A stretch of DNA of 64,000 nt, taken from NCBI RefSeq assembly GCF_027497235.1, contig NZ_CP114902.1, forward strand, positions 930,001 to 994,000, in the 5' to 3' direction. Numbering within the stretch: the stretch's first letter is position 1; every line of letters begins with the position of its first letter. Below, one piece after another: positions 1-64,000 of this stretch. The notes below the pieces were generated by a model. The model was not told the origin of the DNA, made no database searches, and saw only the letters and a program-made list of their open reading frames with translations. The position numbers and the translations under genes were made by a program. This DNA is from Micromonospora sp. WMMD1128 (GTDB lineage: Bacteria > Actinomycetota > Actinomycetes > Mycobacteriales > Micromonosporaceae).

Positions 1-289
1 CCGCCGGCGAGTCGACGAAGCGCACCTGGACCTCCTCCCAGGCGGCGGCGTAGCGGGCCCGGGACTCCGGGCTGAGCGGGGTCAGCTCCAGCTCGGCGTG
101 CCGACGCTCGCGTTCCCGCAGCTCGCGTTCGGCGGCGCCCCGGCTGTCCTGCTCGGCGACGACCCGGTCGTACTCCGGGCCGAAACGCTGCCGCAGCGCC
201 CGGCGACGATTCGCGACCACGGCGAACGCGGCGAGCGCGGCGACGACGATGACGACGATGACTATGACGACTACCTGGGTGGACGACAT
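1..289 (-). CDS. Conserved small membrane protein, 5' part only
   Basis: Reading leftwards from an ATG at 289, the frame stays open to the window edge (96 codons seen). An AAGGAGGAG ribosome site lies 3 to 11 bases upstream of the start. The N-terminus (residues about 5-26) is a single valine/isoleucine-rich membrane helix, followed by an NRRR stop-transfer sequence and a charged segment with the motifs RFGPEYDR, ERELRERERRH and LSPESRARY. These motifs match a widely conserved actinobacterial membrane protein of unknown function known to me only as hypothetical. The competing rightward frame at 98-433 has no such motifs and is a shadow. The C-terminus lies outside the window. Confidence 0.85.
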   Translation of the reverse strand, partial: MSSTQVVVIVIVVIVVAALAAFAVVANRRRALRQRFGPEYDRVVAEQDSRGAAERELRERERRHAELELTPLSPESRARYAAAWEEVQVRFVDSPA

Positions 290-575
290 GGCTCCTCCTT
301 CGGAGGCTGGTATTCCCTGGTGCGGGTGATCGCCAATCCCGTTCCGGGGCACTTTCCCGGTGGGGTGAAGAAACGCCCGTCCGGCGACGAGTCGGGCTCC
401 GACGGCGTCCACCAGGCTCGTCTCGGACGGTAGCGAGCGTCGAGACGGCCGGTAGTGCATCCGCCGGGGATTACGTATCCTGCCCAAGGCGTCCGGGTCG
501 GGCTCCGGCGTCGTGGCCGGTGACCTGCCGGCCGCTGCCGGAGCCACCCAGCGAACCTTCCCGGGCGAGGTCTGA

Positions 576-2948
576 TTGAACACCCGCGACTGGCCGATCC
601 GCGCCAAGTTGACCGCGCTGGTCATCGGCCCGGTGACCGGGCTGCTGGCGCTGTGGATCTTCGCCACCACGCTCACCTTCGGGCCCGCGCTCGATCTGCT
701 CGCCGCCCGTACCCTCCTCTACGACCTGGGTCGGCCGGGCGAGAGCGTGGTCGCCGAGCTGCAACGGGAACGACGGCTCTCGGTGGTCCAGCTCGCCGGG
801 GACGGCGTCCTGCCGGAGCTGGCCGGGCAACGCGGGCGCACCGATCGGGCCGTATCCGAGCTGCGCCGCCGGATCGACGGCGAGGAGTTGCGCGACGCGG
901 CCGACGACCACCTCGACGCCCGGCTCGACCAACTGGGCGCGGCGCTTGACGCGTTGCCCGCGGGGCGGGTCTTCATCGACGACCGGAAGGTGGACCGGGC
1001 CGGCGCGGTCGGGCTCTACAGCGGGATGATCGGCTCGGCCTTCCAGGCGTTCTCCGCCATGGCCGCGACGCCCGACGTCCAGATCAACCGGGAGGCGTCC
1101 GCGCTCACCGCGCTGGGGCGCTCCCGTGAGCTGCTCGGCCAGGCCGACGCGCTGCTGGCCGGCGCAGTCACCGCCGGCCGGTACGCCGAGGGCGAGCACG
1201 AACAGCTGGTGCGGACGGTGGAGAACCAGCGGTTCCTGACCGAGAACGCGGTCGCCGATCTGCCGCCCGACGAGCGGGCCGACTACCAGCGACTGACCGA
1301 GGGCGGTGCGTTCCTCCGGCTGCGCGCCCTCCAGGACGCCCTGATCCGCTCTCCCGACCTGCCCGCCCGCTTCGACGTGCGTGCCTGGGAGACCAGCCAC
1401 GCCGAGGTCTGGGCGGGCCTGCGTGACTTCGAGTTGCGCGGGGCGGACGGTCTCACCGAACGTTCGGTGCCGATTGCGGCGCGGATCCTGATCCAGCTCG
1501 CCGTCGCCGGAGTGCTCGGCCTGGTCGCGATCGTGGTCTGCGTGCTCGTGGCGTTGCGGGTCGGCCGGTCGCTGGCGCAGCGGCTGACGAGCGTGCGCAC
1601 CGCCGCGACCGAGGTGGCCGAGCAGCGGCTGCCCGACGTCGTCGCCCGGCTGCGCCGGGGCGAGGAGGTCGACGTCGCCCGCGAGGCCCCCGAGCTGGAC
1701 CACGGCGGGGACGAGATCGGCCAGGTGGCGCGCGCGTTCAACGAGGTGCGCCGGACCGCCGTACGCGCCGCGGCCGACGAGGTCACCCTGCGCCGCGGGT
1801 TCAACGAGGTCATCCTCAACCTGGCCCGGCGCAGCCAGGGGCTGGTCCACCGTCAACTGGCGTTGCTGGACCGGCTGGAACGGCGCACCGAGGACCCGGA
1901 CGAGCTGGCCGGACTGTTCCAGGTCGATCACCTCGCCACCCGGCTCCGCCGGCACGCCGAGGACCTGGTCATCCTGGCCGGGGCCGCGCCGGGGCGGGGG
2001 TGGCGTCGGCCGGTCGCGGCGGTGGACGTGATGCGCGGGGCGATCTCCGAGGTCGAGGCGTACGACCGGGTCGACGTGGGCGACGCGCAACCGGCCGGGG
2101 TGCTCGGCCGGGCCGTCGGTGACGTGATCCACCTGCTCGCCGAGCTGATCGAGAACGCGACCGCCTTCTCCCCGCCCGGGACCCGGGTGGACGTCACCGG
2201 TCGTACCCTGCCGGGCGGCTATCTGATCGAGATCACCGACCGAGGGCTCGGCATGTCCCCGCCGGCGATGGCGGCGGCCAACCGCAAGCTGGCCGTCCCG
2301 CCGGAGTTCGACCCGACCGACAGCGCCCGGCTGGGCCTGTTCGTGGTGGCCCGGTTGGCCGCGCGGCACGGCGTGGGGGTGGAGCTCCGACCGGGGCGTC
2401 CGGCCGGGACGACTGCGGCGGTGTTCCTCCCGTCGGACCTGATCACCGACGAGCCGCCGGTCGGCTCGGATGCCGCCGCCGGCCCGGAGCGGCGGCGGAT
2501 GGCGAAGGTGAGCCGGTTGACCACGGTGCCCCGCGGCCGGTCGACCCGGCCGGGCCGGGAGCGCCCGGAGTCCACCGTGATCCCGTTGGCGGCGGCCCGC
2601 GCCTCGACCGTGGAACCGCCCGCCGACGACGACGGCCTGCCCCGCCGGGTGCGGCGGCGTGGCCCGGCGGCGCGTCCCCGCGCGGTCGCCGCCGACACCC
2701 CGGCCCTCCGCCCGCCGGAGGAGGCCCGCCGGGCCATGTCCGCGTTGCAGGCCGGCACCGCGCGCGGGCGCCGGGACGGCACGCGTGCCGCCGGTGGTCC
2801 GACGGTCGCACGGATCGGGGAAGCCGGTCCGGTCAAGCCCACCGGCGCGCCGGGTGACACCGGTACGCCGTCCACCGCGCCGGAGCCGGCCACGGAGCCC
2901 TCCCCGCCGGCGCCGGACCAACGAACCGTGACAGAGAGGGACGCCTAG
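576..2948 (+). CDS. cvnA: Conservon sensor kinase-like protein CvnA (nitrate/nitrite-sensor domain)
   Basis: First gene of a four-gene conservon. The 790-residue protein has a membrane helix near residues 12-32, a long extracytoplasmic nitrate/nitrite-sensing-type domain to about 300, a second helix near 305-330, a HAMP-like linker, and a GHKL ATPase domain near 480-620 with the N-box ELIENATAFSPP and G-box DRGLGM. The last 160 residues are an Arg/Pro-rich, probably disordered tail. CvnA proteins are membrane sensors that work with a roadblock protein, a DUF742 protein and a small GTPase in a G-protein-like complex. The TTG start directly follows an in-frame stop at 573-575 and is the first possible start; a GCGAGG site precedes it. 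The stop overlaps the next start (TAGTG). Confidence 0.9.
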   Translation: MNTRDWPIRAKLTALVIGPVTGLLALWIFATTLTFGPALDLLAARTLLYDLGRPGESVVAELQRERRLSVVQLAGDGVLPELAGQRGRTDRAVSELRRRIDGEELRDAADDHLDARLDQLGAALDALPAGRVFIDDRKVDRAGAVGLYSGMIGSAFQAFSAMAATPDVQINREASALTALGRSRELLGQADALLAGAVTAGRYAEGEHEQLVRTVENQRFLTENAVADLPPDERADYQRLTEGGAFLRLRALQDALIRSPDLPARFDVRAWETSHAEVWAGLRDFELRGADGLTERSVPIAARILIQLAVAGVLGLVAIVVCVLVALRVGRSLAQRLTSVRTAATEVAEQRLPDVVARLRRGEEVDVAREAPELDHGGDEIGQVARAFNEVRRTAVRAAADEVTLRRGFNEVILNLARRSQGLVHRQLALLDRLERRTEDPDELAGLFQVDHLATRLRRHAEDLVILAGAAPGRGWRRPVAAVDVMRGAISEVEAYDRVDVGDAQPAGVLGRAVGDVIHLLAELIENATAFSPPGTRVDVTGRTLPGGYLIEITDRGLGMSPPAMAAANRKLAVPPEFDPTDSARLGLFVVARLAARHGVGVELRPGRPAGTTAAVFLPSDLITDEPPVGSDAAAGPERRRMAKVSRLTTVPRGRSTRPGRERPESTVIPLAAARASTVEPPADDDGLPRRVRRRGPAARPRAVAADTPALRPPEEARRAMSALQAGTARGRRDGTRAAGGPTVARIGEAGPVKPTGAPGDTGTPSTAPEPATEPSPPAPDQRTVTERDA

Positions 2949-3367
2949 TGGTGCACACGACGCGGCAGAACGCCGATCTCGACTGGCTGCTCGACGACCT
3001 GGTGGAGCGCGTACCGGGGGCCCGGCGGGCGGTGGTCCTCTCGGCGGACGGGTTGCTCCTCGGCGCCTCCGCCGACCAGGACCGCACCGACGCGGAGCAC
3101 CTCTGCGCGCTGGCCTCCGGCTTCTCCGGCCTGGCGAAGGGGGCCACCCGGCACCTGGACGGCGGCGCGGTCCGGCAGACGGTGGTGGAGATGGAGTCGG
3201 CGTACCTGTTCGTCACGGCCGCCGGGCAGGGTGCCTGCCTGGCCGTGGCAAGCGACGCCGAGGCCGACATCGGCCTGGTGGCGTACGAGATGGCGATGCT
3301 TGTGATCCGCGTCGGCGAGAACCTGGCCGCGCCGGCCCGGATCGTGGAGCCGACCGATGCGAGCTGA
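2948..3367 (+). CDS. cvnB: Roadblock/LC7 protein CvnB
   Basis: A 139-residue roadblock/LC7-domain protein, the second component of the conservon. The segments DDLVERVPGARRAVVLSADG and the C-terminal GLVAYEMAMLVIRVGENL are typical of this bacterial family, which resembles MglB and acts as a regulator or activator of the cognate small GTPase. The GTG start shares one base with the cvnA stop and a second GTG follows directly; either could be used. The end overlaps cvnC by 11 bases, so translation is coupled. Length is normal. Confidence 0.93.
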   Translation: MVHTTRQNADLDWLLDDLVERVPGARRAVVLSADGLLLGASADQDRTDAEHLCALASGFSGLAKGATRHLDGGAVRQTVVEMESAYLFVTAAGQGACLAVASDAEADIGLVAYEMAMLVIRVGENLAAPARIVEPTDAS

Positions 3368-3746
3368 GCCACCGGTGCCGGCGCACGAGTGGCTGGACGC
3401 CGACGCCGGTCCGGTGGTGCGCCCGTACACACTCACCGGCGGGCGGGTGCGTCCGCCGGTCGACGGCTTCGACCTGCTGGCCTTCGTGTTGACCACGTCG
3501 GCGGCCGAGCCGGCCGGCATACCCGGTCTCCAGCCGGAGCACCGCCGCCTGGTCGAGCTGGCCCGGCGGCCGAAGGCCGTCGCCGACCTCGCCGCCGACC
3601 TGGATCTCGCCGTGGGTGTGATCCGGGTGCTGCTCGGCGATCTTCTCGCCCATGGGTTCGTCGCGGTGCACCGGCCTCCGGCCGCCGCGTACCTGCCCGA
3701 CGACAACATCCTCAAGGCGGTGGTCAATGGACTCCGTGCGCTTTGA
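3357..3746 (+). CDS. cvnC: DUF742 protein CvnC
   Basis: A 129-residue DUF742 protein, third member of the conservon. The hallmark N-terminal VVRPYTLTGGRVRP is present at about residues 20-33, followed by a winged-helix-like region (LARRPKAVADLAADLDLAVG) and the C-terminal LLAHGFVAVHRP. DUF742 proteins are thought to bind the GTPase partner; the winged-helix appearance suggests a regulatory interaction, but the biochemical role is unsettled. It overlaps both neighbours in different frames, as usual in conservons. Confidence 0.92.
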   Translation: MRAEPPVPAHEWLDADAGPVVRPYTLTGGRVRPPVDGFDLLAFVLTTSAAEPAGIPGLQPEHRRLVELARRPKAVADLAADLDLAVGVIRVLLGDLLAHGFVAVHRPPAAAYLPDDNILKAVVNGLRAL

Positions 3747-4320
3747 TCGGGAGCCGGCCGTGCCGCTGGCTTTGAAGATCCTCATCGCGGGTGGCTTCGG
3801 CGCCGGCAAGACGACGCTTGTCAGCGCGTTGAGCGAGGTCCGCCCGTTGCAGACCGAGGAGGTGCTGACCGGGGCGGGTCTCGGCACCGACGACGTCTCC
3901 GGCGTGGAGCAGAAGTCGACCACCACGGTGGCGATGGACTTCGGCCGGATCACCATCAACGACGATCTCCAGGTCTACCTGTTCGGCACCCCGGGGCAGG
4001 ACCGGTTCTGGTTCCTCTGGGACGAGTTGGCCTTCGGCGCGCTCGGCGCGGTGGTGCTCGCCGACACCCGCCGGCTGGCCGACTGCTTCCCCTCGATCGA
4101 CTACTTCGAGCAGCGGGGCATTCCCTTCGTGGTCGGGGTGAACTGCTTCGAGGGGTCCCGGCGGTTCGGGCTGGAGGCGGTCCGCGACGCGCTGGACCTC
4201 GATCCGGAGGTCCCGCTGGTGTTGTGCGACGCCCGGGACCGGCAGTCCGGCAAACTGGTGTTGATCTCGCTGGTCGAGCACGTGGCCCGGCAGCGGGGCG
4301 AACCGGTGCCGGTGGGCTGA
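3727..4320 (+). CDS. cvnD: Conservon small GTPase CvnD
   Basis: A 197-residue ATP/GTP-binding protein of the MglA-like Cvn family. The P-loop GGFGAGKTT is at residues 22-30, the switch-II region FGTPGQDRFW at 86-95, and GVNCFEGS stands where the NKxD-type specificity motif is expected, so the canonical Asp is replaced. The ATG at 3727 lies inside the end of cvnC (20-base overlap). CvnD is the output GTPase of the complex, whose nucleotide state is set by CvnA/B. Conservons influence antibiotic production and development in streptomycetes; the target here is unknown. Confidence 0.93.
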   Translation: MDSVRFDREPAVPLALKILIAGGFGAGKTTLVSALSEVRPLQTEEVLTGAGLGTDDVSGVEQKSTTTVAMDFGRITINDDLQVYLFGTPGQDRFWFLWDELAFGALGAVVLADTRRLADCFPSIDYFEQRGIPFVVGVNCFEGSRRFGLEAVRDALDLDPEVPLVLCDARDRQSGKLVLISLVEHVARQRGEPVPVG

Positions 4321-4379
4321 CCTCCGGCCGCGCGGGCAGCCGGATGGGATCGCAGCAGCAACGGCGGAAGGTGGGAACG

Positions 4380-5414
4380 TTGACCGGGCAGCACGAGATC
4401 GTCCACATCGGCGGTTACACGGCGGAGTCGGACGGGCGGGCGGACGGGATCGTGGCGGCGCGGCGCGACCCGGCGACCGGTGCGTTGACGCCGCTCGGGA
4501 CCGTGGCGGCCACCCCGTCGCCGTCGTTCCTCGCCCGGCATCCGGTGCGGCCCGTGGTGTACGCCGTCAACGAACTCTCCGAGGGCCGGGTGAGCGCGTT
4601 CCGGGTGGCGCCGGACGGCGACCTCGCGCCGCTTGGCGTACGCCCGACCGGTGGGGCCGAGCCGTGCCATCTCGCGGTCGCGCCGGACGGGCGGCACCTG
4701 TTCGTGGCCAACTACGGCGGCGGCAGCCTGGCGGTGTTCCCGCTGGACGCCGACGGCGTGCCGGGGGAGCGCACCGACCTGGTCCGGCACGAGGGGCACG
4801 GCGCCGATCCGCAGCGGCAGGAGCGGGCGCACTGCCACATGGTGTCGCCCGCCCCGGACGGTGGGCCGCTGCTCGCCGTGGACCTGGGCACCGACTCGGT
4901 CTACCGGTACGACCTGGACGCCGACTCGGGGCGGCTGGTGCCCCGGGCGCCCCGGTTGCGGACGCCTGCCGGCACCGGGCCCCGGCACCTGGCCCGGCAC
5001 CCGGACGGGCGGCGCTGCTGGCTGGTCGGTGAGCTGGACGGCACGGTCACCGCGTACGACCTGACACCGGACGGGCTGCACCAGCGGGCCCGGGTCGACG
5101 CCAGCGGCCGGACCGGGCACGTCCAGCCCTCCGAGGTGGCGGTCGGGCCGGACGGGCGCTTTCTCTACGTGGCCAACCGCGGCGTGGGCACGGTGGCGGT
5201 CTTCGCGCTGGGCGGCGCGGCGCCGGAGCTGGTGGCGGAGGTGGACGCCGGCGGCGGGTGGCCCCGGCACTTCGCGCTGGCCGGGGCGCACCTGTACGTG
5301 GCCGACGAGCGGGCCGACCTGATCCGGGTCTTCCGGGTGGATTCCGGCACCGGGGTGCCGGAGCCGGTCGGGGAGCCGGTGCCGGCCAGCAGCCCGACCT
5401 GCGTTTTGATGTGA
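4380..5414 (+). CDS. Lactonase family (6-phosphogluconolactonase-like) beta-propeller protein
   Basis: A 7-bladed propeller of the YbhE/lactonase family, which hydrolyses lactones such as 6-phosphogluconolactone in the best known member. Repeated blade motifs such as HLAVAPDGRHLFVANYGG, GPRHLARHPDGR and VAVGPDGRFLYVANRG are visible, and the N-terminal IVHIGGYT is typical. I prefer the TTG at 4380, 8 bases after GGAAGG; an in-frame ATG at 4344 would add 12 residues but has a poor ribosome site. It follows cvnD by 59 bases on the same strand and may be part of the conservon transcript. Cytoplasmic, no signal peptide. The natural substrate cannot be told from sequence. Confidence 0.85.
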   Translation: MTGQHEIVHIGGYTAESDGRADGIVAARRDPATGALTPLGTVAATPSPSFLARHPVRPVVYAVNELSEGRVSAFRVAPDGDLAPLGVRPTGGAEPCHLAVAPDGRHLFVANYGGGSLAVFPLDADGVPGERTDLVRHEGHGADPQRQERAHCHMVSPAPDGGPLLAVDLGTDSVYRYDLDADSGRLVPRAPRLRTPAGTGPRHLARHPDGRRCWLVGELDGTVTAYDLTPDGLHQRARVDASGRTGHVQPSEVAVGPDGRFLYVANRGVGTVAVFALGGAAPELVAEVDAGGGWPRHFALAGAHLYVADERADLIRVFRVDSGTGVPEPVGEPVPASSPTCVLM

Positions 5415-5448
5415 CGAAATGGTGACCGTATGCGCTGTCCGTAATGGA

Positions 5449-5460
5449 AGGTGATCACCT
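5449..5460. promoter_or_regulatory. 12-bp perfect palindrome in an A/T-rich promoter region
   Basis: AGGTGATCACCT is a perfect dyad in a stretch (5415-5564) that is much richer in A/T than its surroundings, directly before the VWA-protein gene. A related TGATCA occurs again 45 bases on. This looks like a promoter region with a regulator site, but the binding protein is unknown. Confidence 0.4.
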
Positions 5461-5564
5461 AAGTTACTGATCCATAACTCAGCGTATCATTTAAGTGATC
5501 AAGTATTGCTCCTGCGTAACTTTCGTCCGAACGGTTGTGGCAGTAACCCCACGAGATACGCAAG

Positions 5565-7346
5565 ATGGTCACCGTGTCTGGCCGCCATCGCATGCGTTCC
5601 AACCTCCGTGGGGCAGGTGCCGCCGCGGCGGCAACCGCTCTCGTCGCCGTCGTAGCCGGTTCCTGGTTCGGCTACCAGCAGCTGGCCGGCCCGAACTGTT
5701 CGGGCCGGATCGAGCTGTCGGTGGCGGCTGCCTCGGAGATCGCCCCGGCGGTACGCGGCGCCGCCGACGACTGGGTCGCCAACGGCGCCCGCGTCGGCGA
5801 GACCTGCATCGCGGTGAACGTCACGGCGGCCGAGTCGGTGGACGTGGCCGCCGCCGTGGCGAGCAAGCACGGCGCCACCCTGGCCGGCGTCGGGCAGGCC
5901 AGTGGCACCGCGGTCACCCCCGACGTCTGGGTGCCGGACTCCTCGACCTGGTTGGTGCGGCTCAAGGCCGGCGGCGCCAGCGCCTTCGCGCCGGCCAACG
6001 GCGCGTCGATCGCGCGCAGCCCGGTGGTGGTCGCGCTGCCCGAGCCGGTGGCCGCGCGGATCGGCTGGCCGGACAAGGAGTTCCGCTGGTCCGACATGCT
6101 CCAGCAGGTGACCTCCAGCAAGCCGCTCCGGGCCGGGATCGTGGAGCCGACCCAGGACGCGGCCGGCCTGTCCGGCCTGCTCTCGTTGACCGCGGCGGCC
6201 AGCTCCACCGGTGAGGCCGGATCCCCGAAGGCCCAGGAGGCGATGGTCGGGGCCCTGCGCGCGCTTGCCACCAACCGCTCCTCGCTCCGGCAGGACCTGC
6301 TCGCGCGGTTCCCGCGCTCGTCCGACCCGACGGCCATCGCCAACGGACTGGGCGCGGCGGCGCTGTCCGAGGAAGACGTGATCGCGTACAACAACACCAA
6401 GCCGCCGATCAAGCTGGCCGCGCTCTACCTGGATCCGGCGCCGATCCCGCTCGACTTCCCGTTCGCGGTGCTGCCCGGCATCGAGCCGAGCAAGGCCTCG
6501 GCCGCGCGGGTGCTCTTCGAGGCGCTGCGGTCCGCGGACTTCAAGGACCGGCTCGCCGCCCAGTCGCTGCGCGCGCCGGACGGCAACTGGGGGCGTGGCT
6601 TCCAGGCGCCGACGGGCGCGCCGAGCCCGGCCAACGGCGGCGAGAAGCAGGTCCCGCCGTCCGGTCAGGGCGGTGCGGCCGACCTCGACCCGGTCGCCAT
6701 CTCGACCGCGACCACCACCTGGTCGGTGGCCACCCAGTCCGGCCGCATGCTCTGCGTCATCGACGTCTCCGGTTCGATGAAGAAGCCGGTGGCCACCGCC
6801 AACGGCGCCAGCCGGGAGCAGGTCACGGTGGCAGCCGCGGGTCAGGGCCTCGGGCTCTTCGACGACTCCTGGTCGATCGGCCTGTGGACCTTCTCCACCA
6901 ACCTCCAGGGCCCGCAGGACTGGCGGGAGCTGGTCCCGATCCGTCCGCTGTCGAGCAACCGGGGCGCGCTTCAGCGCGGCCTGGCCAACGTCCGGCCCTC
7001 CAACGGTGACACCGGCCTCTACGACACGATGCTGGCGGCGTACAAGAAGGTGCAGCAGGACTGGGAGCCCGGCAAGGTCAACTCGATCGTGCTCTTCACC
7101 GACGGCAAGAACGAGGACGACAACGGCATCTCGCAGAAGGGGCTGCTGGCCCAGCTCGAAAAGCTCAAGGACGACGAGCAGCCGGTGCAGGTGATCATCA
7201 TCGGTATCGGCAACGAGGTGAACCGGGCCGAGCTCAAGTCGATCACGGACACGGTCGGCGGTGGCGCGTTCGTGACCACCGACCCGAGCAAGATCGGTGA
7301 AATCTTCCTCCAGGCGATCGCGTTGCGCCCGCCCGCACCGCGCTGA
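5565..7346 (+). CDS. Secreted substrate-binding and von Willebrand factor A domain protein
   Basis: A 593-residue protein with an N-terminal membrane/signal segment (residues about 15-38), a periplasmic-binding-like domain to about 350 (segments IELSVAAASEIAPAV and DVWVPDSSTWL), a Pro/Gly linker and a C-terminal VWA domain. The MIDAS motif DVSGSM begins at residue 400, with the later FTDGKNEDD and TGLYDT elements, so metal binding is probably intact. It resembles actinobacterial proteins in which a solute-binding domain is fused to VWA; these are extracellular and of unknown ligand. GTG at 5574 is an alternative start. A hairpin terminator follows. The next gene starts sugar-polymer synthesis, so a cell-envelope role is plausible but unproven. 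Confidence 0.85.
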   Translation: MVTVSGRHRMRSNLRGAGAAAAATALVAVVAGSWFGYQQLAGPNCSGRIELSVAAASEIAPAVRGAADDWVANGARVGETCIAVNVTAAESVDVAAAVASKHGATLAGVGQASGTAVTPDVWVPDSSTWLVRLKAGGASAFAPANGASIARSPVVVALPEPVAARIGWPDKEFRWSDMLQQVTSSKPLRAGIVEPTQDAAGLSGLLSLTAAASSTGEAGSPKAQEAMVGALRALATNRSSLRQDLLARFPRSSDPTAIANGLGAAALSEEDVIAYNNTKPPIKLAALYLDPAPIPLDFPFAVLPGIEPSKASAARVLFEALRSADFKDRLAAQSLRAPDGNWGRGFQAPTGAPSPANGGEKQVPPSGQGGAADLDPVAISTATTTWSVATQSGRMLCVIDVSGSMKKPVATANGASREQVTVAAAGQGLGLFDDSWSIGLWTFSTNLQGPQDWRELVPIRPLSSNRGALQRGLANVRPSNGDTGLYDTMLAAYKKVQQDWEPGKVNSIVLFTDGKNEDDNGISQKGLLAQLEKLKDDEQPVQVIIIGIGNEVNRAELKSITDTVGGGAFVTTDPSKIGEIFLQAIALRPPAPR

Positions 7347-7370
7347 CCTGCGGGTCAGCGACCTCCTTCC

Positions 7371-7395
7371 GCCGTACCGGGGTTTCCGGTACGGC
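7371..7395 (+). terminator. Hairpin terminator after the VWA gene
   Basis: Arms GCCGTACCGG and CCGGTACGGC (10 bp, perfect) with a 5-base loop, 25 bases after the stop codon. No long T-run, as is common in actinobacteria. Confidence 0.7.
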
Positions 7396-7558
7396 GAAAG
7401 GCTTCCCGGGTCAAGACACGGGAAGTGAACTGACGGTAATGTGTCCGAATCAATTGGTAACCATAATTGTCCTGGCATGATGTCCTGGTGCCTCGACCGC
7501 GGGTCCTCTCCGGGACCGGGCGGGGACGGGGCGATAGGCAAGTAAGTGGGGAGGGCCG

Positions 7559-9040
7559 GTGACCTCGGCGACGCTGTTGACCCCTGCCAGGACGTCGCGA
7601 CCCGGGGGCGAGCGACCCGGGGCGACGACACGAGCCGCGGAGCGGGCCTACATCCGGTTCCTGGTGGTGCTCGACACCGCCGTGCTCGCCGTGGCCATCC
7701 TGGCCGGCTACCTGGCCCGATTCGGCGACGAACAACCGAGCGGCTCCGAGATCTCCTACGTGGTGGTCGCGCCGGTGCTCCTGCTGGTCTGGTTGGTGTC
7801 GCTGAAGGCGATGCGCTGCTATGACGACCAGGTGCTCGGCTACGGCGCGGACGAATACCGCCGGGTCAGCGCGGCGAGCCTGCGGCTGGCCGGCGCCATC
7901 GCCATCGCCGGCTACATCGCCGACGTCGGAGTGTCCCGGGGCTTCCTGGCCATCACCTTCGCGGTCGGCACGATCGGGCTGGAGGTGGCGCGGTTCGCGG
8001 CCCGCAAGCGGCTGCACCGGGCCCGCGACCGGGGCGCCGGCTGGTCCCGCAAGGTGCTCGTGGTCGGCGACACCGCGCACGTGCTGGAGCTGGTGCACAC
8101 CCTGCGCCGGGAGCCGTACGCCGGCTACCAGGTGGTCGGCGCCTGCATCCCGGACGCGCTGCTCGCCCCGGTGCCGCAGCGGCTGGGCGACGTGCCGGTG
8201 GTCGGGTCGTTCCGCGGCATCCCGGACGCGGCCACCGCGATCGGGGCGGACACGGTGGCGGTCACCGCCTCCGGTGAGCTGACCGCGGCCCGGCTGCGCC
8301 GCCTCGGCTGGCAACTCGAGGGCACCGGGGTCGACCTGGTGGTGGCCCCGGCGCTCACCGACGTCGCCGGCCCGCGCATCCACACCCGCCCGGTCGCCGG
8401 CCTGCCCCTGATCCACGTCGAGGCGCCCGAGTTCCGTGGCGCCCGCAAGCTGGTCAAGGGATTCGTCGACCGCTCGCTGTCGCTGATCGCCCTGCTCCTG
8501 CTCTCGCCGCTGCTGCTGGTGCTCGCGCTCGCCATCAAGCTGGACAGCCGTGGCCCGGTATTGTTCCGACAGACCCGGGTCGGCCAGGGCGGCAAGGAGT
8601 TCGGCGTCTTCAAGTTCCGCACCATGGTGGTCAACGCCGACGCCCTGCTCGCCGAGCTGGCCGCCCGCAACGAGACCGACGGCCTGATGTTCAAGATGCG
8701 CGACGACCCACGGGTGACCCGGACCGGCCGGCTGCTGCGCCGGTGGTCGCTGGACGAGCTGCCCCAGCTCGCCAACGTGCTGCTCGGTCAGATGAGCCTG
8801 GTCGGTCCACGCCCCCCGCTGCCCTCCGAGGTGGCCCGCTACGACGGCGACGTGGCCCGCCGGCTGCTCGTCAAGCCCGGCATGACCGGCCTCTGGCAGG
8901 TCAGCGGCCGGTCGGACCTGAGCTGGGAGGACGGCATCCGGCTCGACCTCTACTACGTGGAGAACTGGTCCCTGGCGGCCGACCTGACCATCCTCTGGAA
9001 GACGTTCGGCGCGGTGCTCGGCAGTCGCGGCGCCTACTGA
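7559..9040 (+). CDS. Polyprenyl-phosphate sugar-1-phosphate transferase (WcaJ/exopolysaccharide type)
   Basis: A 493-residue initiating glycosylphosphotransferase that moves a sugar phosphate from a nucleotide sugar to undecaprenyl phosphate, the first step of capsule or exopolysaccharide repeat synthesis. About five membrane helices occupy residues 28-150, a CoA-binding-like domain follows (KVLVVGDTAHVLELVHTL), another helix at about 305-325, then the catalytic bacterial sugar transferase domain with DSRGPVLFRQTRVG, FKFRTM, SLDELPQLANVL, SLVGPRPPLPSE and KPGMTGLWQVSGRSD. The GTG at 7559 has GGGAGGG just upstream. No other polysaccharide genes are near, so this is an orphan starter enzyme. 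It ends 7 bases inside the convergent phosphatase gene. Confidence 0.93.
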   Translation: MTSATLLTPARTSRPGGERPGATTRAAERAYIRFLVVLDTAVLAVAILAGYLARFGDEQPSGSEISYVVVAPVLLLVWLVSLKAMRCYDDQVLGYGADEYRRVSAASLRLAGAIAIAGYIADVGVSRGFLAITFAVGTIGLEVARFAARKRLHRARDRGAGWSRKVLVVGDTAHVLELVHTLRREPYAGYQVVGACIPDALLAPVPQRLGDVPVVGSFRGIPDAATAIGADTVAVTASGELTAARLRRLGWQLEGTGVDLVVAPALTDVAGPRIHTRPVAGLPLIHVEAPEFRGARKLVKGFVDRSLSLIALLLLSPLLLVLALAIKLDSRGPVLFRQTRVGQGGKEFGVFKFRTMVVNADALLAELAARNETDGLMFKMRDDPRVTRTGRLLRRWSLDELPQLANVLLGQMSLVGPRPPLPSEVARYDGDVARRLLVKPGMTGLWQVSGRSDLSWEDGIRLDLYYVENWSLAADLTILWKTFGAVLGSRGAY

Positions 9041-10182
9041 TCCGGCCCGTTCTCCGGCTGCGGCCCCAACCAGTCCAGGCAGACCACCACCGCGTCGTCC
9101 ACCAGGTCACCGGCGACGAAGGCCCGCAGGTCGCCGATCAGCGACCGGACCGCGTCCAGCGGCTCCAGCGGGCCGGTGTGGCGCAGGAACCGGTCCAGGG
9201 CCGACTCGCCGTAACGGATCCGGCCGGCGGCGGCGTCGACCACCCCGTCGCTCACCACGAAGAGCCGGTCCCCGCGCGCCAACTGGAACCGCTGCTCCCG
9301 GTAGTCGGTGCCCTCGAACATGCCGAGCGGGAACTGCTTGTCCAGCACCTGCTGGGTCACCGCACCGGCGCGCAGCCGGATCAGGTGGGGCGAGCCGGCG
9401 TCGACCGCGGTGAGCGCCCCGGTGGCCAGGTCCACCTCCATCAGCAGCACGGCCAGGTGCTGCCGGCCCCGGTGCTGCGCATAGATCGCCTGGTCGGCCA
9501 GGGCGGCCTGGTCGGCCAGGGACAGCCCGGCCCGGCGCGCGTTGCGCAGTGCGAAGGTGGCAAGTGAGGTGAGCAGCGCCGCCGCCACCCCCTCGCCGAA
9601 GCCGTTGAGCACCGCGAGCCAGAGCCGGTGGCCGTCGTCGGACCAGTCGAAGCTGTCCCCGCGCACCGCGTACGCCGGCTCCAACTGCCCGGCCAGGGCG
9701 AACGACGGACGGATCCGGCTGCGCCCGGGCAGCAGCTCCCACTGCATCTCGGCGGCCAGGGTGAGGCGCCGACTGCGCCGGGCCGTCAGGTAGACATCGG
9801 TGGTCGAGGTCACGGCGGCCAACTCGTGCCCGAGCACGGCGGCGATGGTGGCCAGTTCCGCGCGGGCGGCCGGATCGGCCGGGGCCGGCGAGACCCGGAG
9901 CACCCCACGCCGTTCGCCGCGCATCCCCACCGGGAACCAGCCGGTGCCGTCGGCGACCATCGGCTCCTGGTGGTCGAAGGCGTACCAGGCCGGGTGGCCG
10001 GGGCCGGTGACGGACTCGCCGCCGCCCAGCGGCAGCAGTTCGGCGAGCCGGTAGTCGACCTGGAAGAGTTCGGTACGGGTGATCCCGTACGTCCGCAGCA
10101 GCTCGGCGGCGAGCCGGTCCACGATGAGATCCGTCGGCGCATCCGTCACGATCCGGCGGGCGCGTGCCTCGGCATCGCTCAT
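9034..10182 (-). CDS. PP2C/SpoIIE-type protein phosphatase
   Basis: A 382-residue cytoplasmic protein with an N-terminal sensor-like region (residues about 1-150) and a C-terminal SpoIIE/RsbU PP2C domain, beginning near LTLAAEMQWELLPGRS and containing LWLAVLNGFGEGVAAALLT, LAVLLMEVDL and RLFVVSDGVVDA. Such enzymes dephosphorylate anti-sigma antagonists in partner-switching pathways. The usual metal-binding DxxGHG is changed to LNGFGEG, so the first acidic ligand is replaced and activity may be reduced. The ATG follows AAAGGAG by 6 bases. Divergent from the MarR gene, which shares its 57-base intergenic region. Confidence 0.85.
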   Translation of the reverse strand: MSDAEARARRIVTDAPTDLIVDRLAAELLRTYGITRTELFQVDYRLAELLPLGGGESVTGPGHPAWYAFDHQEPMVADGTGWFPVGMRGERRGVLRVSPAPADPAARAELATIAAVLGHELAAVTSTTDVYLTARRSRRLTLAAEMQWELLPGRSRIRPSFALAGQLEPAYAVRGDSFDWSDDGHRLWLAVLNGFGEGVAAALLTSLATFALRNARRAGLSLADQAALADQAIYAQHRGRQHLAVLLMEVDLATGALTAVDAGSPHLIRLRAGAVTQQVLDKQFPLGMFEGTDYREQRFQLARGDRLFVVSDGVVDAAAGRIRYGESALDRFLRHTGPLEPLDAVRSLIGDLRAFVAGDLVDDAVVVCLDWLGPQPENGPDQ

Positions 10183-10239
10183 CCTTTGCTCCTTTGCACA
10201 GGTCGTCGGCCTGGCCCGGGGGGTAGTGTCGGGCCCACC

Positions 10240-10857
10240 ATGACCGATCAGCCCGGTCCCATGGGACCTGACGTGAGTATCTCCGCCGCCCTGGACGAGG
10301 CGGCGGGCACCCTGCTGGCCGTCTGGGAGGCGGCCCGGGAACGCGCCACCAGCCGGCTCTCCGAAGCCCAGTTACGTGCCGTCATGGTCGTCGAACAACA
10401 CGACGGGATCAACCTTCGCCGGCTCGCCTCGCTCACCGACATGCTGCTCTCCTCCGCCAGCCGGCTCTGTGACCGGCTGGTGGCCGCCGGCATGCTGGAG
10501 CGGGAGCCGGGCCGTCACGACCGCCGGGAGATCTCGCTGCACCTCACCCCGGCGGCCACTCAACTCCTCGCCGAGCTGCGGGCCGACCGGCGGCGGCGGC
10601 TGGAGCGCATCCTGACCGGGATGAGCCCGGCAGGCCAGGCGGCGTTGCTGCGCGGGATGCGCGAGTTCGACGAGGTCGGCCGCCGTGGGGCGGCACCCGT
10701 GGCCGAGGGCTGGCCGGTGTTGCAACCCTCCGGGGAGCGGGTCGGCGACCCGCTGGCCGAGCTGGACGCACCCACCCGACCCGCCCGGGTGGCCCCGCAG
10801 CGCCCGGTCGGCGAGCCGGTCCCGCCTGACGAACCCCCCGTGATCCGCACCGCCTGA
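10240..10857 (+). CDS. MarR family transcriptional regulator
   Basis: A 205-residue DNA-binding regulator. The winged-helix core spans residues about 35-125, with recognition-helix region LASLTDMLLSSASRLCDRLV and wing REPGRHDRREISLHLTPAA. A proline-rich tail of about 50 residues extends beyond the normal MarR length. Its gene is divergent from the PP2C phosphatase at 9034 and only 57 bases away, so the phosphatase gene is a likely target. Start chosen at the ATG after CCACC; an in-frame ATG lies 7 codons later. The ligand is unknown. Confidence 0.88.
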   Translation: MTDQPGPMGPDVSISAALDEAAGTLLAVWEAARERATSRLSEAQLRAVMVVEQHDGINLRRLASLTDMLLSSASRLCDRLVAAGMLEREPGRHDRREISLHLTPAATQLLAELRADRRRRLERILTGMSPAGQAALLRGMREFDEVGRRGAAPVAEGWPVLQPSGERVGDPLAELDAPTRPARVAPQRPVGEPVPPDEPPVIRTA

Positions 10858-10870
10858 CCTCGCGCCGATC

Positions 10871-10998
10871 TCCGCCGGCGGATCCACCGGGCCCAGCCCC
10901 GACCGGACCTGCTCCCGCCGGCGGATCCACCGCGCCCGGCCTCCACCGGACCTGCTCCCGCCGGCGGATCCACCGCGCCCGGCGCTGATTGGACCAGC
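10871..10998. repeat. Three tandem copies of a 42-43-bp unit
   Basis: Copies start at 10871, 10913 and 10956. Each contains CCGCCGGCGGATCCACCG and ends with (T/C)GGACC(T/A)GC-like sequence; the third copy has drifted at its end. The array fills the gap between the convergent MarR and PAS/GAF/SpoIIE genes and codes for nothing evident. Confidence 0.9.
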
Positions 10999-11036
10999 TT
11001 CGCCGTCGGGTGCGGCGTCGCCGGCCCGATTCGGGC

Positions 11037-12623
11037 TCACGCGGCGGCCACGGCCAGCATGGCGATGTCGTCGTGTGGGTGCCCGCCGAGCCACTCGTCG
11101 ACGAGTTGGAGCACCCGGTCGACGAGCGCGGCCGGTGGCAGCCCGGCAGCCGCGGCGAGCGCCTGCCGCAGCCGGTCGTCGCCGAACATGGCCGGCTCGG
11201 CGGGGCCGCCCCGAGCCTCGGTCACCCCGTCGGTGTAGGCCAGTAGCAGGTCGCCCGGGGCCAGCCGTACCTCCGCCTCGGCGAACCTCGCCGCGGTAAG
11301 CGCGCCCACCGGCATGCCGCCCACCCGGACCGTGTCGATCCCGCCGCCGGCGCGGACGACAAGCGGCGCGGGATGCCCGCCGCCGGCCACCCGGACCAGC
11401 AGCCCGCCGTCGGGTTCCCGGCTCAGGGTGCCGAGCAGGATCGTGGTGAACTGGGCCCGCTCGGCCGCGCCCGGCGCGTCCAGCAGCGCCCGGTTGAGCA
11501 GTTCCATCAGCTCCCGGGGGCGCTGCTCGACCAGGCGCAGGGTCTGCAACGACTGGCGTACCCGTCCGGTCAGTACGGCCGCACCGACACCCTTGCCGCA
11601 GACGTCGCCGAGCGCGAACAGGCCGCCGCCGGGGGTGGGGAACAGGTCGTAGAAGTCCCCGCCGATGCGCAGGCTGTCCCCGGCGGCGCGGTAACCGCCG
11701 GCCAGGGTCACGCCGGGCAGGCGCGGTAGTCGCGGCGGAAGCAGGCTGTTCTGGAGCACCCGGGCCAGGTGGGTCTGCTCGCCGTACAGCTCGGCGGCGG
11801 CAAGCGCGGCGCCGGCCCGCCCGGCGAACTCCCGGGCCAGTGCGATCTCCCGCTTGTCGAAACCAGTCCGGCCGGGACGGCGGGCCAGGATCAGCGCACC
11901 GGCCGGACCGCCGGCGCCGGGCATCGGGCTGATCAGCACGGCGCCCGACCGGCCGAAACCGGCCGGTAGCAGCTCGGCCAGGTCGGCCGGCTCGGCGTCG
12001 GGCCACGGGCTGGGCTCGGTGAGATCACCGTCCAGCGCCTCGACCAGAGCGGGGACGGACTTCACGGTCGGCCATCCGGCCACACCGGTGGCCGGTTCGG
12101 AGTCTCCGGCGGCGTACCGGACCCAGTGCGGCTCGTCCTCGGCCGGCGGCGGTGGTAGGTGCACCACCACGGCGGCGTCGGCCAGGTAGGGCACCGGCAG
12201 GGTGACGGCGGCGCGCAGCGTCTGCTCCCGGTGCAGGGAGAGCCCGAGCCGGCTGCCGGCCTGGGCGAGGAAGGCGGTGCGGGATCGTTCGGCGAGCAGC
12301 GCGTCGGTGCGTGCGCGCTCCTCGGTGACGTCCCGCACGTACCAGACGCGGCGCTCGCCGGCCAGCCCGCGCCGCAGGCCGTGCAGCCGCCGGCCGTGGT
12401 GCTCGGTCTCGAACGTGTCGGCGTCGTCGCGCGCCGCCTGCGCCAGCGCCGGCACCGCACAGGCGGCCAGGCCGACGCCGGGCACCAGTTCGGGCAGGAG
12501 CTCCGCCGCCGTGGCGTTGACGAGCGTCACCACGCCGGCCGGGTCGATCGCCACGACGGCCTCGGCCAGCCCGTCCAGCAGCTCGCGGGTGAGCCGCCCG
12601 TCGGCCGGTCGACCCGTATGCAT
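11037..12623 (-). CDS. PAS/GAF/SpoIIE protein phosphatase
   Basis: A 528-residue regulator with a PAS domain (residues about 10-110, LAEAVVAIDPAGVVTLVNATAA), a GAF domain (about 130-290) and a C-terminal PP2C SpoIIE domain. The phosphatase metal motifs GGDFYDLF, GDVCGKGVGAA and LLAYTDGVTEARG are all intact, unlike the neighbour at 9034. It probably dephosphorylates an anti-sigma factor antagonist in response to a small-molecule or redox cue. The ATG at 12623 is preceded by GAGGAG; the open frame extends 25 codons further upstream but begins in less conserved sequence. No anti-sigma factor or antagonist gene is adjacent. Confidence 0.88.
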   Translation of the reverse strand: MHTGRPADGRLTRELLDGLAEAVVAIDPAGVVTLVNATAAELLPELVPGVGLAACAVPALAQAARDDADTFETEHHGRRLHGLRRGLAGERRVWYVRDVTEERARTDALLAERSRTAFLAQAGSRLGLSLHREQTLRAAVTLPVPYLADAAVVVHLPPPPAEDEPHWVRYAAGDSEPATGVAGWPTVKSVPALVEALDGDLTEPSPWPDAEPADLAELLPAGFGRSGAVLISPMPGAGGPAGALILARRPGRTGFDKREIALAREFAGRAGAALAAAELYGEQTHLARVLQNSLLPPRLPRLPGVTLAGGYRAAGDSLRIGGDFYDLFPTPGGGLFALGDVCGKGVGAAVLTGRVRQSLQTLRLVEQRPRELMELLNRALLDAPGAAERAQFTTILLGTLSREPDGGLLVRVAGGGHPAPLVVRAGGGIDTVRVGGMPVGALTAARFAEAEVRLAPGDLLLAYTDGVTEARGGPAEPAMFGDDRLRQALAAAAGLPPAALVDRVLQLVDEWLGGHPHDDIAMLAVAAA

Positions 12624-12707
12624 GCTTTCGGTGCGCTCCTCGCTCGCGGACAGGTTGCCTGACTGCAAGCGTACCGAGCAGGTGCGACGCCACCCCACGC
12701 CCGGGGG

Positions 12708-12763
12708 AAAGGAGGGGGCCCCGCTTAACGCCTCCGGTATAGGAGGGGACCCCGCTTAACACC
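12708..12763 (+). repeat. Intergenic palindromic repeat, copy A
   Basis: About 56 bases with two direct half-units, AGGAGGGGGCCCCGCTTAAC and AGGAGGGGACCCCGCTTAAC, separated by GCCTCCGGTAT. The same architecture recurs at 15313, 58707 and 59965. It sits between divergent genes and no promoter is evident in it. Confidence 0.9.
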
Positions 12764-12823
12764 GGGCACGGCGCGCCGGGGGGTCGTGGTGCGCGCCGGG
12801 CACAAGCCTGGTTGGCTGCCGGC

Positions 12824-14260
12824 ATGAGCAGCACCATGGTCTTCCGGCGCGGCAACGCGGCCCACCGGTTCTACAGCGTCGTGGTCTTCGTGGTGCTCGC
12901 CTCGCTCGACAACGTGGCGATCGGCCTGGTGCCGCCGCTCTACGGGCCGATCTCCGGCGCGCTCGGCGTACCCCAGCGGTTGCTCGGCCTGGTCACGGCC
13001 GTGAGCTTCCTGGTCAGCGCGGTGGCCGCGGTGGGCTGGGCGTACGTCGGCGACCGCACCAACCGCAAGCCGCTGCTCATGGTCGGCACGCTGATCTGGG
13101 CGGCCGGCACCGGCGGTAGCGCGCTGGCCGAGCGGTACCCGACGTTCCTGGTCGCCCAGCTCGTCGCCGCGATCGGGCTGGGGGCGGTCGGCTCGGTCGG
13201 GTTCTCCGTGGTCACCGACCTGATCTCGCCGCGCCGCCGCGGCCTGGTGATGAGCTTCTGGGGGCTGTCCCAGGGCGTCGGCACACTTGCCGGCACGCTG
13301 GCCGGCGGCCTGCTCGGCGCGACCGACTGGCGGCGGCCGTTCCTGCTGCTGACCGGCGTGGGCCTGGCCGCGACGGCGGCGTACCTGTTCACCTACGACA
13401 TCGCGCGCGGGCAGAGCGAGCCCGAGCTGGCCGAGGCGCTGGACGCCGGCGGCGAGTACGACTACCGGATCAGTCGCGCCGACCTGCCCCGGATCCTGGC
13501 CCGGCGGACCAACCGCTGGCTGATCCTCCAGGGGCTCACCGCCCAGGCGGCCTTCGGCTCGCTGGTCTGGCTGCCGGTGCTGTTCAGCCAGCGGGCCGAG
13601 GCGCAGGGCTACTCGGCGGCCACCGCCGTCGTGGTGGGCAGCGTCTTCGCCACCCTGTTCCAGCTCGGTGGCGTGCTCTCCATCGTGGGCGGCCTGGTCG
13701 GCGACGCGCTGCAACGGCGTACGCCGAGCGGCCGGGCGCTTGTCGCGGCCGTGGGGATTCTCGCGGCCGTGCCGTTCTACCTGGTCCTGTTCTTCGTGCC
13801 GATCCGGATCGACGTGCCCGACGGCGGCGGTTCCGGCGCGGTGGTGGCGGCGGTGCTGTCAAGCGTCCTCACCGAGCCGACGATCGGGTTGAGCCTGCTC
13901 ACCGCCGTGGTCGCGCTGGCGCTCACGTCGGCCAACTCACCGAACTGGTTCGCGCTGATCGCCGACGTCAACCCGCCCGAGCACCGGGGCACGGTCTACA
14001 GCCTGGGCAACCTGGTCAACGGCGTCGGTCGGGCGGCCGGCAACGGGCTGGTCGGGGTCGCGTTCGCCGCGCTGCGGGTGGCGTTCCCGCCGCCGCTGAA
14101 CTACGCGGTCGGGCTGGCCGCGTTCCAGTTGTTCTTCGTGCCGACGGGGGTCATGTACTGGCTGGCGGCCCGTACGTCACCCCGGGACATCGCGCAGGTG
14201 CACGCGCTCCTGCACACCCGTGCCGACCGCCTGGAAGCCGAAGGCGGGGGCCCCGCTTAG
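12824..14260 (+). CDS. MFS transporter
   Basis: A 478-residue major facilitator with about 12 hydrophobic helices and the loop 2-3 motif GWAYVGDRTNRKPLL. Loops show the central cytoplasmic segment near residue 200-230. The ATG at 12824 starts the conserved N-terminus. The substrate is not predictable; the sequence resembles uncharacterised spinster-like actinobacterial members. The 3' end is unusual: the codons for the last residues (EGGGPA) lie in a palindromic repeat and the TAG stop takes its G from the first base of the inserted IS; without the insertion the stop would be TAA at the same place. Confidence 0.9.
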   Translation: MSSTMVFRRGNAAHRFYSVVVFVVLASLDNVAIGLVPPLYGPISGALGVPQRLLGLVTAVSFLVSAVAAVGWAYVGDRTNRKPLLMVGTLIWAAGTGGSALAERYPTFLVAQLVAAIGLGAVGSVGFSVVTDLISPRRRGLVMSFWGLSQGVGTLAGTLAGGLLGATDWRRPFLLLTGVGLAATAAYLFTYDIARGQSEPELAEALDAGGEYDYRISRADLPRILARRTNRWLILQGLTAQAAFGSLVWLPVLFSQRAEAQGYSAATAVVVGSVFATLFQLGGVLSIVGGLVGDALQRRTPSGRALVAAVGILAAVPFYLVLFFVPIRIDVPDGGGSGAVVAAVLSSVLTEPTIGLSLLTAVVALALTSANSPNWFALIADVNPPEHRGTVYSLGNLVNGVGRAAGNGLVGVAFAALRVAFPPPLNYAVGLAAFQLFFVPTGVMYWLAARTSPRDIAQVHALLHTRADRLEAEGGGPA

Positions 14261-15303
14261 GGACTGTGTCGAAGTCGGTCACAGCCACTCGTTGATCGCG
14301 GCGATGTGCACGGTGGCCTCGTAGCGGACGGCGAGTTTGTCGAAGCGGGTGGCCACGGCACGGTGGCGTTTGAGGCGGTTGATGCCGCACTCCACGGCGT
14401 GACGCTGCCGGTACCGCTGGGGGTCGAAGGCCGGTGGCCGGCCGCCCTTGGACCCCTTCTTACGCCGGTTCGCGTCCTGGTCGGCCTTCGACGGGATCGT
14501 CGCGGCGATCCCACGTCGACGCAGGTAGCGGCGGTTGGCCTTCGACGTGTACGCCTTGTCGGCCAGGACCCGGTCCGGGCGGGTCCGGGGCCGGCCACCG
14601 CCGAGGCGGGGCACCCGGATCCCGTCGAGCACCGGGATGAACTGCGGGCTGTCCCCGCGCTGCCCGGCGGTCAACACGATCGACAGCGGCTTCTGCCCCT
14701 GCTCACATGCCAGGTGCACCTTCGTGGTCAGCCCACCGCGCGAGCGACCGAGCGCGTGGTCGTCCGGTTCGACCGTGACCCCGCCCGGCGGCTCGACCTG
14801 CAGATCCCCCTTTTACGCGCCCCCGCAGCGTGCTGATGCGCCCGAGCGACCGTCGAGTCCACCGACACGTCCCACACGACGCGTCCACCCCCGTCAGCCA
14901 GGGCCTGCAACACGGTCAGGATCTTCGCCCAGGTCCCATCGCGCTGCCAACGCCGGAACAGCGCGTACACCGCCGCCCAGGACCCGTAACACTGCGGGAC
15001 GTCCCGCCACGGGGCGCCAACCCGTACCCGCCACCGAATCCCATCAATGAGCTGCCGTTTCGTCCATGTCGACGGCCGACCTGGCCGACGCCCCGCAGGC
15101 AGCAACGGCTCCAGCGCCGCCCACTGTGCGTCGGTCAGGTCATGCCGCCTCGTCACCGCTAGGCTGTCCACGAGGTCTCCGGTGTTCGGGTTCTGCTTGG
15201 TCGCTGAACCAGATACCGGAGACCTCGCTACATCTCGAACACCGACACGCCAAGACCCTCACCCAACAACTCAAGCCCCGGGCACCGACTTCGACACAGG
15301 CCC
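14260..15303 (-). mobile_element. IS5-family insertion sequence, apparently complete
   Basis: The 1044-bp element has terminal inverted repeats of about 20 bases (left GGGACTGTGTCGAAGTCGGT, right GGGCCTGTGTCGAAGTCGGT, one mismatch) and encodes one transposase on the minus strand in two frames. It is flanked by TA on each side (14258-14259 and 15304-15305), consistent with the short target duplications of IS5 relatives. Both ends and both reading frames are intact, so it may be active and recently acquired. Confidence 0.93.
14279..15171 (-). CDS. IS5-family transposase, two frames joined by -1 frameshift
   Basis: The first frame (15171 to 14728) carries the N-terminal [16 protein letters not shown] and the first catalytic Asp in [19 protein letters not shown]. 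The second (ending at 14279) carries [11 protein letters not shown], the second Asp in [13 protein letters not shown] and the Glu in [14 protein letters not shown]. The frames are joined by a -1 shift at an AAAAGGGGG run near 14806-14815: shifting there restores [13 protein letters not shown] and the conserved HALGRSRGG upstream of LACEQ. This agrees with programmed frameshifting in this group of IS elements rather than with decay. The second frame starts at 14719 only if read independently. Confidence 0.88.
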
Positions 15304-15312
15304 TAACCGGTG

Positions 15313-15367
15313 GGTGTTAAGCGGGGCCCCCGCCTATGCAGAAAGCGTTAAGCGGGGCCCCCGCCTT
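15313..15367 (-). repeat. Intergenic palindromic repeat, copy B
   Basis: On the minus strand it reads as two GGCGGGGGCCCCGCTTAAC half-units separated by GCTTTCTGCAT, matching copy A in arrangement. Its edge abuts the alpha-glucosidase stop codon and its other half-unit forms the right arm of the hairpin split by the IS. Confidence 0.88.
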
Positions 15368-17006
15368 ACACCCACCACACGGTGACGTCGGTGGGGACGG
15401 CGGAGCCGTCCAGGGGGGCGCTGGACACCAGCACCGTCGCGCCGGCGGGCAGCGGCACCGGCGTCGCGCCGAAGTTGGTCAGCACGGTCAGGTCGCCGTT
15501 GGTGAACGTGAGCACCTCGTCGCCGGAGGAGAGGAAGCGCATCGGGCCCCGGGCCAGCGCGTGCTCGCGGCGCAACCGCAGCGCGGTCCGGTACAGCTCG
15601 TACGTCGAGCCGGGCACCCCGCGCTGCCGGTCCAGCGCGTACTCCGCCCACACCGGCGGCTGCGGCAGCCAGCTCGCGTCGGTCGGCCCGAAGCCGTACG
15701 ACGGGGCGTCGGCCTCCCACGGGATCGGCACCCGGCAGCCGTCCCGGCCGCGCTGGGTGTGCCCGCTGCGCTCCCAGGTCGGGTCCTGCCGGGCCTCGTC
15801 GGGCAGCGTGGTGTGCTCCGGCAGCCCCAACTCCTCACCCTGGTAGAGGTAGGCGGAGCCGGGTAGCGCGAGCATCAGCAGGCTGGCCGCCCGCGCCCGG
15901 CGCAGGCCCAGCGCCACGTCCGGCTGCGGGTCGTCGACGCCGATGCCGTTCATCCGACCGCCGGCGGTGGTCAGCCCGAGGCGGGAGGCGTGCCGGACCA
16001 CGTCGTGGTTCGACAGCACCCAGGTGGTGGGCGCGCCGACCGCGTCGGTGGCCTCCAACGAGCGGGTGATCACCGCGTACTGGGCCGGGGCGGTCCAGGC
16101 GGCCATCAGGTATTCGAAGTTGAACGCCTGGTGCATCTCGTCCGGCCGGACGTAGCGGGCCAGCCGCTCGGCCGGCTCCACCCACGCCTCGGCCACCAGG
16201 ACCCGCTCCCCGGGGTACGAGTCGAGCAGCCGCCGCCACTCGCGGTAGACCTCGTGCACGCCGTCCTGGTCCCACATCGGCGGACGCGGCTTGTCCGCCT
16301 CCTGGCCGGAGAGAATCTCCTGCGGCTCCTGCCAGTCCGCCAGGTCGGCCTGCTTGATCAGGCCGTGCGCGACGTCCACCCGGAACCCGTCGACGCCCCG
16401 GTCCAGCCAGAAGCGCAGCACGTCGAGGAACTCCGCGCGCACCTCCGGGTTGTCCCAGTTGAGGTCCGGCTGGCCGGTGTCGAACAGGTGCAGGTACCAC
16501 TGCCCGTCCGGCAGCCGGGTCCAGGCCGGGCCGCCGAACACGCTCTCCCAGTCGTTCGGTGGCTCGGCGCCGGCCGGGCCCCTGCCGTCGCGGATGACGT
16601 AGCGCTGCCGCTCCGGGCTACCCGGCGCGGCGGCCACGGCGGCGGTGAACCAGCGGTGCGCGGACGAGGTGTGGTTGGGCACCAGGTCGACGATCACCCG
16701 CAGGCCGCGGGCCTTCGCCTCGCTGATCATCCGATCGGCGTCGGCGAGCGTCCCGAAGAGCGGGTCGACGTCCCGGTAGTCGGCCACGTCGTAGCCGGCG
16801 TCGGCCTGCGGCGACGGATAGAACGGGGACAGCCAGATCGCGTCGACCCCCAGCTCGGCAAGGTGGTCGAGGCGGGCCGTGATGCCCGGCAGGTCGCCGA
16901 TGCCGTCGCCGTTCGAGTCGGCGAACGAACGCGGGTAGACCTGGTAGATGACCGCCTCGGTCCACCAGCCGGTGGCCGGGGCCTGCTGCGTCGCGTCGGT
17001 GTTCAG
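15366..17006 (-). CDS. Alpha-glucosidase (GH13)
   Basis: A 546-residue cytoplasmic GH13 enzyme that hydrolyses imported alpha-glucosides. N-terminal WWTEAVIYQVYPRSFADSNG, region I DLVPNHTS, region II GFRVDVAHG (nucleophile Asp), general acid Glu in VLVAEAW and region IV VLSNHDVVRH are present. It is the last gene of the uptake operon, 41 bases after lacI. No ATG, GTG or TTG exists in frame between the upstream gene and the conserved N-terminus; the best start is a CTG at 17006 with GGGAG 6 bases before it. The stop lies against a palindromic repeat. Confidence 0.92.
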   Translation of the reverse strand: MNTDATQQAPATGWWTEAVIYQVYPRSFADSNGDGIGDLPGITARLDHLAELGVDAIWLSPFYPSPQADAGYDVADYRDVDPLFGTLADADRMISEAKARGLRVIVDLVPNHTSSAHRWFTAAVAAAPGSPERQRYVIRDGRGPAGAEPPNDWESVFGGPAWTRLPDGQWYLHLFDTGQPDLNWDNPEVRAEFLDVLRFWLDRGVDGFRVDVAHGLIKQADLADWQEPQEILSGQEADKPRPPMWDQDGVHEVYREWRRLLDSYPGERVLVAEAWVEPAERLARYVRPDEMHQAFNFEYLMAAWTAPAQYAVITRSLEATDAVGAPTTWVLSNHDVVRHASRLGLTTAGGRMNGIGVDDPQPDVALGLRRARAASLLMLALPGSAYLYQGEELGLPEHTTLPDEARQDPTWERSGHTQRGRDGCRVPIPWEADAPSYGFGPTDASWLPQPPVWAEYALDRQRGVPGSTYELYRTALRLRREHALARGPMRFLSSGDEVLTFTNGDLTVLTNFGATPVPLPAGATVLVSSAPLDGSAVPTDVTVWWV

Positions 17007-17047
17007 CGCCTTCTCCCTCAGGTGGTGGTGCGGACGAACGGGTCCGT

Positions 17048-18118
17048 TCAGTGTGCCCGGGGCGGCGCGGTCGAGTCCCGCACCACAAGCCGAGTGGGGA
17101 GGATCACCGAGGCCGGTGTCCGCGGGGCGCCGCCAGCGGCGCGGGGCGCCGGCACCAGACCGGGGTACGGTTCGGTCACGCCCGTTCCCAGCGGGTCGAG
17201 CAGGATACGGGCGGCGAGCCGTCCCTGGTCGGCGGCGGGTTGGGCGATGGTGCTCAGCCCGAGCACGCCGGCCAGGTCGTGGTCGTCGATGCCGATCACG
17301 CTGACGTCCTGCGGCACCCGCAGCCCGGCGTCGCGAAGCGCGCTGATCGCGCCCATCGCCATCTCGTCGCAGGCGGCGAAGATGGCGGTCGGTGGCTCGC
17401 CGCGGGCGAGCAGTTCGGCGGTGGCGCGGGTGCCGCCGTCGATGGTGAACCGGGACTCGACGTCGAGGCTCGGGTCGGGCCGGAGACCGGCGGCGCGCAG
17501 GGCCTCCTGGTAGCCGCGCCGCCGGTCCAGGTGAGTGGTGAAGGCCAACTCGTCGTCCGGGTCGCCGGAGATGTGCGCGATCCGGGTGTGTCCGAGGTCG
17601 AGCAGGTGGCGGGTGGCGGTCCGGGCGGCGGCCACGTCGTCGATCCGTACGCAGGGCCAGCCGGGCACTCCGCTTCCGGAGCTGATCGTCACGCCGGGCA
17701 GGTCGAACTTGGTCAGCGCGTGCACGTCGGCGGCGCGCAGCGGGGTGGCGACCAGGATGATCGCGTCCACCCGCTTGTGCAGGTTGGCCGTGCGCAGCAC
17801 CCGCTGGCGGGTCTGCTCCCGGCCACCGAGGTTGTAGAGCAGCAGGTCGTAGCCGTTCTGCTGGAGCGAGTCCTCGACCGTCTCGACCACCGTGCCGAAG
17901 AACCACCTGGTGATCCGGGGCACCACCACCGCGACCGTGCCGGTCTTTCCGCCGGCCAGCCGGGAGGCGCTCGGCGAGACCGCGTACTGGAGTTGCTCGG
18001 CGGCGGCCAGCACCCGGCGGCGGGTGGCGGCGGACACCGTCGGCAGGCCGCGCAGCGCGCGGGACACGGTGGCCGTCGAGACCCCGGCCAGGCGGGCGAC
18101 GTCGTCAATCCTGGTCAT
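17048..18118 (-). CDS. LacI-family regulator of alpha-glucoside use
   Basis: A 356-residue repressor with an N-terminal LacI helix-turn-helix (TRIDDVARLAGVSTATVSRA), hinge region and a sugar-binding periplasmic-type domain (SGDPDDELAFTTHLDRR, VIGIDDHDLAG, STIAQPA). It lies between the permease and alpha-glucosidase genes on the same strand, so it is probably co-transcribed with what it controls. The likely operator is the ATGTAAGCGCTTGCAT palindrome upstream of the binding-protein gene. The inducer is presumably maltose, maltodextrin, trehalose or a similar alpha-glucoside. Confidence 0.92.
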   Translation of the reverse strand: MTRIDDVARLAGVSTATVSRALRGLPTVSAATRRRVLAAAEQLQYAVSPSASRLAGGKTGTVAVVVPRITRWFFGTVVETVEDSLQQNGYDLLLYNLGGREQTRQRVLRTANLHKRVDAIILVATPLRAADVHALTKFDLPGVTISSGSGVPGWPCVRIDDVAAARTATRHLLDLGHTRIAHISGDPDDELAFTTHLDRRRGYQEALRAAGLRPDPSLDVESRFTIDGGTRATAELLARGEPPTAIFAACDEMAMGAISALRDAGLRVPQDVSVIGIDDHDLAGVLGLSTIAQPAADQGRLAARILLDPLGTGVTEPYPGLVPAPRAAGGAPRTPASVILPTRLVVRDSTAPPRAH

Positions 18119-18142
18119 CGCTGCTCCCCGTTGCGACCCGGT

Positions 18143-18174
18143 CCCGCCGCCGCCGGTGGCCCGGCGGCGGCGGG
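18143..18174. terminator. GC-rich hairpin between permease and lacI
   Basis: Arms CCCGCCGCCGCCGG and its exact complement (14 bp) with a 4-base loop, in the 64 bases between the lacI start and the permease stop. It may terminate or attenuate read-through into lacI, or just stabilise mRNA ends. Confidence 0.55.
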
Positions 18175-18182
18175 GCGCCGGG

Positions 18183-19151
18183 TCAACCCTTGACGCTGCC
18201 GGCGAGCAGGCCCCGCACGAAGTAGCGCTGGAGGGACAGGAACACGATCAGCGGTACGACGATCGACACGAACGCGCCGGAGGTCAACCGCTGCCACTCG
18301 TTCCCCTTGGTGCCGGCCAGCTCGGCGAGCCGGACGGTCAGCGGTGCGGTCTCGTCGCCGCCACCGGCGAAGATCAGCGCGACCAGCAGGTCGTTCCAGA
18401 CCCAGAGGAACTGGAAGATGCCGAACGCCGCCAGCGCGGGCGTGATCAGCGGCAGCACGATGGTCCGGAAGATCTTCGGGTGGGTGGCCCCGTCGACCCG
18501 GGCCGCCTCCATCAGATCCTTGGGTAGCTGGCTGATGAAGTTGTGCAGCAGGAACACGGCCAGCGGCAGGGCGAAGCAGGTGTGCGCGAACCACACCTGC
18601 GCGAACCGCTGCTCGTCGACCAGGTCCCAGGCCGGCAGCACCTGGACGCCGGCGACGGTGACGCCGGTGGAGAAGAACTTCAGCAGCGGCACCAGGGCCA
18701 TCTGCAGCGGCACGATCTGCAACGCGAAGATCGCGATGTAGACCCAGTCCCGCCCCTTGAAGTTGATCCAGGCCAGCGCGTACGCGGCGAGTGAGGCGAA
18801 GGCCAGCGGAAAGAGCACCGACGGAATGGTGATCGCCAGCGAGTTGATGAAGTAGCTGGCCAACTGGCCGGCCGAGGACGAGCTGCCGAACAGCACCTGC
18901 TCGTAGTTGTCGAGGGTGAACTGCGGATCGCTGAAGAAGGTCCACCAGCCGGTGGTCTTGATCTGGTTCTCCGGCCGGAACGAGGAGACGAACAGGCCGA
19001 AGGTCGGCACGGTCCAGACGATCGCGAGGACGATCGAGACCAGGGTCGCGGTCGGCGTGTTGAGGCGTCGGCGGACCCGACCGGCCCGGGTCTTCGGTGG
19101 GTCGTCGGTGCGCTGGGCGCCGGCGGGGACGGTGGGCGTGGCAGTGGTCAT
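18183..19151 (-). CDS. Alpha-glucoside ABC transporter permease (MalG-like)
   Basis: A 322-residue inner-membrane permease with six helices and the EAA loop LMEAARVDGATHPKIFRTIVLP near residue 200-225, which contacts the ATPase. With the adjacent MalF-like protein it forms the channel of a carbohydrate importer. The start lies 1 base after the upstream permease stop, so the two are translationally coupled. No ATPase gene is nearby; as in other actinobacterial sugar importers a shared MsiK-type ATPase elsewhere probably energises it. Confidence 0.93.
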   Translation of the reverse strand: MTTATPTVPAGAQRTDDPPKTRAGRVRRRLNTPTATLVSIVLAIVWTVPTFGLFVSSFRPENQIKTTGWWTFFSDPQFTLDNYEQVLFGSSSSAGQLASYFINSLAITIPSVLFPLAFASLAAYALAWINFKGRDWVYIAIFALQIVPLQMALVPLLKFFSTGVTVAGVQVLPAWDLVDEQRFAQVWFAHTCFALPLAVFLLHNFISQLPKDLMEAARVDGATHPKIFRTIVLPLITPALAAFGIFQFLWVWNDLLVALIFAGGGDETAPLTVRLAELAGTKGNEWQRLTSGAFVSIVVPLIVFLSLQRYFVRGLLAGSVKG

Positions 19152-19152
19152 C

Positions 19153-20208
19153 TCAGCCCTCCCGCTGCTGCCGCAGGTTGCGGATCTGGTAGATCACGAT
19201 CGGCACGACCAGGATGAAGAGCACGACGGCGAGCGCGGCGCCGTGCCCGTTCTGGCCGTACCGGAACGCCTGGTTGTACATCTCGTTCGCGATGACGCTC
19301 GTCTCGTAGTTGCCGTTGGTGGCGGTCCGGACGATGTCGAACACCTTCAGCGTGGCGATGGTGATGGTCACCACGACCACGATCAGCGCCGGTCGGATGC
19401 TCGGCAGGGTCACCCGCCAGAACATCTGCCAGGCCGTCACGCCGTCCAGGCGGGCGGCCTCGATGATGTCGCCCGGAATCGCCTTGATCGCGGCGGAGAG
19501 CACCACCATCGCGAAGCCGGCCTGGATCCAGACCATGATGACGATGAGCAGCAGGGTGTTCAGCGGCGAGTCGAGCAGCCACTGCTTGGGCTCTCCGCCG
19601 AACCACACCACGATCTGGTTGAGCAGGCCGATCTGGTCCTGTTCGGCGCCCCGGAAGGCGTAGACGAACTTCCAGATGATGCTCGCGCCGACGAACGAGA
19701 TGGCCATCGGCATGAAGATCAGGGATTTGGCCAGCGCCTCGAGTCGGGCCCGGTCCACCATCACCGCGTAGAGCAGGCCGATCGTGGTGGCCGCCAGTGG
19801 CACCAGCAGCACCCAGACCAGCGTGTTGATCAGCACTCGGACGATGGAGTCGTCGGCGAGCATCCAGGCGTAGTTGTCCAGGCCGACGAAGTTCTCGCTC
19901 CGCCCGTCCATGAACGAGAGCAGCGTGGTGCGGATCGCCGGGACGACGAGGCCGATGAGCAGCAGCAGCACCGTCGGCAGCAGGAAGAAGAGCGCGAAGA
20001 TCCCTTCCCCCTGCTTGCGCGGGCGGCCGGACAGCACGGCGCCGTTGGCCGTCGCGGCGACCAGGCGTGCCTCGCGTCGGCGGGCGAAGAAGGCCGGCAC
20101 CACGTCGAGCAGCAGGAGCAGGCCGCCCACCACCAGGACGAAGGCGATCAGCCCATACATCAACATGAGGAACTTCGGCTGCTCGGCCGCGAAGTCGAAA
20201 TCCATCAA
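19153..20208 (-). CDS. Alpha-glucoside ABC transporter permease (MalF-like)
   Basis: A 351-residue permease with an N-terminal helix (about 12-35), a charged cytoplasmic stretch, and six further helices from about 75 on. The EAA loop IIEAARLDGVTAWQMFWRVT is present. It pairs with the MalG-like permease. The ATG start is followed by DFDFAAEQPKFLMLMYG. A strong hairpin separates it from the binding-protein gene upstream, a common arrangement that gives more binding protein than permease. Confidence 0.93.
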   Translation of the reverse strand: MMDFDFAAEQPKFLMLMYGLIAFVLVVGGLLLLLDVVPAFFARRREARLVAATANGAVLSGRPRKQGEGIFALFFLLPTVLLLLIGLVVPAIRTTLLSFMDGRSENFVGLDNYAWMLADDSIVRVLINTLVWVLLVPLAATTIGLLYAVMVDRARLEALAKSLIFMPMAISFVGASIIWKFVYAFRGAEQDQIGLLNQIVVWFGGEPKQWLLDSPLNTLLLIVIMVWIQAGFAMVVLSAAIKAIPGDIIEAARLDGVTAWQMFWRVTLPSIRPALIVVVVTITIATLKVFDIVRTATNGNYETSVIANEMYNQAFRYGQNGHGAALAVVLFILVVPIVIYQIRNLRQQREG

Positions 20209-20231
20209 CCCTCCTTCCGGGGTCGGGTGGA

Positions 20232-20269
20232 CCGGTGGCCCGGTCCGCCTTCGCGGACCGGGCCACCGG
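20232..20269 (-). terminator. Intercistronic hairpin after the binding-protein gene
   Basis: Perfect 17-bp stem (CCGGTGGCCCGGTCCGC and its complement) with a CTTC loop, just after the binding-protein stop codon and 24 bases before the permease gene. Likely a partial terminator or mRNA stabiliser that lowers permease expression. Confidence 0.75.
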
Positions 20270-20275
20270 AAACCA

Positions 20276-21619
20276 TCACTTCGGCCAGCTGCCCTCGATG
20301 TCGTTGAGCACCGTGGTGGTGTCCTTGCCGTTGATCCAGGACACCATGCCCTTCCAGAAGGTGCCCGCGCCGACGGCGGCCGGCATCAGGTCCGAGCCGT
20401 CGAAGCGGAAGACGGTCTTCTGGTCCTGGAGGATGCCCACGGAGAGCTTGTCCACCGGGTTCGGCACGTTGTTGATGTCCAGCTTCTTGTTCGCGGACAC
20501 CCAGTCGCCGATCTTGGCGCGGCTGTTGGCGTACTCGCCGGAGGCCAGGTAGGTCTGCACCGCCTGGATCTCGGGGCGGTCGGCGAAGGCCGCGACGAAC
20601 TCGCCGCCGCCGAGCACCGGCTTCTGCTCCGGGTCGAGGCCCGGGAAGTAGAACGCGAAGACGTCGCCGTCCTCGGCCACCTTGGTGCCCTTCGGCCACT
20701 GGTTGGCGTAGAAGGACGCCTGGCGGTGCAGTGCGCACTTACCGGCGGTGATGGGCACGCCGGCCTCCTGGAAGGAGGTGGTGGCGATGCTCTTCACGCC
20801 GCCGAAGCCGCCGTTGACGTACTTCTCGTTCTTGAGGATGGTGCCGGCCTTGTTCACGGCCTCGGCGACCTTCGGGTCGTTGAACGGGATGCCGTGGGTG
20901 GTCCACTGGTCGTAGACGTCGGGTCCGGCCGTGCGCAGCAGCACGTCCTCGATCCAGTCGGTGGCCGGCCAGCCGGTGGCGTCACCGGACTCGATGCCGG
21001 CGCACCACGGCTTCATGCCGCTGGCGGCGATCTGGTCGCTGAGCTTGATCAGGTCGTCCCAGGTGGTCGGGACCGTCCAGCCCTTCTCCTTGAAGGTCTT
21101 CGGCGAGTACCACACGAAGGACTTCACGTTGGAGCCCAGCGGGGCGCCGTAGAACTGGCCGTTGACGGTGCTGTACTTCAGCCAGTCGGGGGAGTAGTTC
21201 TCCTCCGCCATCGCCTTGGTGTCGGCGCTGGCCGGCTTGAGCTTGCCCGAGTCGACGAACCGCTTGAGCAGACCCGGCTGCGGGATGAACGCGAGGTCGG
21301 GGGCGTTGCCGCCGTCCACCCGGACGCCGAGCTGGGCCTCGAACTCACCCGATCCCTCGTGGTCGATGTCGATGCCGGTGCAGTCCTCGAACTCCTTCCA
21401 GGACTCATCGAGGCGGTCGGCCTCGATGTCCCGGATCGAGGAGTAGATCGAGACCTTCTTGCCGTCGTTGCCCTGGTACTTCTCGTATGCCGCGCACTCG
21501 GCCGAGCCCGCCTTGTCGCTGCTCTTCTTGTCGTTGCCGGTGCCGCAGGCGGCGACGCCGAGCGCCAGCCCCAGCACGCCGGTGACCGCGAGAGCCTGGC
21601 GTGATCTGGCAAACGCCAT
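20276..21619 (-). CDS. Alpha-glucoside-binding lipoprotein of ABC importer
   Basis: A 447-residue extracellular solute-binding protein of carbohydrate ABC importers. The N-terminus has a signal peptide with lipobox GVAACG, so the Cys at about residue 26 is lipidated and the protein is membrane-anchored outside the cell. The mature part resembles AglE-type binding proteins (FEDCTGIDIDHEGSGEFEAQ, FYGAPLGSNVKSFVWYSP). The ATG at 21619 is 7 bases after AAGGAG. First gene of the operon, preceded by a LacI-type operator. Confidence 0.92.
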   Translation of the reverse strand: MAFARSRQALAVTGVLGLALGVAACGTGNDKKSSDKAGSAECAAYEKYQGNDGKKVSIYSSIRDIEADRLDESWKEFEDCTGIDIDHEGSGEFEAQLGVRVDGGNAPDLAFIPQPGLLKRFVDSGKLKPASADTKAMAEENYSPDWLKYSTVNGQFYGAPLGSNVKSFVWYSPKTFKEKGWTVPTTWDDLIKLSDQIAASGMKPWCAGIESGDATGWPATDWIEDVLLRTAGPDVYDQWTTHGIPFNDPKVAEAVNKAGTILKNEKYVNGGFGGVKSIATTSFQEAGVPITAGKCALHRQASFYANQWPKGTKVAEDGDVFAFYFPGLDPEQKPVLGGGEFVAAFADRPEIQAVQTYLASGEYANSRAKIGDWVSANKKLDINNVPNPVDKLSVGILQDQKTVFRFDGSDLMPAAVGAGTFWKGMVSWINGKDTTTVLNDIEGSWPK

Positions 21620-21686
21620 GCCGTTCTCCTTCCTTGCCGGCGCATGGGGGAAGTCGAATCCGCGCCGGTCCGATGGTCGTCCCCAC

Positions 21687-21702
21687 ATGTAAGCGCTTGC
21701 AT
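21687..21702. promoter_or_regulatory. LacI-family operator
   Basis: ATGTAAGCGCTTGCAT, a dyad with the AAGCGCTT core typical of LacI-family sites, 68 bases upstream of the binding-protein start. One base pair per half is asymmetric. Most likely bound by the LacI protein encoded at 17048-18118. Confidence 0.8.
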
Positions 21703-21856
21703 CCCGTTCGGTCCACCCCCCGACCGGACACGGCCCGGTAACAATCCCGAAACTCGCTCACCTGCTTGGGTGCGCTCCCACGGTTCTTCCGCCGAACGGA
21801 ACTTTCTGCCACCCTGTCCGTATCCCATCGAAGACTTTCGACATCGGAGGTAGTGG

Positions 21857-22633
21857 ATGCGTAAGCGGTGGCTCAGTCTCGGGGCGGGAGTGGCGGTCCT
21901 GGCCGCGACCATCGTCCCGGCGGCGCCGGCGATGGCCGCGCCGACGTTCAAGGTTCCGTTCCCGTGCAACCAGTCCTGGTCCGGGCAGACCCGGTCCAAC
22001 CACAGCCCGGCGAACGCGATCGACTTCAACCGCACCGACGATCTGGGCGACCCGGTGGTGGCCAGCGCGCCCGGCACGGTCGACGTGGTGACCAACCTCG
22101 GCGACACCAGCTACGGCAAGTACGTGCGGATCAACCACGGGGGTGGCTGGACCACCTACTACGCGCACCTGAACGCCTTCAACGTCTCGGTGGGGCAGAC
22201 CGTCGGATACGGACGGGTGATCGGATACGTCGGCACCACCGGCGGCTCCACCGGACCGCACCTGCACTACGAGCAGCGGTCGGGCGGCAGTGCCGTGAAG
22301 ATCAAATTCAACGGCGCGGCGGCGCTCTACTGGGGCACCAAGACCTACAAGAGCGACAACGGCTGCTCCGGAGCGAACACGGGCGCGGGCACGGTGAACA
22401 CCGCGGGCTCGCCGCTGACCGTGCGCTCCGGCCCGGGCACCGGCTACAGCGCGGTCGGCTCGGTGGCCGACGGGGCCGGCGTGACGATCCACTGCCAGAC
22501 CAGCGGCACCTCGGTCACCGGCACCTACGGCACCAGCTCGATCTGGGACCGGATCGGCTCCGGCCGGTTCATCTCCGACGCCTACGTCTACACCGGCTAC
22601 GACGGCTACATTCCGGGCGTGCCCCGCTGCTGA
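21857..22633 (+). CDS. Secreted M23 metallo-endopeptidase with SH3-like domain
   Basis: A 258-residue secreted protein. Signal peptide residues 1-27 end at AMA-AP. The M23 (LytM/lysostaphin-type) domain has zinc ligands in NHSPANAIDF (HxxxxxxD) and GPHLHYE (HxH), so it should cleave peptide bridges in peptidoglycan. The last 80 residues (SPLTVRSGPGTGYSAVGSV) are a bacterial SH3 domain, which usually binds cell wall; SH3 follows rather than precedes the catalytic domain. Start ATG at 21857, with GGAGG upstream. It is divergent from the sugar operon and ends in a terminator. Confidence 0.92.
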   Translation: MRKRWLSLGAGVAVLAATIVPAAPAMAAPTFKVPFPCNQSWSGQTRSNHSPANAIDFNRTDDLGDPVVASAPGTVDVVTNLGDTSYGKYVRINHGGGWTTYYAHLNAFNVSVGQTVGYGRVIGYVGTTGGSTGPHLHYEQRSGGSAVKIKFNGAAALYWGTKTYKSDNGCSGANTGAGTVNTAGSPLTVRSGPGTGYSAVGSVADGAGVTIHCQTSGTSVTGTYGTSSIWDRIGSGRFISDAYVYTGYDGYIPGVPRC

Positions 22634-22639
22634 CCGGAC

Positions 22640-22669
22640 CGGGCGCGGGGGCGACGGCTCCCGCGCCCG
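22640..22669. terminator. Bidirectional hairpin terminator
   Basis: Arms CGGGCGCGGG and CCCGCGCCCG with a 10-base loop, in the 43 bases between the convergent M23 and TspO genes. Confidence 0.7.
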
Positions 22670-22676
22670 GAGCCGG

Positions 22677-23171
22677 TCAGGCGTTCATCCGCCAGATGGC
22701 GAAGTTCAGCGCGGCGGCGAACGTGACCCACGCCCAGTACGGCAGCATCAGCAGCGTCGCCGGCCGGGAGACCCGGCGGAACAGCGCGACGGTCACGCCG
22801 ATCGCCAGCCACATCAGCACGATCTCGGCGAACGCCAACCCGTACCGGCCGGCGCCGAAGAAGAGCGGGGTCCAGATCGCGTTGAGCACCAGTTGCGCGA
22901 CCCAGGCCCCGAGCGCGGGGCCGAATCCGACCCGGCGCCAGACCAGCCAGCCGGCGATCGCGATCAACGCGTAGAGCACGGTCCAGACCGGGCCGAACAG
23001 CCACGACGGCGGAGCCCAGGCAGGTTGCTCCAGGCTCTGGTACTCGGCGGAGGTGCCCCGGACGCCCAGCCCGCCGATCGCGGCGGCGGCGAACGTGGCG
23101 GCGCCGAACCCCAGCAGAGCCCACCAGCGCCGGCCGCCGCGGGCCCGCCGGATGCTTCCGGAGATCGTCAT
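22677..23171 (-). CDS. TspO/MBR family membrane protein
   Basis: A 164-residue protein with five predicted helices and the family motif WAPPSWLFGPVWTVLYALI. TspO proteins bind porphyrins and other hydrophobic ligands and affect tetrapyrrole or stress metabolism. Length is normal. An Arg-rich N-terminal stretch precedes the first helix. Tail-to-tail with the M23 gene, 154 bases upstream of it lies the small protein gene at 23326. Confidence 0.92.
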   Translation of the reverse strand: MTISGSIRRARGGRRWWALLGFGAATFAAAAIGGLGVRGTSAEYQSLEQPAWAPPSWLFGPVWTVLYALIAIAGWLVWRRVGFGPALGAWVAQLVLNAIWTPLFFGAGRYGLAFAEIVLMWLAIGVTVALFRRVSRPATLLMLPYWAWVTFAAALNFAIWRMNA

Positions 23172-23325
23172 ACCGCTGTGATGCCCGGCCCGGCGTGGCG
23201 CAAACGGCAGGCAGCCGGCCGCCGGACGCGAAACGCCGGAGCCGTCGGATCGGTGCGCTCGGGTCTGGGAGGACAGAGCGCCGGACCCGACGACCCCGGC
23301 GGGTCATCGGTGGTGCGGGCGGGGG

Positions 23326-23472
23326 TTACGTGTTGAAGATGCTGACGCCACCCGGGCCGACCAGCAGGCCCACGACGATCAGGACGATGCCCCAGAGGAT
23401 CTGCCGACGGAAGAGGGCAAGAATTCCGGCGACCACGAGTACGACTGCGAGAATCCAGAGAATCAGCTCCAT
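23326..23472 (-). CDS. GPGG-motif small membrane protein
   Basis: A 48-residue protein with two hydrophobic helices (ELILWILAVVLVVAGILAL and IVLIVVGLLV) separated by FRRQ, ending in GPGGVSIF. This exact arrangement is a conserved actinobacterial small-protein family. It is too short to stand out as a long frame but codon use and conservation are convincing. The start ATG at 23472 has no obvious ribosome site. Function unknown. Confidence 0.85.
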   Translation of the reverse strand: MELILWILAVVLVVAGILALFRRQILWGIVLIVVGLLVGPGGVSIFNT

Positions 23473-23514
23473 GTTGGCTGGATACCCGGACCTCGGTGCC
23501 GGGAAACCTCCCGC

Positions 23515-24237
23515 TCAGTCGAGCTGATCTCCCAGGTGGAAGACGCTGTACGCCTGCTTGATCACCGGGTGCGCGACGTTGCGGACCCGCACCCCGCCCG
23601 GGGTGGTGCCGCGCTCGGTGCCGTGGTGGGCGTGCCCGTGCAGCGCCAGCGCGGTGGGCGCCGAGTCGATCGCCTGCCCGAGCTGGTAGCAGCCGAGGAA
23701 CGGATAGATCTCCGGCGGCTCGCCGGCCAGCGTGTCCGGCACGGGGGCGTAGTGGGTGAGCGCGACGAGCGCGTCGCAGTCCAGCGCGAGCAGCGCGGCG
23801 GCAAGCGAGTCGGCGCTCTCCCGGGTGGTCCGCACGAACGACTTCATCTCCGGCTCGCCGAAGTCGCTGGCGCACCGCCCGGCGAATCCGCCACCGAACC
23901 CCTTCACCCCGGCCACGCCGAGCCGCCCACCTTCGCACTCCAGCACCGTGCCGGTGCCCTCCAGCACGGTGATCCCGGCGTCCTCCAGCACCTTGACCAC
24001 CTGCGGCACCTGGTCGCACTGGTGGTCGTGGTTGCCGAGCACGGTGATCACCGGCACGCCGAGGTCACCGAACTCCCGCGCCACGCAGCGCGCCTCGGCC
24101 TCGGTGCCGTGCCGGGTCAGGTCGCCGGCGAGCAGCAGCACGTCGGCGCAGTCCGGCAGCTCCTCAAGGGCCGGGCGGAACCGGCCCACCACGTCCTCGT
24201 CCACGTGCACGTCGCCGACGGCGGCGATCCGGATCAC
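23515..24237 (-). CDS. Metallophosphoesterase
   Basis: A 240-residue calcineurin-like phosphoesterase. The metal motifs are GDVHVD (residues 8-13), GDLTRHG (38-44), GNHDH (68-72), a His in THYAP and GHAHHG near the end, all intact. Substrate unknown; similar proteins are annotated as phosphodiesterases or phosphoserine/threonine phosphatases. The GTG at 24237 has GGGAGG 7 bases before it. It lies 13 bases after the BON gene in a probable three-gene operon. Confidence 0.88.
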   Translation of the reverse strand: MIRIAAVGDVHVDEDVVGRFRPALEELPDCADVLLLAGDLTRHGTEAEARCVAREFGDLGVPVITVLGNHDHQCDQVPQVVKVLEDAGITVLEGTGTVLECEGGRLGVAGVKGFGGGFAGRCASDFGEPEMKSFVRTTRESADSLAAALLALDCDALVALTHYAPVPDTLAGEPPEIYPFLGCYQLGQAIDSAPTALALHGHAHHGTERGTTPGGVRVRNVAHPVIKQAYSVFHLGDQLD

Positions 24238-24250
24238 GATCGAACCTCCC

Positions 24251-24520
24251 TCATGGCAGCTCCTCGACCTGGGTGGGCGCCTGCGCACGGATCACTCCGA
24301 TGTCGCTCGTCACAGGCGTGTGCGGGAAGCGCTCGGCCACCCGCCGCAGGATCTCCGCACGCCGGTGCGCGCTCTCCACCTCGCCGTAGAGGACCAGGCC
24401 GCGTTCGCGGCGCACCACGGTGATGCCCTGCTCGGCCACGGACGGGTCCTCGGCCAGCATGCTCTGGATCTCCGCCTCGACGTACTCGTCGGGGGGCACG
24501 TCGCCGGGCTGTCCGGTCAC
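24251..24520 (-). CDS. BON-domain-like small protein
   Basis: An 89-residue acidic protein. Residues about 12-75 resemble a BON domain (VEAEIQSMLAEDPSVAEQG followed by ITVVRRERGLVLYGEVES), which binds phospholipids or surfaces in known cases. No signal peptide, so a cytoplasmic role is likely. Its start overlaps the nucleotidyltransferase gene end by 4 bases, so it is translationally coupled. Confidence 0.8.
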   Translation of the reverse strand: MTGQPGDVPPDEYVEAEIQSMLAEDPSVAEQGITVVRRERGLVLYGEVESAHRRAEILRRVAERFPHTPVTSDIGVIRAQAPTQVEELP

Positions 24521-25098
24521 GGGATCTCCCTTCCGCCGGGCGCGCCGCCGGGCAGCACGTCCAGCCGATCGAGCAGCACGAGGAACGCCTCCGCGTACGG
24601 CGAGTGCTGCGTTTCCTTCCGTACCCGCTCCCAGTCGATCTGTTCCCGCAGCGAGCGGGCGAGCGGCAGGGCGCGGGCGAAGTCGCAGTAGTGCTGGGAG
24701 AAGCTGAGCAGCTTGTGCACCATGAGCTGGCTGGCCGACAGCACCGGCATCCGGATCGCGTCGACCGGCCGCTCGATGGTGTCGGCGAAGGTCTCCTCGG
24801 TCACCGGCGTCTCGATCGGCCGGTGGATGAGGTCCACCATCCGCCCCTCGTCGTAGACCTTGACCAGCCAGTCCTCCGGCGGACGCTCGGCGGTGAAGCC
24901 GGCGTCGACGAGCGCCTCAAGCGCCCGGTCGACGTCTGACTCCCGGATCAGGAAGTCGACGTCGTGCTCACTGGAGTGGCCGCCGTGCGCGTACACCGCG
25001 AAGCTGCCGCCCAGCGCGAACGGGATCTCGGACTCCTTGAGCACGGCGGCGACCTTCTTCAGCGTGTGCATCAGGGTCTCGTCCCCGCGCTCGGCCAT
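24517..25098 (-). CDS. Nucleotidyltransferase-fold protein
   Basis: A 193-residue protein with a nucleotidyltransferase-type motif, GGSFAVYAHGGHSSEHDVDFLI (GS...D-x-D) at about residues 30-51. It resembles MNT/aminoglycoside-nucleotidyltransferase-like proteins, but no HEPN partner is adjacent, so a toxin-antitoxin role is not supported. ATG at 25098 with GGGAG upstream. First gene of the operon with the BON protein and phosphoesterase. Confidence 0.8.
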   Translation of the reverse strand: MAERGDETLMHTLKKVAAVLKESEIPFALGGSFAVYAHGGHSSEHDVDFLIRESDVDRALEALVDAGFTAERPPEDWLVKVYDEGRMVDLIHRPIETPVTEETFADTIERPVDAIRMPVLSASQLMVHKLLSFSQHYCDFARALPLARSLREQIDWERVRKETQHSPYAEAFLVLLDRLDVLPGGAPGGREIP

Positions 25099-25237
25099 CT
25101 GAGGTCTCCCGTCGTCGTCGTGGGCGGTGAGATTAGGGTGCGTACCCGGCGGACGCCCCGGCCACACCTGTTGGGTCCGCTCGGGGAGGAAAGCGACAAA
25201 GCGCCGGTGTGAGCATGCACCGGATAACCTGGGTGAG

Positions 25238-25966
25238 GTGGCCAGCTCACTGCGGACGCGGCGCGGCGGACCCCGACTACGCGCCGTCGCCCTGATCGGC
25301 ATCGACGGCTCCGGCAAGACCACCCAGGCCCACCGGCTCGCCGAGGCGCTCACCGCCGCCGGGCATCCGGCCACCTACCACCGCAACGCCGGCGGTCGCC
25401 GGTGGCTCGGCCGGATCGCCAAGCGCGTCGGCCGGCCGGACGCACAGCGCCTGGTCGGGCGCGACGGACTGCTCGCAGTCGAGTCCGTGCTGCGCTGGCT
25501 GGCCATCGCGCTCGCGCTGCTCAGCTGCCTGGTCACCGGCCGTACGGCGGTGATGGACCGCTGGTCGGCCTGCCAGTACGCGAGCATCCGGGCGCACGGC
25601 GGGCACCGGTGGGAACGGCTGGCCCGGGCCGGCTACCGGGTCTTCCCGCCGCCGCGGGTCACCTTCCTGCTGACCGTGGACCCGGCCGAGGCGTACCGGC
25701 GGATCGAGCAGCGCGGCACCGACCACGAGAGCATGCGGTGGCTGACCGCCGCCGCCGCCGCGTACCGGTCGCTGCCGGAGTATCCCGGTTTCGTGGTGGT
25801 GGACGGCGGCGGTTCACCGGAGGAGGTGTCCCGGCGGATCCGGGCGCACCTGAGCGAGTGGCTGCCGGACGACCCGGCGGCCCTGGCCGAACCGGGCGGG
25901 GGCGGCCCGCCGCGTCCGACCGGCGGCGGGCGGGACGGCCCGGTGCCGGCTCAGGCCCGCCCGTAG
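25238..25966 (+). CDS. Thymidylate-kinase-like P-loop protein
   Basis: A 242-residue kinase-fold protein. P-loop GIDGSGKT at residues 21-28, DRW motif and the lid-like YRRIEQRG match thymidylate kinases, but a hydrophobic segment (VLRWLAIALALLSCLVTG) is unusual for a soluble kinase, and the end is Pro/Gly-rich. It may phosphorylate a nucleotide or other small molecule. GTG start follows GGTGAGG with overlap; the open frame extends further upstream without a better start. Converges on the SDR gene with a 16-base overlap. Confidence 0.78.
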   Translation: MASSLRTRRGGPRLRAVALIGIDGSGKTTQAHRLAEALTAAGHPATYHRNAGGRRWLGRIAKRVGRPDAQRLVGRDGLLAVESVLRWLAIALALLSCLVTGRTAVMDRWSACQYASIRAHGGHRWERLARAGYRVFPPPRVTFLLTVDPAEAYRRIEQRGTDHESMRWLTAAAAAYRSLPEYPGFVVVDGGGSPEEVSRRIRAHLSEWLPDDPAALAEPGGGGPPRPTGGGRDGPVPAQARP

Positions 25967-26643
25967 ACCGGGATGCTCGCGCCACTCGTCGGTGCGGACT
26001 CGTCGCCGGCCAGGAAGCGGATCACCGCGGCGATCTCGGCCGGCGGCACCCATCGCCGGTGGTCCGCGTCGGGTTGGGCGGCCCGGTTGGCCGGGGTGTC
26101 GACGACGCTCGGCAGCACCGTGTTGCACCGCACCCCACGCTGCTTGTACTCCACCGCGACCGCGTTGGCGAACGCCTGCACCCCGGCCTTCGCGGTGGCG
26201 TAGCCGGCCGCGCCGGGAAACGGGGCCGCCGCCGCCCGGGCCGACACGCAGACCACCGTGCCGCCGCCGGCCGCGACCAGGTGCGGCAGCGCCGCCTGGG
26301 TCACCAGGTAGGTCGGGCGCAGGTTGATCCGCAGCATCCGCTCGAACTCCTCGACCGGGGTCTCGTGCACCAGCCCGCCGCTGGCGTACCCGCCGACGAG
26401 GTTGACCACCGCCCGCAGCGGCGCCGTGGGCTCGCCGGTGGCCGTTGCCACCGCCCGCGCGGCGCCCTCGGGGGTGAGCAGGTCCGCCGTCACCCGCACC
26501 GGCCCGTCGGGCGTCGTCTCCCCGGCCTCCCGACCGGGTACGACCACCCGCCACCCTCCGCCGAGGAAGGCGGCGGTGACCGCGCCGCCGAGCCCACCCG
26601 TGCCTCCGGTCACCAGCACCGTGCGATCCACCATGCCGCTCAC
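25951..26643 (-). CDS. Short-chain dehydrogenase/reductase
   Basis: A 230-residue Rossmann-fold SDR. The cofactor motif TGGTGGLG (residues 12-19) is present, NVVGGYA-type region after the beta-4 strand, and the catalytic Tyr-Lys as YATAK, with SAR at the Ser site. It should be an NAD(P)H-dependent oxidoreductase of unknown substrate. The ATG at 26643 (MSGM) has a second ATG 4 codons in. It overlaps the kinase gene tail by 16 bases. Confidence 0.9.
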   Translation of the reverse strand: MSGMVDRTVLVTGGTGGLGGAVTAAFLGGGWRVVVPGREAGETTPDGPVRVTADLLTPEGAARAVATATGEPTAPLRAVVNLVGGYASGGLVHETPVEEFERMLRINLRPTYLVTQAALPHLVAAGGGTVVCVSARAAAAPFPGAAGYATAKAGVQAFANAVAVEYKQRGVRCNTVLPSVVDTPANRAAQPDADHRRWVPPAEIAAVIRFLAGDESAPTSGASIPVYGRA

Positions 26644-26794
26644 GCTAGCCGCCGGTCGCGCCCGTTCGCCGGATGGCCGGCCGGCGGGAGTGAGTCGACC
26701 GGACCGGGGGAGGCGGTGGGGCTGCGGTGATGGGACCCTGAACGCGGGGATCAGGCGCGGAAGGCGGTAAATTTCCCGATACGCGGTGTCATGG

Positions 26795-26831
26795 TTGACG
26801 CTCCCGCCTTACTGAAAGTAAGTTTCATCCG
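26795..26831 (+). promoter_or_regulatory. murR promoter with overlapping operator
   Basis: TTGACG (26795-26800) and TAAGTT (26819-26824) are spaced 18 bases apart. The dyad TGAAAGTAAGTTTCA (26813-26827) covers the -10 box and resembles RpiR-family operators. The predicted transcript start, 7 bases after the -10, is the GTG start codon itself, and no ribosome site exists, so the mRNA is probably leaderless. Confidence 0.72.
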
Positions 26832-27745
26832 TGGCGAAGAGTCCGAAGATTTCTGCGAGTCACGAGCCCGGTGGACTGATCGTCCACATCAGCGGCCTCC
26901 TGCCCTCGCTGTCCCCGGCCGAGCAGCGGGTCGCCCGGCTGGTCGTCGCCGATCCCGCGGACGCGGCCCGGCGCACCATCACCGACCTCGCCACCGCCGC
27001 CGAGACGTCCGAGGCGACAGTCATCCGGTTCTGCCGCTCGGTCGGCATGAACGGCTACCCGCAACTGCGGATCCGGCTCGCCGCCGAGGCCGCCCGCCGG
27101 ATCGAGCCGCCGGACGTCCGGGTGGTCGGCGGCGACATCCCGCCCGGCGCCGACCTGGCCCAGATCATCGCCACCATCGCGTTCAACGACGCACGGGCCG
27201 TCGAGGAGACCGCCGAGCAGCTCGACCCGGCGGTCTGCGCGCAGGTGGTCGAGGCGATCGGCGCGGCCGGCCGGATCGACGTCTACGGCGCCGGCGCCAG
27301 CGGCTTCGTCGCCTCCGACTTCCAGCAGAAGCTGCACCGCATCGGCCGGGTCGCGTTCTACTTCCCGGACGTGCACACCGCGCTCACCTCCGCCGCGCTG
27401 CTGGGCCGGGGCGACGTCGCGATCGGCATCTCGCACACCGGCACCACGTCCGACGTCATCGAGGTGCTGGAGCAGGCCCGCACGCGCGGGGCCACCACGG
27501 TGGCGCTCACCAATTTCCCCCGCTCACCGATCACCGAGGTCGCGGACCACGTGCTCACCACCGCCGCCCGGGAGACGACCTACCGGTCCGGCGCGACGGC
27601 CAGCCGGCTGGCCCAGCTCACCGTGGTGGACTGCCTCTTCGTCGGCGTGGCCGCCCGGAGCCGGACCCGGACGAAGAAGGCGCTGGAGGCCACCGCCGAG
27701 GCCGTCCAGTCACGCCGGGTGGGCCCGGGGCGGAGGCGGGCATGA
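26831..27745 (+). CDS. murR: MurR/RpiR family regulator
   Basis: A 304-residue regulator with an N-terminal RpiR helix-turn-helix (ITDLATAAETSEATVIRFCR) and a C-terminal SIS domain (DVYGAGASGFVASDFQQKL and HTGTTSDVIE) that should bind a sugar phosphate, here probably N-acetylmuramate 6-phosphate. It would repress its own operon through the TGAAAGTAAGTTTCA dyad that covers its promoter. The GTG start has no ribosome site. It overlaps murQ by 4 bases (ATGA). Confidence 0.93.
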   Translation: MAKSPKISASHEPGGLIVHISGLLPSLSPAEQRVARLVVADPADAARRTITDLATAAETSEATVIRFCRSVGMNGYPQLRIRLAAEAARRIEPPDVRVVGGDIPPGADLAQIIATIAFNDARAVEETAEQLDPAVCAQVVEAIGAAGRIDVYGAGASGFVASDFQQKLHRIGRVAFYFPDVHTALTSAALLGRGDVAIGISHTGTTSDVIEVLEQARTRGATTVALTNFPRSPITEVADHVLTTAARETTYRSGATASRLAQLTVVDCLFVGVAARSRTRTKKALEATAEAVQSRRVGPGRRRA

Positions 27746-28689
27746 CGCCGGGTCGGGTGGAGCGCGACGAGGTGGCCGCCGTGCGCCCGGTGGTGCGCGT
27801 CGGCGCGCCGACCGAGCGGCGTAACCCGCACAGCGTCGACCTCGACCTGATGTCCACCCGGGACGTGCTCACCGTGATCAACGAGGCGGACCGGCGGGTG
27901 CCGGCCGCGGTGGCCGCCGTGCTCGACGAGATCGCCGAGACCGTCGACCTCGCCGTCGCCGCGTTGCGTGACGGGCACCGGGTGCACTACTTCGGCGCCG
28001 GCACCTCCGGTCGCCTCGGGGTGCTCGACGCGGCCGAGCTGGCCCCCACGTTCAACTCGCCACGGCACTGGTTCTGCGCGCACCTGGCGGGCGGCCCGGA
28101 GGCGATGTGGCGGGCCGTCGAGGACGCCGAGGACGACGAGGGCACCGGCGCCGCCGAGGCCGCCGACTGCGTACGCCCCGGTGACCTGGTGGTCGGCCTG
28201 GCGGCAAGCGGGCGCACCCCGTACGTCCTCGGGGCGCTCGCCGCATCCCGGGCGCAGGGTGCCGGGACCGTGCTGCTCTGCGCCAATCCGGAGGCCGAGG
28301 CCGCCGGCTCGGTGGACGTGTTCATCGGGGTGGACACCGGACCCGAGGTGGTCACCGGTTCGACCCGGATGAAGGCCGGCACCGCGCAGAAGTTGGTGCT
28401 CAACACGTTCTCCACGGCCGTGATGGTGCGCCTCGGCCGGGTCTACTCCAACCTGATGATCGACATGGTCGCCACGAACGCGAAGCTGCGCGGCCGGATG
28501 ATCTCGATCCTGGTGGAGGCCACCGGCTGCGCCGAGGAGGTCTGCCGGGTCGCCCTCCAGCAGACCGACGGCGACCTCAAGACCGCCCTGGTCACGCTGG
28601 TCTCCGGGGCCGAGGTGCCGGCCGCCCGGGCCGCCCTGGCCCGGGCCGCCGACCAGGTGCGCGGCGCGTTGGCCCTGCTCGCCTCCTGA
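27742..28689 (+). CDS. murQ: N-acetylmuramic acid 6-phosphate etherase
   Basis: A 315-residue cytoplasmic enzyme that cleaves the lactyl ether of N-acetylmuramate 6-phosphate to N-acetylglucosamine 6-phosphate in peptidoglycan recycling. The SIS fold motifs GAGTSGRLG and the catalytic Glu in DAAELAPTF, as well as GSTRMKAGTAQKLVLN, are present. Length is normal. Coupled to murR by the ATGA overlap. No MurNAc kinase or transporter is adjacent. Confidence 0.95.
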   Translation: MTPGRVERDEVAAVRPVVRVGAPTERRNPHSVDLDLMSTRDVLTVINEADRRVPAAVAAVLDEIAETVDLAVAALRDGHRVHYFGAGTSGRLGVLDAAELAPTFNSPRHWFCAHLAGGPEAMWRAVEDAEDDEGTGAAEAADCVRPGDLVVGLAASGRTPYVLGALAASRAQGAGTVLLCANPEAEAAGSVDVFIGVDTGPEVVTGSTRMKAGTAQKLVLNTFSTAVMVRLGRVYSNLMIDMVATNAKLRGRMISILVEATGCAEEVCRVALQQTDGDLKTALVTLVSGAEVPAARAALARAADQVRGALALLAS

Positions 28690-29146
28690 GGCCCGGGGGC
28701 GATCCTCCCGCGTGTCCACCCGCCCGGCGCATCCGTCCGGCCGGTGCGACGCGTATCACGTGGCGGGAGGGGACGGCTCTCCCCGGGCGGATTGTTCAAC
28801 GAGGCGGAGGGTAATCCTTCACGGTGGCTGAACCGACCGGTCCGCGGGCTCGTATCACGCAGTGACCAGGATCGCAGATACGTGGTGACGCGGCTCGCTG
28901 TGTTCATGGAACGGGCAATGGTGCCATTCCATGGGCGGACGGTGATTCCGCTGCTGCGGACTCCGTTCACCAGGGCGTCCGTGGGCCACCCGGGTAGGGG
29001 TCCTGACAGCAAACATGGACCGGGCTCTCAGCTACCACTCAGGCATTCGTGACAGTTTCGACTCACGACATGGAATCCCCGACACGTCACATCTGTTGTG
29101 TAGGTGTCAGCACCTACGGGCACAGCGGAGGTTACGGGGAGGGCTG
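28690..29146 (+). other. Long 5' intergenic region of the sigma factor gene
   Basis: This 457-base gap holds no convincing gene. Its last 200 bases are less GC-rich than the surroundings and are the likely promoter and leader of the sigma gene. A small perfect hairpin, GTAGGTG-TCAG-CACCTAC (29100-29117), lies 30 bases before the start. I could not assign -35/-10 boxes with confidence. Confidence 0.5.
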
Positions 29147-30148
29147 ATGAACGTGGGGATGGCAAGGAACCGGGCAACCGGCGCGAGTGAGGGGACCGTG
29201 GCAATAGTGGACAAGAACATCGGCATGCGTACCGACGAGGTCGCCGAGGAGCGGGACCTGGTCGGCGTCTACCTGCACGAGATCTCCCGGACGCCGCTGC
29301 TGGACGCCGCCCGGGAGGTGGAGCTCTCCAAGTCGATCGAGGCCGGCCTCTACGCCGAGCACCTGATCGACACCGAGCGGATTCCCGACGGGGCCACCCG
29401 GGAGGAGCTGGAGCGCGTGGTCGTCGACGGTGAGCGGGCCAAGGACCTGTTCATCCGTGCGAACCTGCGGCTGGTCGTCTCCATCGCCCGCCGCTACGTG
29501 CGCTCCGGCATGCCCATGCTGGACCTGATCCAGGAGGGCAACACCGGCCTGGTCCGGGCCGTCGAGAAGTTCGACTACGAGCGGGGCTTCAAGTTCTCCA
29601 CCTACGCGACCTGGTGGATCCGCCAGGCCATCAGCCGGGCGATCGCCCAGCAGGAGCGGACCGTGCGGCTGCCCGTGCACCTGGTGGAGGACGTCAACCG
29701 GATGCGCAACGTGGCCCGGCAGCTCACCCGCGAGCTGGGTGGCGACCCGGAGCCGGAGCAGATCGCGACCGCGCTCGGCGTCACCGTCGAGCGAGTCAAC
29801 GAGCTGGTCCGCTGGTCGCAGGACACCGTCTCGCTGGACACCCCGGTGGGCGACGACGGCGACACCAACCTCGGTGACCTGGTCGCCGACAGCGACGCGC
29901 CGTCGCCGGAGGAGATCGTGCTGACCGGCCTGGAGCGGCAGCGGATCGAGGGTCTGCTCAACCACCTCGACGACCGGTCGGCCGGCATCATGCGGGCCCG
30001 CTACGGCCTGGAGGACGGCCGCGAGCACTCGCTGACCGAGGTCGCCTCCCGGTTCTCGCTCTCCCGGGAGCGGATCCGCCAGCTGGAGATCCAGGCCCTC
30101 GGCCGGCTCCGTGAGCTGGCCCGCGCGGAGGGCTTGCAGGCGGCCTGA
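29147..30148 (+). CDS. Principal-like (group 2) RNA polymerase sigma-70 factor
   Basis: A 333-residue sigma factor. Region 1.2 (DLVGVYLHEISRTPLL), 2.1-2.4 (LIEGNTGLVRAVEKFDYERG-type segment and FSTYATWWIRQAISRAIA), region 3 (VRLPVHLVEDVNRM) and 4.2 (SLSRERIRQLEIQALGRL) are all present and intact. Absence of a long region 1.1 and the short length point to a non-essential HrdD/SigB-type paralogue rather than the housekeeping factor. ATG at 29147 with GGGGAGGG before it. It is followed by a strong terminator. Confidence 0.92.
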   Translation: MNVGMARNRATGASEGTVAIVDKNIGMRTDEVAEERDLVGVYLHEISRTPLLDAAREVELSKSIEAGLYAEHLIDTERIPDGATREELERVVVDGERAKDLFIRANLRLVVSIARRYVRSGMPMLDLIQEGNTGLVRAVEKFDYERGFKFSTYATWWIRQAISRAIAQQERTVRLPVHLVEDVNRMRNVARQLTRELGGDPEPEQIATALGVTVERVNELVRWSQDTVSLDTPVGDDGDTNLGDLVADSDAPSPEEIVLTGLERQRIEGLLNHLDDRSAGIMRARYGLEDGREHSLTEVASRFSLSRERIRQLEIQALGRLRELARAEGLQAA

Positions 30149-30168
30149 CCTGGTAGTAATTGAAACGA

Positions 30169-30207
30169 CGAACGGCCGGCGTCCGATAGGGGGACGCCGG
30201 CCGTTCG
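30169..30207. terminator. Strong bidirectional terminator
   Basis: A perfect 16-bp stem, CGAACGGCCGGCGTCC and its complement, with a 7-base loop, between the convergent sigma and NlpC/P60 genes. Confidence 0.9.
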
Positions 30208-30218
30208 CCTGTCCGGGG

Positions 30219-31205
30219 TCAGACCCGGCCGTAGCCGGCGATGCTCATGATGTTCATGCCCCGCTTGCTGACGTTGCGGCCCGCGCTCGGCGCGTCGATG
30301 ATCTGGCCGCTGCCGACGTAGATCGCCACGTGCCCGAGCCCGGAGTAGAACACCAGGTCTCCCGGTTGCAGCTGGCTGCGGCTGATCCGGGTGGTGGCCT
30401 TCCACTGCTTTGCCGCGTTGTGCGGCAGTGACTTGTTGGCGGCCCGCCACGCGGCCATCGTCAGGCCCGAGCAGTCGTAGCTGCCGGGACCGTCGTTGCC
30501 GTACCCGTAGGGCTTGCCGACCGCGCCGTAGGCGTACCGCACCGCGATCCCGGCATCGCCGGAGACCGCCGGCGGCTTGCCCGCCGAACTCGCCTTGGCC
30601 GGCGCCTCGGTGGCCCGCCCGTACGCCTTGCGGCGCATCTCGTAGAGGCGGGACAGGTCCGCCTCGATCCGCTTCTTCCCGGCTTTGAGTTGCTTGACCT
30701 GTGCCGCCTCCCGGGCCAGCGTGACGTCCAGTTTGGTCTTCTGGTCGATCAGCCGGCGCTGGTCGGCGGTGAAGCCGGTGATGGTGCGCTGCCGCTGGCG
30801 GGTGAGCTGGTCGAGCGTGCCCAGCCGCTCCGGGAGCGCGGCCGTGCCGCCCGGCTCCAGCAGGGCCGCGGCGGTGCGCATGCCGCCGGTCTTGTACGCC
30901 GTCGCGGCGAGCACGGCCACGTCGGCGCGACTGCGCTCGGCCTGTTCCTGCAAGGGGCCGATCCGGGCCTGCAACGAGGCCGCCTCGGCCTTGTTGGCCT
31001 TGATGTCCTCGTTGAGCTTGTTGTAGGACTCGACGATTCGCTCCAGCTCAGTCGAGGACTTCTCGATCTGCTTCGTCAGCTCGGCGGTGGTGGGCTCGGC
31101 CCGAGCCACCGACGCCGGGGCGAGCAGCGCGGCCGAGAGGCCGGCCACCGCGAGCGAGCGGAGCAGCATCCGTAAGGACGACAAGAGCGGAAAGCTCCTC
31201 TCCAT
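30219..31205 (-). CDS. Secreted NlpC/P60 peptidoglycan hydrolase
   Basis: A 328-residue RipA-like hydrolase. Signal peptide residues about 1-36 (ASVARA-EP), a long coiled coil at about 40-205 (TELTKQIEKSSTELERIVES), a short linker, and a C-terminal NlpC/P60 domain with catalytic Cys in YDCSGLT and His in LGHVAIYVG; the third polar position is the Asp in IIDAPSAG. It cleaves peptide stems in cell wall; the coiled coil probably recruits a regulator such as FtsX, or keeps the domain inhibited. The ATG at 31205 lacks a clear ribosome site. Confidence 0.92.
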   Translation of the reverse strand: MERSFPLLSSLRMLLRSLAVAGLSAALLAPASVARAEPTTAELTKQIEKSSTELERIVESYNKLNEDIKANKAEAASLQARIGPLQEQAERSRADVAVLAATAYKTGGMRTAAALLEPGGTAALPERLGTLDQLTRQRQRTITGFTADQRRLIDQKTKLDVTLAREAAQVKQLKAGKKRIEADLSRLYEMRRKAYGRATEAPAKASSAGKPPAVSGDAGIAVRYAYGAVGKPYGYGNDGPGSYDCSGLTMAAWRAANKSLPHNAAKQWKATTRISRSQLQPGDLVFYSGLGHVAIYVGSGQIIDAPSAGRNVSKRGMNIMSIAGYGRV

Positions 31206-31581
31206 GGTCGGCGGGGACGCCTGCGCGACCCGTCGACACCGACCCGGCGCCGTCCGGGCGGACGGCGGTCGACCGGACCGACCTGGACAACCTAACCCGT
31301 GATCGGAGTTGTCGGGAGTTCAAGCAGGGGCGAAAGTTGGCAAAGTGTCGGAAAGTGACAATGATGACGTTCACGGTCTGTGACCGTTTCGCGAACCGAA
31401 TGGCCTCGCGTCGGGCTCCTCTGCGTAAAAGGTGAGGCTCGCCCCATTCGTCGTTCTGGGCGGATGCCGTGCCGACGGTTCGTGCCGAAGGCGAAAACCC
31501 GAGGTCGGGTGGCGGACCGGCCACACAATGGGACGCGGATCCGGGAATCCCACCACGGGACCCCGATCCCGGGAGGCCACC
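31206..31581. other. Intergenic region between divergent NlpC/P60 and DUF6232 genes
   Basis: This 376-base region is relatively A/T-rich between 31290 and 31400 and should hold the two divergent promoters. I looked for the c-di-AMP riboswitch that often precedes actinobacterial NlpC/P60 genes but found no recognisable core. No gene or RNA feature is supported. Confidence 0.4.
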
Positions 31582-32082
31582 GTGCAGACCGATCGTTCCT
31601 CCACCCATCCGCCCGCCCCCACCCTGCTCTACGCCCGGCCCGGCATCGTGGTCACCGGCGAACGCTTCACCGTCGGCCGCAGCAGCTGGCCGGTGGCCGA
31701 GATCACCCAGCTCCGGACCGCCCGCGGACCGCACGACCGGCTCGCCGTCCGGGCGGTCGGCGTCTCCGCCGCGCTGATCGCCGCCGTCGGCGTGCTGCTC
31801 GGCTTCACCGGCGGCCTGCACCGGCTCACCGCCGGGGCGTACCTCACGCTCGGCGCGGCCGGCCTGCTGCCGCTGCTGCTCGTGCTCGCCGGCGACCGCT
31901 GGCGGCCCCCGGCGCACGAGCTGTGGGGACGGATCCGCGGCACCGAGGTGCTGCTGTTCAGCAGCGACGACGAGCGCCAGTTCGGCCAGGTCGCCCGCGC
32001 CCTCGGGCGCGCCCGGGAAGGAGCCCGCCTCGGCGGCTGGACCGACCCGCCGGGCGCCGGGCCGTGGCGGCCGGCGCGCTGA
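31582..32082 (+). CDS. DUF6232-like membrane protein
   Basis: A 166-residue protein. The N-terminal half is a small beta-rich segment (YARPGIVVTGERFTVGRSSWPVAEITQLRT), followed by two helices (about 55-75 and 80-100). The pattern matches DUF6232, a family of unknown function. GTG start at 31582, 5 bases after GGGAGG; longer upstream frames lack this site. Convergent with the DUF3817 gene, 6 bases away. Confidence 0.75.
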   Translation: MQTDRSSTHPPAPTLLYARPGIVVTGERFTVGRSSWPVAEITQLRTARGPHDRLAVRAVGVSAALIAAVGVLLGFTGGLHRLTAGAYLTLGAAGLLPLLLVLAGDRWRPPAHELWGRIRGTEVLLFSSDDERQFGQVARALGRAREGARLGGWTDPPGAGPWRPAR

Positions 32083-32088
32083 GCGCGG

Positions 32089-32418
32089 TCAGCCGGCGAC
32101 CGGCTCCGGGGTACGGGGCCGGCGCTCGGCCGCCACCCAGTGGCTCACCCGCCGCTCGGCGTAGAACGAGACGAACGGCACCGTCCCGGCCAGCATCACC
32201 AGCAGCATCCGCTTCAACGGCCAGTCGGCCCGGCGGGACAGGTCGAACGTGAGCGCCAGATAGAGCATGTAGAGCCAGCCGTGCGCGACGCCCACCACGG
32301 CCACCACGCTCGGATTGTCGAAGCCGTACTTCAGCGGCATGCCGATCAGGACCAGCACCACCAGCGCCACGCCCACGATCCAGGCGATCACGCGGTACCG
32401 GGTAAGGGCTCCGCCCAC
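32089..32418 (-). CDS. DUF3817 integral membrane protein
   Basis: A 109-residue membrane protein with three helices (about 8-26, 38-58 and 68-86). The segments VAHGWLYMLYLALTFDL and LAGTVPFVSFYAERRV are typical of DUF3817, an actinobacterial family of unknown function sometimes next to translation or nucleotide genes. It lies 24 bases after the stop of the gene at 32443 on the same strand. Confidence 0.85.
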   Translation of the reverse strand: MGGALTRYRVIAWIVGVALVVLVLIGMPLKYGFDNPSVVAVVGVAHGWLYMLYLALTFDLSRRADWPLKRMLLVMLAGTVPFVSFYAERRVSHWVAAERRPRTPEPVAG

Positions 32419-32442
32419 CGTCGTCCGTCCTTCCGACCGGCC

Positions 32443-32865
32443 TCAGCCGGGATAGTCGCCGGGCCGCGCGCCCGGATTGGCGTTCAACCAGGAAAGGTAG
32501 CGGTTGTACGCGGCCAGATCGCCGTCGTCCGCCCCGTCGACCGGGCCCACCGGCACCCGGGCGGCGCGCACCGGCCGGCGTACCACCGGGGTCCCGGCGG
32601 CGACCGGCGCGCCGGCCGCGCTCACCGGCGGCGCGGGCTCGGCCGGCTGCCCGGGTTCGGCCCGCAGCGCCTGCCGGACCTCGCGCCACCAGACGAAGAC
32701 CACGAAGCCGGCGAAGACCGGCCACTCGATCGCGTAACCGAAGCTCAACGAGTTGCCCCCGGCGGCCCGGGTGACCTGCCACCAGCCCAACCCGAGGAAG
32801 CCCACCACAAGCACGACCATGGCCACGTGGCGGACGATCCACGCCGGTGTCCGGAGCCGCTGCAT
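32443..32865 (-). CDS. Hypothetical membrane protein
   Basis: A 140-residue protein with two helices (about 12-30 and 45-62, ending [11 protein letters not shown]), a Pro/Ala-rich linker, and a conserved-looking C-terminal [28 protein letters not shown] segment. It is shared among related actinobacteria in my experience, but I know no function. Same strand as, and probably co-transcribed with, the DUF3817 gene. Confidence 0.75.
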
Positions 32866-32987
32866 GCCATCGAGGGTACCGGGGACGCCGGCCGTCTCCG
32901 ACGCGGTGTCGTAGGTGGGCGTGGTTTGGTGGCACCCCCGCTGGGCAACCGTCTAGTCGCCAGCCCGAACGAGACGAGGGGGCGACG

Positions 32988-33287
32988 ATGACCGAATCGG
33001 CAAGCCGGGACGCCAGCCCGGAGCAGCGGGTCACCGAGTGGGACGGCGACCACGCCCGCGCCGGGACCGTCGACGAGGAGCTTCCCGGCGTGGACCCCAC
33101 CGAGCTGGGCGACGACGACCTCATCCGGGAGGTACGCAGCCTGCACCGGACCCGGCTGGACACGCTGCGGCACGCCACCGACTCCGCGCTCGCCAACCAC
33201 CTGCGCCGCACCGCCGAACTGGAGACCGAGTACCTGGCCCGGCACCCCGGCCGGGAGGTCGACCCGCACCGGCTGCGGGACGTCTGA
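32988..33287 (+). CDS. DUF6158 family protein
   Basis: A 99-residue acidic cytoplasmic protein with the pattern LGDDDLIREVRSLHRTRLDT and LANHLRRTAELETEYLARHP, matching DUF6158, a Micromonosporaceae-centred family of unknown function. ATG at 32988, preceded by GAGGGGG. Its TGA overlaps the ATG of the next gene (TGATG), beginning a three-gene coupled operon. Confidence 0.8.
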   Translation: MTESASRDASPEQRVTEWDGDHARAGTVDEELPGVDPTELGDDDLIREVRSLHRTRLDTLRHATDSALANHLRRTAELETEYLARHPGREVDPHRLRDV

Positions 33288-33604
33288 TGGCCAGTCACGC
33301 CGAGCGCGGCATGTCCGCGCCGCCCGAGGTGGTGTTCAACACCGCGACCGACCCGGACCGCTCCTCCGCCTGGCTGCCCGAGGAACTGCGCCGCTCCGGC
33401 ACCTGCCGGGTGGAGGTGCTCGACGCCGAGGACATGCGGGCCAGGTGGAGCAGCGCCGACTGGTCGGCGGAGATCGACGTGGAGCCGGCCGACGCCGGCG
33501 GCGCCCGGGTCCGGCTGGACCTGGCCGGCCCGGACCACGACCTGGCCGACGAGATCCTGGCCAACCTCGACCGCGAGGTGGCCGACAACCTGACCGCCGG
33601 TTGA
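33287..33604 (+). CDS. SRPBCC-like small protein
   Basis: A 105-residue protein whose pattern (PPEVVFNTATDPDRSSAWLP, VEVLDAEDMRARW, DWSAEIDVEPADAGG) suggests an SRPBCC/polyketide-cyclase-type ligand pocket, shorter than usual. The ATG is coupled to the previous stop and its own stop couples to the next ATG. Role unknown. Confidence 0.7.
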   Translation: MASHAERGMSAPPEVVFNTATDPDRSSAWLPEELRRSGTCRVEVLDAEDMRARWSSADWSAEIDVEPADAGGARVRLDLAGPDHDLADEILANLDREVADNLTAG

Positions 33605-34176
33605 TGCCGGCCGGTACGACGACGAGGGAGGCCGGGTTGACCGGGAGTGGCCTGAAGCAGAAGGTGGCGCGGCTGCGCCAGGCGTACGCGCCGCACGAGC
33701 ACCGACCGCTGGAGGGCTACCTGAAGGCGATGGGCACGTACGCCGGGGTGACCGCGGCCCTGGTCGGGGTGGTCCGGGCGACCGGCCGCCCGGTGCCCGA
33801 GCGGCCCACCCCGGGGGACGTGGTGCTGCTCTCCATCGCCACGCACAAGCTGAGCCGGCTGATCTCCAAGGACGCGATCACCAGCCCGTTGCGGGCGCCG
33901 TTCACCCGTTACGACCACCCGGGCGGCAGCGGCGAGGTGATGGAGCAGGTCCGCGACGAGGGCAGCCCCACCCGGCACGCGCTCGGCGAGCTGGTCAGCT
34001 GCCCGTTCTGCCTGGCGGTGTGGGTGGCCACCGGGCTCACCGGCGGCCTGGTGCTGGCGCCCCGGCTGACCCGGCTGGTGGCCACCGCGCTGACCGCGGT
34101 CGCCGCCTCCGACTTCCTCCAGATGGGCTACGCGGTGGCCCAGCGGGCGGCCGAGGGCGGCCACCAGGAGGAGTGA
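33604..34176 (+). CDS. DUF1360 membrane protein
   Basis: A 190-residue protein with about three helices and the DUF1360 features LLSIATHKLSRLISKDAIT, SPLRAPFTRYD and GELVSCPFCLAVWVA (CPFC, possibly metal-binding). Function unknown. Start ATG overlaps the preceding TGA. A hairpin terminator follows at 34190. Confidence 0.85.
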   Translation: MPAGTTTREAGLTGSGLKQKVARLRQAYAPHEHRPLEGYLKAMGTYAGVTAALVGVVRATGRPVPERPTPGDVVLLSIATHKLSRLISKDAITSPLRAPFTRYDHPGGSGEVMEQVRDEGSPTRHALGELVSCPFCLAVWVATGLTGGLVLAPRLTRLVATALTAVAASDFLQMGYAVAQRAAEGGHQEE

Positions 34177-34189
34177 GCCGACGAACGAC

Positions 34190-34215
34190 GGGGCCGGCGC
34201 GTGCGCGCCGGCCCC
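34190..34215. terminator. Bidirectional hairpin terminator
   Basis: GGGGCCGGCGCG and its complement CGCGCCGGCCCC, between convergent genes; the innermost pairs are probably open to form a loop. Confidence 0.75.
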
Positions 34216-34234
34216 GCTTCGCTCGCGCCCGGGA

Positions 34235-34438
34235 TCAGGTGGGGGTGGTGCCGTGGTCCTCGCCGGCCCAGCCCCGTGACGTCTCCGACTCCCGCTCGTC
34301 CTCCCCGGTGATGATGTCCCGGTCCACCGCGGTGCGGTCGTGCTCGTTGGCGAAGTCCGGCTCCGGCAGCGTGTCGGTGCCCTCCGGGGGCTGGCCCAGC
34401 GCCGCCAGGTGCTCGTGGTCGGGCTCGCGGTCGGTCAT
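34235..34438 (-). CDS. Small acidic hypothetical protein
   Basis: A 67-residue highly charged protein (HEHLAALGQPPEGTDTLPEP, DRDIITGEDERESE) without membrane helix or known domain. It lies just downstream of another small gene on the same strand. The start ATG at 34438 follows GAGAGGAC. Real but of unknown function. Confidence 0.6.
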   Translation of the reverse strand: MTDREPDHEHLAALGQPPEGTDTLPEPDFANEHDRTAVDRDIITGEDERESETSRGWAGEDHGTTPT

Positions 34439-34462
34439 GCGCGTCCTCTCGTCGACGGGGGC

Positions 34463-34696
34463 TCAGGCGACCGTGCCGCCGAGCATGTCGGTCACCTCGT
34501 CCACCGCGTACTCGCCCTGTGGCAGCGCGGCGATCCGGGTGAGCAGCTCCGCCGGCAGCTCGGCGGCCACCGCCCGGCGGTAGATGTCCGCCTGGCTGAT
34601 CCGCTCCTGGCCCTGGTAGAGGTGGTCGAGCAGGTCGTCGAGCGGCCTGGTGTCCGGCTGCTCGGTCACGGGCGCGTCGTCTGTCACGCCGACCAC
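34463..34696 (-). CDS. Small hypothetical protein (DUF2795-like in form)
   Basis: A 77-residue protein with RISQADIYRRAVAAELPAELL and IAALPQGEYAVDEVTDML. The pattern resembles small helical actinobacterial proteins that regulate or bind other proteins, but I cannot name the family. Starts are GTG at 34696 or GTG at 34687, the latter with GGTAGG upstream. Same direction as the next gene at 34235. Confidence 0.65.
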   Translation of the reverse strand: MVGVTDDAPVTEQPDTRPLDDLLDHLYQGQERISQADIYRRAVAAELPAELLTRIAALPQGEYAVDEVTDMLGGTVA

Positions 34697-34738
34697 CTAC
34701 CCGGCCCCGAACCGGTCAAACGCCACCCCGACCCCGGC

Positions 34739-35827
34739 TCAGGCCGGCGCGGGCAGGGTGGCGCGGCGGGCGCGGACCGCCTGCGCCAGGTGGTCGAGCA
34801 CCTCGTCGGTGGTGTCCCAGCCGATGCACGCGTCGGTGATCGACCGGCCGTACTCCAGCTCCCGGGTCGGGTCCAGGTCCTGCCGGCCGGAGCGCAGGAA
34901 GCTCTCCAGCATGATCCCGACGATGCCGCGCTGGCCGGCGGCGAGCTGCGCGGCCACGTCCGCGGCGACCCGCGGCTGGTTGCGGTGGTCCTTGCCGCTG
35001 TTGGCGTGACTGGCGTCGATCACCACCCGCTCGGGCAGGCTCGCCGCGCGCAGCAGGTCCAGCGCCCCGGCCACCGACTCCGCGTCGTAGTTGGGTCGGC
35101 CGCCCCCGCCGCGCAGCACCAGGTGGCCGTCGGCGTTGCCCCGGGTGTGCATGATCGCCGGAGTGCCGGACACGTCGATGCCGGGGAAGACGTGCGGCAC
35201 CCCGGCCGCCCGGATCGCGTCCACGGCGGTGGCGATGCTGCCGTCGGGGCGGTTCTTCATGCCGATCGGCATGGACAGGCCGGAGGCGAGCTGCCGGTGC
35301 ACCTGGCTCTCCACCGTCCGGGCGCCGATCGCGCCCCAGGCCACCGTGTCCGCGATGTACTGCGGGGTGATCGGGTCGAGGAACTCGCAGCCCACCGGCA
35401 GGCCCAGCCGCAGCACGTCGAGCAGGAGGGCACGTGCGGTGCGCAGGCCGGTGTTCACGTCGCCCGAGCCGTCCAGCGCCGGGTCGTTGATCAGGCCCTT
35501 CCAGCCCACGGTCGAGCGCGGCTTCTCGAAGTAGACCCGCATCACCACGAGCAGGTCGTCGGCGACCCGGTCGGCGGCCTCGCGCAGCCGGCCGGCGTAT
35601 TCCAGCGCGGCGGCCGGGTCGTGCACCGAGCACGGGCCGACCACCACCACCAGCCGGTCGTCGGCGCGGTCGAGCACCCGACTGACCGCGCGCCGGCCGG
35701 CCACGACGGCCTCGGCGAGGGCGGCGTCAAGCGGCAGGTGGTGGTGGAGCAGGGCCGGGGTGGTCAACGGCACGACGCGGTCGATCCGCTGGTCGATGAC
35801 CCGGCGGGCATCCGGGGACGTGGTCAC
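34739..35827 (-). CDS. 3-deoxy-7-phosphoheptulonate synthase (class I)
   Basis: A 362-residue class I (AroFGH-type) DAHP synthase, which joins phosphoenolpyruvate and erythrose 4-phosphate at the entry of the shikimate pathway. Motifs VVVGPCSVHDP, MRVYFEKPRSTVGWKGLINDP, IGMKNRPDG and VVIDASHANSGKDH are intact. Actinobacteria usually rely on a class II enzyme, so this is a second isoenzyme. GTG at 35827 with AAAGGA about 8 bases before. A long structured leader precedes it. Confidence 0.94.
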   Translation of the reverse strand: MTTSPDARRVIDQRIDRVVPLTTPALLHHHLPLDAALAEAVVAGRRAVSRVLDRADDRLVVVVGPCSVHDPAAALEYAGRLREAADRVADDLLVVMRVYFEKPRSTVGWKGLINDPALDGSGDVNTGLRTARALLLDVLRLGLPVGCEFLDPITPQYIADTVAWGAIGARTVESQVHRQLASGLSMPIGMKNRPDGSIATAVDAIRAAGVPHVFPGIDVSGTPAIMHTRGNADGHLVLRGGGGRPNYDAESVAGALDLLRAASLPERVVIDASHANSGKDHRNQPRVAADVAAQLAAGQRGIVGIMLESFLRSGRQDLDPTRELEYGRSITDACIGWDTTDEVLDHLAQAVRARRATLPAPA

Positions 35828-36000
35828 GGTGGGTTTCCTTTCGCCGACCGTGCCCCGGGGCCGGCGCCCGGGGACCGAGCCGGCAGCTCGCATGCGAAAG
35901 GGCAGGGAACCATCCCTGCCCGGCCGGCTCGAAGAGGTGGTGACGTCAGCTCACGGTCGAGTCACCGGCTCCTCCAGCCGGCTGCCTAAACCATCGATAC
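35828..36000 (-). promoter_or_regulatory. Structured 5' leader of the DAHP synthase gene
   Basis: This region holds a 9-bp stem GGGCAGGGA/TCCCTGCCC (35900-35921) followed on the minus strand by TTTC, and several AGCCGGC/GCCGGCT segments that can pair with each other in alternative ways. It resembles an attenuator, but no leader peptide with aromatic codons was found. Confidence 0.45.
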
Positions 36001-36088
36001 GACCGCGTCACGCCGGCCAGCGTACCCGGATGCGCCCGCGAACGCCCGCGCCGTTCCGCGAAGCGGGACGCGGGGTATGGGAACAGCC

Positions 36089-36304
36089 ATGAGCCACGAC
36101 CAGAGCGACCAGGACCGGATCTCCTCCCGCGCGCACCTGCTGCCCGAGGAGGCGGCGGCGGGCAGCGACGACGCGCAGGCCCAGGCCGACGCGATCCTCG
36201 CCGAATCCGACCTCCGGGAGGAGGACCGGAACGCCGCCCCGGACACGGTGCTGGAGCACCGCAGCTCCGCCGAGACCGTCAACCCCGTCGAGCCGCCCGA
36301 CTGA
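36089..36304 (+). CDS. Small conserved acidic protein
   Basis: A 71-residue hydrophilic protein with HLLPEEAAAGSDDAQAQADAIL and SDLREEDRN, a pattern found in many actinobacteria. No known function. Start ATG at 36089; an in-frame ATG at 36077 is also possible. A terminator follows. Confidence 0.75.
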   Translation: MSHDQSDQDRISSRAHLLPEEAAAGSDDAQAQADAILAESDLREEDRNAAPDTVLEHRSSAETVNPVEPPD

Positions 36305-36352
36305 GCGTCACGCCCCGGCCCCGGCGGGACCCCCGGTAGGTGGCGCCGTGCC

Positions 36353-36383
36353 GCGCCGGCCCCGCGACGTGCGGGGCCGGCGC
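36353..36383. terminator. Bidirectional hairpin terminator
   Basis: A perfect 13-bp stem, GCGCCGGCCCCGC and its complement, with a 5-base loop between convergent genes. Confidence 0.85.
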
Positions 36384-36391
36384 GGGCCGGG

Positions 36392-38530
36392 TCAGGGCGT
36401 CGCGACGTCGAGGACCGTGACGGTCACACCGGCGGCCGGCTCGCCCGGCACCGCCTCGCCGGGGCTGCCCAGGAACGCGTCCGCCCGGCCGTCCCGGTCG
36501 AGGTCGGCGAGGGCCACCGCGCCACCGAACGCGTCCCCGACCTCGCTGGTGCCCTGCACGTCGGGCTGCCGGATCAGTCGGCTGGCCACCAGCGACGTCG
36601 GCTGCGAGGTGGTGCGGGCCCGACCGGTGAGCACGGCCACGAAACCGGCTCCCTTGGCCCCGCCCTCCGTCGCGCCGGGGGCGCCGACGATCAGGTCGGC
36701 GCGGCCGTCGCCGTTGACGTCCCCGGTCGCCAGCGCGGAGGCGAAGAGGTCGTCGGCCCCCGGGGTCCGGCCGAACGCCAGCTCGGTGACGCTGAAGCCG
36801 GCGGCCACCTGGCTGGACGCGCCCGGGTAGACCGCGAGGGCGCCCGACTTCGCCTCGCTGCCCGGCGCCTCGCCGGTCACGCCGACCGCGATGTCGGCGT
36901 AACCGTCGCCGTCGAAGTTGCCCACCGCGAGCGCGGCGCCGAAGTTGTCGCCGGCCTCGTTGACCCCGCCGGACGTGCCCTGACTGCGGCCGAAGCCGGT
37001 GGTGACCTCCCCGGCGGCGCCCGGCACGACGTAGATGCTGCCGGCGGCGGGCAGCGTACCCGGCGCCTCGCCCGGTGCGCCGATCACGAGATCGGCGTGG
37101 ACCGAGCCGGTCACGTTGCCGGCCGCCAGCGCCGCGCCGAAGCGGTCGCCGGCCTCGTTCGCGCCGCCGGCGTTGGTCTGGTCGAGGTTGTACGCGTACG
37201 TGAGGGTGCCGGTGCTGTTGCCGCGCATGACGCTCACGTCGCCGCTGTGCACGTTGTCGCTGCCCGCCTCGTTCGGGGCGCCCACGGCCAGGTCGGCGTA
37301 CCCGTCGTTGTTGAAGTCCCCGGCGGCGAGCGCCGCGCCCCAGCGGTCGTCGGTCTCGTCGCCGCGCCCGATGTCCCCCTGGTCGTAGCCCTTGCCCCGG
37401 GCCAGTCCGGAGGGGCCGCCGGGGAACACCGCGATGGCGCCGGCCGCCTTGACCGTGCCGATCGCCTCGCCGGGGGTGCCGACGGCCAGGTCGGCGTACC
37501 CGTCCTTGTTGAAGTCGCCGGCGGCGAGCGCGGCGCCGAAGCCGTCCCCGGCCTCGTCCGCGGCGCCGAAGTCCGCCTGGATCAACCGGTGACCGGCGCC
37601 GAGGCTGCCGCCGGCGGCGCCCGGGAACACGGTGACGCTGCCCGAGGTCTGCCCGTTCACCGTGTCACCCGGGGCGCCGACGGCGAGGTCCGGGTAGCCG
37701 TCCTTGTTGAAGTCGCCGGTCGCCGTCGCGGCGCCGAACCGCGCGCCCGCGGCGGCCGGGAGGCCCCCGTCGGACGGGGTGACGGCGAAACGGCCGAACG
37801 GTCGGCCGCCGAACAGGCCGGTCAGGCCGCTCGCCACCGCGGCGGTGGCCTGGTTCGAGGTGTCGGTCTCGCCGAGGCACCCCAGTTGCCCCGAACCGGT
37901 CGCGACCGCCACCAGCTCCGGCTGGCCGTCGGAGCCGGTGCGCAGCCCCGCCGCGCCGCCGTCGCCCCGGCAGAGGCCGCCGGTGCCGGTGAGATCGGCC
38001 GAGTCGGTGCCGGCGGCGGTCACCGTGAAGGTCGCGCTGTGCGGGGCGTCCGGCACCCACTCGGTGGCCGTCCGGCCGAAGCCGACGAACCGGAGCTGGT
38101 CGCCGGTGTGCGGGCCGGTGGCGGCCACCGGCACCGGGCTGACCGTGGTCTCGGCCCGGGACAGGTTCGCCAGGGCCAGGCCGCGGGCGTCGTCGAAGCG
38201 GACCGCCAGCACCGGGATGCGGTGCGGGTGGCCGTCCTGGTCGGGAGCGAAGGTGGCGGTGACCGGCCCGGGCAGGTCGGCGGAGGTGAAGCAGGTCCGG
38301 GCGGTGAGCACCCAGCGGGGCGCGACGAGTGCCCCGGAGCAGGCCCGGGCGCCCGGGGCGCCGGGGCTGAGGATGTTGAGCCGGACGCTCTGGACGTCCT
38401 GGCCGGAGGGCACGGGTGTGCCGCCGGAGATGGCTACCGCCGGGGCGCGGCCGGCCGCGGAGAGCGCGGCGACCACGCTCACCACCGCCAGGATCCGGGC
38501 CCCGGTGCGGGCCGGGTGGGACTGGGACAT
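36392..38530 (-). CDS. Secreted trypsin-fold pseudoprotease with seven FG-GAP repeats
   Basis: A 712-residue secreted protein. Signal peptide residues about 1-33, then a trypsin-like domain to about 240, then seven FG-GAP repeats to the end. The trypsin domain has lost catalysis: where TAAHC is expected there is TARTC (residues 76-80, His to Thr), and GDSGGP is replaced by CRGDGGAAG (187-195, Ser to Gly). The repeats carry calcium-loop motifs such as DFNKDGYADLAVG and NFDGDGYADIAVG, like integrin beta-propellers; the fourth repeat lost the acidic pattern. The start ATG at 38530 precedes the signal peptide; the longer frame to 39706 is a shadow. Probably a surface binding protein. Confidence 0.88.
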   Translation of the reverse strand: MSQSHPARTGARILAVVSVVAALSAAGRAPAVAISGGTPVPSGQDVQSVRLNILSPGAPGARACSGALVAPRWVLTARTCFTSADLPGPVTATFAPDQDGHPHRIPVLAVRFDDARGLALANLSRAETTVSPVPVAATGPHTGDQLRFVGFGRTATEWVPDAPHSATFTVTAAGTDSADLTGTGGLCRGDGGAAGLRTGSDGQPELVAVATGSGQLGCLGETDTSNQATAAVASGLTGLFGGRPFGRFAVTPSDGGLPAAAGARFGAATATGDFNKDGYPDLAVGAPGDTVNGQTSGSVTVFPGAAGGSLGAGHRLIQADFGAADEAGDGFGAALAAGDFNKDGYADLAVGTPGEAIGTVKAAGAIAVFPGGPSGLARGKGYDQGDIGRGDETDDRWGAALAAGDFNNDGYADLAVGAPNEAGSDNVHSGDVSVMRGNSTGTLTYAYNLDQTNAGGANEAGDRFGAALAAGNVTGSVHADLVIGAPGEAPGTLPAAGSIYVVPGAAGEVTTGFGRSQGTSGGVNEAGDNFGAALAVGNFDGDGYADIAVGVTGEAPGSEAKSGALAVYPGASSQVAAGFSVTELAFGRTPGADDLFASALATGDVNGDGRADLIVGAPGATEGGAKGAGFVAVLTGRARTTSQPTSLVASRLIRQPDVQGTSEVGDAFGGAVALADLDRDGRADAFLGSPGEAVPGEPAAGVTVTVLDVATP

Positions 38531-38770
38531 GTTGTTCCCCCGTTGTCGCGGTCGCGGCGCGGTCGCGCCGTGCGGGTCGCCGGCCGGCGCGGGCGGACCG
38601 TCCGCAGTGGCCGGACGGCAGTCATAGTGAGCGATGGATGGCCGATTTGTCAGCCCGGGTCGGGCTCGCGGCCTCACCGTGATCCACATCACACTCCGAT
38701 GGGCGGTGGGCCCGCGGCGGCGGGACGGCGATCCGGTGCCGGACGGCCGTCCTCGGCTAGCGTGGGTGCC

Positions 38771-40063
38771 ATGCCCGACAGCGGTTTCCCCTGGCCGATC
38801 GAGACGACCCGACTGGACAACGGCCTGCGCGTGGTGGTGAGCGAGGACCGTACCGCCCCGGCGGTGGCGGTCAACCTCTGGTACGACGTGGGTTCCCGCC
38901 ACGAACCGGCGGGACAGACCGGTTTCGCCCACCTCTTCGAGCACCTGATGTTCGAGGGTTCGATGCACGTGGCGAAGACCGAGCACATGAAGCTGATCCA
39001 GGGCGCGGGCGGCTCGCTCAACGCGACCACCAACCCGGACCGGACCAACTACTTCGAAACCGTCCCGGCCGAGCACCTGGAGCTGGCGCTCTGGCTGGAG
39101 GCCGACCGGATGGGCGGCCTCGTGCCGGCGCTGACCCAGGAGACGCTCGACAACCAGCGCGACGTGGTGAAGAACGAGCGGCGGCAACGCTACGAGAACG
39201 TCCCGTACGGCGACGCCTGGCTGCGGCTGCTGCCGCTGCTCTATCCGCCCGGCCACCCCTACCACCACGCCACCATCGGGTCCATGGCCGACCTGAACGC
39301 CGCCGACCTGGCCACCTTTCAGACCTTCCACGACACCTACTACGCGCCGAACAACGCGGTGCTCACGGTGGTCGGCGACACCAGCGCGGCCGAGGTGTTC
39401 GCGCTCGCCGACAAATACTTCGGCGGCGTCGGGGCGCGCACCGACATCCCACCCGCGCCGGACGGGCGCGCGGTGCCGCCCACCGGCCGGCCCGCGGTGG
39501 AGACCGTCACCTCCGACGTCCCCGCCGCCCGCGTCTACCTCGCGCACCGCACCCACCCGTTCGGCACCCCCGGGTACGACGTGACCACCGTGCTCGCCAC
39601 CGTGCTCGGCAGCGGCCGGGGCAGCCGGCTCTACCAGCGGCTCGCCGACGGCGAGCGGATCGCCCAGCCGGACCTGGTCGGGGCGTACGGGGTCGACCTG
39701 GCGCACGCGCCGGCCCCGCTGATCGCCACCGCCACCGCCCGCCCCGGCGTGACCGCCGACCGGCTGCGCGACGGGCTGGCCGAGGTGGTCGACGAGCTGG
39801 CCACCGTGCCGGTGACCGCCGCCGAGCTGGAGCGGGCCAAGGCGCTGCTGAGCACGTCGTGGTGGCGGCAGATGTCCACGGTGGACGGCCGGGCCGACAC
39901 GCTCGGCCGGTACGCCACCCAGTTCGGCGACCCGGCCCGGGCCGCCGACCGGCTGCCCGCCTGGCTCGCCGTCACCGCCGAGCAGATCGCCGAGCAGGCC
40001 GCCGAGCTGCTCGGCGCCGCCGACCGGGTGATCCTGACCTACCTGCCCGAGGAGACCTCATGA
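38771..40063 (+). CDS. M16 zinc peptidase, catalytic subunit
   Basis: A 430-residue M16B (pitrilysin/insulinase-type) peptidase. The inverted zinc motif HLFEH is at residues 54-58 with the third ligand Glu136 in KNERRQRYE, so this subunit should be active. No signal peptide, so it is intracellular. It overlaps the next M16 gene by 4 bases (ATGA), as in two-subunit M16 peptidases where one partner is catalytic and one not. ATG at 38771 starts the family's first strand; the frame open upstream is a shadow of the FG-GAP gene. Confidence 0.93.
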   Translation: MPDSGFPWPIETTRLDNGLRVVVSEDRTAPAVAVNLWYDVGSRHEPAGQTGFAHLFEHLMFEGSMHVAKTEHMKLIQGAGGSLNATTNPDRTNYFETVPAEHLELALWLEADRMGGLVPALTQETLDNQRDVVKNERRQRYENVPYGDAWLRLLPLLYPPGHPYHHATIGSMADLNAADLATFQTFHDTYYAPNNAVLTVVGDTSAAEVFALADKYFGGVGARTDIPPAPDGRAVPPTGRPAVETVTSDVPAARVYLAHRTHPFGTPGYDVTTVLATVLGSGRGSRLYQRLADGERIAQPDLVGAYGVDLAHAPAPLIATATARPGVTADRLRDGLAEVVDELATVPVTAAELERAKALLSTSWWRQMSTVDGRADTLGRYATQFGDPARAADRLPAWLAVTAEQIAEQAAELLGAADRVILTYLPEETS

Positions 40064-41403
40064 CGCTGATCGCCGCCCGTCCCGGTCCCGGAGCCGCCCG
40101 CGCCTACCGGTTCCCGCAGGTGGTCCGGCGCGCGGTGGCCGGGGGGCAGGTGGTGGCCGCGCACCTGCCGGGGCAGAACCTCGCCGTCGCGCTGCTGCTG
40201 CTCGACGGCGGCGCGGGCCGGGAACCGGTCGGCAAGGAGGGCCTCGGCGCGGTGCTGGCCAAGGCGCTGGAGGAGGGCACCGCGCAGCGGGACGCCACCG
40301 GGTACGCGCTGGCCATCGAGGCGCTCGGCACCGAGCTGGTGACCGGGCTCGACTGGGACTCGTTCCAGGTCAGCGTGCAGGTCCCGGTGGACCGGCTGAG
40401 CGCCGCGGTGGAGCTGATGGCGGAGGCGGTCCGCACGCCCCGGCTCGACCCGGCCGACGTGCTGCGGGTCCGCGACGACGAGGCGACCGCGCTGCGGATG
40501 GACTGGGCCAACCCGGGCCCGCGCGCCGACGCGGTGCTGCGCGCCGACCTGTTCGGCGCCGAGCACCGGTGGGGCCGCCCGCTCTACGGCGACCCGGGCA
40601 GCGTGGCCGCGCTGGAGGCCGACGACGTCACGGTCTTCCACTCGGAGTGGTTCATCCGTCCCGGCACCCTGATCGTCGCCGGTGACCTGGAGCGGGTCGA
40701 CCTGGACGCGCTCGGCGCGGCGGCGTTCGCCGGCACCGGCGGTGGCCCGGTGGACCGGGGCGGCCCGATCGAGGTGCCGATCGCCGACCGGCGGCGGATC
40801 ATCCTGGTCGACCGGCCCGGCTCGGTGCAGTCGACGCTGCGGCTCGGTCACCCGTCCCCGCACCGCGCCCACCCCGACCACGTGCCGATGACGCTCGCCG
40901 GCACCGTGCTCGGCGGCGCGTTCACCTCCCGCCTCAACCACCTGATCCGTGAGGTGCGCGGTTACACGTACGGGATCCGGGGCGACTTCGCCTCGTCCCG
41001 GCGGTTCGGCCGGTTCGGGGTCAGCTCCGGGGTCCAGACCGCGGTGACCGTGCCGGCGCTCGTCGAGTGCGTGGGCGAGGTGTCGCGGACCCGGCTGACC
41101 GGGGTGACCGAGGAGGAGCTGGAGGTGGCCCGGTCCTGGCGGGCCGGCCAGCTCTCGGTCGAGTTGCAGAGCCCGCGGGCGATCGCGTCGGCGCTCACCA
41201 CGCTCGTGGTGCACGACCTGCCGGACGACTACCACGCCCGGCTGCGGGAGGCGCTGCTCGCGGCGACCGTCGAGGAGGTCTCCGCGGCGGCTGCCGCGCA
41301 CCTGCACCCGGAGGCGATGACGATGGTCGTCGAGGGCGACGCGGCGGTGATCCGGGACGAGCTGGTGGCCTCCGGCGTCGGCGAGGTGGCCGACCACGTG
41401 TGA
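40060..41403 (+). CDS. M16 peptidase-like, non-catalytic subunit
   Basis: A 447-residue partner of the preceding M16 gene. In the position of HxxEH it has GLGAVLAKALEEGT, so the zinc ligands are gone. The C-terminal half keeps features such as GGAFTSRLNHLIREVRGYTY, which supply the R/Y substrate-binding pair in partner subunits. It presumably forms a heterodimer with the catalytic subunit. Translationally coupled; a strong terminator follows. Confidence 0.92.
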   Translation: MTLIAARPGPGAARAYRFPQVVRRAVAGGQVVAAHLPGQNLAVALLLLDGGAGREPVGKEGLGAVLAKALEEGTAQRDATGYALAIEALGTELVTGLDWDSFQVSVQVPVDRLSAAVELMAEAVRTPRLDPADVLRVRDDEATALRMDWANPGPRADAVLRADLFGAEHRWGRPLYGDPGSVAALEADDVTVFHSEWFIRPGTLIVAGDLERVDLDALGAAAFAGTGGGPVDRGGPIEVPIADRRRIILVDRPGSVQSTLRLGHPSPHRAHPDHVPMTLAGTVLGGAFTSRLNHLIREVRGYTYGIRGDFASSRRFGRFGVSSGVQTAVTVPALVECVGEVSRTRLTGVTEEELEVARSWRAGQLSVELQSPRAIASALTTLVVHDLPDDYHARLREALLAATVEEVSAAAAAHLHPEAMTMVVEGDAAVIRDELVASGVGEVADHV

Positions 41404-41408
41404 CCCGG

Positions 41409-42526
<1,118 letters not shown>

Positions 42527-42601
42527 CCCCTCCGGGCGGCCGGCGTTACCCCGCCTCCGGCGGCGGGTAGACGGCCGTGCCGACACCGAGAGGGGAGCAC
42601 C

Positions 42602-43018
42602 ATGACAACGGTCGGAGAGTTCATGACGACCCGGTTGGTGACGATGGACGGCAACGACACGCTCACCGCGGCGGCGCAGGAGATGCGCGACAGCGCCATC
42701 GGCGACGTGGTGGTGACCGACGGCGACAACGTGGTCGGCATCGTGACGGACCGGGACATCACGGTCCGCGGTGTGGCGGAGGACAGGAACCCGGCCACCA
42801 CCCGGCTCAACGAGATCACCAGCAAGGACGTGGTGACGGTCAGCCAGTACGACGACGCGGTGGCCGCCGCCGACCTGATGCGCACGTACGCTGTCCGCCG
42901 GCTCCCGGTGATCGAGGACGGACGGCTGATCGGCCTGGTCTCGATGGGTGACCTGGCGGTCGAGCGGGAACCCCAGTCGGTGCTGGCGGACATCAGCGCC
43001 GACGATCCCAACAACTGA
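42602..43018 (+). CDS. CBS-domain protein
   Basis: A 138-residue protein made of two tandem CBS domains: residues about 5-65 (GEFMTTRLVTMDGNDTL, GIVTDRDITVRGV) and about 70-130 (SKDVVTVSQYDDAV, LIGLVSMGDLAVER). Such small proteins bind adenine nucleotides and may regulate stress or metabolism. ATG at 42602 after GAGAGGGGAG. A hairpin follows. Confidence 0.92.
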   Translation: MTTVGEFMTTRLVTMDGNDTLTAAAQEMRDSAIGDVVVTDGDNVVGIVTDRDITVRGVAEDRNPATTRLNEITSKDVVTVSQYDDAVAAADLMRTYAVRRLPVIEDGRLIGLVSMGDLAVEREPQSVLADISADDPNN

Positions 43019-43033
43019 CCCGTCCGCCGCGAC

Positions 43034-43064
43034 GACGCCGGTCCCCGGTTCGGGGGCCGGCGTC
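43034..43064. terminator. Hairpin terminator after the CBS gene
   Basis: GACGCCGG(T)CCCC paired with GGGG(G)CCGGCGTC around a short loop. Confidence 0.75.
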
Positions 43065-43177
43065 TCGCGTCCGCGCGGTCCGCCGCCTCACCCGATCCGG
43101 GCGAGGTTGACCCGGAACCCGCCGGGGACCCGTCGTGTCGACGAGGAGACCGCTGACCGCGGGAGGAGTCACCTGCG

Positions 43178-43549
43178 ATGGTGGACACGACCACGAGATT
43201 CTTCGAGGACCTGGACCGGCGGGGGTTCGAGCCGCTGCTGGTCAAGACGTCCGGAACGCTCCGGTTCGACCTGCACGAGGGCGCGCGGTCCACGCACTGG
43301 CTGCTGGAGATCGACCGGGGCCGGGTGCGGGTGCGGCCGGAGGACGGTGAGGCGGACACCGTGGTCGGCACCGGGCCCCGGTTCTTCGGCGACCTCGTCG
43401 AGGGCCGGGAGAACGCCATCGCGGCGCTGCTGCGGGGCGACATGACGGTCGTCGGCGACCTGCGGCTCGTACTCCAGATCGAGCGCGTCTTCCCCGGCCC
43501 GCCGGACTCCCGCGGGCCGCGCCACACGTTCTCCGGGAGGGGCGCCTGA
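43178..43549 (+). CDS. SCP2-like lipid-binding protein
   Basis: A 123-residue protein with a SCP2 sterol-carrier-like fold (TSGTLRFDLHEGARSTHWLLEI, ADTVVGTGPRFFGDLVEGRENA, GDMTVVGDLRLVLQI). SCP2 domains bind hydrophobic ligands. Overlaps the debranching-type glucosidase gene by 1 base (TGATG), so the two are coupled, an unexpected pairing. ATG at 43178. Confidence 0.82.
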   Translation: MVDTTTRFFEDLDRRGFEPLLVKTSGTLRFDLHEGARSTHWLLEIDRGRVRVRPEDGEADTVVGTGPRFFGDLVEGRENAIAALLRGDMTVVGDLRLVLQIERVFPGPPDSRGPRHTFSGRGA

Positions 43550-45609
43550 TGGCCGGGAGCAACACCGTCCGGATCCTGGACGGCAACACGTTCGTGGTCT
43601 CCGAGGAGACCGGCGACATCGAGGCCACGCCGACCGAGCCGACCGGTCTCTTCTCGATCGACACCCGGTACCTGTCGAAGTGGGTGCTCACGGTCGACGG
43701 CGAACGGCTCAACGCCCTCTCCTACGACGACGTCCAGTACTACGAGGCCCGGTTCTTCCTGGTGCCGGGCGTGGCCACGCACTACGTCGACGCCAAGATG
43801 TCGATCATCCGGGAGCGGGTGGTGGGTGGCAGCTTCCGGGAGACGCTCACCGTCATGAACCACGACGAGAAGGCGGTCGACCTGGAGATCCGGGTGGACG
43901 CCGGCGCCGACTTCGCCGACCTCTTCCAGGTCAAGGACGAGATCCTCAACAAGAAGGGCGAGCTGTACGCCGAGGCCGAGCCGGACCGGCTGCGGCTGGG
44001 CTACCGGCGCGGGAACTTCAAGCGGGAGACGGTCGTCTCCGCGAACCAGCCGGCCCACTACGACAACCGGGGCCTCGCCTGGACGGTCCACCTGGAACCC
44101 AACGAGCAGTGGGACGTCACCATCGAGGTGGAGACCTTCGCCATCGGCCCCGGTGGCCGGGACCTGCGGATGGGACTGCGGGCACACGGCACGGAACGCC
44201 TCGCCCTGCAGCACGACCTCCAGGAGTGGATCGACCGGGCCCCCAAGGTCAACAGTGAGCACGGGCGGATCGCCGCGACCTACCGGCGGTGCCTGGTCGA
44301 CCTCGCCGCGCTGCGCTTCTCACCGCTCTCCCTCGGCGGACAGGCGCTGCCCGCCGCCGGCCTGCCGTGGTTCATGACCATGTTCGGCCGGGACAGCATC
44401 CTCACCTGCCTCCAGGTGCTGCCGTTCGCCCCCGAGATGTCCCGGACCACGCTGCGCATCCTCGGCGCCCTCCAGGGCACCCGGTTCGACGACTTCCGGG
44501 AGGAGGACCCGGGCCGGATCCTGCACGAGATGCGCTACGGCGAGACCGCCGCGTTCGAGGAACAACCGCACTCGCCCTCCTACGGCTCGGTGGACGCGAC
44601 TCCGCTGTTCGTGGTGCTGCTCGACGAGTACGAACGGTGGAGCGGCGACGTCGCGCTGGTCAAGGAGCTGGAACGGGAGTGCCGCGCGGCGTTGAAGTGG
44701 ATCGACGACTACGCCGACCTGATCGGCAACGGCTACATCTGGTACGAGCGGCGCAACACCGAAACCGGCCTGGAGAACCAGTGCTGGAAGGACTCCTGGG
44801 ACTCCGTCTCGTACGCCGACGGCTCACTGCCGCCGTTTCCGCGGGCCAGCTGCGAGGTGCAGGGGTACGCGTACGACGCGAAGATGCGGGCCGCCCGGCT
44901 GGCCCGGAAGTTCTGGGGCGATCCGGCGTACGCCGATCAGTTGGAACGGGAGGCGGCGGAGCTGAAGGCCCGGTTCAACCGCGACTGGTGGGTCGCCGAG
45001 GGCGGCTTCTACGCGCTCGCCCTGGACCCCGAGGGGCGGCAGTGCGACGTGCTCAGCTCCAACATCGGCCACCTGCTGTGGAGCGGCATCGTCGACGACG
45101 AACGGGCCCCGCAGATCGCCGCGCACCTGGTCGGGCCGCGGCTCTGGTCCGGCTGGGGAGTGCGGACCCTGGCCGAGGGCGAGGTCCGCTACAACCCGAT
45201 CGGCTACCACAACGGCACGATCTGGCCGTTCGACAACTCGTTCGTCGCCTGGGGCCTGCGCCGGTACGGCTTCGCCGAGGAGGCGGCCACCGTCGCCAAC
45301 GGGATCCTGGAGGCGGCGACGTACTTCGACGGACGGCTGCCGGAGGCGTTCGGCGGCTACCAGCGGGAGCTGACCAAGTTCCCGGTGGAGTACCCGACCG
45401 CATGCACCCCGCAGGCATGGTCGACCGGGGCGCCGCTGCTGCTGATCCGGACCATGCTCGGGTTGGAGCCGCACGAGGGTCACCTGGCGGTGGACCCGCG
45501 GCTGCCGGTGGGCATGGGGCGGATCGAGGTGCTTGACATTCCGGGCCGATGGGGGCGGGTGGACGCGTTCGCCCGAGGTCGGCTGGACCTGCACAACCTG
45601 GCCGGCTGA
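43549..45609 (+). CDS. Amylo-alpha-1,6-glucosidase-like glycogen-debranching protein
   Basis: A 686-residue protein. The N-terminal domain (VRILDGNTFVVSEETGDIEA, TGLFSIDTRYLSKW) is the glycogen-debranching N-terminal beta domain, and the C-terminal half is an (alpha/alpha)6 barrel (ASCEVQGYAYDAKMRAARLA, YPTACTPQAWSTGAPLLL) of the GH63/GH133-like debranching group. Conserved acids include the Asp in ENQCWKDSWDS and the Glu in AEGGFYALAL region. It probably hydrolyses alpha-1,6 or similar linkages of storage or surface glucans. No signal peptide. Confidence 0.9.
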   Translation: MAGSNTVRILDGNTFVVSEETGDIEATPTEPTGLFSIDTRYLSKWVLTVDGERLNALSYDDVQYYEARFFLVPGVATHYVDAKMSIIRERVVGGSFRETLTVMNHDEKAVDLEIRVDAGADFADLFQVKDEILNKKGELYAEAEPDRLRLGYRRGNFKRETVVSANQPAHYDNRGLAWTVHLEPNEQWDVTIEVETFAIGPGGRDLRMGLRAHGTERLALQHDLQEWIDRAPKVNSEHGRIAATYRRCLVDLAALRFSPLSLGGQALPAAGLPWFMTMFGRDSILTCLQVLPFAPEMSRTTLRILGALQGTRFDDFREEDPGRILHEMRYGETAAFEEQPHSPSYGSVDATPLFVVLLDEYERWSGDVALVKELERECRAALKWIDDYADLIGNGYIWYERRNTETGLENQCWKDSWDSVSYADGSLPPFPRASCEVQGYAYDAKMRAARLARKFWGDPAYADQLEREAAELKARFNRDWWVAEGGFYALALDPEGRQCDVLSSNIGHLLWSGIVDDERAPQIAAHLVGPRLWSGWGVRTLAEGEVRYNPIGYHNGTIWPFDNSFVAWGLRRYGFAEEAATVANGILEAATYFDGRLPEAFGGYQRELTKFPVEYPTACTPQAWSTGAPLLLIRTMLGLEPHEGHLAVDPRLPVGMGRIEVLDIPGRWGRVDAFARGRLDLHNLAG

Positions 45610-45664
45610 CCGGGCCGGCGTGGTGGCTGAGTGGCTCAGTGGCCGGCTGGTCCGGCGTGGTGGC

Positions 45665-46057
45665 TCAGTGGCCGGCCGGCGGCTCGACGGTGTGCGCCTC
45701 GTGCGGCGGCAGCAGGCAGAACTCGTTGCCCTCCGGGTCGGCCAGCACGGTCCACCGGGGCAGCTCGCGGACCACTGTCGCGCCCGCCTCCAGCACCGCG
45801 GCCCGTTCCTCGGCGTCGCCGACCAGGTCCAGGTGGATCCGGCCGGGCGCGGGCAGTTCCCCGGCCGGGCTGATCCACAGGTCCGGCCGACGCCCGTGCG
45901 GATCGCGCAGCAGCACCGCCTCGGTCGGTGCGAGCGTCCGGCCGGCGAGCTTCGCGCGGTCCTGCTCGACCACGGGCAGCCCGCTGACCGCACTCCAGAA
46001 CGGGGCCAGCAGGTAGGGATCGCGGCAGTGGATGACGATCGCGGCGATGTCGGGCAT
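45665..46057 (-). CDS. VOC family protein
   Basis: A 130-residue glyoxalase/bleomycin-resistance-fold protein with two beta-alpha-beta-beta-beta halves. Candidate metal ligands are His10 in VIHCRD, His in RIHLDLVG and the Glu in DPEGNEFCLLP. Function is not predictable; similar proteins bind antibiotics or small molecules. Stop at 45665, opposite to the debranching gene. Confidence 0.88.
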   Translation of the reverse strand: MPDIAAIVIHCRDPYLLAPFWSAVSGLPVVEQDRAKLAGRTLAPTEAVLLRDPHGRRPDLWISPAGELPAPGRIHLDLVGDAEERAAVLEAGATVVRELPRWTVLADPEGNEFCLLPPHEAHTVEPPAGH

Positions 46058-46066
46058 GCCTCGAAC

Positions 46067-46726
46067 CTAGTGCGCCGGCGTCGCCGGCAGGACGTGGTCG
46101 AGAAACGCGGCGGCCACCGCGCGCAGGTCCGGGCGGGCCAGGTCGAGCGCGTGGCCGCCGTGGGTCAGCCAGAGGTGGGTCGGGTGACCGGCGGCCAGCA
46201 GCCGGCCGGCCAGCTCGACCGCCTGGGCGGCGGGCACCGGGACGTCGTCGCAGCCCTGCACCAGCAGCACCGGCACACCGCAGCCGAGATGACTGGCGAC
46301 GGCGGCGTCGGCGGTGGCTGGGTCGCCGTCGACCGGTGGATGCCCGAGCAGGTCGGCCCACGGATCGTCGCCGGCAGGACGCCGCCGCCGCTGAGCCGCG
46401 TCGAGCGGGTCGACCGGCGCCCAGTACGCCAGCGCCGCCGCCACGTCGCCGGGCCGGTCCACCCCGCGCAGGGCCAGATGCAGGGCGAGCATCCCGCCGG
46501 CCGAGTCGCCGCCGACCAGCAGCGGCAGCCCGCCCCCGGTGGCCCGGGCGGCGCGCGCCGCGGCGCGTACGTCGTCGAGCTGCGCCGGCCAGCGCGCCTC
46601 GCGGGAGAACCGGTAGGTCGCGGTGACCACCCGCAGCCCGAGCGGCGCGAGCGCGGCGCCGTTCTCGTCGGAGCGGGCCCGCCACCCTCCACCGTGGATC
46701 CAGAGCAGCACACCGCGTTCGGTCAT
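46067..46726 (-). CDS. HSL-type alpha/beta hydrolase
   Basis: A 219-residue esterase-like protein. Oxyanion motif LLWIHGGGW at residues about 8-16, nucleophile Ser in GGDSAGG, Asp in DDVPVP and His in GGHALD complete a catalytic triad. Resembles acetyl esterase/lipase proteins that act on small esters. The ATG at 46726 was chosen because the sequence before it lacks the alpha/beta fold. Confidence 0.9.
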   Translation of the reverse strand: MTERGVLLWIHGGGWRARSDENGAALAPLGLRVVTATYRFSREARWPAQLDDVRAAARAARATGGGLPLLVGGDSAGGMLALHLALRGVDRPGDVAAALAYWAPVDPLDAAQRRRRPAGDDPWADLLGHPPVDGDPATADAAVASHLGCGVPVLLVQGCDDVPVPAAQAVELAGRLLAAGHPTHLWLTHGGHALDLARPDLRAVAAAFLDHVLPATPAH

Positions 46727-46825
46727 CGGCCCATCGTGGTCGCGTCCCGGCCGGTCCGCGACCCCGGTCTGCTCAGGGCAGATTGGCCCTACGGTTCCGT
46801 AACCTACCCGGGGTAAAGTTGCCGG

Positions 46826-47578
46826 ATGCCGGAGCTCGTGTACCCGCCCGTGATCACCGCCGCCAAGACGATGTTCCGCGCCCTCGACCTGCGCCTGGAC
46901 GTGCGGGGCAGCGAGCACGTGCCCGCCACCGGCGGAGCCGTGCTGGCGTCCAACCACGTGAGCTACCTCGACTTCATCTTCTGCGGCTACGGCGCGCACA
47001 AGTCCCGCCGGCTGGTCCGGTTCATGGCCAAGGACAGCGTCTTCCGGCACCGGATCTCCGGTCCGCTGATGCGCGGCATGAAGCACATCCCGGTCAACCG
47101 CGCCGCCGGCGCCGGGTCCTACTCCGCCGCGGTCGGCGCGCTGCGCCGGGGCGAGGTGGTCGGCGTCTTCCCGGAGGCGACGATCAGCCGCTCCTTCACC
47201 GTCAAGGACCTGAAGAACGGCGCGGCCCGGATGGCGCAGGAGGCCGGCGTGCCGCTGCTGCCGGTCGCGCTCTGGGGGACCCAACGGCTGTGGACCAAGG
47301 GCCGCCCGCGCACGCTGACCCGCCGGCACACCCCGATCACCATCCTCGTGGGTGAGCCGATCGACCCGGCCACTCACCCGGACTCCGCCGCCCTGACCGC
47401 CGAGCTGCGCACCCGGCTGTCGGCGCTCGTGGACCGCGCCCAGCGGGAATACCCGGAGCAGCCGGCCGGCCCGGACGACTCCTGGTGGCTGCCGGCCCAC
47501 CTGGGCGGCGGCGCGCCCACCCCGGAGCAGGCCGCCGAGCTGGACCGACCGGCCCGCCGCTCCCGCAGCACCCCCTGA
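46826..47578 (+). CDS. 1-acyl-sn-glycerol-3-phosphate acyltransferase
   Basis: A 250-residue PlsC-like enzyme that adds a second acyl chain in phospholipid synthesis. The catalytic NHVSYLD motif (His44, Asp49), VNRAAGAGS region and substrate-binding FPEATISRS are all intact. The ATG at 46826 lies 6 bases after a TAAAGT -10-like box and lacks a ribosome site, so the transcript may be leaderless. The C-terminal 30 residues are Pro/Ala-rich. Divergent from the hydrolase gene. Confidence 0.92.
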   Translation: MPELVYPPVITAAKTMFRALDLRLDVRGSEHVPATGGAVLASNHVSYLDFIFCGYGAHKSRRLVRFMAKDSVFRHRISGPLMRGMKHIPVNRAAGAGSYSAAVGALRRGEVVGVFPEATISRSFTVKDLKNGAARMAQEAGVPLLPVALWGTQRLWTKGRPRTLTRRHTPITILVGEPIDPATHPDSAALTAELRTRLSALVDRAQREYPEQPAGPDDSWWLPAHLGGGAPTPEQAAELDRPARRSRSTP

Positions 47579-47589
47579 CCAGGCCACAG

Positions 47590-47703
47590 GCCCCCCCCGC
47601 CCCCGCGCCGCCCCCGCGCCGCCCCCGCCCCCGCGCCGCCCCGCCCCCGCCCCGCCCCCGCCCCGCCCCCGCGCCCCGCCCCGCGCCGCCGCGCCCCGCC
47701 CCG
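47590..47703. repeat. C-rich low-complexity tract
   Basis: About 114 bases made almost only of C and G, in alternating CCCCGCCCC and GCGCCGCC patterns. It begins just after the acyltransferase stop codon. No coding potential. Confidence 0.9.
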
Positions 47704-47762
47704 GTGATCATGAACTTGACAGCATCAACAGAGATCAACAGCGCCGTTAACTTCATGATCAC
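47704..47762. repeat. Inverted-repeat element with GTGATCATGAA ends
   Basis: A 59-bp element with 17-base terminal inverted repeats (two mismatches), beginning GTGATCATGAACTTGAC, and an A/T-richer middle. A second, related palindrome lies at 47840-47897. Confidence 0.85.
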
Positions 47763-47802
47763 CACCCTTCGGGAGCCCCTCGGGAGCCCTTCAGGGCCTT
47801 CG

Positions 47803-47836
47803 GAAGCCCCTCGGGAGCCCTCCGGTGGGCTTCTTT
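47803..47836 (+). terminator. Intrinsic terminator in the repeat block
   Basis: GAAGCCC and GGGCTTC pair across a 17-base middle and are followed by TTT. Possibly terminates the acyltransferase transcript. It lies within repeated CGGGAGCCC motifs. Confidence 0.6.
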
Positions 47837-47839
47837 GGC

Positions 47840-47897
47840 GTGATCAAGGAGTTTGCGTTGGAGTCGATCTCCGCGGTGACGCGAACTCCTTGATCAC
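47840..47897. repeat. Inverted-repeat element with GTGATCAAGGAGTT ends
   Basis: A 58-bp palindrome whose ends read GTGATCAAGGAGTTtGCG and, inverted, GTGATCAAGGAGTTcGCG. Same terminal GTGATCA as the element at 47704. Gene-free on both sides up to 48096. Confidence 0.88.
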
Positions 47898-48096
47898 CTG
47901 GGTGCTCCCATGTGGTGGAACAGGAGGGGAGCCCGCCGGGCCTTGGCACCTATGCCGTTCATCCATGGGCGGGGTGGGAGTGGTGGGACGTCAGGCTTGA
48001 TCGCCGGCCGAAGCGGCCGATCCCACCCCACTCGACTGCCCCACTCACAGATCACCGCGGGGACCGCCGCCGTCCTCGGCGCTGCCGGCGAACTGG

Positions 48097-48906
48097 TCAG
48101 CAGGCGGAGCCGGGCTGGTCGCGGGCCGGGGAGTCGAGCTGCGGCCAGGGGGACGAATCCGCCACCGGCTGGCGGTAGTAGTCGTCCCGGGACAGGAACT
48201 CCACCGGAAGGGATCCCGGCAGGGTCACCGCGCCGAACACCGGGCCGGGGGAGGCGGCCACCCTCGTGGCGAGGACGTCGCGTTCCGGCGGGGACAGGTC
48301 CACCAGGTCGGGGTGGGCCAGGCGGTACGCGGCCACCGAGCGGCGTACCTGCCGGGCCAGCGCGGTGATCACGGCGACCGGGCCGGTGATCGCGAGCGCC
48401 GGCTGGCGGATGGTGCGCAGCGCGTCGCAGACCACGCGCAGCTCCGCGCCGTTGCCGTCGCCCTCGGCCAGCTCCAGCCGGGACGGCCACTGCCAGCGGA
48501 TCTGACCGCTGACCAGGCGGGACAGCCGGACCGGGCGCCGGTGCCGGGCGCCGGTCGGGCTGTCCCGCCCGGGGACCAGGGACAGCTCGGATCCGGTGCA
48601 GACGTACGCCAACCGTCGGTCGGTCACGGTGATCGTCGCCGGGTCGGGCAGCGCCCAGCAGCGTACGTCCTCGGTGGGGCCGAGCAGGTGGCCGGCGACC
48701 GGCAGGCGGTGCTGGCCGAGCAGCCGCTCGCCCGGCTCGGGCACCAGCGCGTAGCGCCGGTCGAGCAGGGGGCGGGTGGGATCGTCGTCCGCGTCGAAGC
48801 GGTGTGGCCCGATGAAGAAGGGTGCGGCGTCCTCCGGCACGGTACGACCTCCCGGCGACGGTTGGCGGTACCCGTGATCCTGGACGATTCCTGGGGTGAT
48901 TGTCAT
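48097..48906 (-). CDS. Hypothetical protein next to response regulator
   Basis: A 269-residue soluble protein of no recognised family. Central segments ALPDPATITVTDRRLAYVCT and LRTIRQPALAITGPVAVITAL suggest a PH- or GRAM-like beta-sandwich followed by an alpha-helix. It starts 8 bases after the stop of the response-regulator gene and is on the same strand, so it is probably part of the same operon and signalling system. An ATG at 48906 has GGGTG before it. Confidence 0.65.
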   Translation of the reverse strand: MTITPGIVQDHGYRQPSPGGRTVPEDAAPFFIGPHRFDADDDPTRPLLDRRYALVPEPGERLLGQHRLPVAGHLLGPTEDVRCWALPDPATITVTDRRLAYVCTGSELSLVPGRDSPTGARHRRPVRLSRLVSGQIRWQWPSRLELAEGDGNGAELRVVCDALRTIRQPALAITGPVAVITALARQVRRSVAAYRLAHPDLVDLSPPERDVLATRVAASPGPVFGAVTLPGSLPVEFLSRDDYYRQPVADSSPWPQLDSPARDQPGSAC

Positions 48907-48914
48907 GACACCCG

Positions 48915-49631
48915 TTAGGGGGTCGGCCGGTCGGCCGACGCCTGCGACCGGTAGATGCCGATCTCTTCCGGTCGGACGAGGCCGTCCTCAATCGCCCGGG
49001 CGAGCAGGGCCGCCTTGGTGGCCGCCGGACGTCCCGCCCGGGTGTACTTGATCCGCGCCCGGTCCACGTACTGCTTGACGGTGTGCTCGCTGATCTGCAT
49101 CCGGCGTGCCACCGACGCCTTCGACATCGACTGGAACCACAGCAGCAGCGCCTCGCGTTCCTTGTCGGACAGGGCCGGCCGGTCCGGACGGGCGTCGCCG
49201 ACCATCGCGCCGGCGAGCGCCGGCGGCACGTACGGCCGGTCGTGCGCCGCCGCCAGCACGGTGTCGACGCAGTGTTCCCGCCCCTCGTGCTTGGCCAGGA
49301 ACGCCACCGCGCCCGCGTCGAGCGCGGCAAGCATGGTCTGCGGGTCGGTGTGCTCGGAGTAGACCACCACCCGCCGCCCGGCCGCGCTCAGCTCGGCCAG
49401 CTTGTCCAGCACCATCCGCCCGTGTAAGCGCAGGTCGAGCAGCACCACCTCGGCCTCCGGCGCGTCCCGCAGCACCGCGTCCGGGTCGTCGCCGGTCGCC
49501 AGCACCCGCAGCCGCGGCTCGGTGGCCAGCCAGGCGCGCACCCCGTCGATCACCACGGGATGGTCGTCGACGATCGCCACGCCGATCGGGTGCCCGGCGT
49601 TCACGTCCGCCGCCAGCGGGTCTGCGTCCAT
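48915..49631 (-). CDS. LuxR-type two-component response regulator
   Basis: A 238-residue response regulator. Receiver domain residues about 15-130 with the phospho-acceptor Asp in VVLLDLRLHG and VAIVDDHPVV at the start, followed by a helix-turn-helix (MSKASVARRMQISEHTVKQYVDRA) of NarL type. It overlaps the upstream kinase-like gene by 31 bases, so it is coupled to it. It is the output of the sensor pair at 49601-51995. Confidence 0.93.
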   Translation of the reverse strand: MDADPLAADVNAGHPIGVAIVDDHPVVIDGVRAWLATEPRLRVLATGDDPDAVLRDAPEAEVVLLDLRLHGRMVLDKLAELSAAGRRVVVYSEHTDPQTMLAALDAGAVAFLAKHEGREHCVDTVLAAAHDRPYVPPALAGAMVGDARPDRPALSDKEREALLLWFQSMSKASVARRMQISEHTVKQYVDRARIKYTRAGRPAATKAALLARAIEDGLVRPEEIGIYRSQASADRPTP

Positions 49632-50827
49632 CTGATCTCCCCGTCCCGCTCGTGCAGGTGCTCCACCGGCCCGTCCCCGCCGGGTGGCGCCACCACATCG
49701 TCCCCGCCGGGTGGCGCCATCGGATCGTCCGGGCCGTCGTGCTCCGGCGTCACCAGGCTCACCACCACCTCGTCGGGGCCGGCGACCACGGTCAGCCGCG
49801 CCCAACCGTGTGCGCCGGCAAGTGCCGCCGTGAGCGGGTCGGCCAGCCCTCGGCGTACGTCGACCGGCAGCTCCGGTGGCGTACCGACCGCGACCAGGTC
49901 GATCGGCAGGCCGTTCCGTTCGGCCAGGTCGGCGGCGGCGCGCAACTCGTGCAGCAGCGGGTCGGGCACGTCGTCGGACTCGGCGATCAACCGGCGCAGC
50001 CGGGCGGCGGCCAGCACCGCGCGGCGGCGTACCGCCGGGTCGGCCGGGTCGGCGTCGCCGGCCGCGAGCGCGGCGAGCACCTCCTCGGCGGTGCCGCTGA
50101 CGAGCGCGAGCCGGGCCTGCCGCTCGCCCTGGGCCCGTTCGGCCGCCTCCCGTTCCGCGGCCACGGCAAGCACCGCCGCGGCGGTGCCGGCCCGGTCCCG
50201 GGCCAGCGCGGTGAGCGCCGCCGCGCCGGCGAAGACCGCCACCGGCAGCGTGGAGGTGCCGTAGACGTACATGGCGTAGCGGCTCAGGTCGGCCGGCGCG
50301 GTCGCCCCGTGCAGCACCACCGCCACCAGCGCGATCGTCGCGTGCGCGGCGAGCAGGGCCAGCAGCCACCGCACCGGTCGCCGCCAGAGCGCCAGCAGGA
50401 AGAACCAGGCCAGGCCGCCCCACACCCAGTTGGCGCTGGTGAACAGGAACCGCTCACCGGCCGCCGCGAAGACCGCCGCGTCGACCACCAACAGCACCAC
50501 GGCCAGCCGCCGGGCCGGGGGCAGTCGGCCGCGCAGCAGGCGTACGCCGGTGGCGACGCCGACAAGCGCGGTCACCAGCCAGCCGACCGCCACCACCGCC
50601 GGGGCGGCCATCCCGGGCCCCGCCTCCAGCACCGCCGGCAGCCCGATCACCAGGTGCCAGGCCAGCGCGATGACGACCGCGACGAGCCGCGCGCCCCGGT
50701 CCGAGGCGTCCGCCACGGCGCGTGCCTGCGGCGGGGTGACGGCCGCCCCGGAGCGCACCGACGTCGGCGGGCGGGGCCGGGGGAGCAGCGCCGCGCCGGT
50801 GGCCGCCGGCGGGGACTCAGTCGCCAT
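49601..50827 (-). CDS. Degenerate sensor-kinase-like membrane protein
   Basis: A 408-residue protein with six helices between about residues 50 and 190 and a cytoplasmic transmitter-like C-terminus. The linker helix VAAEREAAERAQGERQARLA is where the phospho-accepting His box should be, but no His is there, and the ATPase N- and G-boxes are not recognisable. It overlaps both the intact kinase (11 bases) and the response regulator (31 bases), so the genes are read together. Probably a pseudokinase partner. ATG at 50827 (MATESPP). Confidence 0.8.
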   Translation of the reverse strand: MATESPPAATGAALLPRPRPPTSVRSGAAVTPPQARAVADASDRGARLVAVVIALAWHLVIGLPAVLEAGPGMAAPAVVAVGWLVTALVGVATGVRLLRGRLPPARRLAVVLLVVDAAVFAAAGERFLFTSANWVWGGLAWFFLLALWRRPVRWLLALLAAHATIALVAVVLHGATAPADLSRYAMYVYGTSTLPVAVFAGAAALTALARDRAGTAAAVLAVAAEREAAERAQGERQARLALVSGTAEEVLAALAAGDADPADPAVRRRAVLAAARLRRLIAESDDVPDPLLHELRAAADLAERNGLPIDLVAVGTPPELPVDVRRGLADPLTAALAGAHGWARLTVVAGPDEVVVSLVTPEHDGPDDPMAPPGGDDVVAPPGGDGPVEHLHERDGEIRWTQTRWRRT

Positions 50828-51995
50828 CCGACCACTCCAACCGCACCCGGGTGCCGGCACCAGGGGCGGAGGTCACCACCGCCCGGCCGCGTACCGTGGC
50901 CATCCGGCCGTGGATCGACTCGCGCAGCCCGTACCGGTGGGCCGGGACCGTGGTCGGGTCGAAGCCGGGACCGTCGTCGACCACCTCGACCACGACGGCG
51001 TCGCCCGCGCGGGCCAGGCGCAGCGCGGCGGTGGCGCCCGGCGCGTGCCGGGCCACGTTCGCCAGCGCGGCGGCGGCGCTGTCGGCGAGCGCCGCCGCGG
51101 CCTCCGCCGGCAGCCGGCACGGCGGTAGCGTCGCGGTCACCGTCACCTCCGGCAGTCCGGCGAGAACCGTGCGCAGCCGCTCGTCCAGGTCGGCCTCGCC
51201 GGCCGCGCCCGCGGTCCGCGCTCCGGCCAGGGCGCTGAGGGTACGCAGGTCCGCAGCGCACCGTTCGCGCAGCGCCGCCGAGGAGCCGGGCACCGCGCCG
51301 AGCCCGATCATCGTCAGCGTGCCGAGCACGGTGTCGTGCAGGTCCCGGTTGTGCCGCCGTTCGGCCTCGCGCGCGGTGCGCGCCACCACCGCCTCGTGCG
51401 ACAACCGCTGGTAGTCGGCGAACGTGGCGTCGCCCCGGCCGATCCAGCGGCGCATCACCGCGGTCATCACCGCCGTGCAGCCGGTCTGCACCAGCAGCGT
51501 GCCGGTGTGCGCCCGCGCCTCGACCGCGTTGCCGGCAAGCGTGGCGCCTGTCGCATAGGCGGCGGTGACCAGCAGGCCGGCCGGCACCGACAAGCGGGCC
51601 GGGGCGGTGGCCTGCGCGTTGATCACCGTGGTGCTCGCCAGCACCGCGACCCAACTCCCCTCGCCCGGCAGCACCTCCGGCGCGACAAGCCACGGGACGG
51701 CGAGCGCGGCGGCGGTGGTCAGGGCCACGTCGCCGGCCACGAGCGCGCCGCCGACGCCGTGCCGGAACGCGCGGACCGCATACCAGCAGGACCACACGGT
51801 GAGCGCGACGACGGCCGGGACCAGCAGCGCCACCCGCACCGGCGGCGTCCGCACCGACAGCGCGACCGCCGCGCCGACCAGGCCGCAGGTGAGCCGCAGC
51901 AGCGCCGGCAGGGTCGTGAAGATCAGCGTGAACGCGCCGCCCGCCGGACGGTCCAGTGGGGATCGTGGCAGGGTCGTGGCGACAGCCACCGGCAT
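50817..51995 (-). CDS. NarL-type sensor histidine kinase
   Basis: A 392-residue kinase with about six helices in residues 20-180, then HisKA_3-like dimerisation helix with RRHNRDLHDTVLGTLTMIG (phospho-acceptor His) and a HATPase domain with N-box ALANVARHAPG and G-box DGPGFDPTT. It should phosphorylate the LuxR-type regulator at 48915. ATG at 51995 after AAGGACACC; earlier in-frame starts lack support. Signal unknown. Confidence 0.9.
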   Translation of the reverse strand: MPVAVATTLPRSPLDRPAGGAFTLIFTTLPALLRLTCGLVGAAVALSVRTPPVRVALLVPAVVALTVWSCWYAVRAFRHGVGGALVAGDVALTTAAALAVPWLVAPEVLPGEGSWVAVLASTTVINAQATAPARLSVPAGLLVTAAYATGATLAGNAVEARAHTGTLLVQTGCTAVMTAVMRRWIGRGDATFADYQRLSHEAVVARTAREAERRHNRDLHDTVLGTLTMIGLGAVPGSSAALRERCAADLRTLSALAGARTAGAAGEADLDERLRTVLAGLPEVTVTATLPPCRLPAEAAAALADSAAAALANVARHAPGATAALRLARAGDAVVVEVVDDGPGFDPTTVPAHRYGLRESIHGRMATVRGRAVVTSAPGAGTRVRLEWSDGD

Positions 51996-52142
51996 CGGGG
52001 AGGTGTCCTTCCGGCAGCGACCCGACCGGGTCCGCACGGCATAGATTGACGCCGGAGAATAGCACGTTTTGTCGGGCCGGTCACCCACGGTGCGCGGCGC
52101 GTCGCTCTGCTGTCGCCGAGAAGCGGACGATCAGCATCCGGT

Positions 52143-52976
52143 TTACGCGCGGCTCGCCAGCCACTCCAGGGCCGACCCGGCGTGCCGGAGCACGGAGATG
52201 TGCCCGTCGTCGGGGAAGCGGCGCAACTCGGCCGACGGGCACCGCCCGGCCAGCCACTGCGCGTGCGCCACCGGCGCGATGCCGTCGCGGTCGCCGTGCA
52301 GCAGCAGCACCGGCGGCGTGACCCGGGCCGGGTCGAAACCCCACGGCCGCACGTACGCCAGGTCGTCGTCGATCAGCCCGCCGGGGCCGGCCGCGACCGC
52401 CGGGCCGACCACGCTGTCGAACCAGGACCACTCGGCGTGCAGCGCGGCCAGGTCGGCGTCGGTGAACCCGGGGTCGTACTCGGCGTCGGAGGACTCGTGC
52501 GCCTCCTTCGCCGCGCGCCCCGCGGCGGCGGCGCGCAGCGACGCCACCCCGGACGGCACCATGCCGGCGAACCAGTCCAGCCCGGCCGCGTCGTAGGGCG
52601 CCAGCCCCGCGCCGGCCACCACCGCGACCACCCGGTCCGGCAGCAGCGCGCCGCAGGCCAGGGCGTGCGGGCCGCCGCCGGAGTGACCCATCACCGCGAA
52701 CCGGTCGAGGCCCAGCGCGTCGGCCGCCGCCGCCACGTCGGCCGCCGCCGACGCCACGTCGCGATCCGGCAGCGGGGTGGAGCCGCCGTAGCCGGGGCGG
52801 TCGTGCGACACCCAGCGCAGGCCGAGCCGGTCGGCGGCGGCGAACAGCGGCGCGGGCGGGGCGCCGACGTTCGGCGTGCCGTGGTGCCAGAACACGGGCA
52901 GCCGACCCGCCCCGCCGGTGTCGTAGACGTGCAGCGTGCGGCCGTCGGGCAGGCGAAGATCGGTCTCGGTCACCAT
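52143..52976 (-). CDS. Alpha/beta hydrolase
   Basis: A 277-residue alpha/beta-hydrolase-fold protein. Oxyanion loop WHHGTPN, nucleophile elbow MGHSGGG, Asp in HGDRDG and His in DDGHISV complete the triad. Family includes epoxide hydrolases and esterases; substrate unknown. ATG at 52976 in tandem with GTG. Just downstream of the two-component genes but on the same strand and 147 bases away. Confidence 0.9.
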   Translation of the reverse strand: MVTETDLRLPDGRTLHVYDTGGAGRLPVFWHHGTPNVGAPPAPLFAAADRLGLRWVSHDRPGYGGSTPLPDRDVASAAADVAAAADALGLDRFAVMGHSGGGPHALACGALLPDRVVAVVAGAGLAPYDAAGLDWFAGMVPSGVASLRAAAAGRAAKEAHESSDAEYDPGFTDADLAALHAEWSWFDSVVGPAVAAGPGGLIDDDLAYVRPWGFDPARVTPPVLLLHGDRDGIAPVAHAQWLAGRCPSAELRRFPDDGHISVLRHAGSALEWLASRA

Positions 52977-53079
52977 GGCCGGAGACTAGCCGTGGCACCC
53001 GACAATCCGGGTGCGGGCTCGGACATCCCGGCGACGGTCTCGGTGCCATAGTGAACGGGGTGACGGACGCGGACGGGGG

Positions 53080-53673
53080 ATGACGATGGTGGAACCGCGG
53101 GCCTTCTGGATCGACGAGAACTTCGACCGGGAGCACGGCGCCGGCGGGCGCGGGCGCTACGAGAACGAGGTGCTTCGGCGTACCGCCGAATTTGCCGACA
53201 CGTGGGGCGACATCGCCCCCGTCGCCTTCGCCGCGACCGCCTGGCGGCTGGCCACCGAGCTGTCACCCGGCTATGTCCGGTGGCACCGGCGGATCGTCTC
53301 GGCCACGTGCGCGCCGAGCCCGTGGGACGGCAGCCTGATCTGCACCGTGGCCGTGGTGTCCCGGTGGCCGGCCGAACTCACCTGGACCCGGCAGTGGCAG
53401 CGCGACCGGGGCTGGCGGGACTGGCCGCAGTTGTTCGGCCAGTACACGACGCCGACCGAGCAGGACCTGACGCGCAGCCCGCACCTGCGCGCGATGCTCC
53501 AGGTCGAGGCGCCGCTCCCGCTCGGGGACCTGCCACCGGCCCCCGACGGGCCGGACGACGCCGTGGCAGCGGCGGCGCGGCGGGCGGTCGTCGTGCTGGC
53601 GCGGGAACTCCACGAGCTGCTCGGGCCGGTGATCGGCCAACTGGAGGCCGGCGTGCCGGCGGACAGTGACTGA
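53080..53673 (+). CDS. Conserved hypothetical protein
   Basis: A 197-residue soluble protein of no recognised family. Notable segments: RRTAEFADTWGDIAPVAFA, ELSPGYVRWHRRIVSA, and a C-terminal helix (AAARRAVVVLARELHELLGP). ATG at 53080 or 53086; the second has GGGGG at a better distance. It overlaps the next gene by 8 bases, so the two are coupled. Confidence 0.7.
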   Translation: MTMVEPRAFWIDENFDREHGAGGRGRYENEVLRRTAEFADTWGDIAPVAFAATAWRLATELSPGYVRWHRRIVSATCAPSPWDGSLICTVAVVSRWPAELTWTRQWQRDRGWRDWPQLFGQYTTPTEQDLTRSPHLRAMLQVEAPLPLGDLPPAPDGPDDAVAAAARRAVVVLARELHELLGPVIGQLEAGVPADSD

Positions 53674-54385
53674 CGGGATGGCTCGCCACCACACCGTGGC
53701 CGCCGAACCGACGATGCTTCTCGTCCACAGTCCGCTCCTCACCTCGGCGACCTGGGACGCGCTGCGTCCGTACCTCGAAGCGGCCGGGTGGCGGGTGACG
53801 GTCCTGGACCTCCGCCCGTTGGTCGGGTCGCCCTCCTTCCACGCGGCGGCGTGCGCGGCGGCGGCCGGCATCATTCGGGGTACGCCCACGGTCGTCGTCG
53901 GCCACAGCCGTGCCGGTCCCTACCTGCCCGGCATCGCCGACGCGGTCGGTGGCGACCGGCTGGACGTCGTCTTCCTGGACGCCCGCCTGCCGCACCCGGG
54001 CACGAGCTGGCTGGGGTCGCTGCCGCCGGAGCAGGCCACGTGGCTGCGTGACCTGGCGGTGGCCGGCCGGCTGCCGACGTGGGACACCTGGTTTCCCACC
54101 GCCTCCACCGCCGACATCCTGCCCGACCCCGAGCAGCGGCGACGGGTGCTGCGCGACCTGCCCGAGCTGCCGTGGTCGGTGGTCTCCGAGGTGCTGCCCG
54201 CGCCGGGTCGGGCGTGGGACGCCGCCCGGCGCAGCTACCTGCGGTTGAGCGCCGGATACCAGTCCACGGCCGAGGAGGCGGCGGAGCGCGGATACCGGGT
54301 CCGGAGCGTGGACGCCGACCACCTGGCGATGGTCACCCGGCCCGCGATGGTGGCGGACCTGCTTCTGTCGGCGTTGCGGCCGTAG
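53666..54385 (+). CDS. Alpha/beta hydrolase-like protein
   Basis: A 239-residue protein with the nucleophile elbow VVGHSRAG at about residue 76-83 and His in DADHLAMV. The N-terminal TMLLVHSPLLTSATWDALRP fits the alpha/beta fold. An Asp in the third position is not certain. GTG at 53666 overlaps the previous stop by 8 bases. Possibly an esterase. Confidence 0.8.
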   Translation: MTDGMARHHTVAAEPTMLLVHSPLLTSATWDALRPYLEAAGWRVTVLDLRPLVGSPSFHAAACAAAAGIIRGTPTVVVGHSRAGPYLPGIADAVGGDRLDVVFLDARLPHPGTSWLGSLPPEQATWLRDLAVAGRLPTWDTWFPTASTADILPDPEQRRRVLRDLPELPWSVVSEVLPAPGRAWDAARRSYLRLSAGYQSTAEEAAERGYRVRSVDADHLAMVTRPAMVADLLLSALRP

Positions 54386-54457
54386 GCGTCGTCCTCGTGC
54401 TGACCGGGCTCGGGGTCGCGATAACCTGCCCGTTGGTCACGCAGTCCTTCTACGGGG

Positions 54458-54871
54458 ATGGGTTCGCTGATGGCGCTGTCGGCGGAAGACAAGTTGGCGA
54501 TCCACGAGCTGATAGCCCTGCACGGGCATCTCATGGACGCCGGCGAACTCGACAGGATGGACGAGCTGTTCACCGTCGACGTGGTCTACGACCTGACCGC
54601 CTTCGGAGCCGGCGAGCTGCACGGCTGTGCGGCCATCAAAGAAGCAGCCCTGGCCCTCGGGGACGGGAATCCGGTGGGCCACCACGTCACGAACGTCTAC
54701 GTGACCGAAGGCCCGGACGGCACCGTCCGGGCCACGTCGAAAGGGATCGGGGTCACGTCCGACGGATCGGTCGGCAGCGTGGTCTACGAGGACATCGTCC
54801 GCCGAGAGGTTGCGGGATGGCGGATCGCCTATCGGAAGGTGACACCCCGGCGGGTGCCGCTGCGACCGTGA
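54458..54871 (+). CDS. SnoaL-like (NTF2-fold) protein
   Basis: A 137-residue NTF2-fold protein with LAIHELIALHGHLMDAGELD, DELFTVDVVYDLTA and GHHVTNVYV. SnoaL-like members are cyclases, isomerases or enzyme-like binders. Starts are ATG at 54458 or 54470; both are close. No biosynthetic genes are around, so it is likely an isolated enzyme of unknown substrate. Confidence 0.85.
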   Translation: MGSLMALSAEDKLAIHELIALHGHLMDAGELDRMDELFTVDVVYDLTAFGAGELHGCAAIKEAALALGDGNPVGHHVTNVYVTEGPDGTVRATSKGIGVTSDGSVGSVVYEDIVRREVAGWRIAYRKVTPRRVPLRP

Positions 54872-54912
54872 CGGTTATCGCTTGCGCCGGTCCTTCCCTC
54901 GGATCGCGAAGC

Positions 54913-55110
54913 TCAGTCGCGGGTGCGGTCCTTGACGAACTCGACGAAGGAGCCCCACTGGGCGGCGGGGAAGGTCAGCGACGGGCCGGCGATGTCCTTG
55001 CTGTCGCGCACGCCCACGAGGCCCGGAAGGTTGTCGGCAACCTCGACGCAGGCACCCTCGTTCGCGCTGTAGCTGCTCTTGCGCCAGTGAGCCTTGGTCA
55101 TCTCAGTCAT
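54913..55110 (-). CDS. DUF397 protein
   Basis: A 65-residue DUF397 protein: WRKSSYSANEGACVEVADN, VGVRDSKDIAGPSLTFPAA and WGSFVEFVKDR are the family's standard motifs. Such proteins pair with XRE/DUF5753 regulators, probably as small antagonists that control their activity. It overlaps the regulator gene by 8 bases. Confidence 0.95.
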   Translation of the reverse strand: MTEMTKAHWRKSSYSANEGACVEVADNLPGLVGVRDSKDIAGPSLTFPAAQWGSFVEFVKDRTRD

Positions 55111-55981
55111 CGTAAGTCTCCTTGATCAGGGCGGCCACGAGATCCTCGGACGCGCGTTCATCCAGGGCAAGGCTCCACAGAGTCTCCCAGACCGAAGAGT
55201 ACGTCTCTACCTCGCTGGGACGGTCGAGGTAGATACTGCCGGTCAGGGATTCGCTGTAGACGGTGCTGGGCTCTGCGGGACGGGTGCCCTTCGCGGGGAA
55301 GTCAAGCATCACGAACGCGCCAGCGACGGACGCGCGGTGCGGGCCTACGGTCCTGGGCAGGACGCGGACTTTGATGTTTGTGGCCTGGGCAGCGTTGACC
55401 AGGTAGGCCAACTGGGCCCGCCAGGCTTCCACGTCGCTGATGGGGCGGTGAAGGACGGACTCGTCGACGATTGCTGCGAACTGAGGAGCTGCCGGGCTTT
55501 TTCGAGTCAGAAGCTTCTGTCGCTCCATGCGCAGGGCGACCTTTTGGGCCACCTCCGCTGGCGTACGACCGGGTTTAGTCTCGAAGACCGCGGACATGTA
55601 CTCGGGCGTCTGGATGAGCCCTGGGATCAGATTCGGTTCGTAGTGCCGGACATTGCAGGCCGCTGCTTCCAAGCCGACGTACAGCTCGAACCACGCAGGG
55701 ACCACTTCACCGTAGGCGTGCCACCAGCCTCGGCTCTTGCTCTCCCTGGCGAGTGAGACGAGGACTTCGGTCAGGTCCGCTGAGGTGCCGTAGAGCTGGC
55801 ACATCAGGTTCACGTCGTGGGTCCGGAGTGCTGTCTGGCCAGCCTCCAGGCGATACATCTTCGCCCGCGACCACTCCAGCGTCGTCGCCGCAGCCTCCAG
55901 ATTGATGCCGGCTTCCTCGCGTGCCTGCCTCAGCAGCCGCCCGAGTTGCCGCCGTGGGACGGAAGATCCCGTCTCGGCCAT
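55103..55981 (-). CDS. XRE-type regulator (DUF5753)
   Basis: A 292-residue regulator: N-terminal helix-turn-helix (RQLGRLLRQAREEAGINLEA) and C-terminal DUF5753 domain (RHYEPNLIPGLIQTPEYMSA, DFPAKGTRPAEPSTVYSES). WhiJ-like proteins of this type control development and secondary metabolism, working with a linked DUF397 protein. ATG at 55981, after GGGGGG; a second ATG at 55999 is possible. Divergent from the small genes at 56160. Confidence 0.94.
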   Translation of the reverse strand: MAETGSSVPRRQLGRLLRQAREEAGINLEAAATTLEWSRAKMYRLEAGQTALRTHDVNLMCQLYGTSADLTEVLVSLARESKSRGWWHAYGEVVPAWFELYVGLEAAACNVRHYEPNLIPGLIQTPEYMSAVFETKPGRTPAEVAQKVALRMERQKLLTRKSPAAPQFAAIVDESVLHRPISDVEAWRAQLAYLVNAAQATNIKVRVLPRTVGPHRASVAGAFVMLDFPAKGTRPAEPSTVYSESLTGSIYLDRPSEVETYSSVWETLWSLALDERASEDLVAALIKETYDD

Positions 55982-56159
55982 CTGGCCCCCCAATCTCACC
56001 TCAGATGCCTGTCTGTCTCATTCCAGCCACCTTGCACGCGCGCATGGCACGCCGTCAATCTTTTCCCTCGAATCGCTGGGTGAGACGTTGCAGATGGGAG
56101 CTGCGTGGCCCCACGTTGGCTGCTGGACGAGGTGGCCGACGAATCCCCGGAGGTGCGCG

Positions 56160-56369
56160 ATGCCCCGCTGGAAGTGGTTCCAACGCAGCAACGAACCGGT
56201 CGATGTGGTGCAACGACCGATCACGAACGAACGCCCTCGTGTGGCCGACGAGATCGGCAACCGGAACGGCGAGGCCCAAGTCCTGCCGATGGTCCGGCCC
56301 GCAGCGAACAAGGCCTCCCAGGTGCGGTCAGGTCGCAGCCAGAAACGTCCTAACGGCGGCGGGTCGTGA
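56160..56369 (+). CDS. Small Trp-rich basic hypothetical protein
   Basis: A 69-residue protein (MPRWKWFQRSNEPVDVV, then a charged low-complexity end). The ATG at 56160 follows GGAGG by 6 bases. The stop overlaps the next start (GTGA), forming the first gene of a three-gene coupled set. No known family. Confidence 0.65.
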   Translation: MPRWKWFQRSNEPVDVVQRPITNERPRVADEIGNRNGEAQVLPMVRPAANKASQVRSGRSQKRPNGGGS

Positions 56370-56533
56370 AGCCCGACACGCCCTTCCTGGTGGCGCTGTC
56401 CTGGGCCATCATCGACTACCACGTCGCGTACACCTGCTCGCGTTGTCGTCCCTACGGCTGGTGTCCGCGCGTCGTCGTCGCACGCGCCCGCATCCGCGCC
56501 TGGCGCAAGGTCTGCGACCAGTGGCGACCCTGA
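56366..56533 (+). CDS. Small Cys-motif hypothetical protein
   Basis: A 55-residue protein from GTG 56366 to TGA 56533, ending DQWRP. A CSRCRPYGWC segment (C-x2-C-x5-C) suggests zinc binding. Too short to be found as a long open frame. It overlaps the previous gene by 4 bases and the next one by 13, so the three are translated together. Confidence 0.65.
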   Translation: MKPDTPFLVALSWAIIDYHVAYTCSRCRPYGWCPRVVVARARIRAWRKVCDQWRP

Positions 56534-56793
56534 AGGCCGGCGACCTGCTGCACATCACGCGAGCTGCCAGCCCTCAGTTCGTGAAGTCGTTCCACTTCCG
56601 CGTCATCCGCGTCCTGGACTGGACGACCTTCGACGGCTGGATCTGGCTGGAGGGATACCAGCTCGATGCGCGAGGCGATGCTGTGGCCCGGCGCTCGATC
56701 TTCGTGATGCAGAGCGGCTTGACGGCGGTCGAGCGACACCTGTGCGCCCGGCAGGATTCGAACCTGCGGCCTCGGGCTCGGGCTCGGAGGTAG
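56521..56793 (+). CDS. Small hypothetical protein with tRNA-derived C-terminus
   Basis: A 90-residue protein from GTG 56521. The N-terminal MATLKAGDLLHITRAASPQF and DWTTFDGWIWLEGYQL define a Micromonosporaceae-type small family of unknown function. The last 19 residues, including ARQDSNLRP, are translated from a copy of a tRNA-Arg 3' end (56741-56772), so the gene's native C-terminus has been replaced or extended. Confidence 0.7.
   Translation: MATLKAGDLLHITRAASPQFVKSFHFRVIRVLDWTTFDGWIWLEGYQLDARGDAVARRSIFVMQSGLTAVERHLCARQDSNLRPRARARR
56741..56772. repeat. Duplicated tRNA-Arg 3' end (attachment-site candidate)
   Basis: These 32 bases are identical to 57738-57769, which is the 3' part of the tRNA-Arg gene. 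The match continues with one mismatch (C/T) then GGG. Same orientation, 997 bases apart. A direct repeat of a tRNA 3' end is the classic trace of site-specific integration. Confidence 0.85.
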
Positions 56794-56890
56794 ATCGCGG
56801 ATGGCTGGTCGGAGGGCTTCGCTCCTGGTCAGTTGTCCGTCGATGTCGAGGGCGTCGGCGTCAGCCGGTGATCTGGCTGTACCGACCGCT

Positions 56891-57577
56891 CTACTCGGCC
56901 GGCTCCATGACCTTCGACGGCGCTCGAAGTGTGGCGGGCAGGTCGCCCAGGGTGGCGAAAGCCGGCCCACCCCAGCCCGGATCGGTGTCCTTGTGCTCCG
57001 TGGTGCGGAAGACGGTCATACCGACCGCTGCCGCCCCGGCCAACTCGCCATCCGCGCCGTCGCCGACAAAGACGCACTCCGCCGGCTCGACCCCCAGGCG
57101 TTCGGCGGCAAGGTGATAGATCGCCGGGTCGGGCTTGGCCAGCCCGACATCGCAGGAGAAGATCGCGACCTCGAACCGCCCGGAGAGCGGACTCTGCGAC
57201 CATGACTCGGAAGTGTCCGAGGTGGCGTTGCTGATGAGGGCCAGCGGATGCCCGTCGCGGCGTAGCGCGTCGAGCACGTCCAGGGTGGCGGTGGAGACGC
57301 TGTCCAGCACTCGGCGTCCGAGGGCTCGCCGGTGCTCACCGGCCCGGGCCACCTGTTCGTTCGTCGGTGTGCCGCCGAGGCGTCCGGCGAGGACGCGGAT
57401 GGTCTCCTCCACGTCCCACCGGACCAGCCGGTCCCGCCAGCTGGCGTGGTACGCGGCGACCAGTTCGGCCGGAGCCACGTCGACCATGACCGCCATTTCG
57501 CCGACCACCCGATCGCGCTCCTCGTCAGCCCCGTGGATCAAGGTATGGAAGAGGTCGAAGATCACCGGTCGAGACAT
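56891..57577 (-). CDS. HAD-family hydrolase
   Basis: A 228-residue HAD phosphatase-like protein. Motif I is FDLFHTL (residues about 7-13; second Asp of DxD replaced by Phe), motif II ISNATS, motif III K in GLAKPDP and motif IV GDGADGELAGA. The nucleophile Asp is intact but the general-acid position is changed, as in haloacid-dehalogenase-like members. Substrate unknown. It is the only full gene between the duplicated tRNA ends. Confidence 0.9.
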   Translation of the reverse strand: MSRPVIFDLFHTLIHGADEERDRVVGEMAVMVDVAPAELVAAYHASWRDRLVRWDVEETIRVLAGRLGGTPTNEQVARAGEHRRALGRRVLDSVSTATLDVLDALRRDGHPLALISNATSDTSESWSQSPLSGRFEVAIFSCDVGLAKPDPAIYHLAAERLGVEPAECVFVGDGADGELAGAAAVGMTVFRTTEHKDTDPGWGGPAFATLGDLPATLRAPSKVMEPAE

Positions 57578-57739
57578 CTCGGCATCCTACTGAGATCGTC
57601 ACCGCTGTCACCGGGCTTGCCGTCTGTCTGCCGCCGACCCGCACACCGTGAAGCGCCCACAGGACTGGAACGGCCTCGTTACCCTGGTCTGCCCGGCTCT
57701 GCGTGGGAGTGGAAAGCCGCTGACCTGTGCTGATGAATG

Positions 57740-57812
57740 TGCGCCCGGCAGGATTCGAACCTGCGGCCTTGGGATTAGAAGTCCCCTGCTCTATCCGCTG
57801 AGCTACGGGCGC
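57740..57812 (-). tRNA. tRNA-Arg (anticodon TCT)
   Basis: Minus-strand cloverleaf of 73 nt. Acceptor GCGCCCG/CGGGCGC, D-arm GCTC AGCGGATA GAGC, anticodon loop CTTCTAA (TCT, reading AGA), T-arm GCAGG TTCGAAT CCTGC. CCA is not encoded. Its 3' part is duplicated at 56741. The first anticodon-stem pair is a G-A mismatch. Confidence 0.95.
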
Positions 57813-57981
57813 GCGTCGACGATCGTCGCGCCAAGAGGGTACCGCCGGCTCCGGCCCGGTCGCGGGTACGGGTCGGCGCGTCCGCGTCGCCCGCCAGCGT
57901 CCCACGCCGGGGTTCCGCCCGGCATCTGAGTTCCGGCGGGTCCCGGGCCGGCGGTCACAGCCCGGTCCGTACCCTCGTCGG

Positions 57982-58707
57982 ATGCTGCTCGACCAGGAAA
58001 CCGAAAACGAGATCGTCTTCGAGCTGTGCCAGCACCTCGGACGGTCGATTCTGCCGCTCGCCGGCTCGGCGCGACCCGGTGCGCCGGCCGGCACAGTCGG
58101 TACCGCCTTCTTCTACAGCGAGCTTGTCGGCACCGCCGACGACGGGGAACTCGCGCACGAGTGGCTGCTCACCGCCGACGCGCTGACCGACGGGGAGTAC
58201 GGGGAGATCGGGCTGCGGCCCAGCGTCACCGAGCCGGCCGAGGGGGCGGACGAGCCGATCGAGCTGCCCGGTTTCGCCGACTACTGGCTGCACCTGCCGG
58301 AGCTGGGGGTGGCCGCGATGCCCACCGGCGGGCTGCACGGCTACGCCGACGACCGGGGCTGGCAGTGGCGTACCCAGCAGGTGACCGAGGCGTTGGCCGC
58401 GCCGGCCGACGCGGTCGCCCGGATCGGCGCGGCGCCGGGCTCGGCGTTCGTGCTGGCCCTGGGCGTGGGCGGGGACGGGTCGCGGCCGTTGGAGGCGGTG
58501 GTCGAGCGGGTCGCCCGGGACGGCGACGGGACGCGGGTCACCACCGAGCTGCCGGCCGGGTACGTGGGCGCGCCGGTGTTCACGGTCGAGGCCGGGCCGG
58601 ACGGCGCACCGACGCCGCGCTGCCTCGGTGTGCTGCTGCCGGCCCGCGACGGCGCTCATCCAATCGCCACGTTCGACCGGATCCGGTCGGCGCTCGCCGA
58701 GGTCTGA
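57982..58707 (+). CDS. Chymotrypsin-fold-like hypothetical protein, probably inactive
   Basis: A 241-residue soluble protein. GTAFFYSELVG followed by EWLLTADAL resembles the beta-barrel start of V8/trypsin-like proteases, where WLVTNAHVL is expected; the His is lost. GYVGAPVF stands where G-x-S-G-x-P-V is expected, so the Ser is replaced. No signal peptide. Probably a pseudoprotease or a coincidental beta fold. Its stop lies in palindromic repeat copy C. Confidence 0.65.
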   Translation: MLLDQETENEIVFELCQHLGRSILPLAGSARPGAPAGTVGTAFFYSELVGTADDGELAHEWLLTADALTDGEYGEIGLRPSVTEPAEGADEPIELPGFADYWLHLPELGVAAMPTGGLHGYADDRGWQWRTQQVTEALAAPADAVARIGAAPGSAFVLALGVGGDGSRPLEAVVERVARDGDGTRVTTELPAGYVGAPVFTVEAGPDGAPTPRCLGVLLPARDGAHPIATFDRIRSALAEV

Positions 58708-58759
58708 AAGGAGGGGGCCCTTGTTAACGCCTCCGGTAGAGAAGGGGCCCCTTCTCACC
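58707..58759 (+). repeat. Intergenic palindromic repeat, copy C
   Basis: AAAGGAGGGGGCCCTTGTT, then AACGCCTCCGGTAGAG and a diverged second half-unit (AAGGGGCCCCTTCTC). Same order as copies A and D. Begins at the last base of the preceding stop codon. Confidence 0.88.
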
Positions 58760-58890
58760 ACCACCGGCGGATGACGGCCGGCAGCGGCCTGCCGCAGAGC
58801 GACGCCGCGTCGACCGACGGCGACCCGGCGCCGAGCGACCCGAGATGGTGGCCCGCGCGGCGGCGAAGGGGTGACGGCGGGACTGTCGGC

Positions 58891-59922
58891 TCAGCCTTCG
58901 GCGGTGGCGGTGGCGGTGGCTGGCTCGTCGGCCGGCTGGCGTGAGGCCGGGGGCGTGGGCTGCGGGTCGGTCGGGCCGGCGCGGAGGAAACCCTCCGCCC
59001 ACCGTCCGACCTCCACGAACACCTTCTCGCGTACGGCGGGACTGGACAGCGTCAGGTCGTGCAGCCCGCCGTCGAAGCGGGCCAGGGTGACGTGCCGGCC
59101 GAGCCGGGGCGCCCAGCGCACCATGTGCTCCACGTCGAGCACCGCGTCGGCGCCGGTGGCGCTGTCGTGCCACTTCGTGCCCCGGAAACTGCGGGTGGAG
59201 CAGGCCAGCAGCACCGGCACCTCGATGTCGAGCCCGGCCCGCAGCCGGCGCTGACCGGTGCGGATCGCGTCCAGCCAGCCGACCCGGACCGGGAACCCGG
59301 CGAGCGGCTTCCACGCCAGGTCGTACCGCCACTCGCCCCGGTGGTCGGCGTGCAGGCTCTCGCCGTACACCGTGCCCAGGCCGAACGGCAGGATGCGTTG
59401 CGGCGCCCGACGGCCCAGGCGGGAGACGGCGGCGGCGAGGGGTCGACGGACCAGCCAGGGAGCGTTGATGTCGAAGAAGGGACTGTTCAGCACGATGCCG
59501 TCGACCAGGCCGGCCTCGCGGCGGGCGTGCGCCCAGAGCGAGATGATCAGGCCGCCGGTGGAGTGGCCCATGGCGAGCAGCGTCTCGTGTCCCTCGTCGG
59601 CGCGGATGATCTCGGCGGCGGCGTCCAGCTCCGGGAAGTAGTCGCTGAGGTCGCGGCAGAAGTTCGGGGTCTGGTGCGGGAGCAGGCTACGGCCATACTT
59701 GCGCAGGTCGAGGGCGTAGAAGTCCCAGCCGCGCTCGGCGAAGAAATCGGCCACGTGGGTCTGGAAGAAGTAGTCGACGAAGCCGTGCACGTAGAGCACG
59801 GCGCGGCCGGTCGGGCGGTCGGCGCGCCGGCGGACCAGCGTCGCGACCACCGGCCCCTCGTCGTCGGTGCCCAGCTCGATCGTCCGCCGCTCGTAGGGCG
59901 CTCCCAGCACGTCCGGTTCCAC
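58891..59922 (-). CDS. Lysophospholipase-type alpha/beta hydrolase
   Basis: A 343-residue serine-aminopeptidase/monoglyceride-lipase-like hydrolase. LYVHGFVDYFFQ (oxyanion), MGHSTGG (nucleophile Ser) and FDGGLHDL (His) are present. The C-terminal 25 residues are Pro/Ala/Thr-rich. No signal peptide. The start ATG at 59922 precedes the first conserved strand. Likely acts on lipids or esters. Confidence 0.9.
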   Translation of the reverse strand: MEPDVLGAPYERRTIELGTDDEGPVVATLVRRRADRPTGRAVLYVHGFVDYFFQTHVADFFAERGWDFYALDLRKYGRSLLPHQTPNFCRDLSDYFPELDAAAEIIRADEGHETLLAMGHSTGGLIISLWAHARREAGLVDGIVLNSPFFDINAPWLVRRPLAAAVSRLGRRAPQRILPFGLGTVYGESLHADHRGEWRYDLAWKPLAGFPVRVGWLDAIRTGQRRLRAGLDIEVPVLLACSTRSFRGTKWHDSATGADAVLDVEHMVRWAPRLGRHVTLARFDGGLHDLTLSSPAVREKVFVEVGRWAEGFLRAGPTDPQPTPPASRQPADEPATATATAEG

Positions 59923-59964
59923 GACCGCGACGGTACGCCGCCAAGCTACCCGGCGGTAGGGGTG

Positions 59965-60043
59965 TAAGGAGGGGGCCCTTGTTAACGCATTCGGTAGAGG
60001 CGGGGGCCCCGCTTAACACTGACGGTTAAGCGGGGCCCCCGCC
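59965..60043. repeat. Intergenic palindromic repeat, copy D, with intact hairpin
   Basis: Starts TAAGGAGGGGGCCCTTGTTA and continues to GGCGGGGGCCCCGCTTAA (59999-60016), which pairs perfectly with 60026-60043 across a 9-base loop. This intact 18-bp stem is the model for the one split by the IS at 14260. It ends 31 bases before another terminator. Confidence 0.9.
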
Positions 60044-60070
60044 TAACACAGGTGAGTCGGCCGCGTGGGA

Positions 60071-60101
60071 CCCCCGCCCGCCGGCACCGTGCGGGCGGGG
60101 G
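60071..60101. terminator. GC hairpin terminator
   Basis: Arms CCCCCGCCCGC and GCGGGCGGGGG with a 9-base loop, just downstream of the HPF-like gene stop. Confidence 0.8.
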
Positions 60102-60113
60102 CGTACGGGGAAC

Positions 60114-60524
60114 TCAGGCGGTCTCGGCGTCCTGGCGCAGCGCGTCCTCGATCGGGACGGCCGGGGGCTGCTCCGTGGGGCGCAGGTGCTTGTTGTTGCG
60201 CGGCTCCTGCCGGGTCTTCGAGTCGTTGAGCTTGCGGCGCAGGTCGTCCCGGACGTCGTTGAGCGCGGCGTGCAGATCCTCCTCGGTCGAGGTGGTGACG
60301 ATCTTCTGCCGACCGGCGACCCAGCACTCCAGGGTCACCTTCTGGCCCCGGGCCTCGCGGTCCTTGACGGTCACCTCAAGCTCGGTGGCGTCGGCGTGGA
60401 AGCTGGCGAGCCGCGCGTCCAGGGTCGCGAACTGCTCGGCGATCCAGTTCCGGTCGCCCTGGGAGAACCCGGCACCGACCCGCAGGCACTCGGCCACGGT
60501 CGCGGGGTTCGCCACGGCGCTCAT
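60114..60524 (-). CDS. HPF/RaiA-like ribosome-associated protein
   Basis: A 136-residue protein whose middle (LASFHADATELEVTVKDRE, then GQKVTLECWVAGRQKIVTTS) has the beta-alpha-beta-beta-beta-alpha pattern of HPF/RaiA ribosome hibernation factors, with basic residues for rRNA contact. The C-terminal HPF extension is absent, so it is the short form. ATG at 60524 has GAGG before it; another ATG at 60584 would add 20 residues without a ribosome site. Confidence 0.8.
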   Translation of the reverse strand: MSAVANPATVAECLRVGAGFSQGDRNWIAEQFATLDARLASFHADATELEVTVKDREARGQKVTLECWVAGRQKIVTTSTEEDLHAALNDVRDDLRRKLNDSKTRQEPRNNKHLRPTEQPPAVPIEDALRQDAETA

Positions 60525-60784
60525 CGCCGGGCCTCGCGGACGTCTCGGAGAAGCATCGGCGCTCCCTTTCTCTCGGTTGATCATTACTTACCCAACCGAC
60601 CTGAATCCGGAACGCCTCCCGCCGGTCACGATCCGGTACTCCGCCGTCGCCGTATCACACCGGGGCCTTGATCAGGCGGTTGTCCACAAGGCGGTCCTTG
60701 TCCACAGGCTCGGGGCCGGCGGGTGGCCCCGGCCGGTCGACTCGGCCCACGCTGACCCGGACAAGCCGATCCCTGGGAGGGGCG

Positions 60785-61828
60785 ATGTTCGATACCTACG
60801 TCACGGTCGTCGGCAATGTGCTGACCGCGCCGGAATGGCGCCGGACCAACCAGAGCGGGACGCTGGTGGCCAACTTCAAGGTCGCCTCGACCGCGCGCCG
60901 CCTCGACCGCGACAGCGGACGCTGGGTGGACGGCAACAGCCTTCGGGTACGCGTCAACTGCTGGCGACGCCTGGCCGAGGGAGTGGCCGCCTCGGTGGCC
61001 CTGGGTGACCCGGTGATCGTCGCCGGCCGCCTCTACACCCGCGACTGGACCGACGAGGCCGGCAACCACCGCACGATCTACGAGCTGGAGGCGATCGCGG
61101 TCGGGCACGACCTGTCCCGGGGGCGTTCCCGCTTCCTGCGTAACCAGCCGCGCGCGACCACCAGCACGGTTGAGGACGCCGAGGCGGAGCAGCGGGTGCA
61201 CGGCGAGCTCACCGAGGCGGTGCCCGACGAGGAGGCGCCCGCCACGCTCGACGACCGTCCGTTCGACGACGACTTCCCGCCGCCGGAGTTCGAGCCGGCG
61301 CGGGTCGGCCTCGCCGGCTCGCTCGGCCGGACGGTCGAATTCGACCCGTTCGACGACCAGCCCGGCGGCGTGCGATCCGGTGGCGGCACGCGGCCCGGCG
61401 GCCTGACCGGCGACGGGACGGTCCGGTCCGGCGCGTTGGCCGGCGGCGAGGGCATCCGGCTCGGCGGGCGGCTGGGCGTCGGGCCGGACGATGGGCCGGG
61501 CATCGGGACGGGCGATGGGCCGGGCATCGGGCCGGGTGACGGGCCGGGTATCGGGACGGGCGATGGGCCGGGCATCGGGACGGGCGAAGGGCTGGGCGTC
61601 GGGCCGGGTGACGGGCTGGGTGCCGAGGAGGAGGACGAGCTGGGCGTCGAGACGGGCGACGAGTCGGTCAGCACCGGGGACGACGAGCTGGCCGAGGTGA
61701 AGCCGCCCGTCGTCGAGGGGCGTGCGGGTGCGGGGTCGACCGGCGCGGACCCGGGTGCCGAGGGGGCGGTCGGCGGCCGGGCCGCCTCGGGGCGTCGCGG
61801 CCGGCGGCGTACCCCGGTGCCCGCCTGA
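60785..61828 (+). CDS. Single-stranded DNA-binding protein paralogue with long repeat tail
   Basis: A 347-residue SSB. The OB-fold spans residues 1-110 (FDTYVTVVGNVLTAPEWRRT, RVNCWRRLAEGVAASVALGD). The remainder is a long acidic, Gly-rich tail with tandem 8-residue repeats of DGPGIG(T/P)G between about 235 and 278. The tail ends in GRRGRRRTPVPA, so the acidic DDxIPF-type tip that binds partner proteins is absent. It is not in the rpsF-rpsR-rplI context of the primary SSB, so it is a paralogue. ATG after GGGAGGGG. Confidence 0.9.
   Translation: MFDTYVTVVGNVLTAPEWRRTNQSGTLVANFKVASTARRLDRDSGRWVDGNSLRVRVNCWRRLAEGVAASVALGDPVIVAGRLYTRDWTDEAGNHRTIYELEAIAVGHDLSRGRSRFLRNQPRATTSTVEDAEAEQRVHGELTEAVPDEEAPATLDDRPFDDDFPPPEFEPARVGLAGSLGRTVEFDPFDDQPGGVRSGGGTRPGGLTGDGTVRSGALAGGEGIRLGGRLGVGPDDGPGIGTGDGPGIGPGDGPGIGTGDGPGIGTGEGLGVGPGDGLGAEEEDELGVETGDESVSTGDDELAEVKPPVVEGRAGAGSTGADPGAEGAVGGRAASGRRGRRRTPVPA
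61488..61620 (+). repeat. Tandem 24-bp repeats inside the ssb paralogue
   Basis: About five units of a 24-base repeat (GGGCCGGGCATCGGGACGGG core), in frame, giving Gly-Pro-Gly-Ile-Gly-type octapeptides. Likely to vary in copy number. Confidence 0.85.
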
Positions 61829-61910
61829 CCGTCCGGACGTGCGACGGGGGTGCGGGGTGGCGACGCCGACGCCGCCACCCCGCACGTACGACGGGTGCCG
61901 CGCCGCGGCG

Positions 61911-63116
61911 CTACTGGTGGTAGGTGGAGAGGAAGGTGCGGAGCCGGGAGACGGCGTCGTCGAGGACGTCGGTGGCGGCCAGGAAGACCATGCGGAGGTG
62001 GTCCGGGGTGTCGAGGTTGAAGCCGGTGCCGTGGGAGATCAGGAGGTGCTGCTGCTCCAGGAGGTCGATCACCAGGCGCTCGTCGTCGTGGATCTTGTGG
62101 ACCTGGGGGTCGAGGCGGGCGAAGAGGTAGAGGGCGCCGGCCGGTTTCACGCAGTCGACGCCGGGGATGTCGACGAGGGACTGCCAGGCGTGGTCACGTT
62201 GCTCCAGCAGGCGGCCTCCGGCACGGGTCAGCTCCTCGATGCTCTGGTAGCCGCCGAGCGCGGTCTGGATGGCGTGCTGGGCGGGCACGTTCGGGCAGAC
62301 GCGCATGTTGGCGAGCAGTTGCAGCCCGTCCAGGTAGTCCGAGTCGCCGCCGCTGAAGCCGCTTGTGGCGAGCCAGCCGGAGCGGAAGCCCGCGGCCCGG
62401 TAGACCTTGGACAGGCCACCCATGCTGACCACTGGCACGTCCGGCGCGAGCGCGGCGAGCGTGTGGTGCGTCGCGCCTTCGTACACGATCTTGTCGTAGA
62501 TCTCGTCGGCGAAGATCAGCAGATCGTGCTTGCGGGCCAGCTCGATCATGCCGAGCAGCACCTCCCGGGAGTACACCGCGCCGGTCGGGTTGTTCGGGTT
62601 GATCACCACGAGCGCGCGGGTGCGGTCGGTGATCCGCGACGCCATGTGCTCCAGGTCCGGCGCCCAGTCCGCGCTCTCGTCACACCGGTAGTGCACCGCG
62701 CGACCGCTGCACAGGTTCACCGCGCCGGTCCAGAGCGGGTAGTCCGGACTCGGCACCAGCACCTCGTCGCCGGTGTCCAGCAGCGCCTGGAGCACCATCA
62801 CGATCAGCTCGGAGACCCCGTTGCCGAGCAGCACGTCGTCCGGCTGCACGTCGGGCACCCCGAGAGTCTGGTAGTGCTGGGCCACCGCGACGCGGGCGGA
62901 ATAGATGCCGCGCGCGTCGCTGTACCCCTGCGCGGCCACGATGTTCTGCACGACGTCGGCGACGATCGGCTCCGGCGTGGCCAGCCCCCATGGCGCCGGG
63001 TTGCCCAGGTTCAGCTTGAGGATCCGGTGCCCGGCCGCCTCCAGCTCCTGCGCCCGGCGCAGCACCGGGCCGCGGATGTCGTACCGGACACTCTTCAGCC
63101 GCTGCGCCTGCCGCAT
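61911..63116 (-). CDS. PLP-dependent aminotransferase (AlaT/AspC-like)
   Basis: A 401-residue class I aminotransferase. NPNNPTG (173-179), Asp204 in FADEIYD and the PLP lysine Lys237 in GGLSKVYRAAGFRSGW are intact. Closest in appearance to alanine/pyruvate- or aspartate-type enzymes. The ATG at 63116 fits the family N-terminus (RYDIRGPVLRRAQELEAAGH). Upstream, 328 bases separate it from the next gene. Confidence 0.93.
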   Translation of the reverse strand: MRQAQRLKSVRYDIRGPVLRRAQELEAAGHRILKLNLGNPAPWGLATPEPIVADVVQNIVAAQGYSDARGIYSARVAVAQHYQTLGVPDVQPDDVLLGNGVSELIVMVLQALLDTGDEVLVPSPDYPLWTGAVNLCSGRAVHYRCDESADWAPDLEHMASRITDRTRALVVINPNNPTGAVYSREVLLGMIELARKHDLLIFADEIYDKIVYEGATHHTLAALAPDVPVVSMGGLSKVYRAAGFRSGWLATSGFSGGDSDYLDGLQLLANMRVCPNVPAQHAIQTALGGYQSIEELTRAGGRLLEQRDHAWQSLVDIPGVDCVKPAGALYLFARLDPQVHKIHDDERLVIDLLEQQHLLISHGTGFNLDTPDHLRMVFLAATDVLDDAVSRLRTFLSTYHQ

Positions 63117-63286
63117 CGGACCCCCTCCACCAAACGCCGTGTTCCGATGCTCGATGCTAGGGCGTTGTGGTCGCAGGTTCGCCGGGTGTGACCAGTCACG
63201 CGACCGTGGCGACTAGCCGCCGATGGTTTTGTCCCCGTATGTCGCCGGGCCTGGCGAACGCTCGTGGTCAACCCGCTGGCGACGAT

Positions 63287-63369
63287 GCAAGGTCGACTCC
63301 ACTTCGGCGAGGTGGTGGCATCGGTGGGGCGTTGATCCCGCCACCTCGGCGAGATGGAGTGGATCTTGC
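63287..63369. repeat. Long imperfect inverted repeat
   Basis: About 83 bases; the 36-base ends (GCAAGGTCGACTCCACTTCG... and the complement of ...GAGTGGATCTTGC) match at about three-quarters of positions. Likely a repeat element of this genus. It lies in the divergent gap between the aminotransferase and the small gene at 63445. Confidence 0.8.
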
Positions 63370-63444
63370 GGCGATCTCCGGCTCCAGGTGACGTGTCCGG
63401 GCGCGCCGGCGCGGGCCGCGCTGCTGCGGGAGTACGAGGGAGAC

Positions 63445-63603
63445 ATGGTCGGGCTGGCGGTCTACCTGGCGGTGCTGCTGCACGACGCGGTCGGTGATCT
63501 CTACCGGCTCAACCCGAACGAGATGCCGGAACCCGCCGTCCTCTGGGACCGCTTCCTGGCGTGGCTCGACCGTTCCCGCCGCGGCGCGGACGGACCGCCG
63601 TGA
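63445..63603 (+). CDS. Small hypothetical protein upstream of cobD
   Basis: A 52-residue protein (MVGLAVYLAVLLHDAVGDLYR...NEMPEPAVLWDRFLAWLD). The ATG at 63445 has GAGGGAG before it. A GTG at 63388 could add 19 residues. Same strand and 42 bases before cobD. Function unknown. Confidence 0.6.
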   Translation: MVGLAVYLAVLLHDAVGDLYRLNPNEMPEPAVLWDRFLAWLDRSRRGADGPP

Positions 63604-63645
63604 ACCACCGGTACGGCTAGGCTGGCCGGCCGGAGGTGGTGACGG

Positions 63646-64000
63646 GTGCGGCAGGCGACCGCCATGGCGAACGCGACCGGGCTGGTGGCGGGCTACGCGC
63701 TCGACGCGCTGCTCGGCGACCCGCGCAGGTGGCATCCGGTGGCCGGGTTCGGGCGCGCGGCAGGTGCCCTGGAGCGGCGGATCTACCGTCCCGACCGGGC
63801 GGCGGGCGTCGCGTTCACCGCGCTCGCAGTCGGTGCGCCGGTGCTGCTCGGGGCCGCCGCCGCGCGTGCCACCCGGCGTCATCCGGTGGCCCGGGTCGCG
63901 CTTGTGGCCGCCGGCACCTGGACCGTGCTGGGCGGGCGCACGCTGCGGCACGAGTCCCGGGTGATGGGGCGGGCGCTGCGCCGGGCCGACCTGCCCGCCG
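63646..64000 (+). CDS. cobD: CobD/CbiB adenosylcobinamide-phosphate synthase, 5' part
   Basis: The first 118 residues of a membrane enzyme that attaches aminopropanol to cobyric acid in cobalamin synthesis. GYALDALLGDPRRWHPVAGFGR is the family's N-terminal signature, followed by a hydrophobic helix (AAGVAFTALAVGAPVLLGAA). GTG at 63646, 9 bases after GGAGG, with an in-frame ATG at 63664. It runs off the window. Confidence 0.92.
   Translation, partial: MRQATAMANATGLVAGYALDALLGDPRRWHPVAGFGRAAGALERRIYRPDRAAGVAFTALAVGAPVLLGAAAARATRRHPVARVALVAAGTWTVLGGRTLRHESRVMGRALRRADLPA

Follow-up and report, generated by a model that had tools for sequence, protein, structure and literature searches.

REP/BIME elements that come with a RAYT carry a conserved GTAG or GGAG foot at the palindrome, ERIC elements are dispersed palindromes that sit at gene ends and overlap stop codons, and the uptake sequences of Neisseria form terminators where they occur as inverted pairs; uptake of this kind is not known in Micromonospora. 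Insertion sequences (ISs) that enter REP sequences are the subject of Tobes and Pareja (2006; PMC1525189), a paper that ties four of the seven copies of ISNm1106, an IS5-family element, to REP regions and places all copies of its type-1 elements in REPs. PMC3281130 describes IS427-group elements of Paracoccus with lengths of 832-865 bp and mostly 2-bp repeats, some of them with two ORFs and a frameshift motif. Structured transcript ends without U, as well as two-sided ends, are reported in PMC8269248, which maps transcript ends in Streptomyces clavuligerus.

The locus described here lies in a 64,000-nt stretch (hereafter the window) of the genome of Micromonospora sp. WMMD1128, which is a single contig of 6.81 Mb. 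Here, as in the REP-inserting ISs, an IS cuts a dispersed extragenic palindrome, but where the type-1 elements enter REPs with every copy, this one does so in two of 19, its main target being CTAG. The IS has in common with the IS427 group an IS5-family DDE transposase, two frames with a slippery site, a 2-bp duplication and inverted ends, but at 1044 bp it is longer than the Paracoccus members cited above. The repeat resembles REP/BIME in being a short palindrome with hundreds of extragenic copies that are single, paired or inverted and stand at gene ends, and it differs in that its units carry TAA stops, keep a strict 31-nt spacing and show no link to a RAYT in the genomes searched. With the I-shaped (U-tract-less) terminators of GC-rich bacteria it shares a strong hairpin past the stop codon and no U-tract; unlike these, one repeat family with a predicted role in termination serves many genes and overlaps stop codons. 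No description of a Micromonospora repeat of this kind was found in the openly licensed papers searched, which is no proof of its absence.

The reading that I favour has two layers, and I put the probability of the two together at roughly 0.68. In the first, an IS sits in the TTAA of a repeat arm between two convergent genes, the TA is duplicated, and the stop codon of the MFS transporter gene has changed from TAA to TAG. The second, a dispersed family of gene-end repeats with an end-hairpin role in part of the genus Micromonospora, is partly observed and partly interpretive. The features that matter for both are as follows.

12709..12760, plus strand: direct repeat dimer upstream of the MFS gene; in relatives another gene ends at this site, on the TAA of the repeat
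12836..14260, plus strand: MFS transporter gene (PF07690, E 1.9e-40)
14241..14259, plus strand: left portion of a repeat unit, AAGGCGGGGGCCCCGCTTA, which the IS interrupts at TTAA; joined in M. humi
14258..14259 and 15304-15305: left and right copies of the 2-bp TA target duplication, based on the flanks and on the empty site in M. humi
14260..15303, transposase on the minus strand: IS5-family element, IS427-like, 1044 bp
14279..14719, minus strand: transposase frame 2, the DDE part (PF01609; NF033580 at 114.2 bits, cut-off 110)
14728..15171, minus strand: transposase frame 1 (PF13340; NF033580 at 118.7 bits, cut-off 110)
15316..15335, minus strand: repeat unit in reverse orientation, once the right arm of the stem that the IS has divided
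15347..15366, minus strand: second repeat unit, 31 nt from the unit at 15316..15335
15366..16988, minus strand: alpha-amylase-family (alpha-glucosidase-like) gene, convergent with the MFS gene, start approximate (PF00128, E 1.4e-101)
58708..58755, plus strand: further repeat pair
59966..60047, plus strand: intact three-unit copy made of a direct dimer and an inverted unit, with the stem formed by 59997-60016 and 60026-60045

The IS adds an ordinary new member to the IS5 family, and its assignment to the IS427 group was made by features alone. It ends in the inverted sequences GGGACTGTGTCGAAGTCGGT and GGGCCTGTGTCGAAGTCGGT. Frame 2 of the transposase is open back to a stop just ahead of the slippery AAAAGGGGG (start 14814, minus strand), where reading would pass from frame 0 to the -1 frame, and the two overlapping frames with this motif point to putative frameshifting. 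The WMMD1128 genome holds four near full-length copies at 99-100% identity and 12 weaker partial matches, and some match to the IS at E ≤0.001 was found in 144 of the 151 Micromonospora genomes searched.

A sequence-only reading of the window had proposed that the IS lies between the two arms of an 18-bp perfect stem, that its first base completes a TAG stop that would otherwise be TAA, and that an intact hairpin elsewhere in the window allows the pre-insertion state to be reconstructed. The two 18-bp arms (14242-14259 and 15318-15335) are indeed perfectly complementary and are split by the IS; its exact position had to be corrected, as it is inserted in TTAA inside the left arm of what was a 20-bp stem, and not in the loop. 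The MFS gene stops at TAG (14258-14260), of which the G is the first IS base; its 3' end reads ..GGG GGC CCC GCT TAG, with the last codons (..EGGGPA) coming from the repeat. The nearest named relatives by MFS protein are Micromonospora humi (98% identical; locus L167) and Micromonospora sp. NBS 11-29 (97%). In M. humi the same codon is TAA, the flanks are joined and there is no IS; L167, L168, L169, L171 and L172 all have a TAA stop within that left arm, which a loop of 8-9 nt separates from the right one. The same joined, TAA-ending empty site also occurs in L098, L099, L106 and L108, and in L105 and L170 the stop is TGA, with the right arm changed to match. Most IS-less relatives thus bear out the predicted TAA, the intact hairpin was located at 59997-60045, and comparison with these relatives recovered the pre-insertion state directly: a 20-bp stem, as in M. 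humi, formed by AGGCGGGGGCCCCGCTTAAC and GTTAAGCGGGGCCCCCGCCT. Since relatives have the joined hairpin, the stem was whole before the insertion, and the IS entered the left arm at the TTAA close to the loop. The IS427-like element has transposed into this TTAA between the MFS and alpha-glucosidase genes. It duplicated TA and put TAG in place of the MFS stop TAA, and it parted the hairpin arms but left on the alpha-glucosidase side a right-hand dimer that can probably still fold. The TAAGG end of the unit at 15347..15366 provides the alpha-glucosidase stop TAA (15366-15368). The locus, for which the empty site is known, is a clean, datable example of an IS that alters a stop codon and splits a gene-end hairpin; the landing itself is ordinary, and the repeat family is of greater interest.

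The repeat unit is a palindrome of ~20 nt (AAGGMGGGGCCCCNNTTAAC) that mostly forms direct pairs with a spacing of 31 nt, at times joined by an inverted unit. Its 14-mer core has eight matches in the window at ≤2 mismatches, against a mean of 0.72 in shuffled sequence, and an 18-mer matched the genome 401 times at ≤2 mismatches, against one match for the reversed control. A model built from 34 seed units in 464 kb was run on 1.264 Mb of WMMD1128 and gave 102 unit matches in 43 clusters, the repeat split by the IS counting as two of the 43; ~550 units per genome is an extrapolation from these 102. Plain direct pairs make up 25 of the 43 clusters. Between successive units on the same strand the distance is 31 nt in 41 of 44 pairs and 30 nt in the other three, and in relatives (80 named loci, L167-L246) the spacing was 31 nt in 26 of 26 cases, though the letters of the spacer vary. 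The letters GC stand ahead of TTAAC in 81 of 123 WMMD1128 units and in 26 of 46 units of the M. humi stretch, so that the arms are partly strain-specific, which hints at possible homogenisation of the repeat. No pattern in repeat orientation along the chromosome was evident by inspection.

Relative to genes called by a simple script (1133 in all, with a coding fraction of 0.89), 20 clusters lie between convergent genes, 18 between tandem and five between divergent ones, and none lies inside a gene. The background of gaps ≥45 nt comprises 118 convergent, 346 tandem and 176 divergent ones, which gives a convergent excess (p 5e-5) and a divergent deficit (p 0.013) for the repeat. Among the 58 gene 3' ends that adjoin clusters, 48 lie ≤15 nt outside the cluster edge or overlap it. 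These 48 genes stop with TGA (32), TAA (11) or TAG (five), and TAA is enriched beside repeats when compared with other genes (11/48 vs 32/1040, p 8e-7). At the MFS/glucosidase junction, where 63 of 81 junctions were read and a locus with any unit match counted as repeat-bearing, TAA stops account for 22 of 42 in loci with repeat matches and one of 84 in those without; the genomes are related, so a p value is only a guide here, and L180 is counted as repeat-bearing with no unit at the junction itself. Comparison thus shows that the TAA at the repeat ends or in TTAA often serves as the stop codon. A further case lies upstream of the MFS gene: in L167, L168, L170, L171 and L172 the dimer is present and the neighbouring gene ends ..ARG* on the TAA of the unit, whereas in L173, L174 and L175, which have no dimer, the same gene continues for about nine codons to a TGA (read by eye). 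From this difference it follows that the repeat shortened the protein and gave it its stop. In WMMD1128 itself (12680-12760) that neighbouring gene has been replaced, and a remnant of about 12 bases, CACGCCCGGGGG, stands beside the dimer.

Whether the stem is conserved as a structure was assessed on nine junction sequences chosen from 18 loci with a match (19 looked at); the selection was made by eye and dropped near-copies, three-unit forms and matches to other hairpins. In the 20-bp stem, 98.3% of cells are paired and seven of the 20 pairs have changed on both sides. Four of the five measures were reached by none of 500 shuffles and the fifth, further pair types, by 52 of 500, and slid controls of the stem showed no two-sided changes. 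Folds of six stretches gave z values of -3.7, -3.8, -4.5, -0.25, -6.4 and -2.2. The value of -0.25 belongs to the dimer stretch 12700-12775; that dimer (12709-12760) lies between divergent genes, and its RNA fold is no better than shuffles. Of the junctions cut from stop to stop, 35 of the 42 without the repeat had z < -2, as did only 14 of the 21 with it, the latter figure partly because the stop lies inside the left arm. Some strong stem is thus usual at this junction whatever its sequence, as would be expected of an end-of-transcript signal. A scan for U-tract terminators found no terminator-like site at the intact hairpin (window 58600-60200), and in 11200-11700 of L167 it gave a single match at 11277-11295, away from the repeat. 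The classical intrinsic arrangement of a GC-rich stem followed by a U-tract was accordingly absent from the repeats examined, and the arrangement of I-shaped terminators, with a strong stem just past stop codons at operon ends, was seen, one of the six folds (the 12700-12775 dimer) being no better than shuffles. Rfam at gathering scores returned one match in the whole window, a tRNA at 57740-57812 on the minus strand.

The repeat is likely a stop-and-end module, which I read as a candidate bidirectional terminator or 3'-end hairpin that has no U-tract and donates stop codons. In RNA its units would form a strong hairpin at which transcripts coming from either side end or are protected. A terminator-like role fits what the sequences suggest of gene-end position, stem compensation and a strong stem at the junction in most relatives; the missing U-tract at the intact hairpin, the five of 43 clusters between divergent genes (the poorly folding dimer at 12709-12760 among them), the count of only 14 of 21 repeat-bearing junctions with z < -2, and the lack of the repeat family in most genomes of the genus count against it. 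The positions of the clusters would agree equally well with a role like that proposed for enterobacterial REP sequences, in which the repeat stabilises mRNA at the 3' end or bars RNases and transcripts end elsewhere, and strong GC-rich hairpins right after stop codons without a U-tract are what such a barrier would look like too. I nevertheless consider it rather unlikely, as two features suit a two-sided end somewhat better: the excess of convergent pairs, with 20 of 43 clusters, and copies that are two-sided and mirror-symmetric (L179). A RAYT-driven REP system was rejected: Y1_Tnp (PF01797) has no match in the WMMD1128 genome and is missing from 10 of the 12 repeat-bearing genomes searched, with matches in the other two and in four of 12 repeat-free ones.

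The other alternative places the repeat at the level of DNA, either as a selfish, small mobile repeat or as a binding site in 31-nt phase (about three helical turns), with termination incidental and survival at gene ends owed to insertions being least harmful there. Besides the constant spacing in WMMD1128 and its relatives despite the varying spacer, and the nine or so codons lost by the gene upstream of MFS at the repeat site, this draws on a patchy distribution. The exact motif GGGCCCCNNNTTAACGC matched 64 of 160 Micromonospora genomes, 52 of them with at least 10 copies (up to 244) and 12 with 1-8, and was found in none of the other 96, the reversed control giving two matches in all; variant units with TCGAC or TCAAC (e.g. 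in L174 and L176) escape this exact motif. In a draw of 200 genomes from the order, 12 of 23 members of the genus and none of 177 others carried it. Among 22 named relatives, M. humi, M. maritima, M. chalcea, M. phaseoli, KJ-029 and ATCC 39149 have 101-163 copies, and the motif is absent from M. parva, M. saelicesensis, M. lupini, three Salinispora and two Verrucosispora. On a tree of 71 of the 81 MFS rows, with presence scored on loci no longer than 21 kb, presence of the repeat changes 11 times (at least eight forced), against 18.3 times in shuffles. Recent MITE-like movement is not supported, since over ~400 kb compared with M. humi all 18 WMMD1128 elements with an orthologous site are common to both (one apparent absence was a false model match inside a gene, and for two elements orthologous flanks were missing). 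A clean target duplication or clean empty site of the repeat was not seen, the flanks of repeat-free orthologous sites being different. The latter applies to M. chaiyaphumensis, which has no exact motifs and where nine elements are absent, three are present by a loose test, eight lack orthologous flanks and one is a false match. The compensatory changes that preserve the stem likewise speak against a mainly selfish or DNA-level element, which I regard as a rather unlikely account. Elements at three further sites are shared with M. humi and NBS 11-29, and the element at 18122 of L165 is missing from M. chalcea, though that genome is repeat-rich. The MFS/glucosidase junctions of L174, L176, L107, L109 and L110, in repeat-poor genomes, have hairpins with TCGAC or TCAAC in place of TTAAC, which are possibly decayed or sister forms of the unit.

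A more novel and tentative reading is a portable gene-end module in some Micromonospora, in which lineage-restricted, 31-nt-phased repeats would bring stops on both strands and a two-sided transcript end, rewrite the last codons of genes, and be spread or homogenised by a non-RAYT machinery, with a protein reading two units on one face of the DNA; as a whole, I hold this to be doubtful. If one repeat family supplies the gene ends of whole genomes, a repeat would partly set which stop codon genes use, with which residues proteins end and where transcripts end in these antibiotic-producing actinomycetes. The repeat also offers a natural test of termination without a U-tract, as the same orthologous gene pairs come with the repeat, with an unrelated stem or, here, with a stem split by an IS.

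The sequence-only reading had also suggested that the hairpin is itself the target of the IS, and that the remaining copies should be searched for insertion near hairpins. Of 24 loci examined, five lacked one end, and the 19 with both ends read, which are related copies across the genus, comprise 15 CTA..TAG (among them the copy at 439217-440261), two TTA..TAA, one CTA..TGG and one TTA..TAG. The IS therefore prefers CTAG, and TTAA is a secondary target. Both TTAA copies are inside the repeat and come from different species: the window copy, and one in genome G035 (L341), which interrupts a direct dimer at this TTAA of its first unit. No repeat match was found near the other 17. In the WMMD1128 sample, the repeat holds 97 of 505 YTAR sites (about 19%), 85 of 150 TTAA and one of 172 CTAG, and two of 19 copies in the repeat are no excess over that genome's own YTAR share (p 0.56). 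The search thus did not bear out a preference for the hairpin, and targeting specific to it was rejected; that the IS recognises the hairpin is very improbable, even with the same TTAA of the unit occupied in the window, in G035 and, by a short derivative, in G087. The hairpin is an IS target in a weak sense only: with about 19% of the sampled YTAR sites falling in the repeat, targeting looks passive, and because more than half of the sampled TTAA sites are in the repeat and TTAA is a secondary target of the IS, the repeat is a passive landing place. Its TTAA is a recurrent and probably passive target. An IS end beside a repeat-like arm was found in five of 160 genomes, and on reading, three of these (the window, G035 and G087) are in the repeat. 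In G087, a third species (L356, about 1513-1593), an 80-bp element with the same ends as the IS occupies this TTAA in a dimer's first unit, with the right flank now CAAC. L355 has one IS end only and is not clearly in the repeat. G066, which lacks the repeat motif, carries a 164-bp element (L354, about 1513-1677) that has these IS ends and is likewise not clearly in a repeat; both this and the 80-bp derivative are MITE-like.
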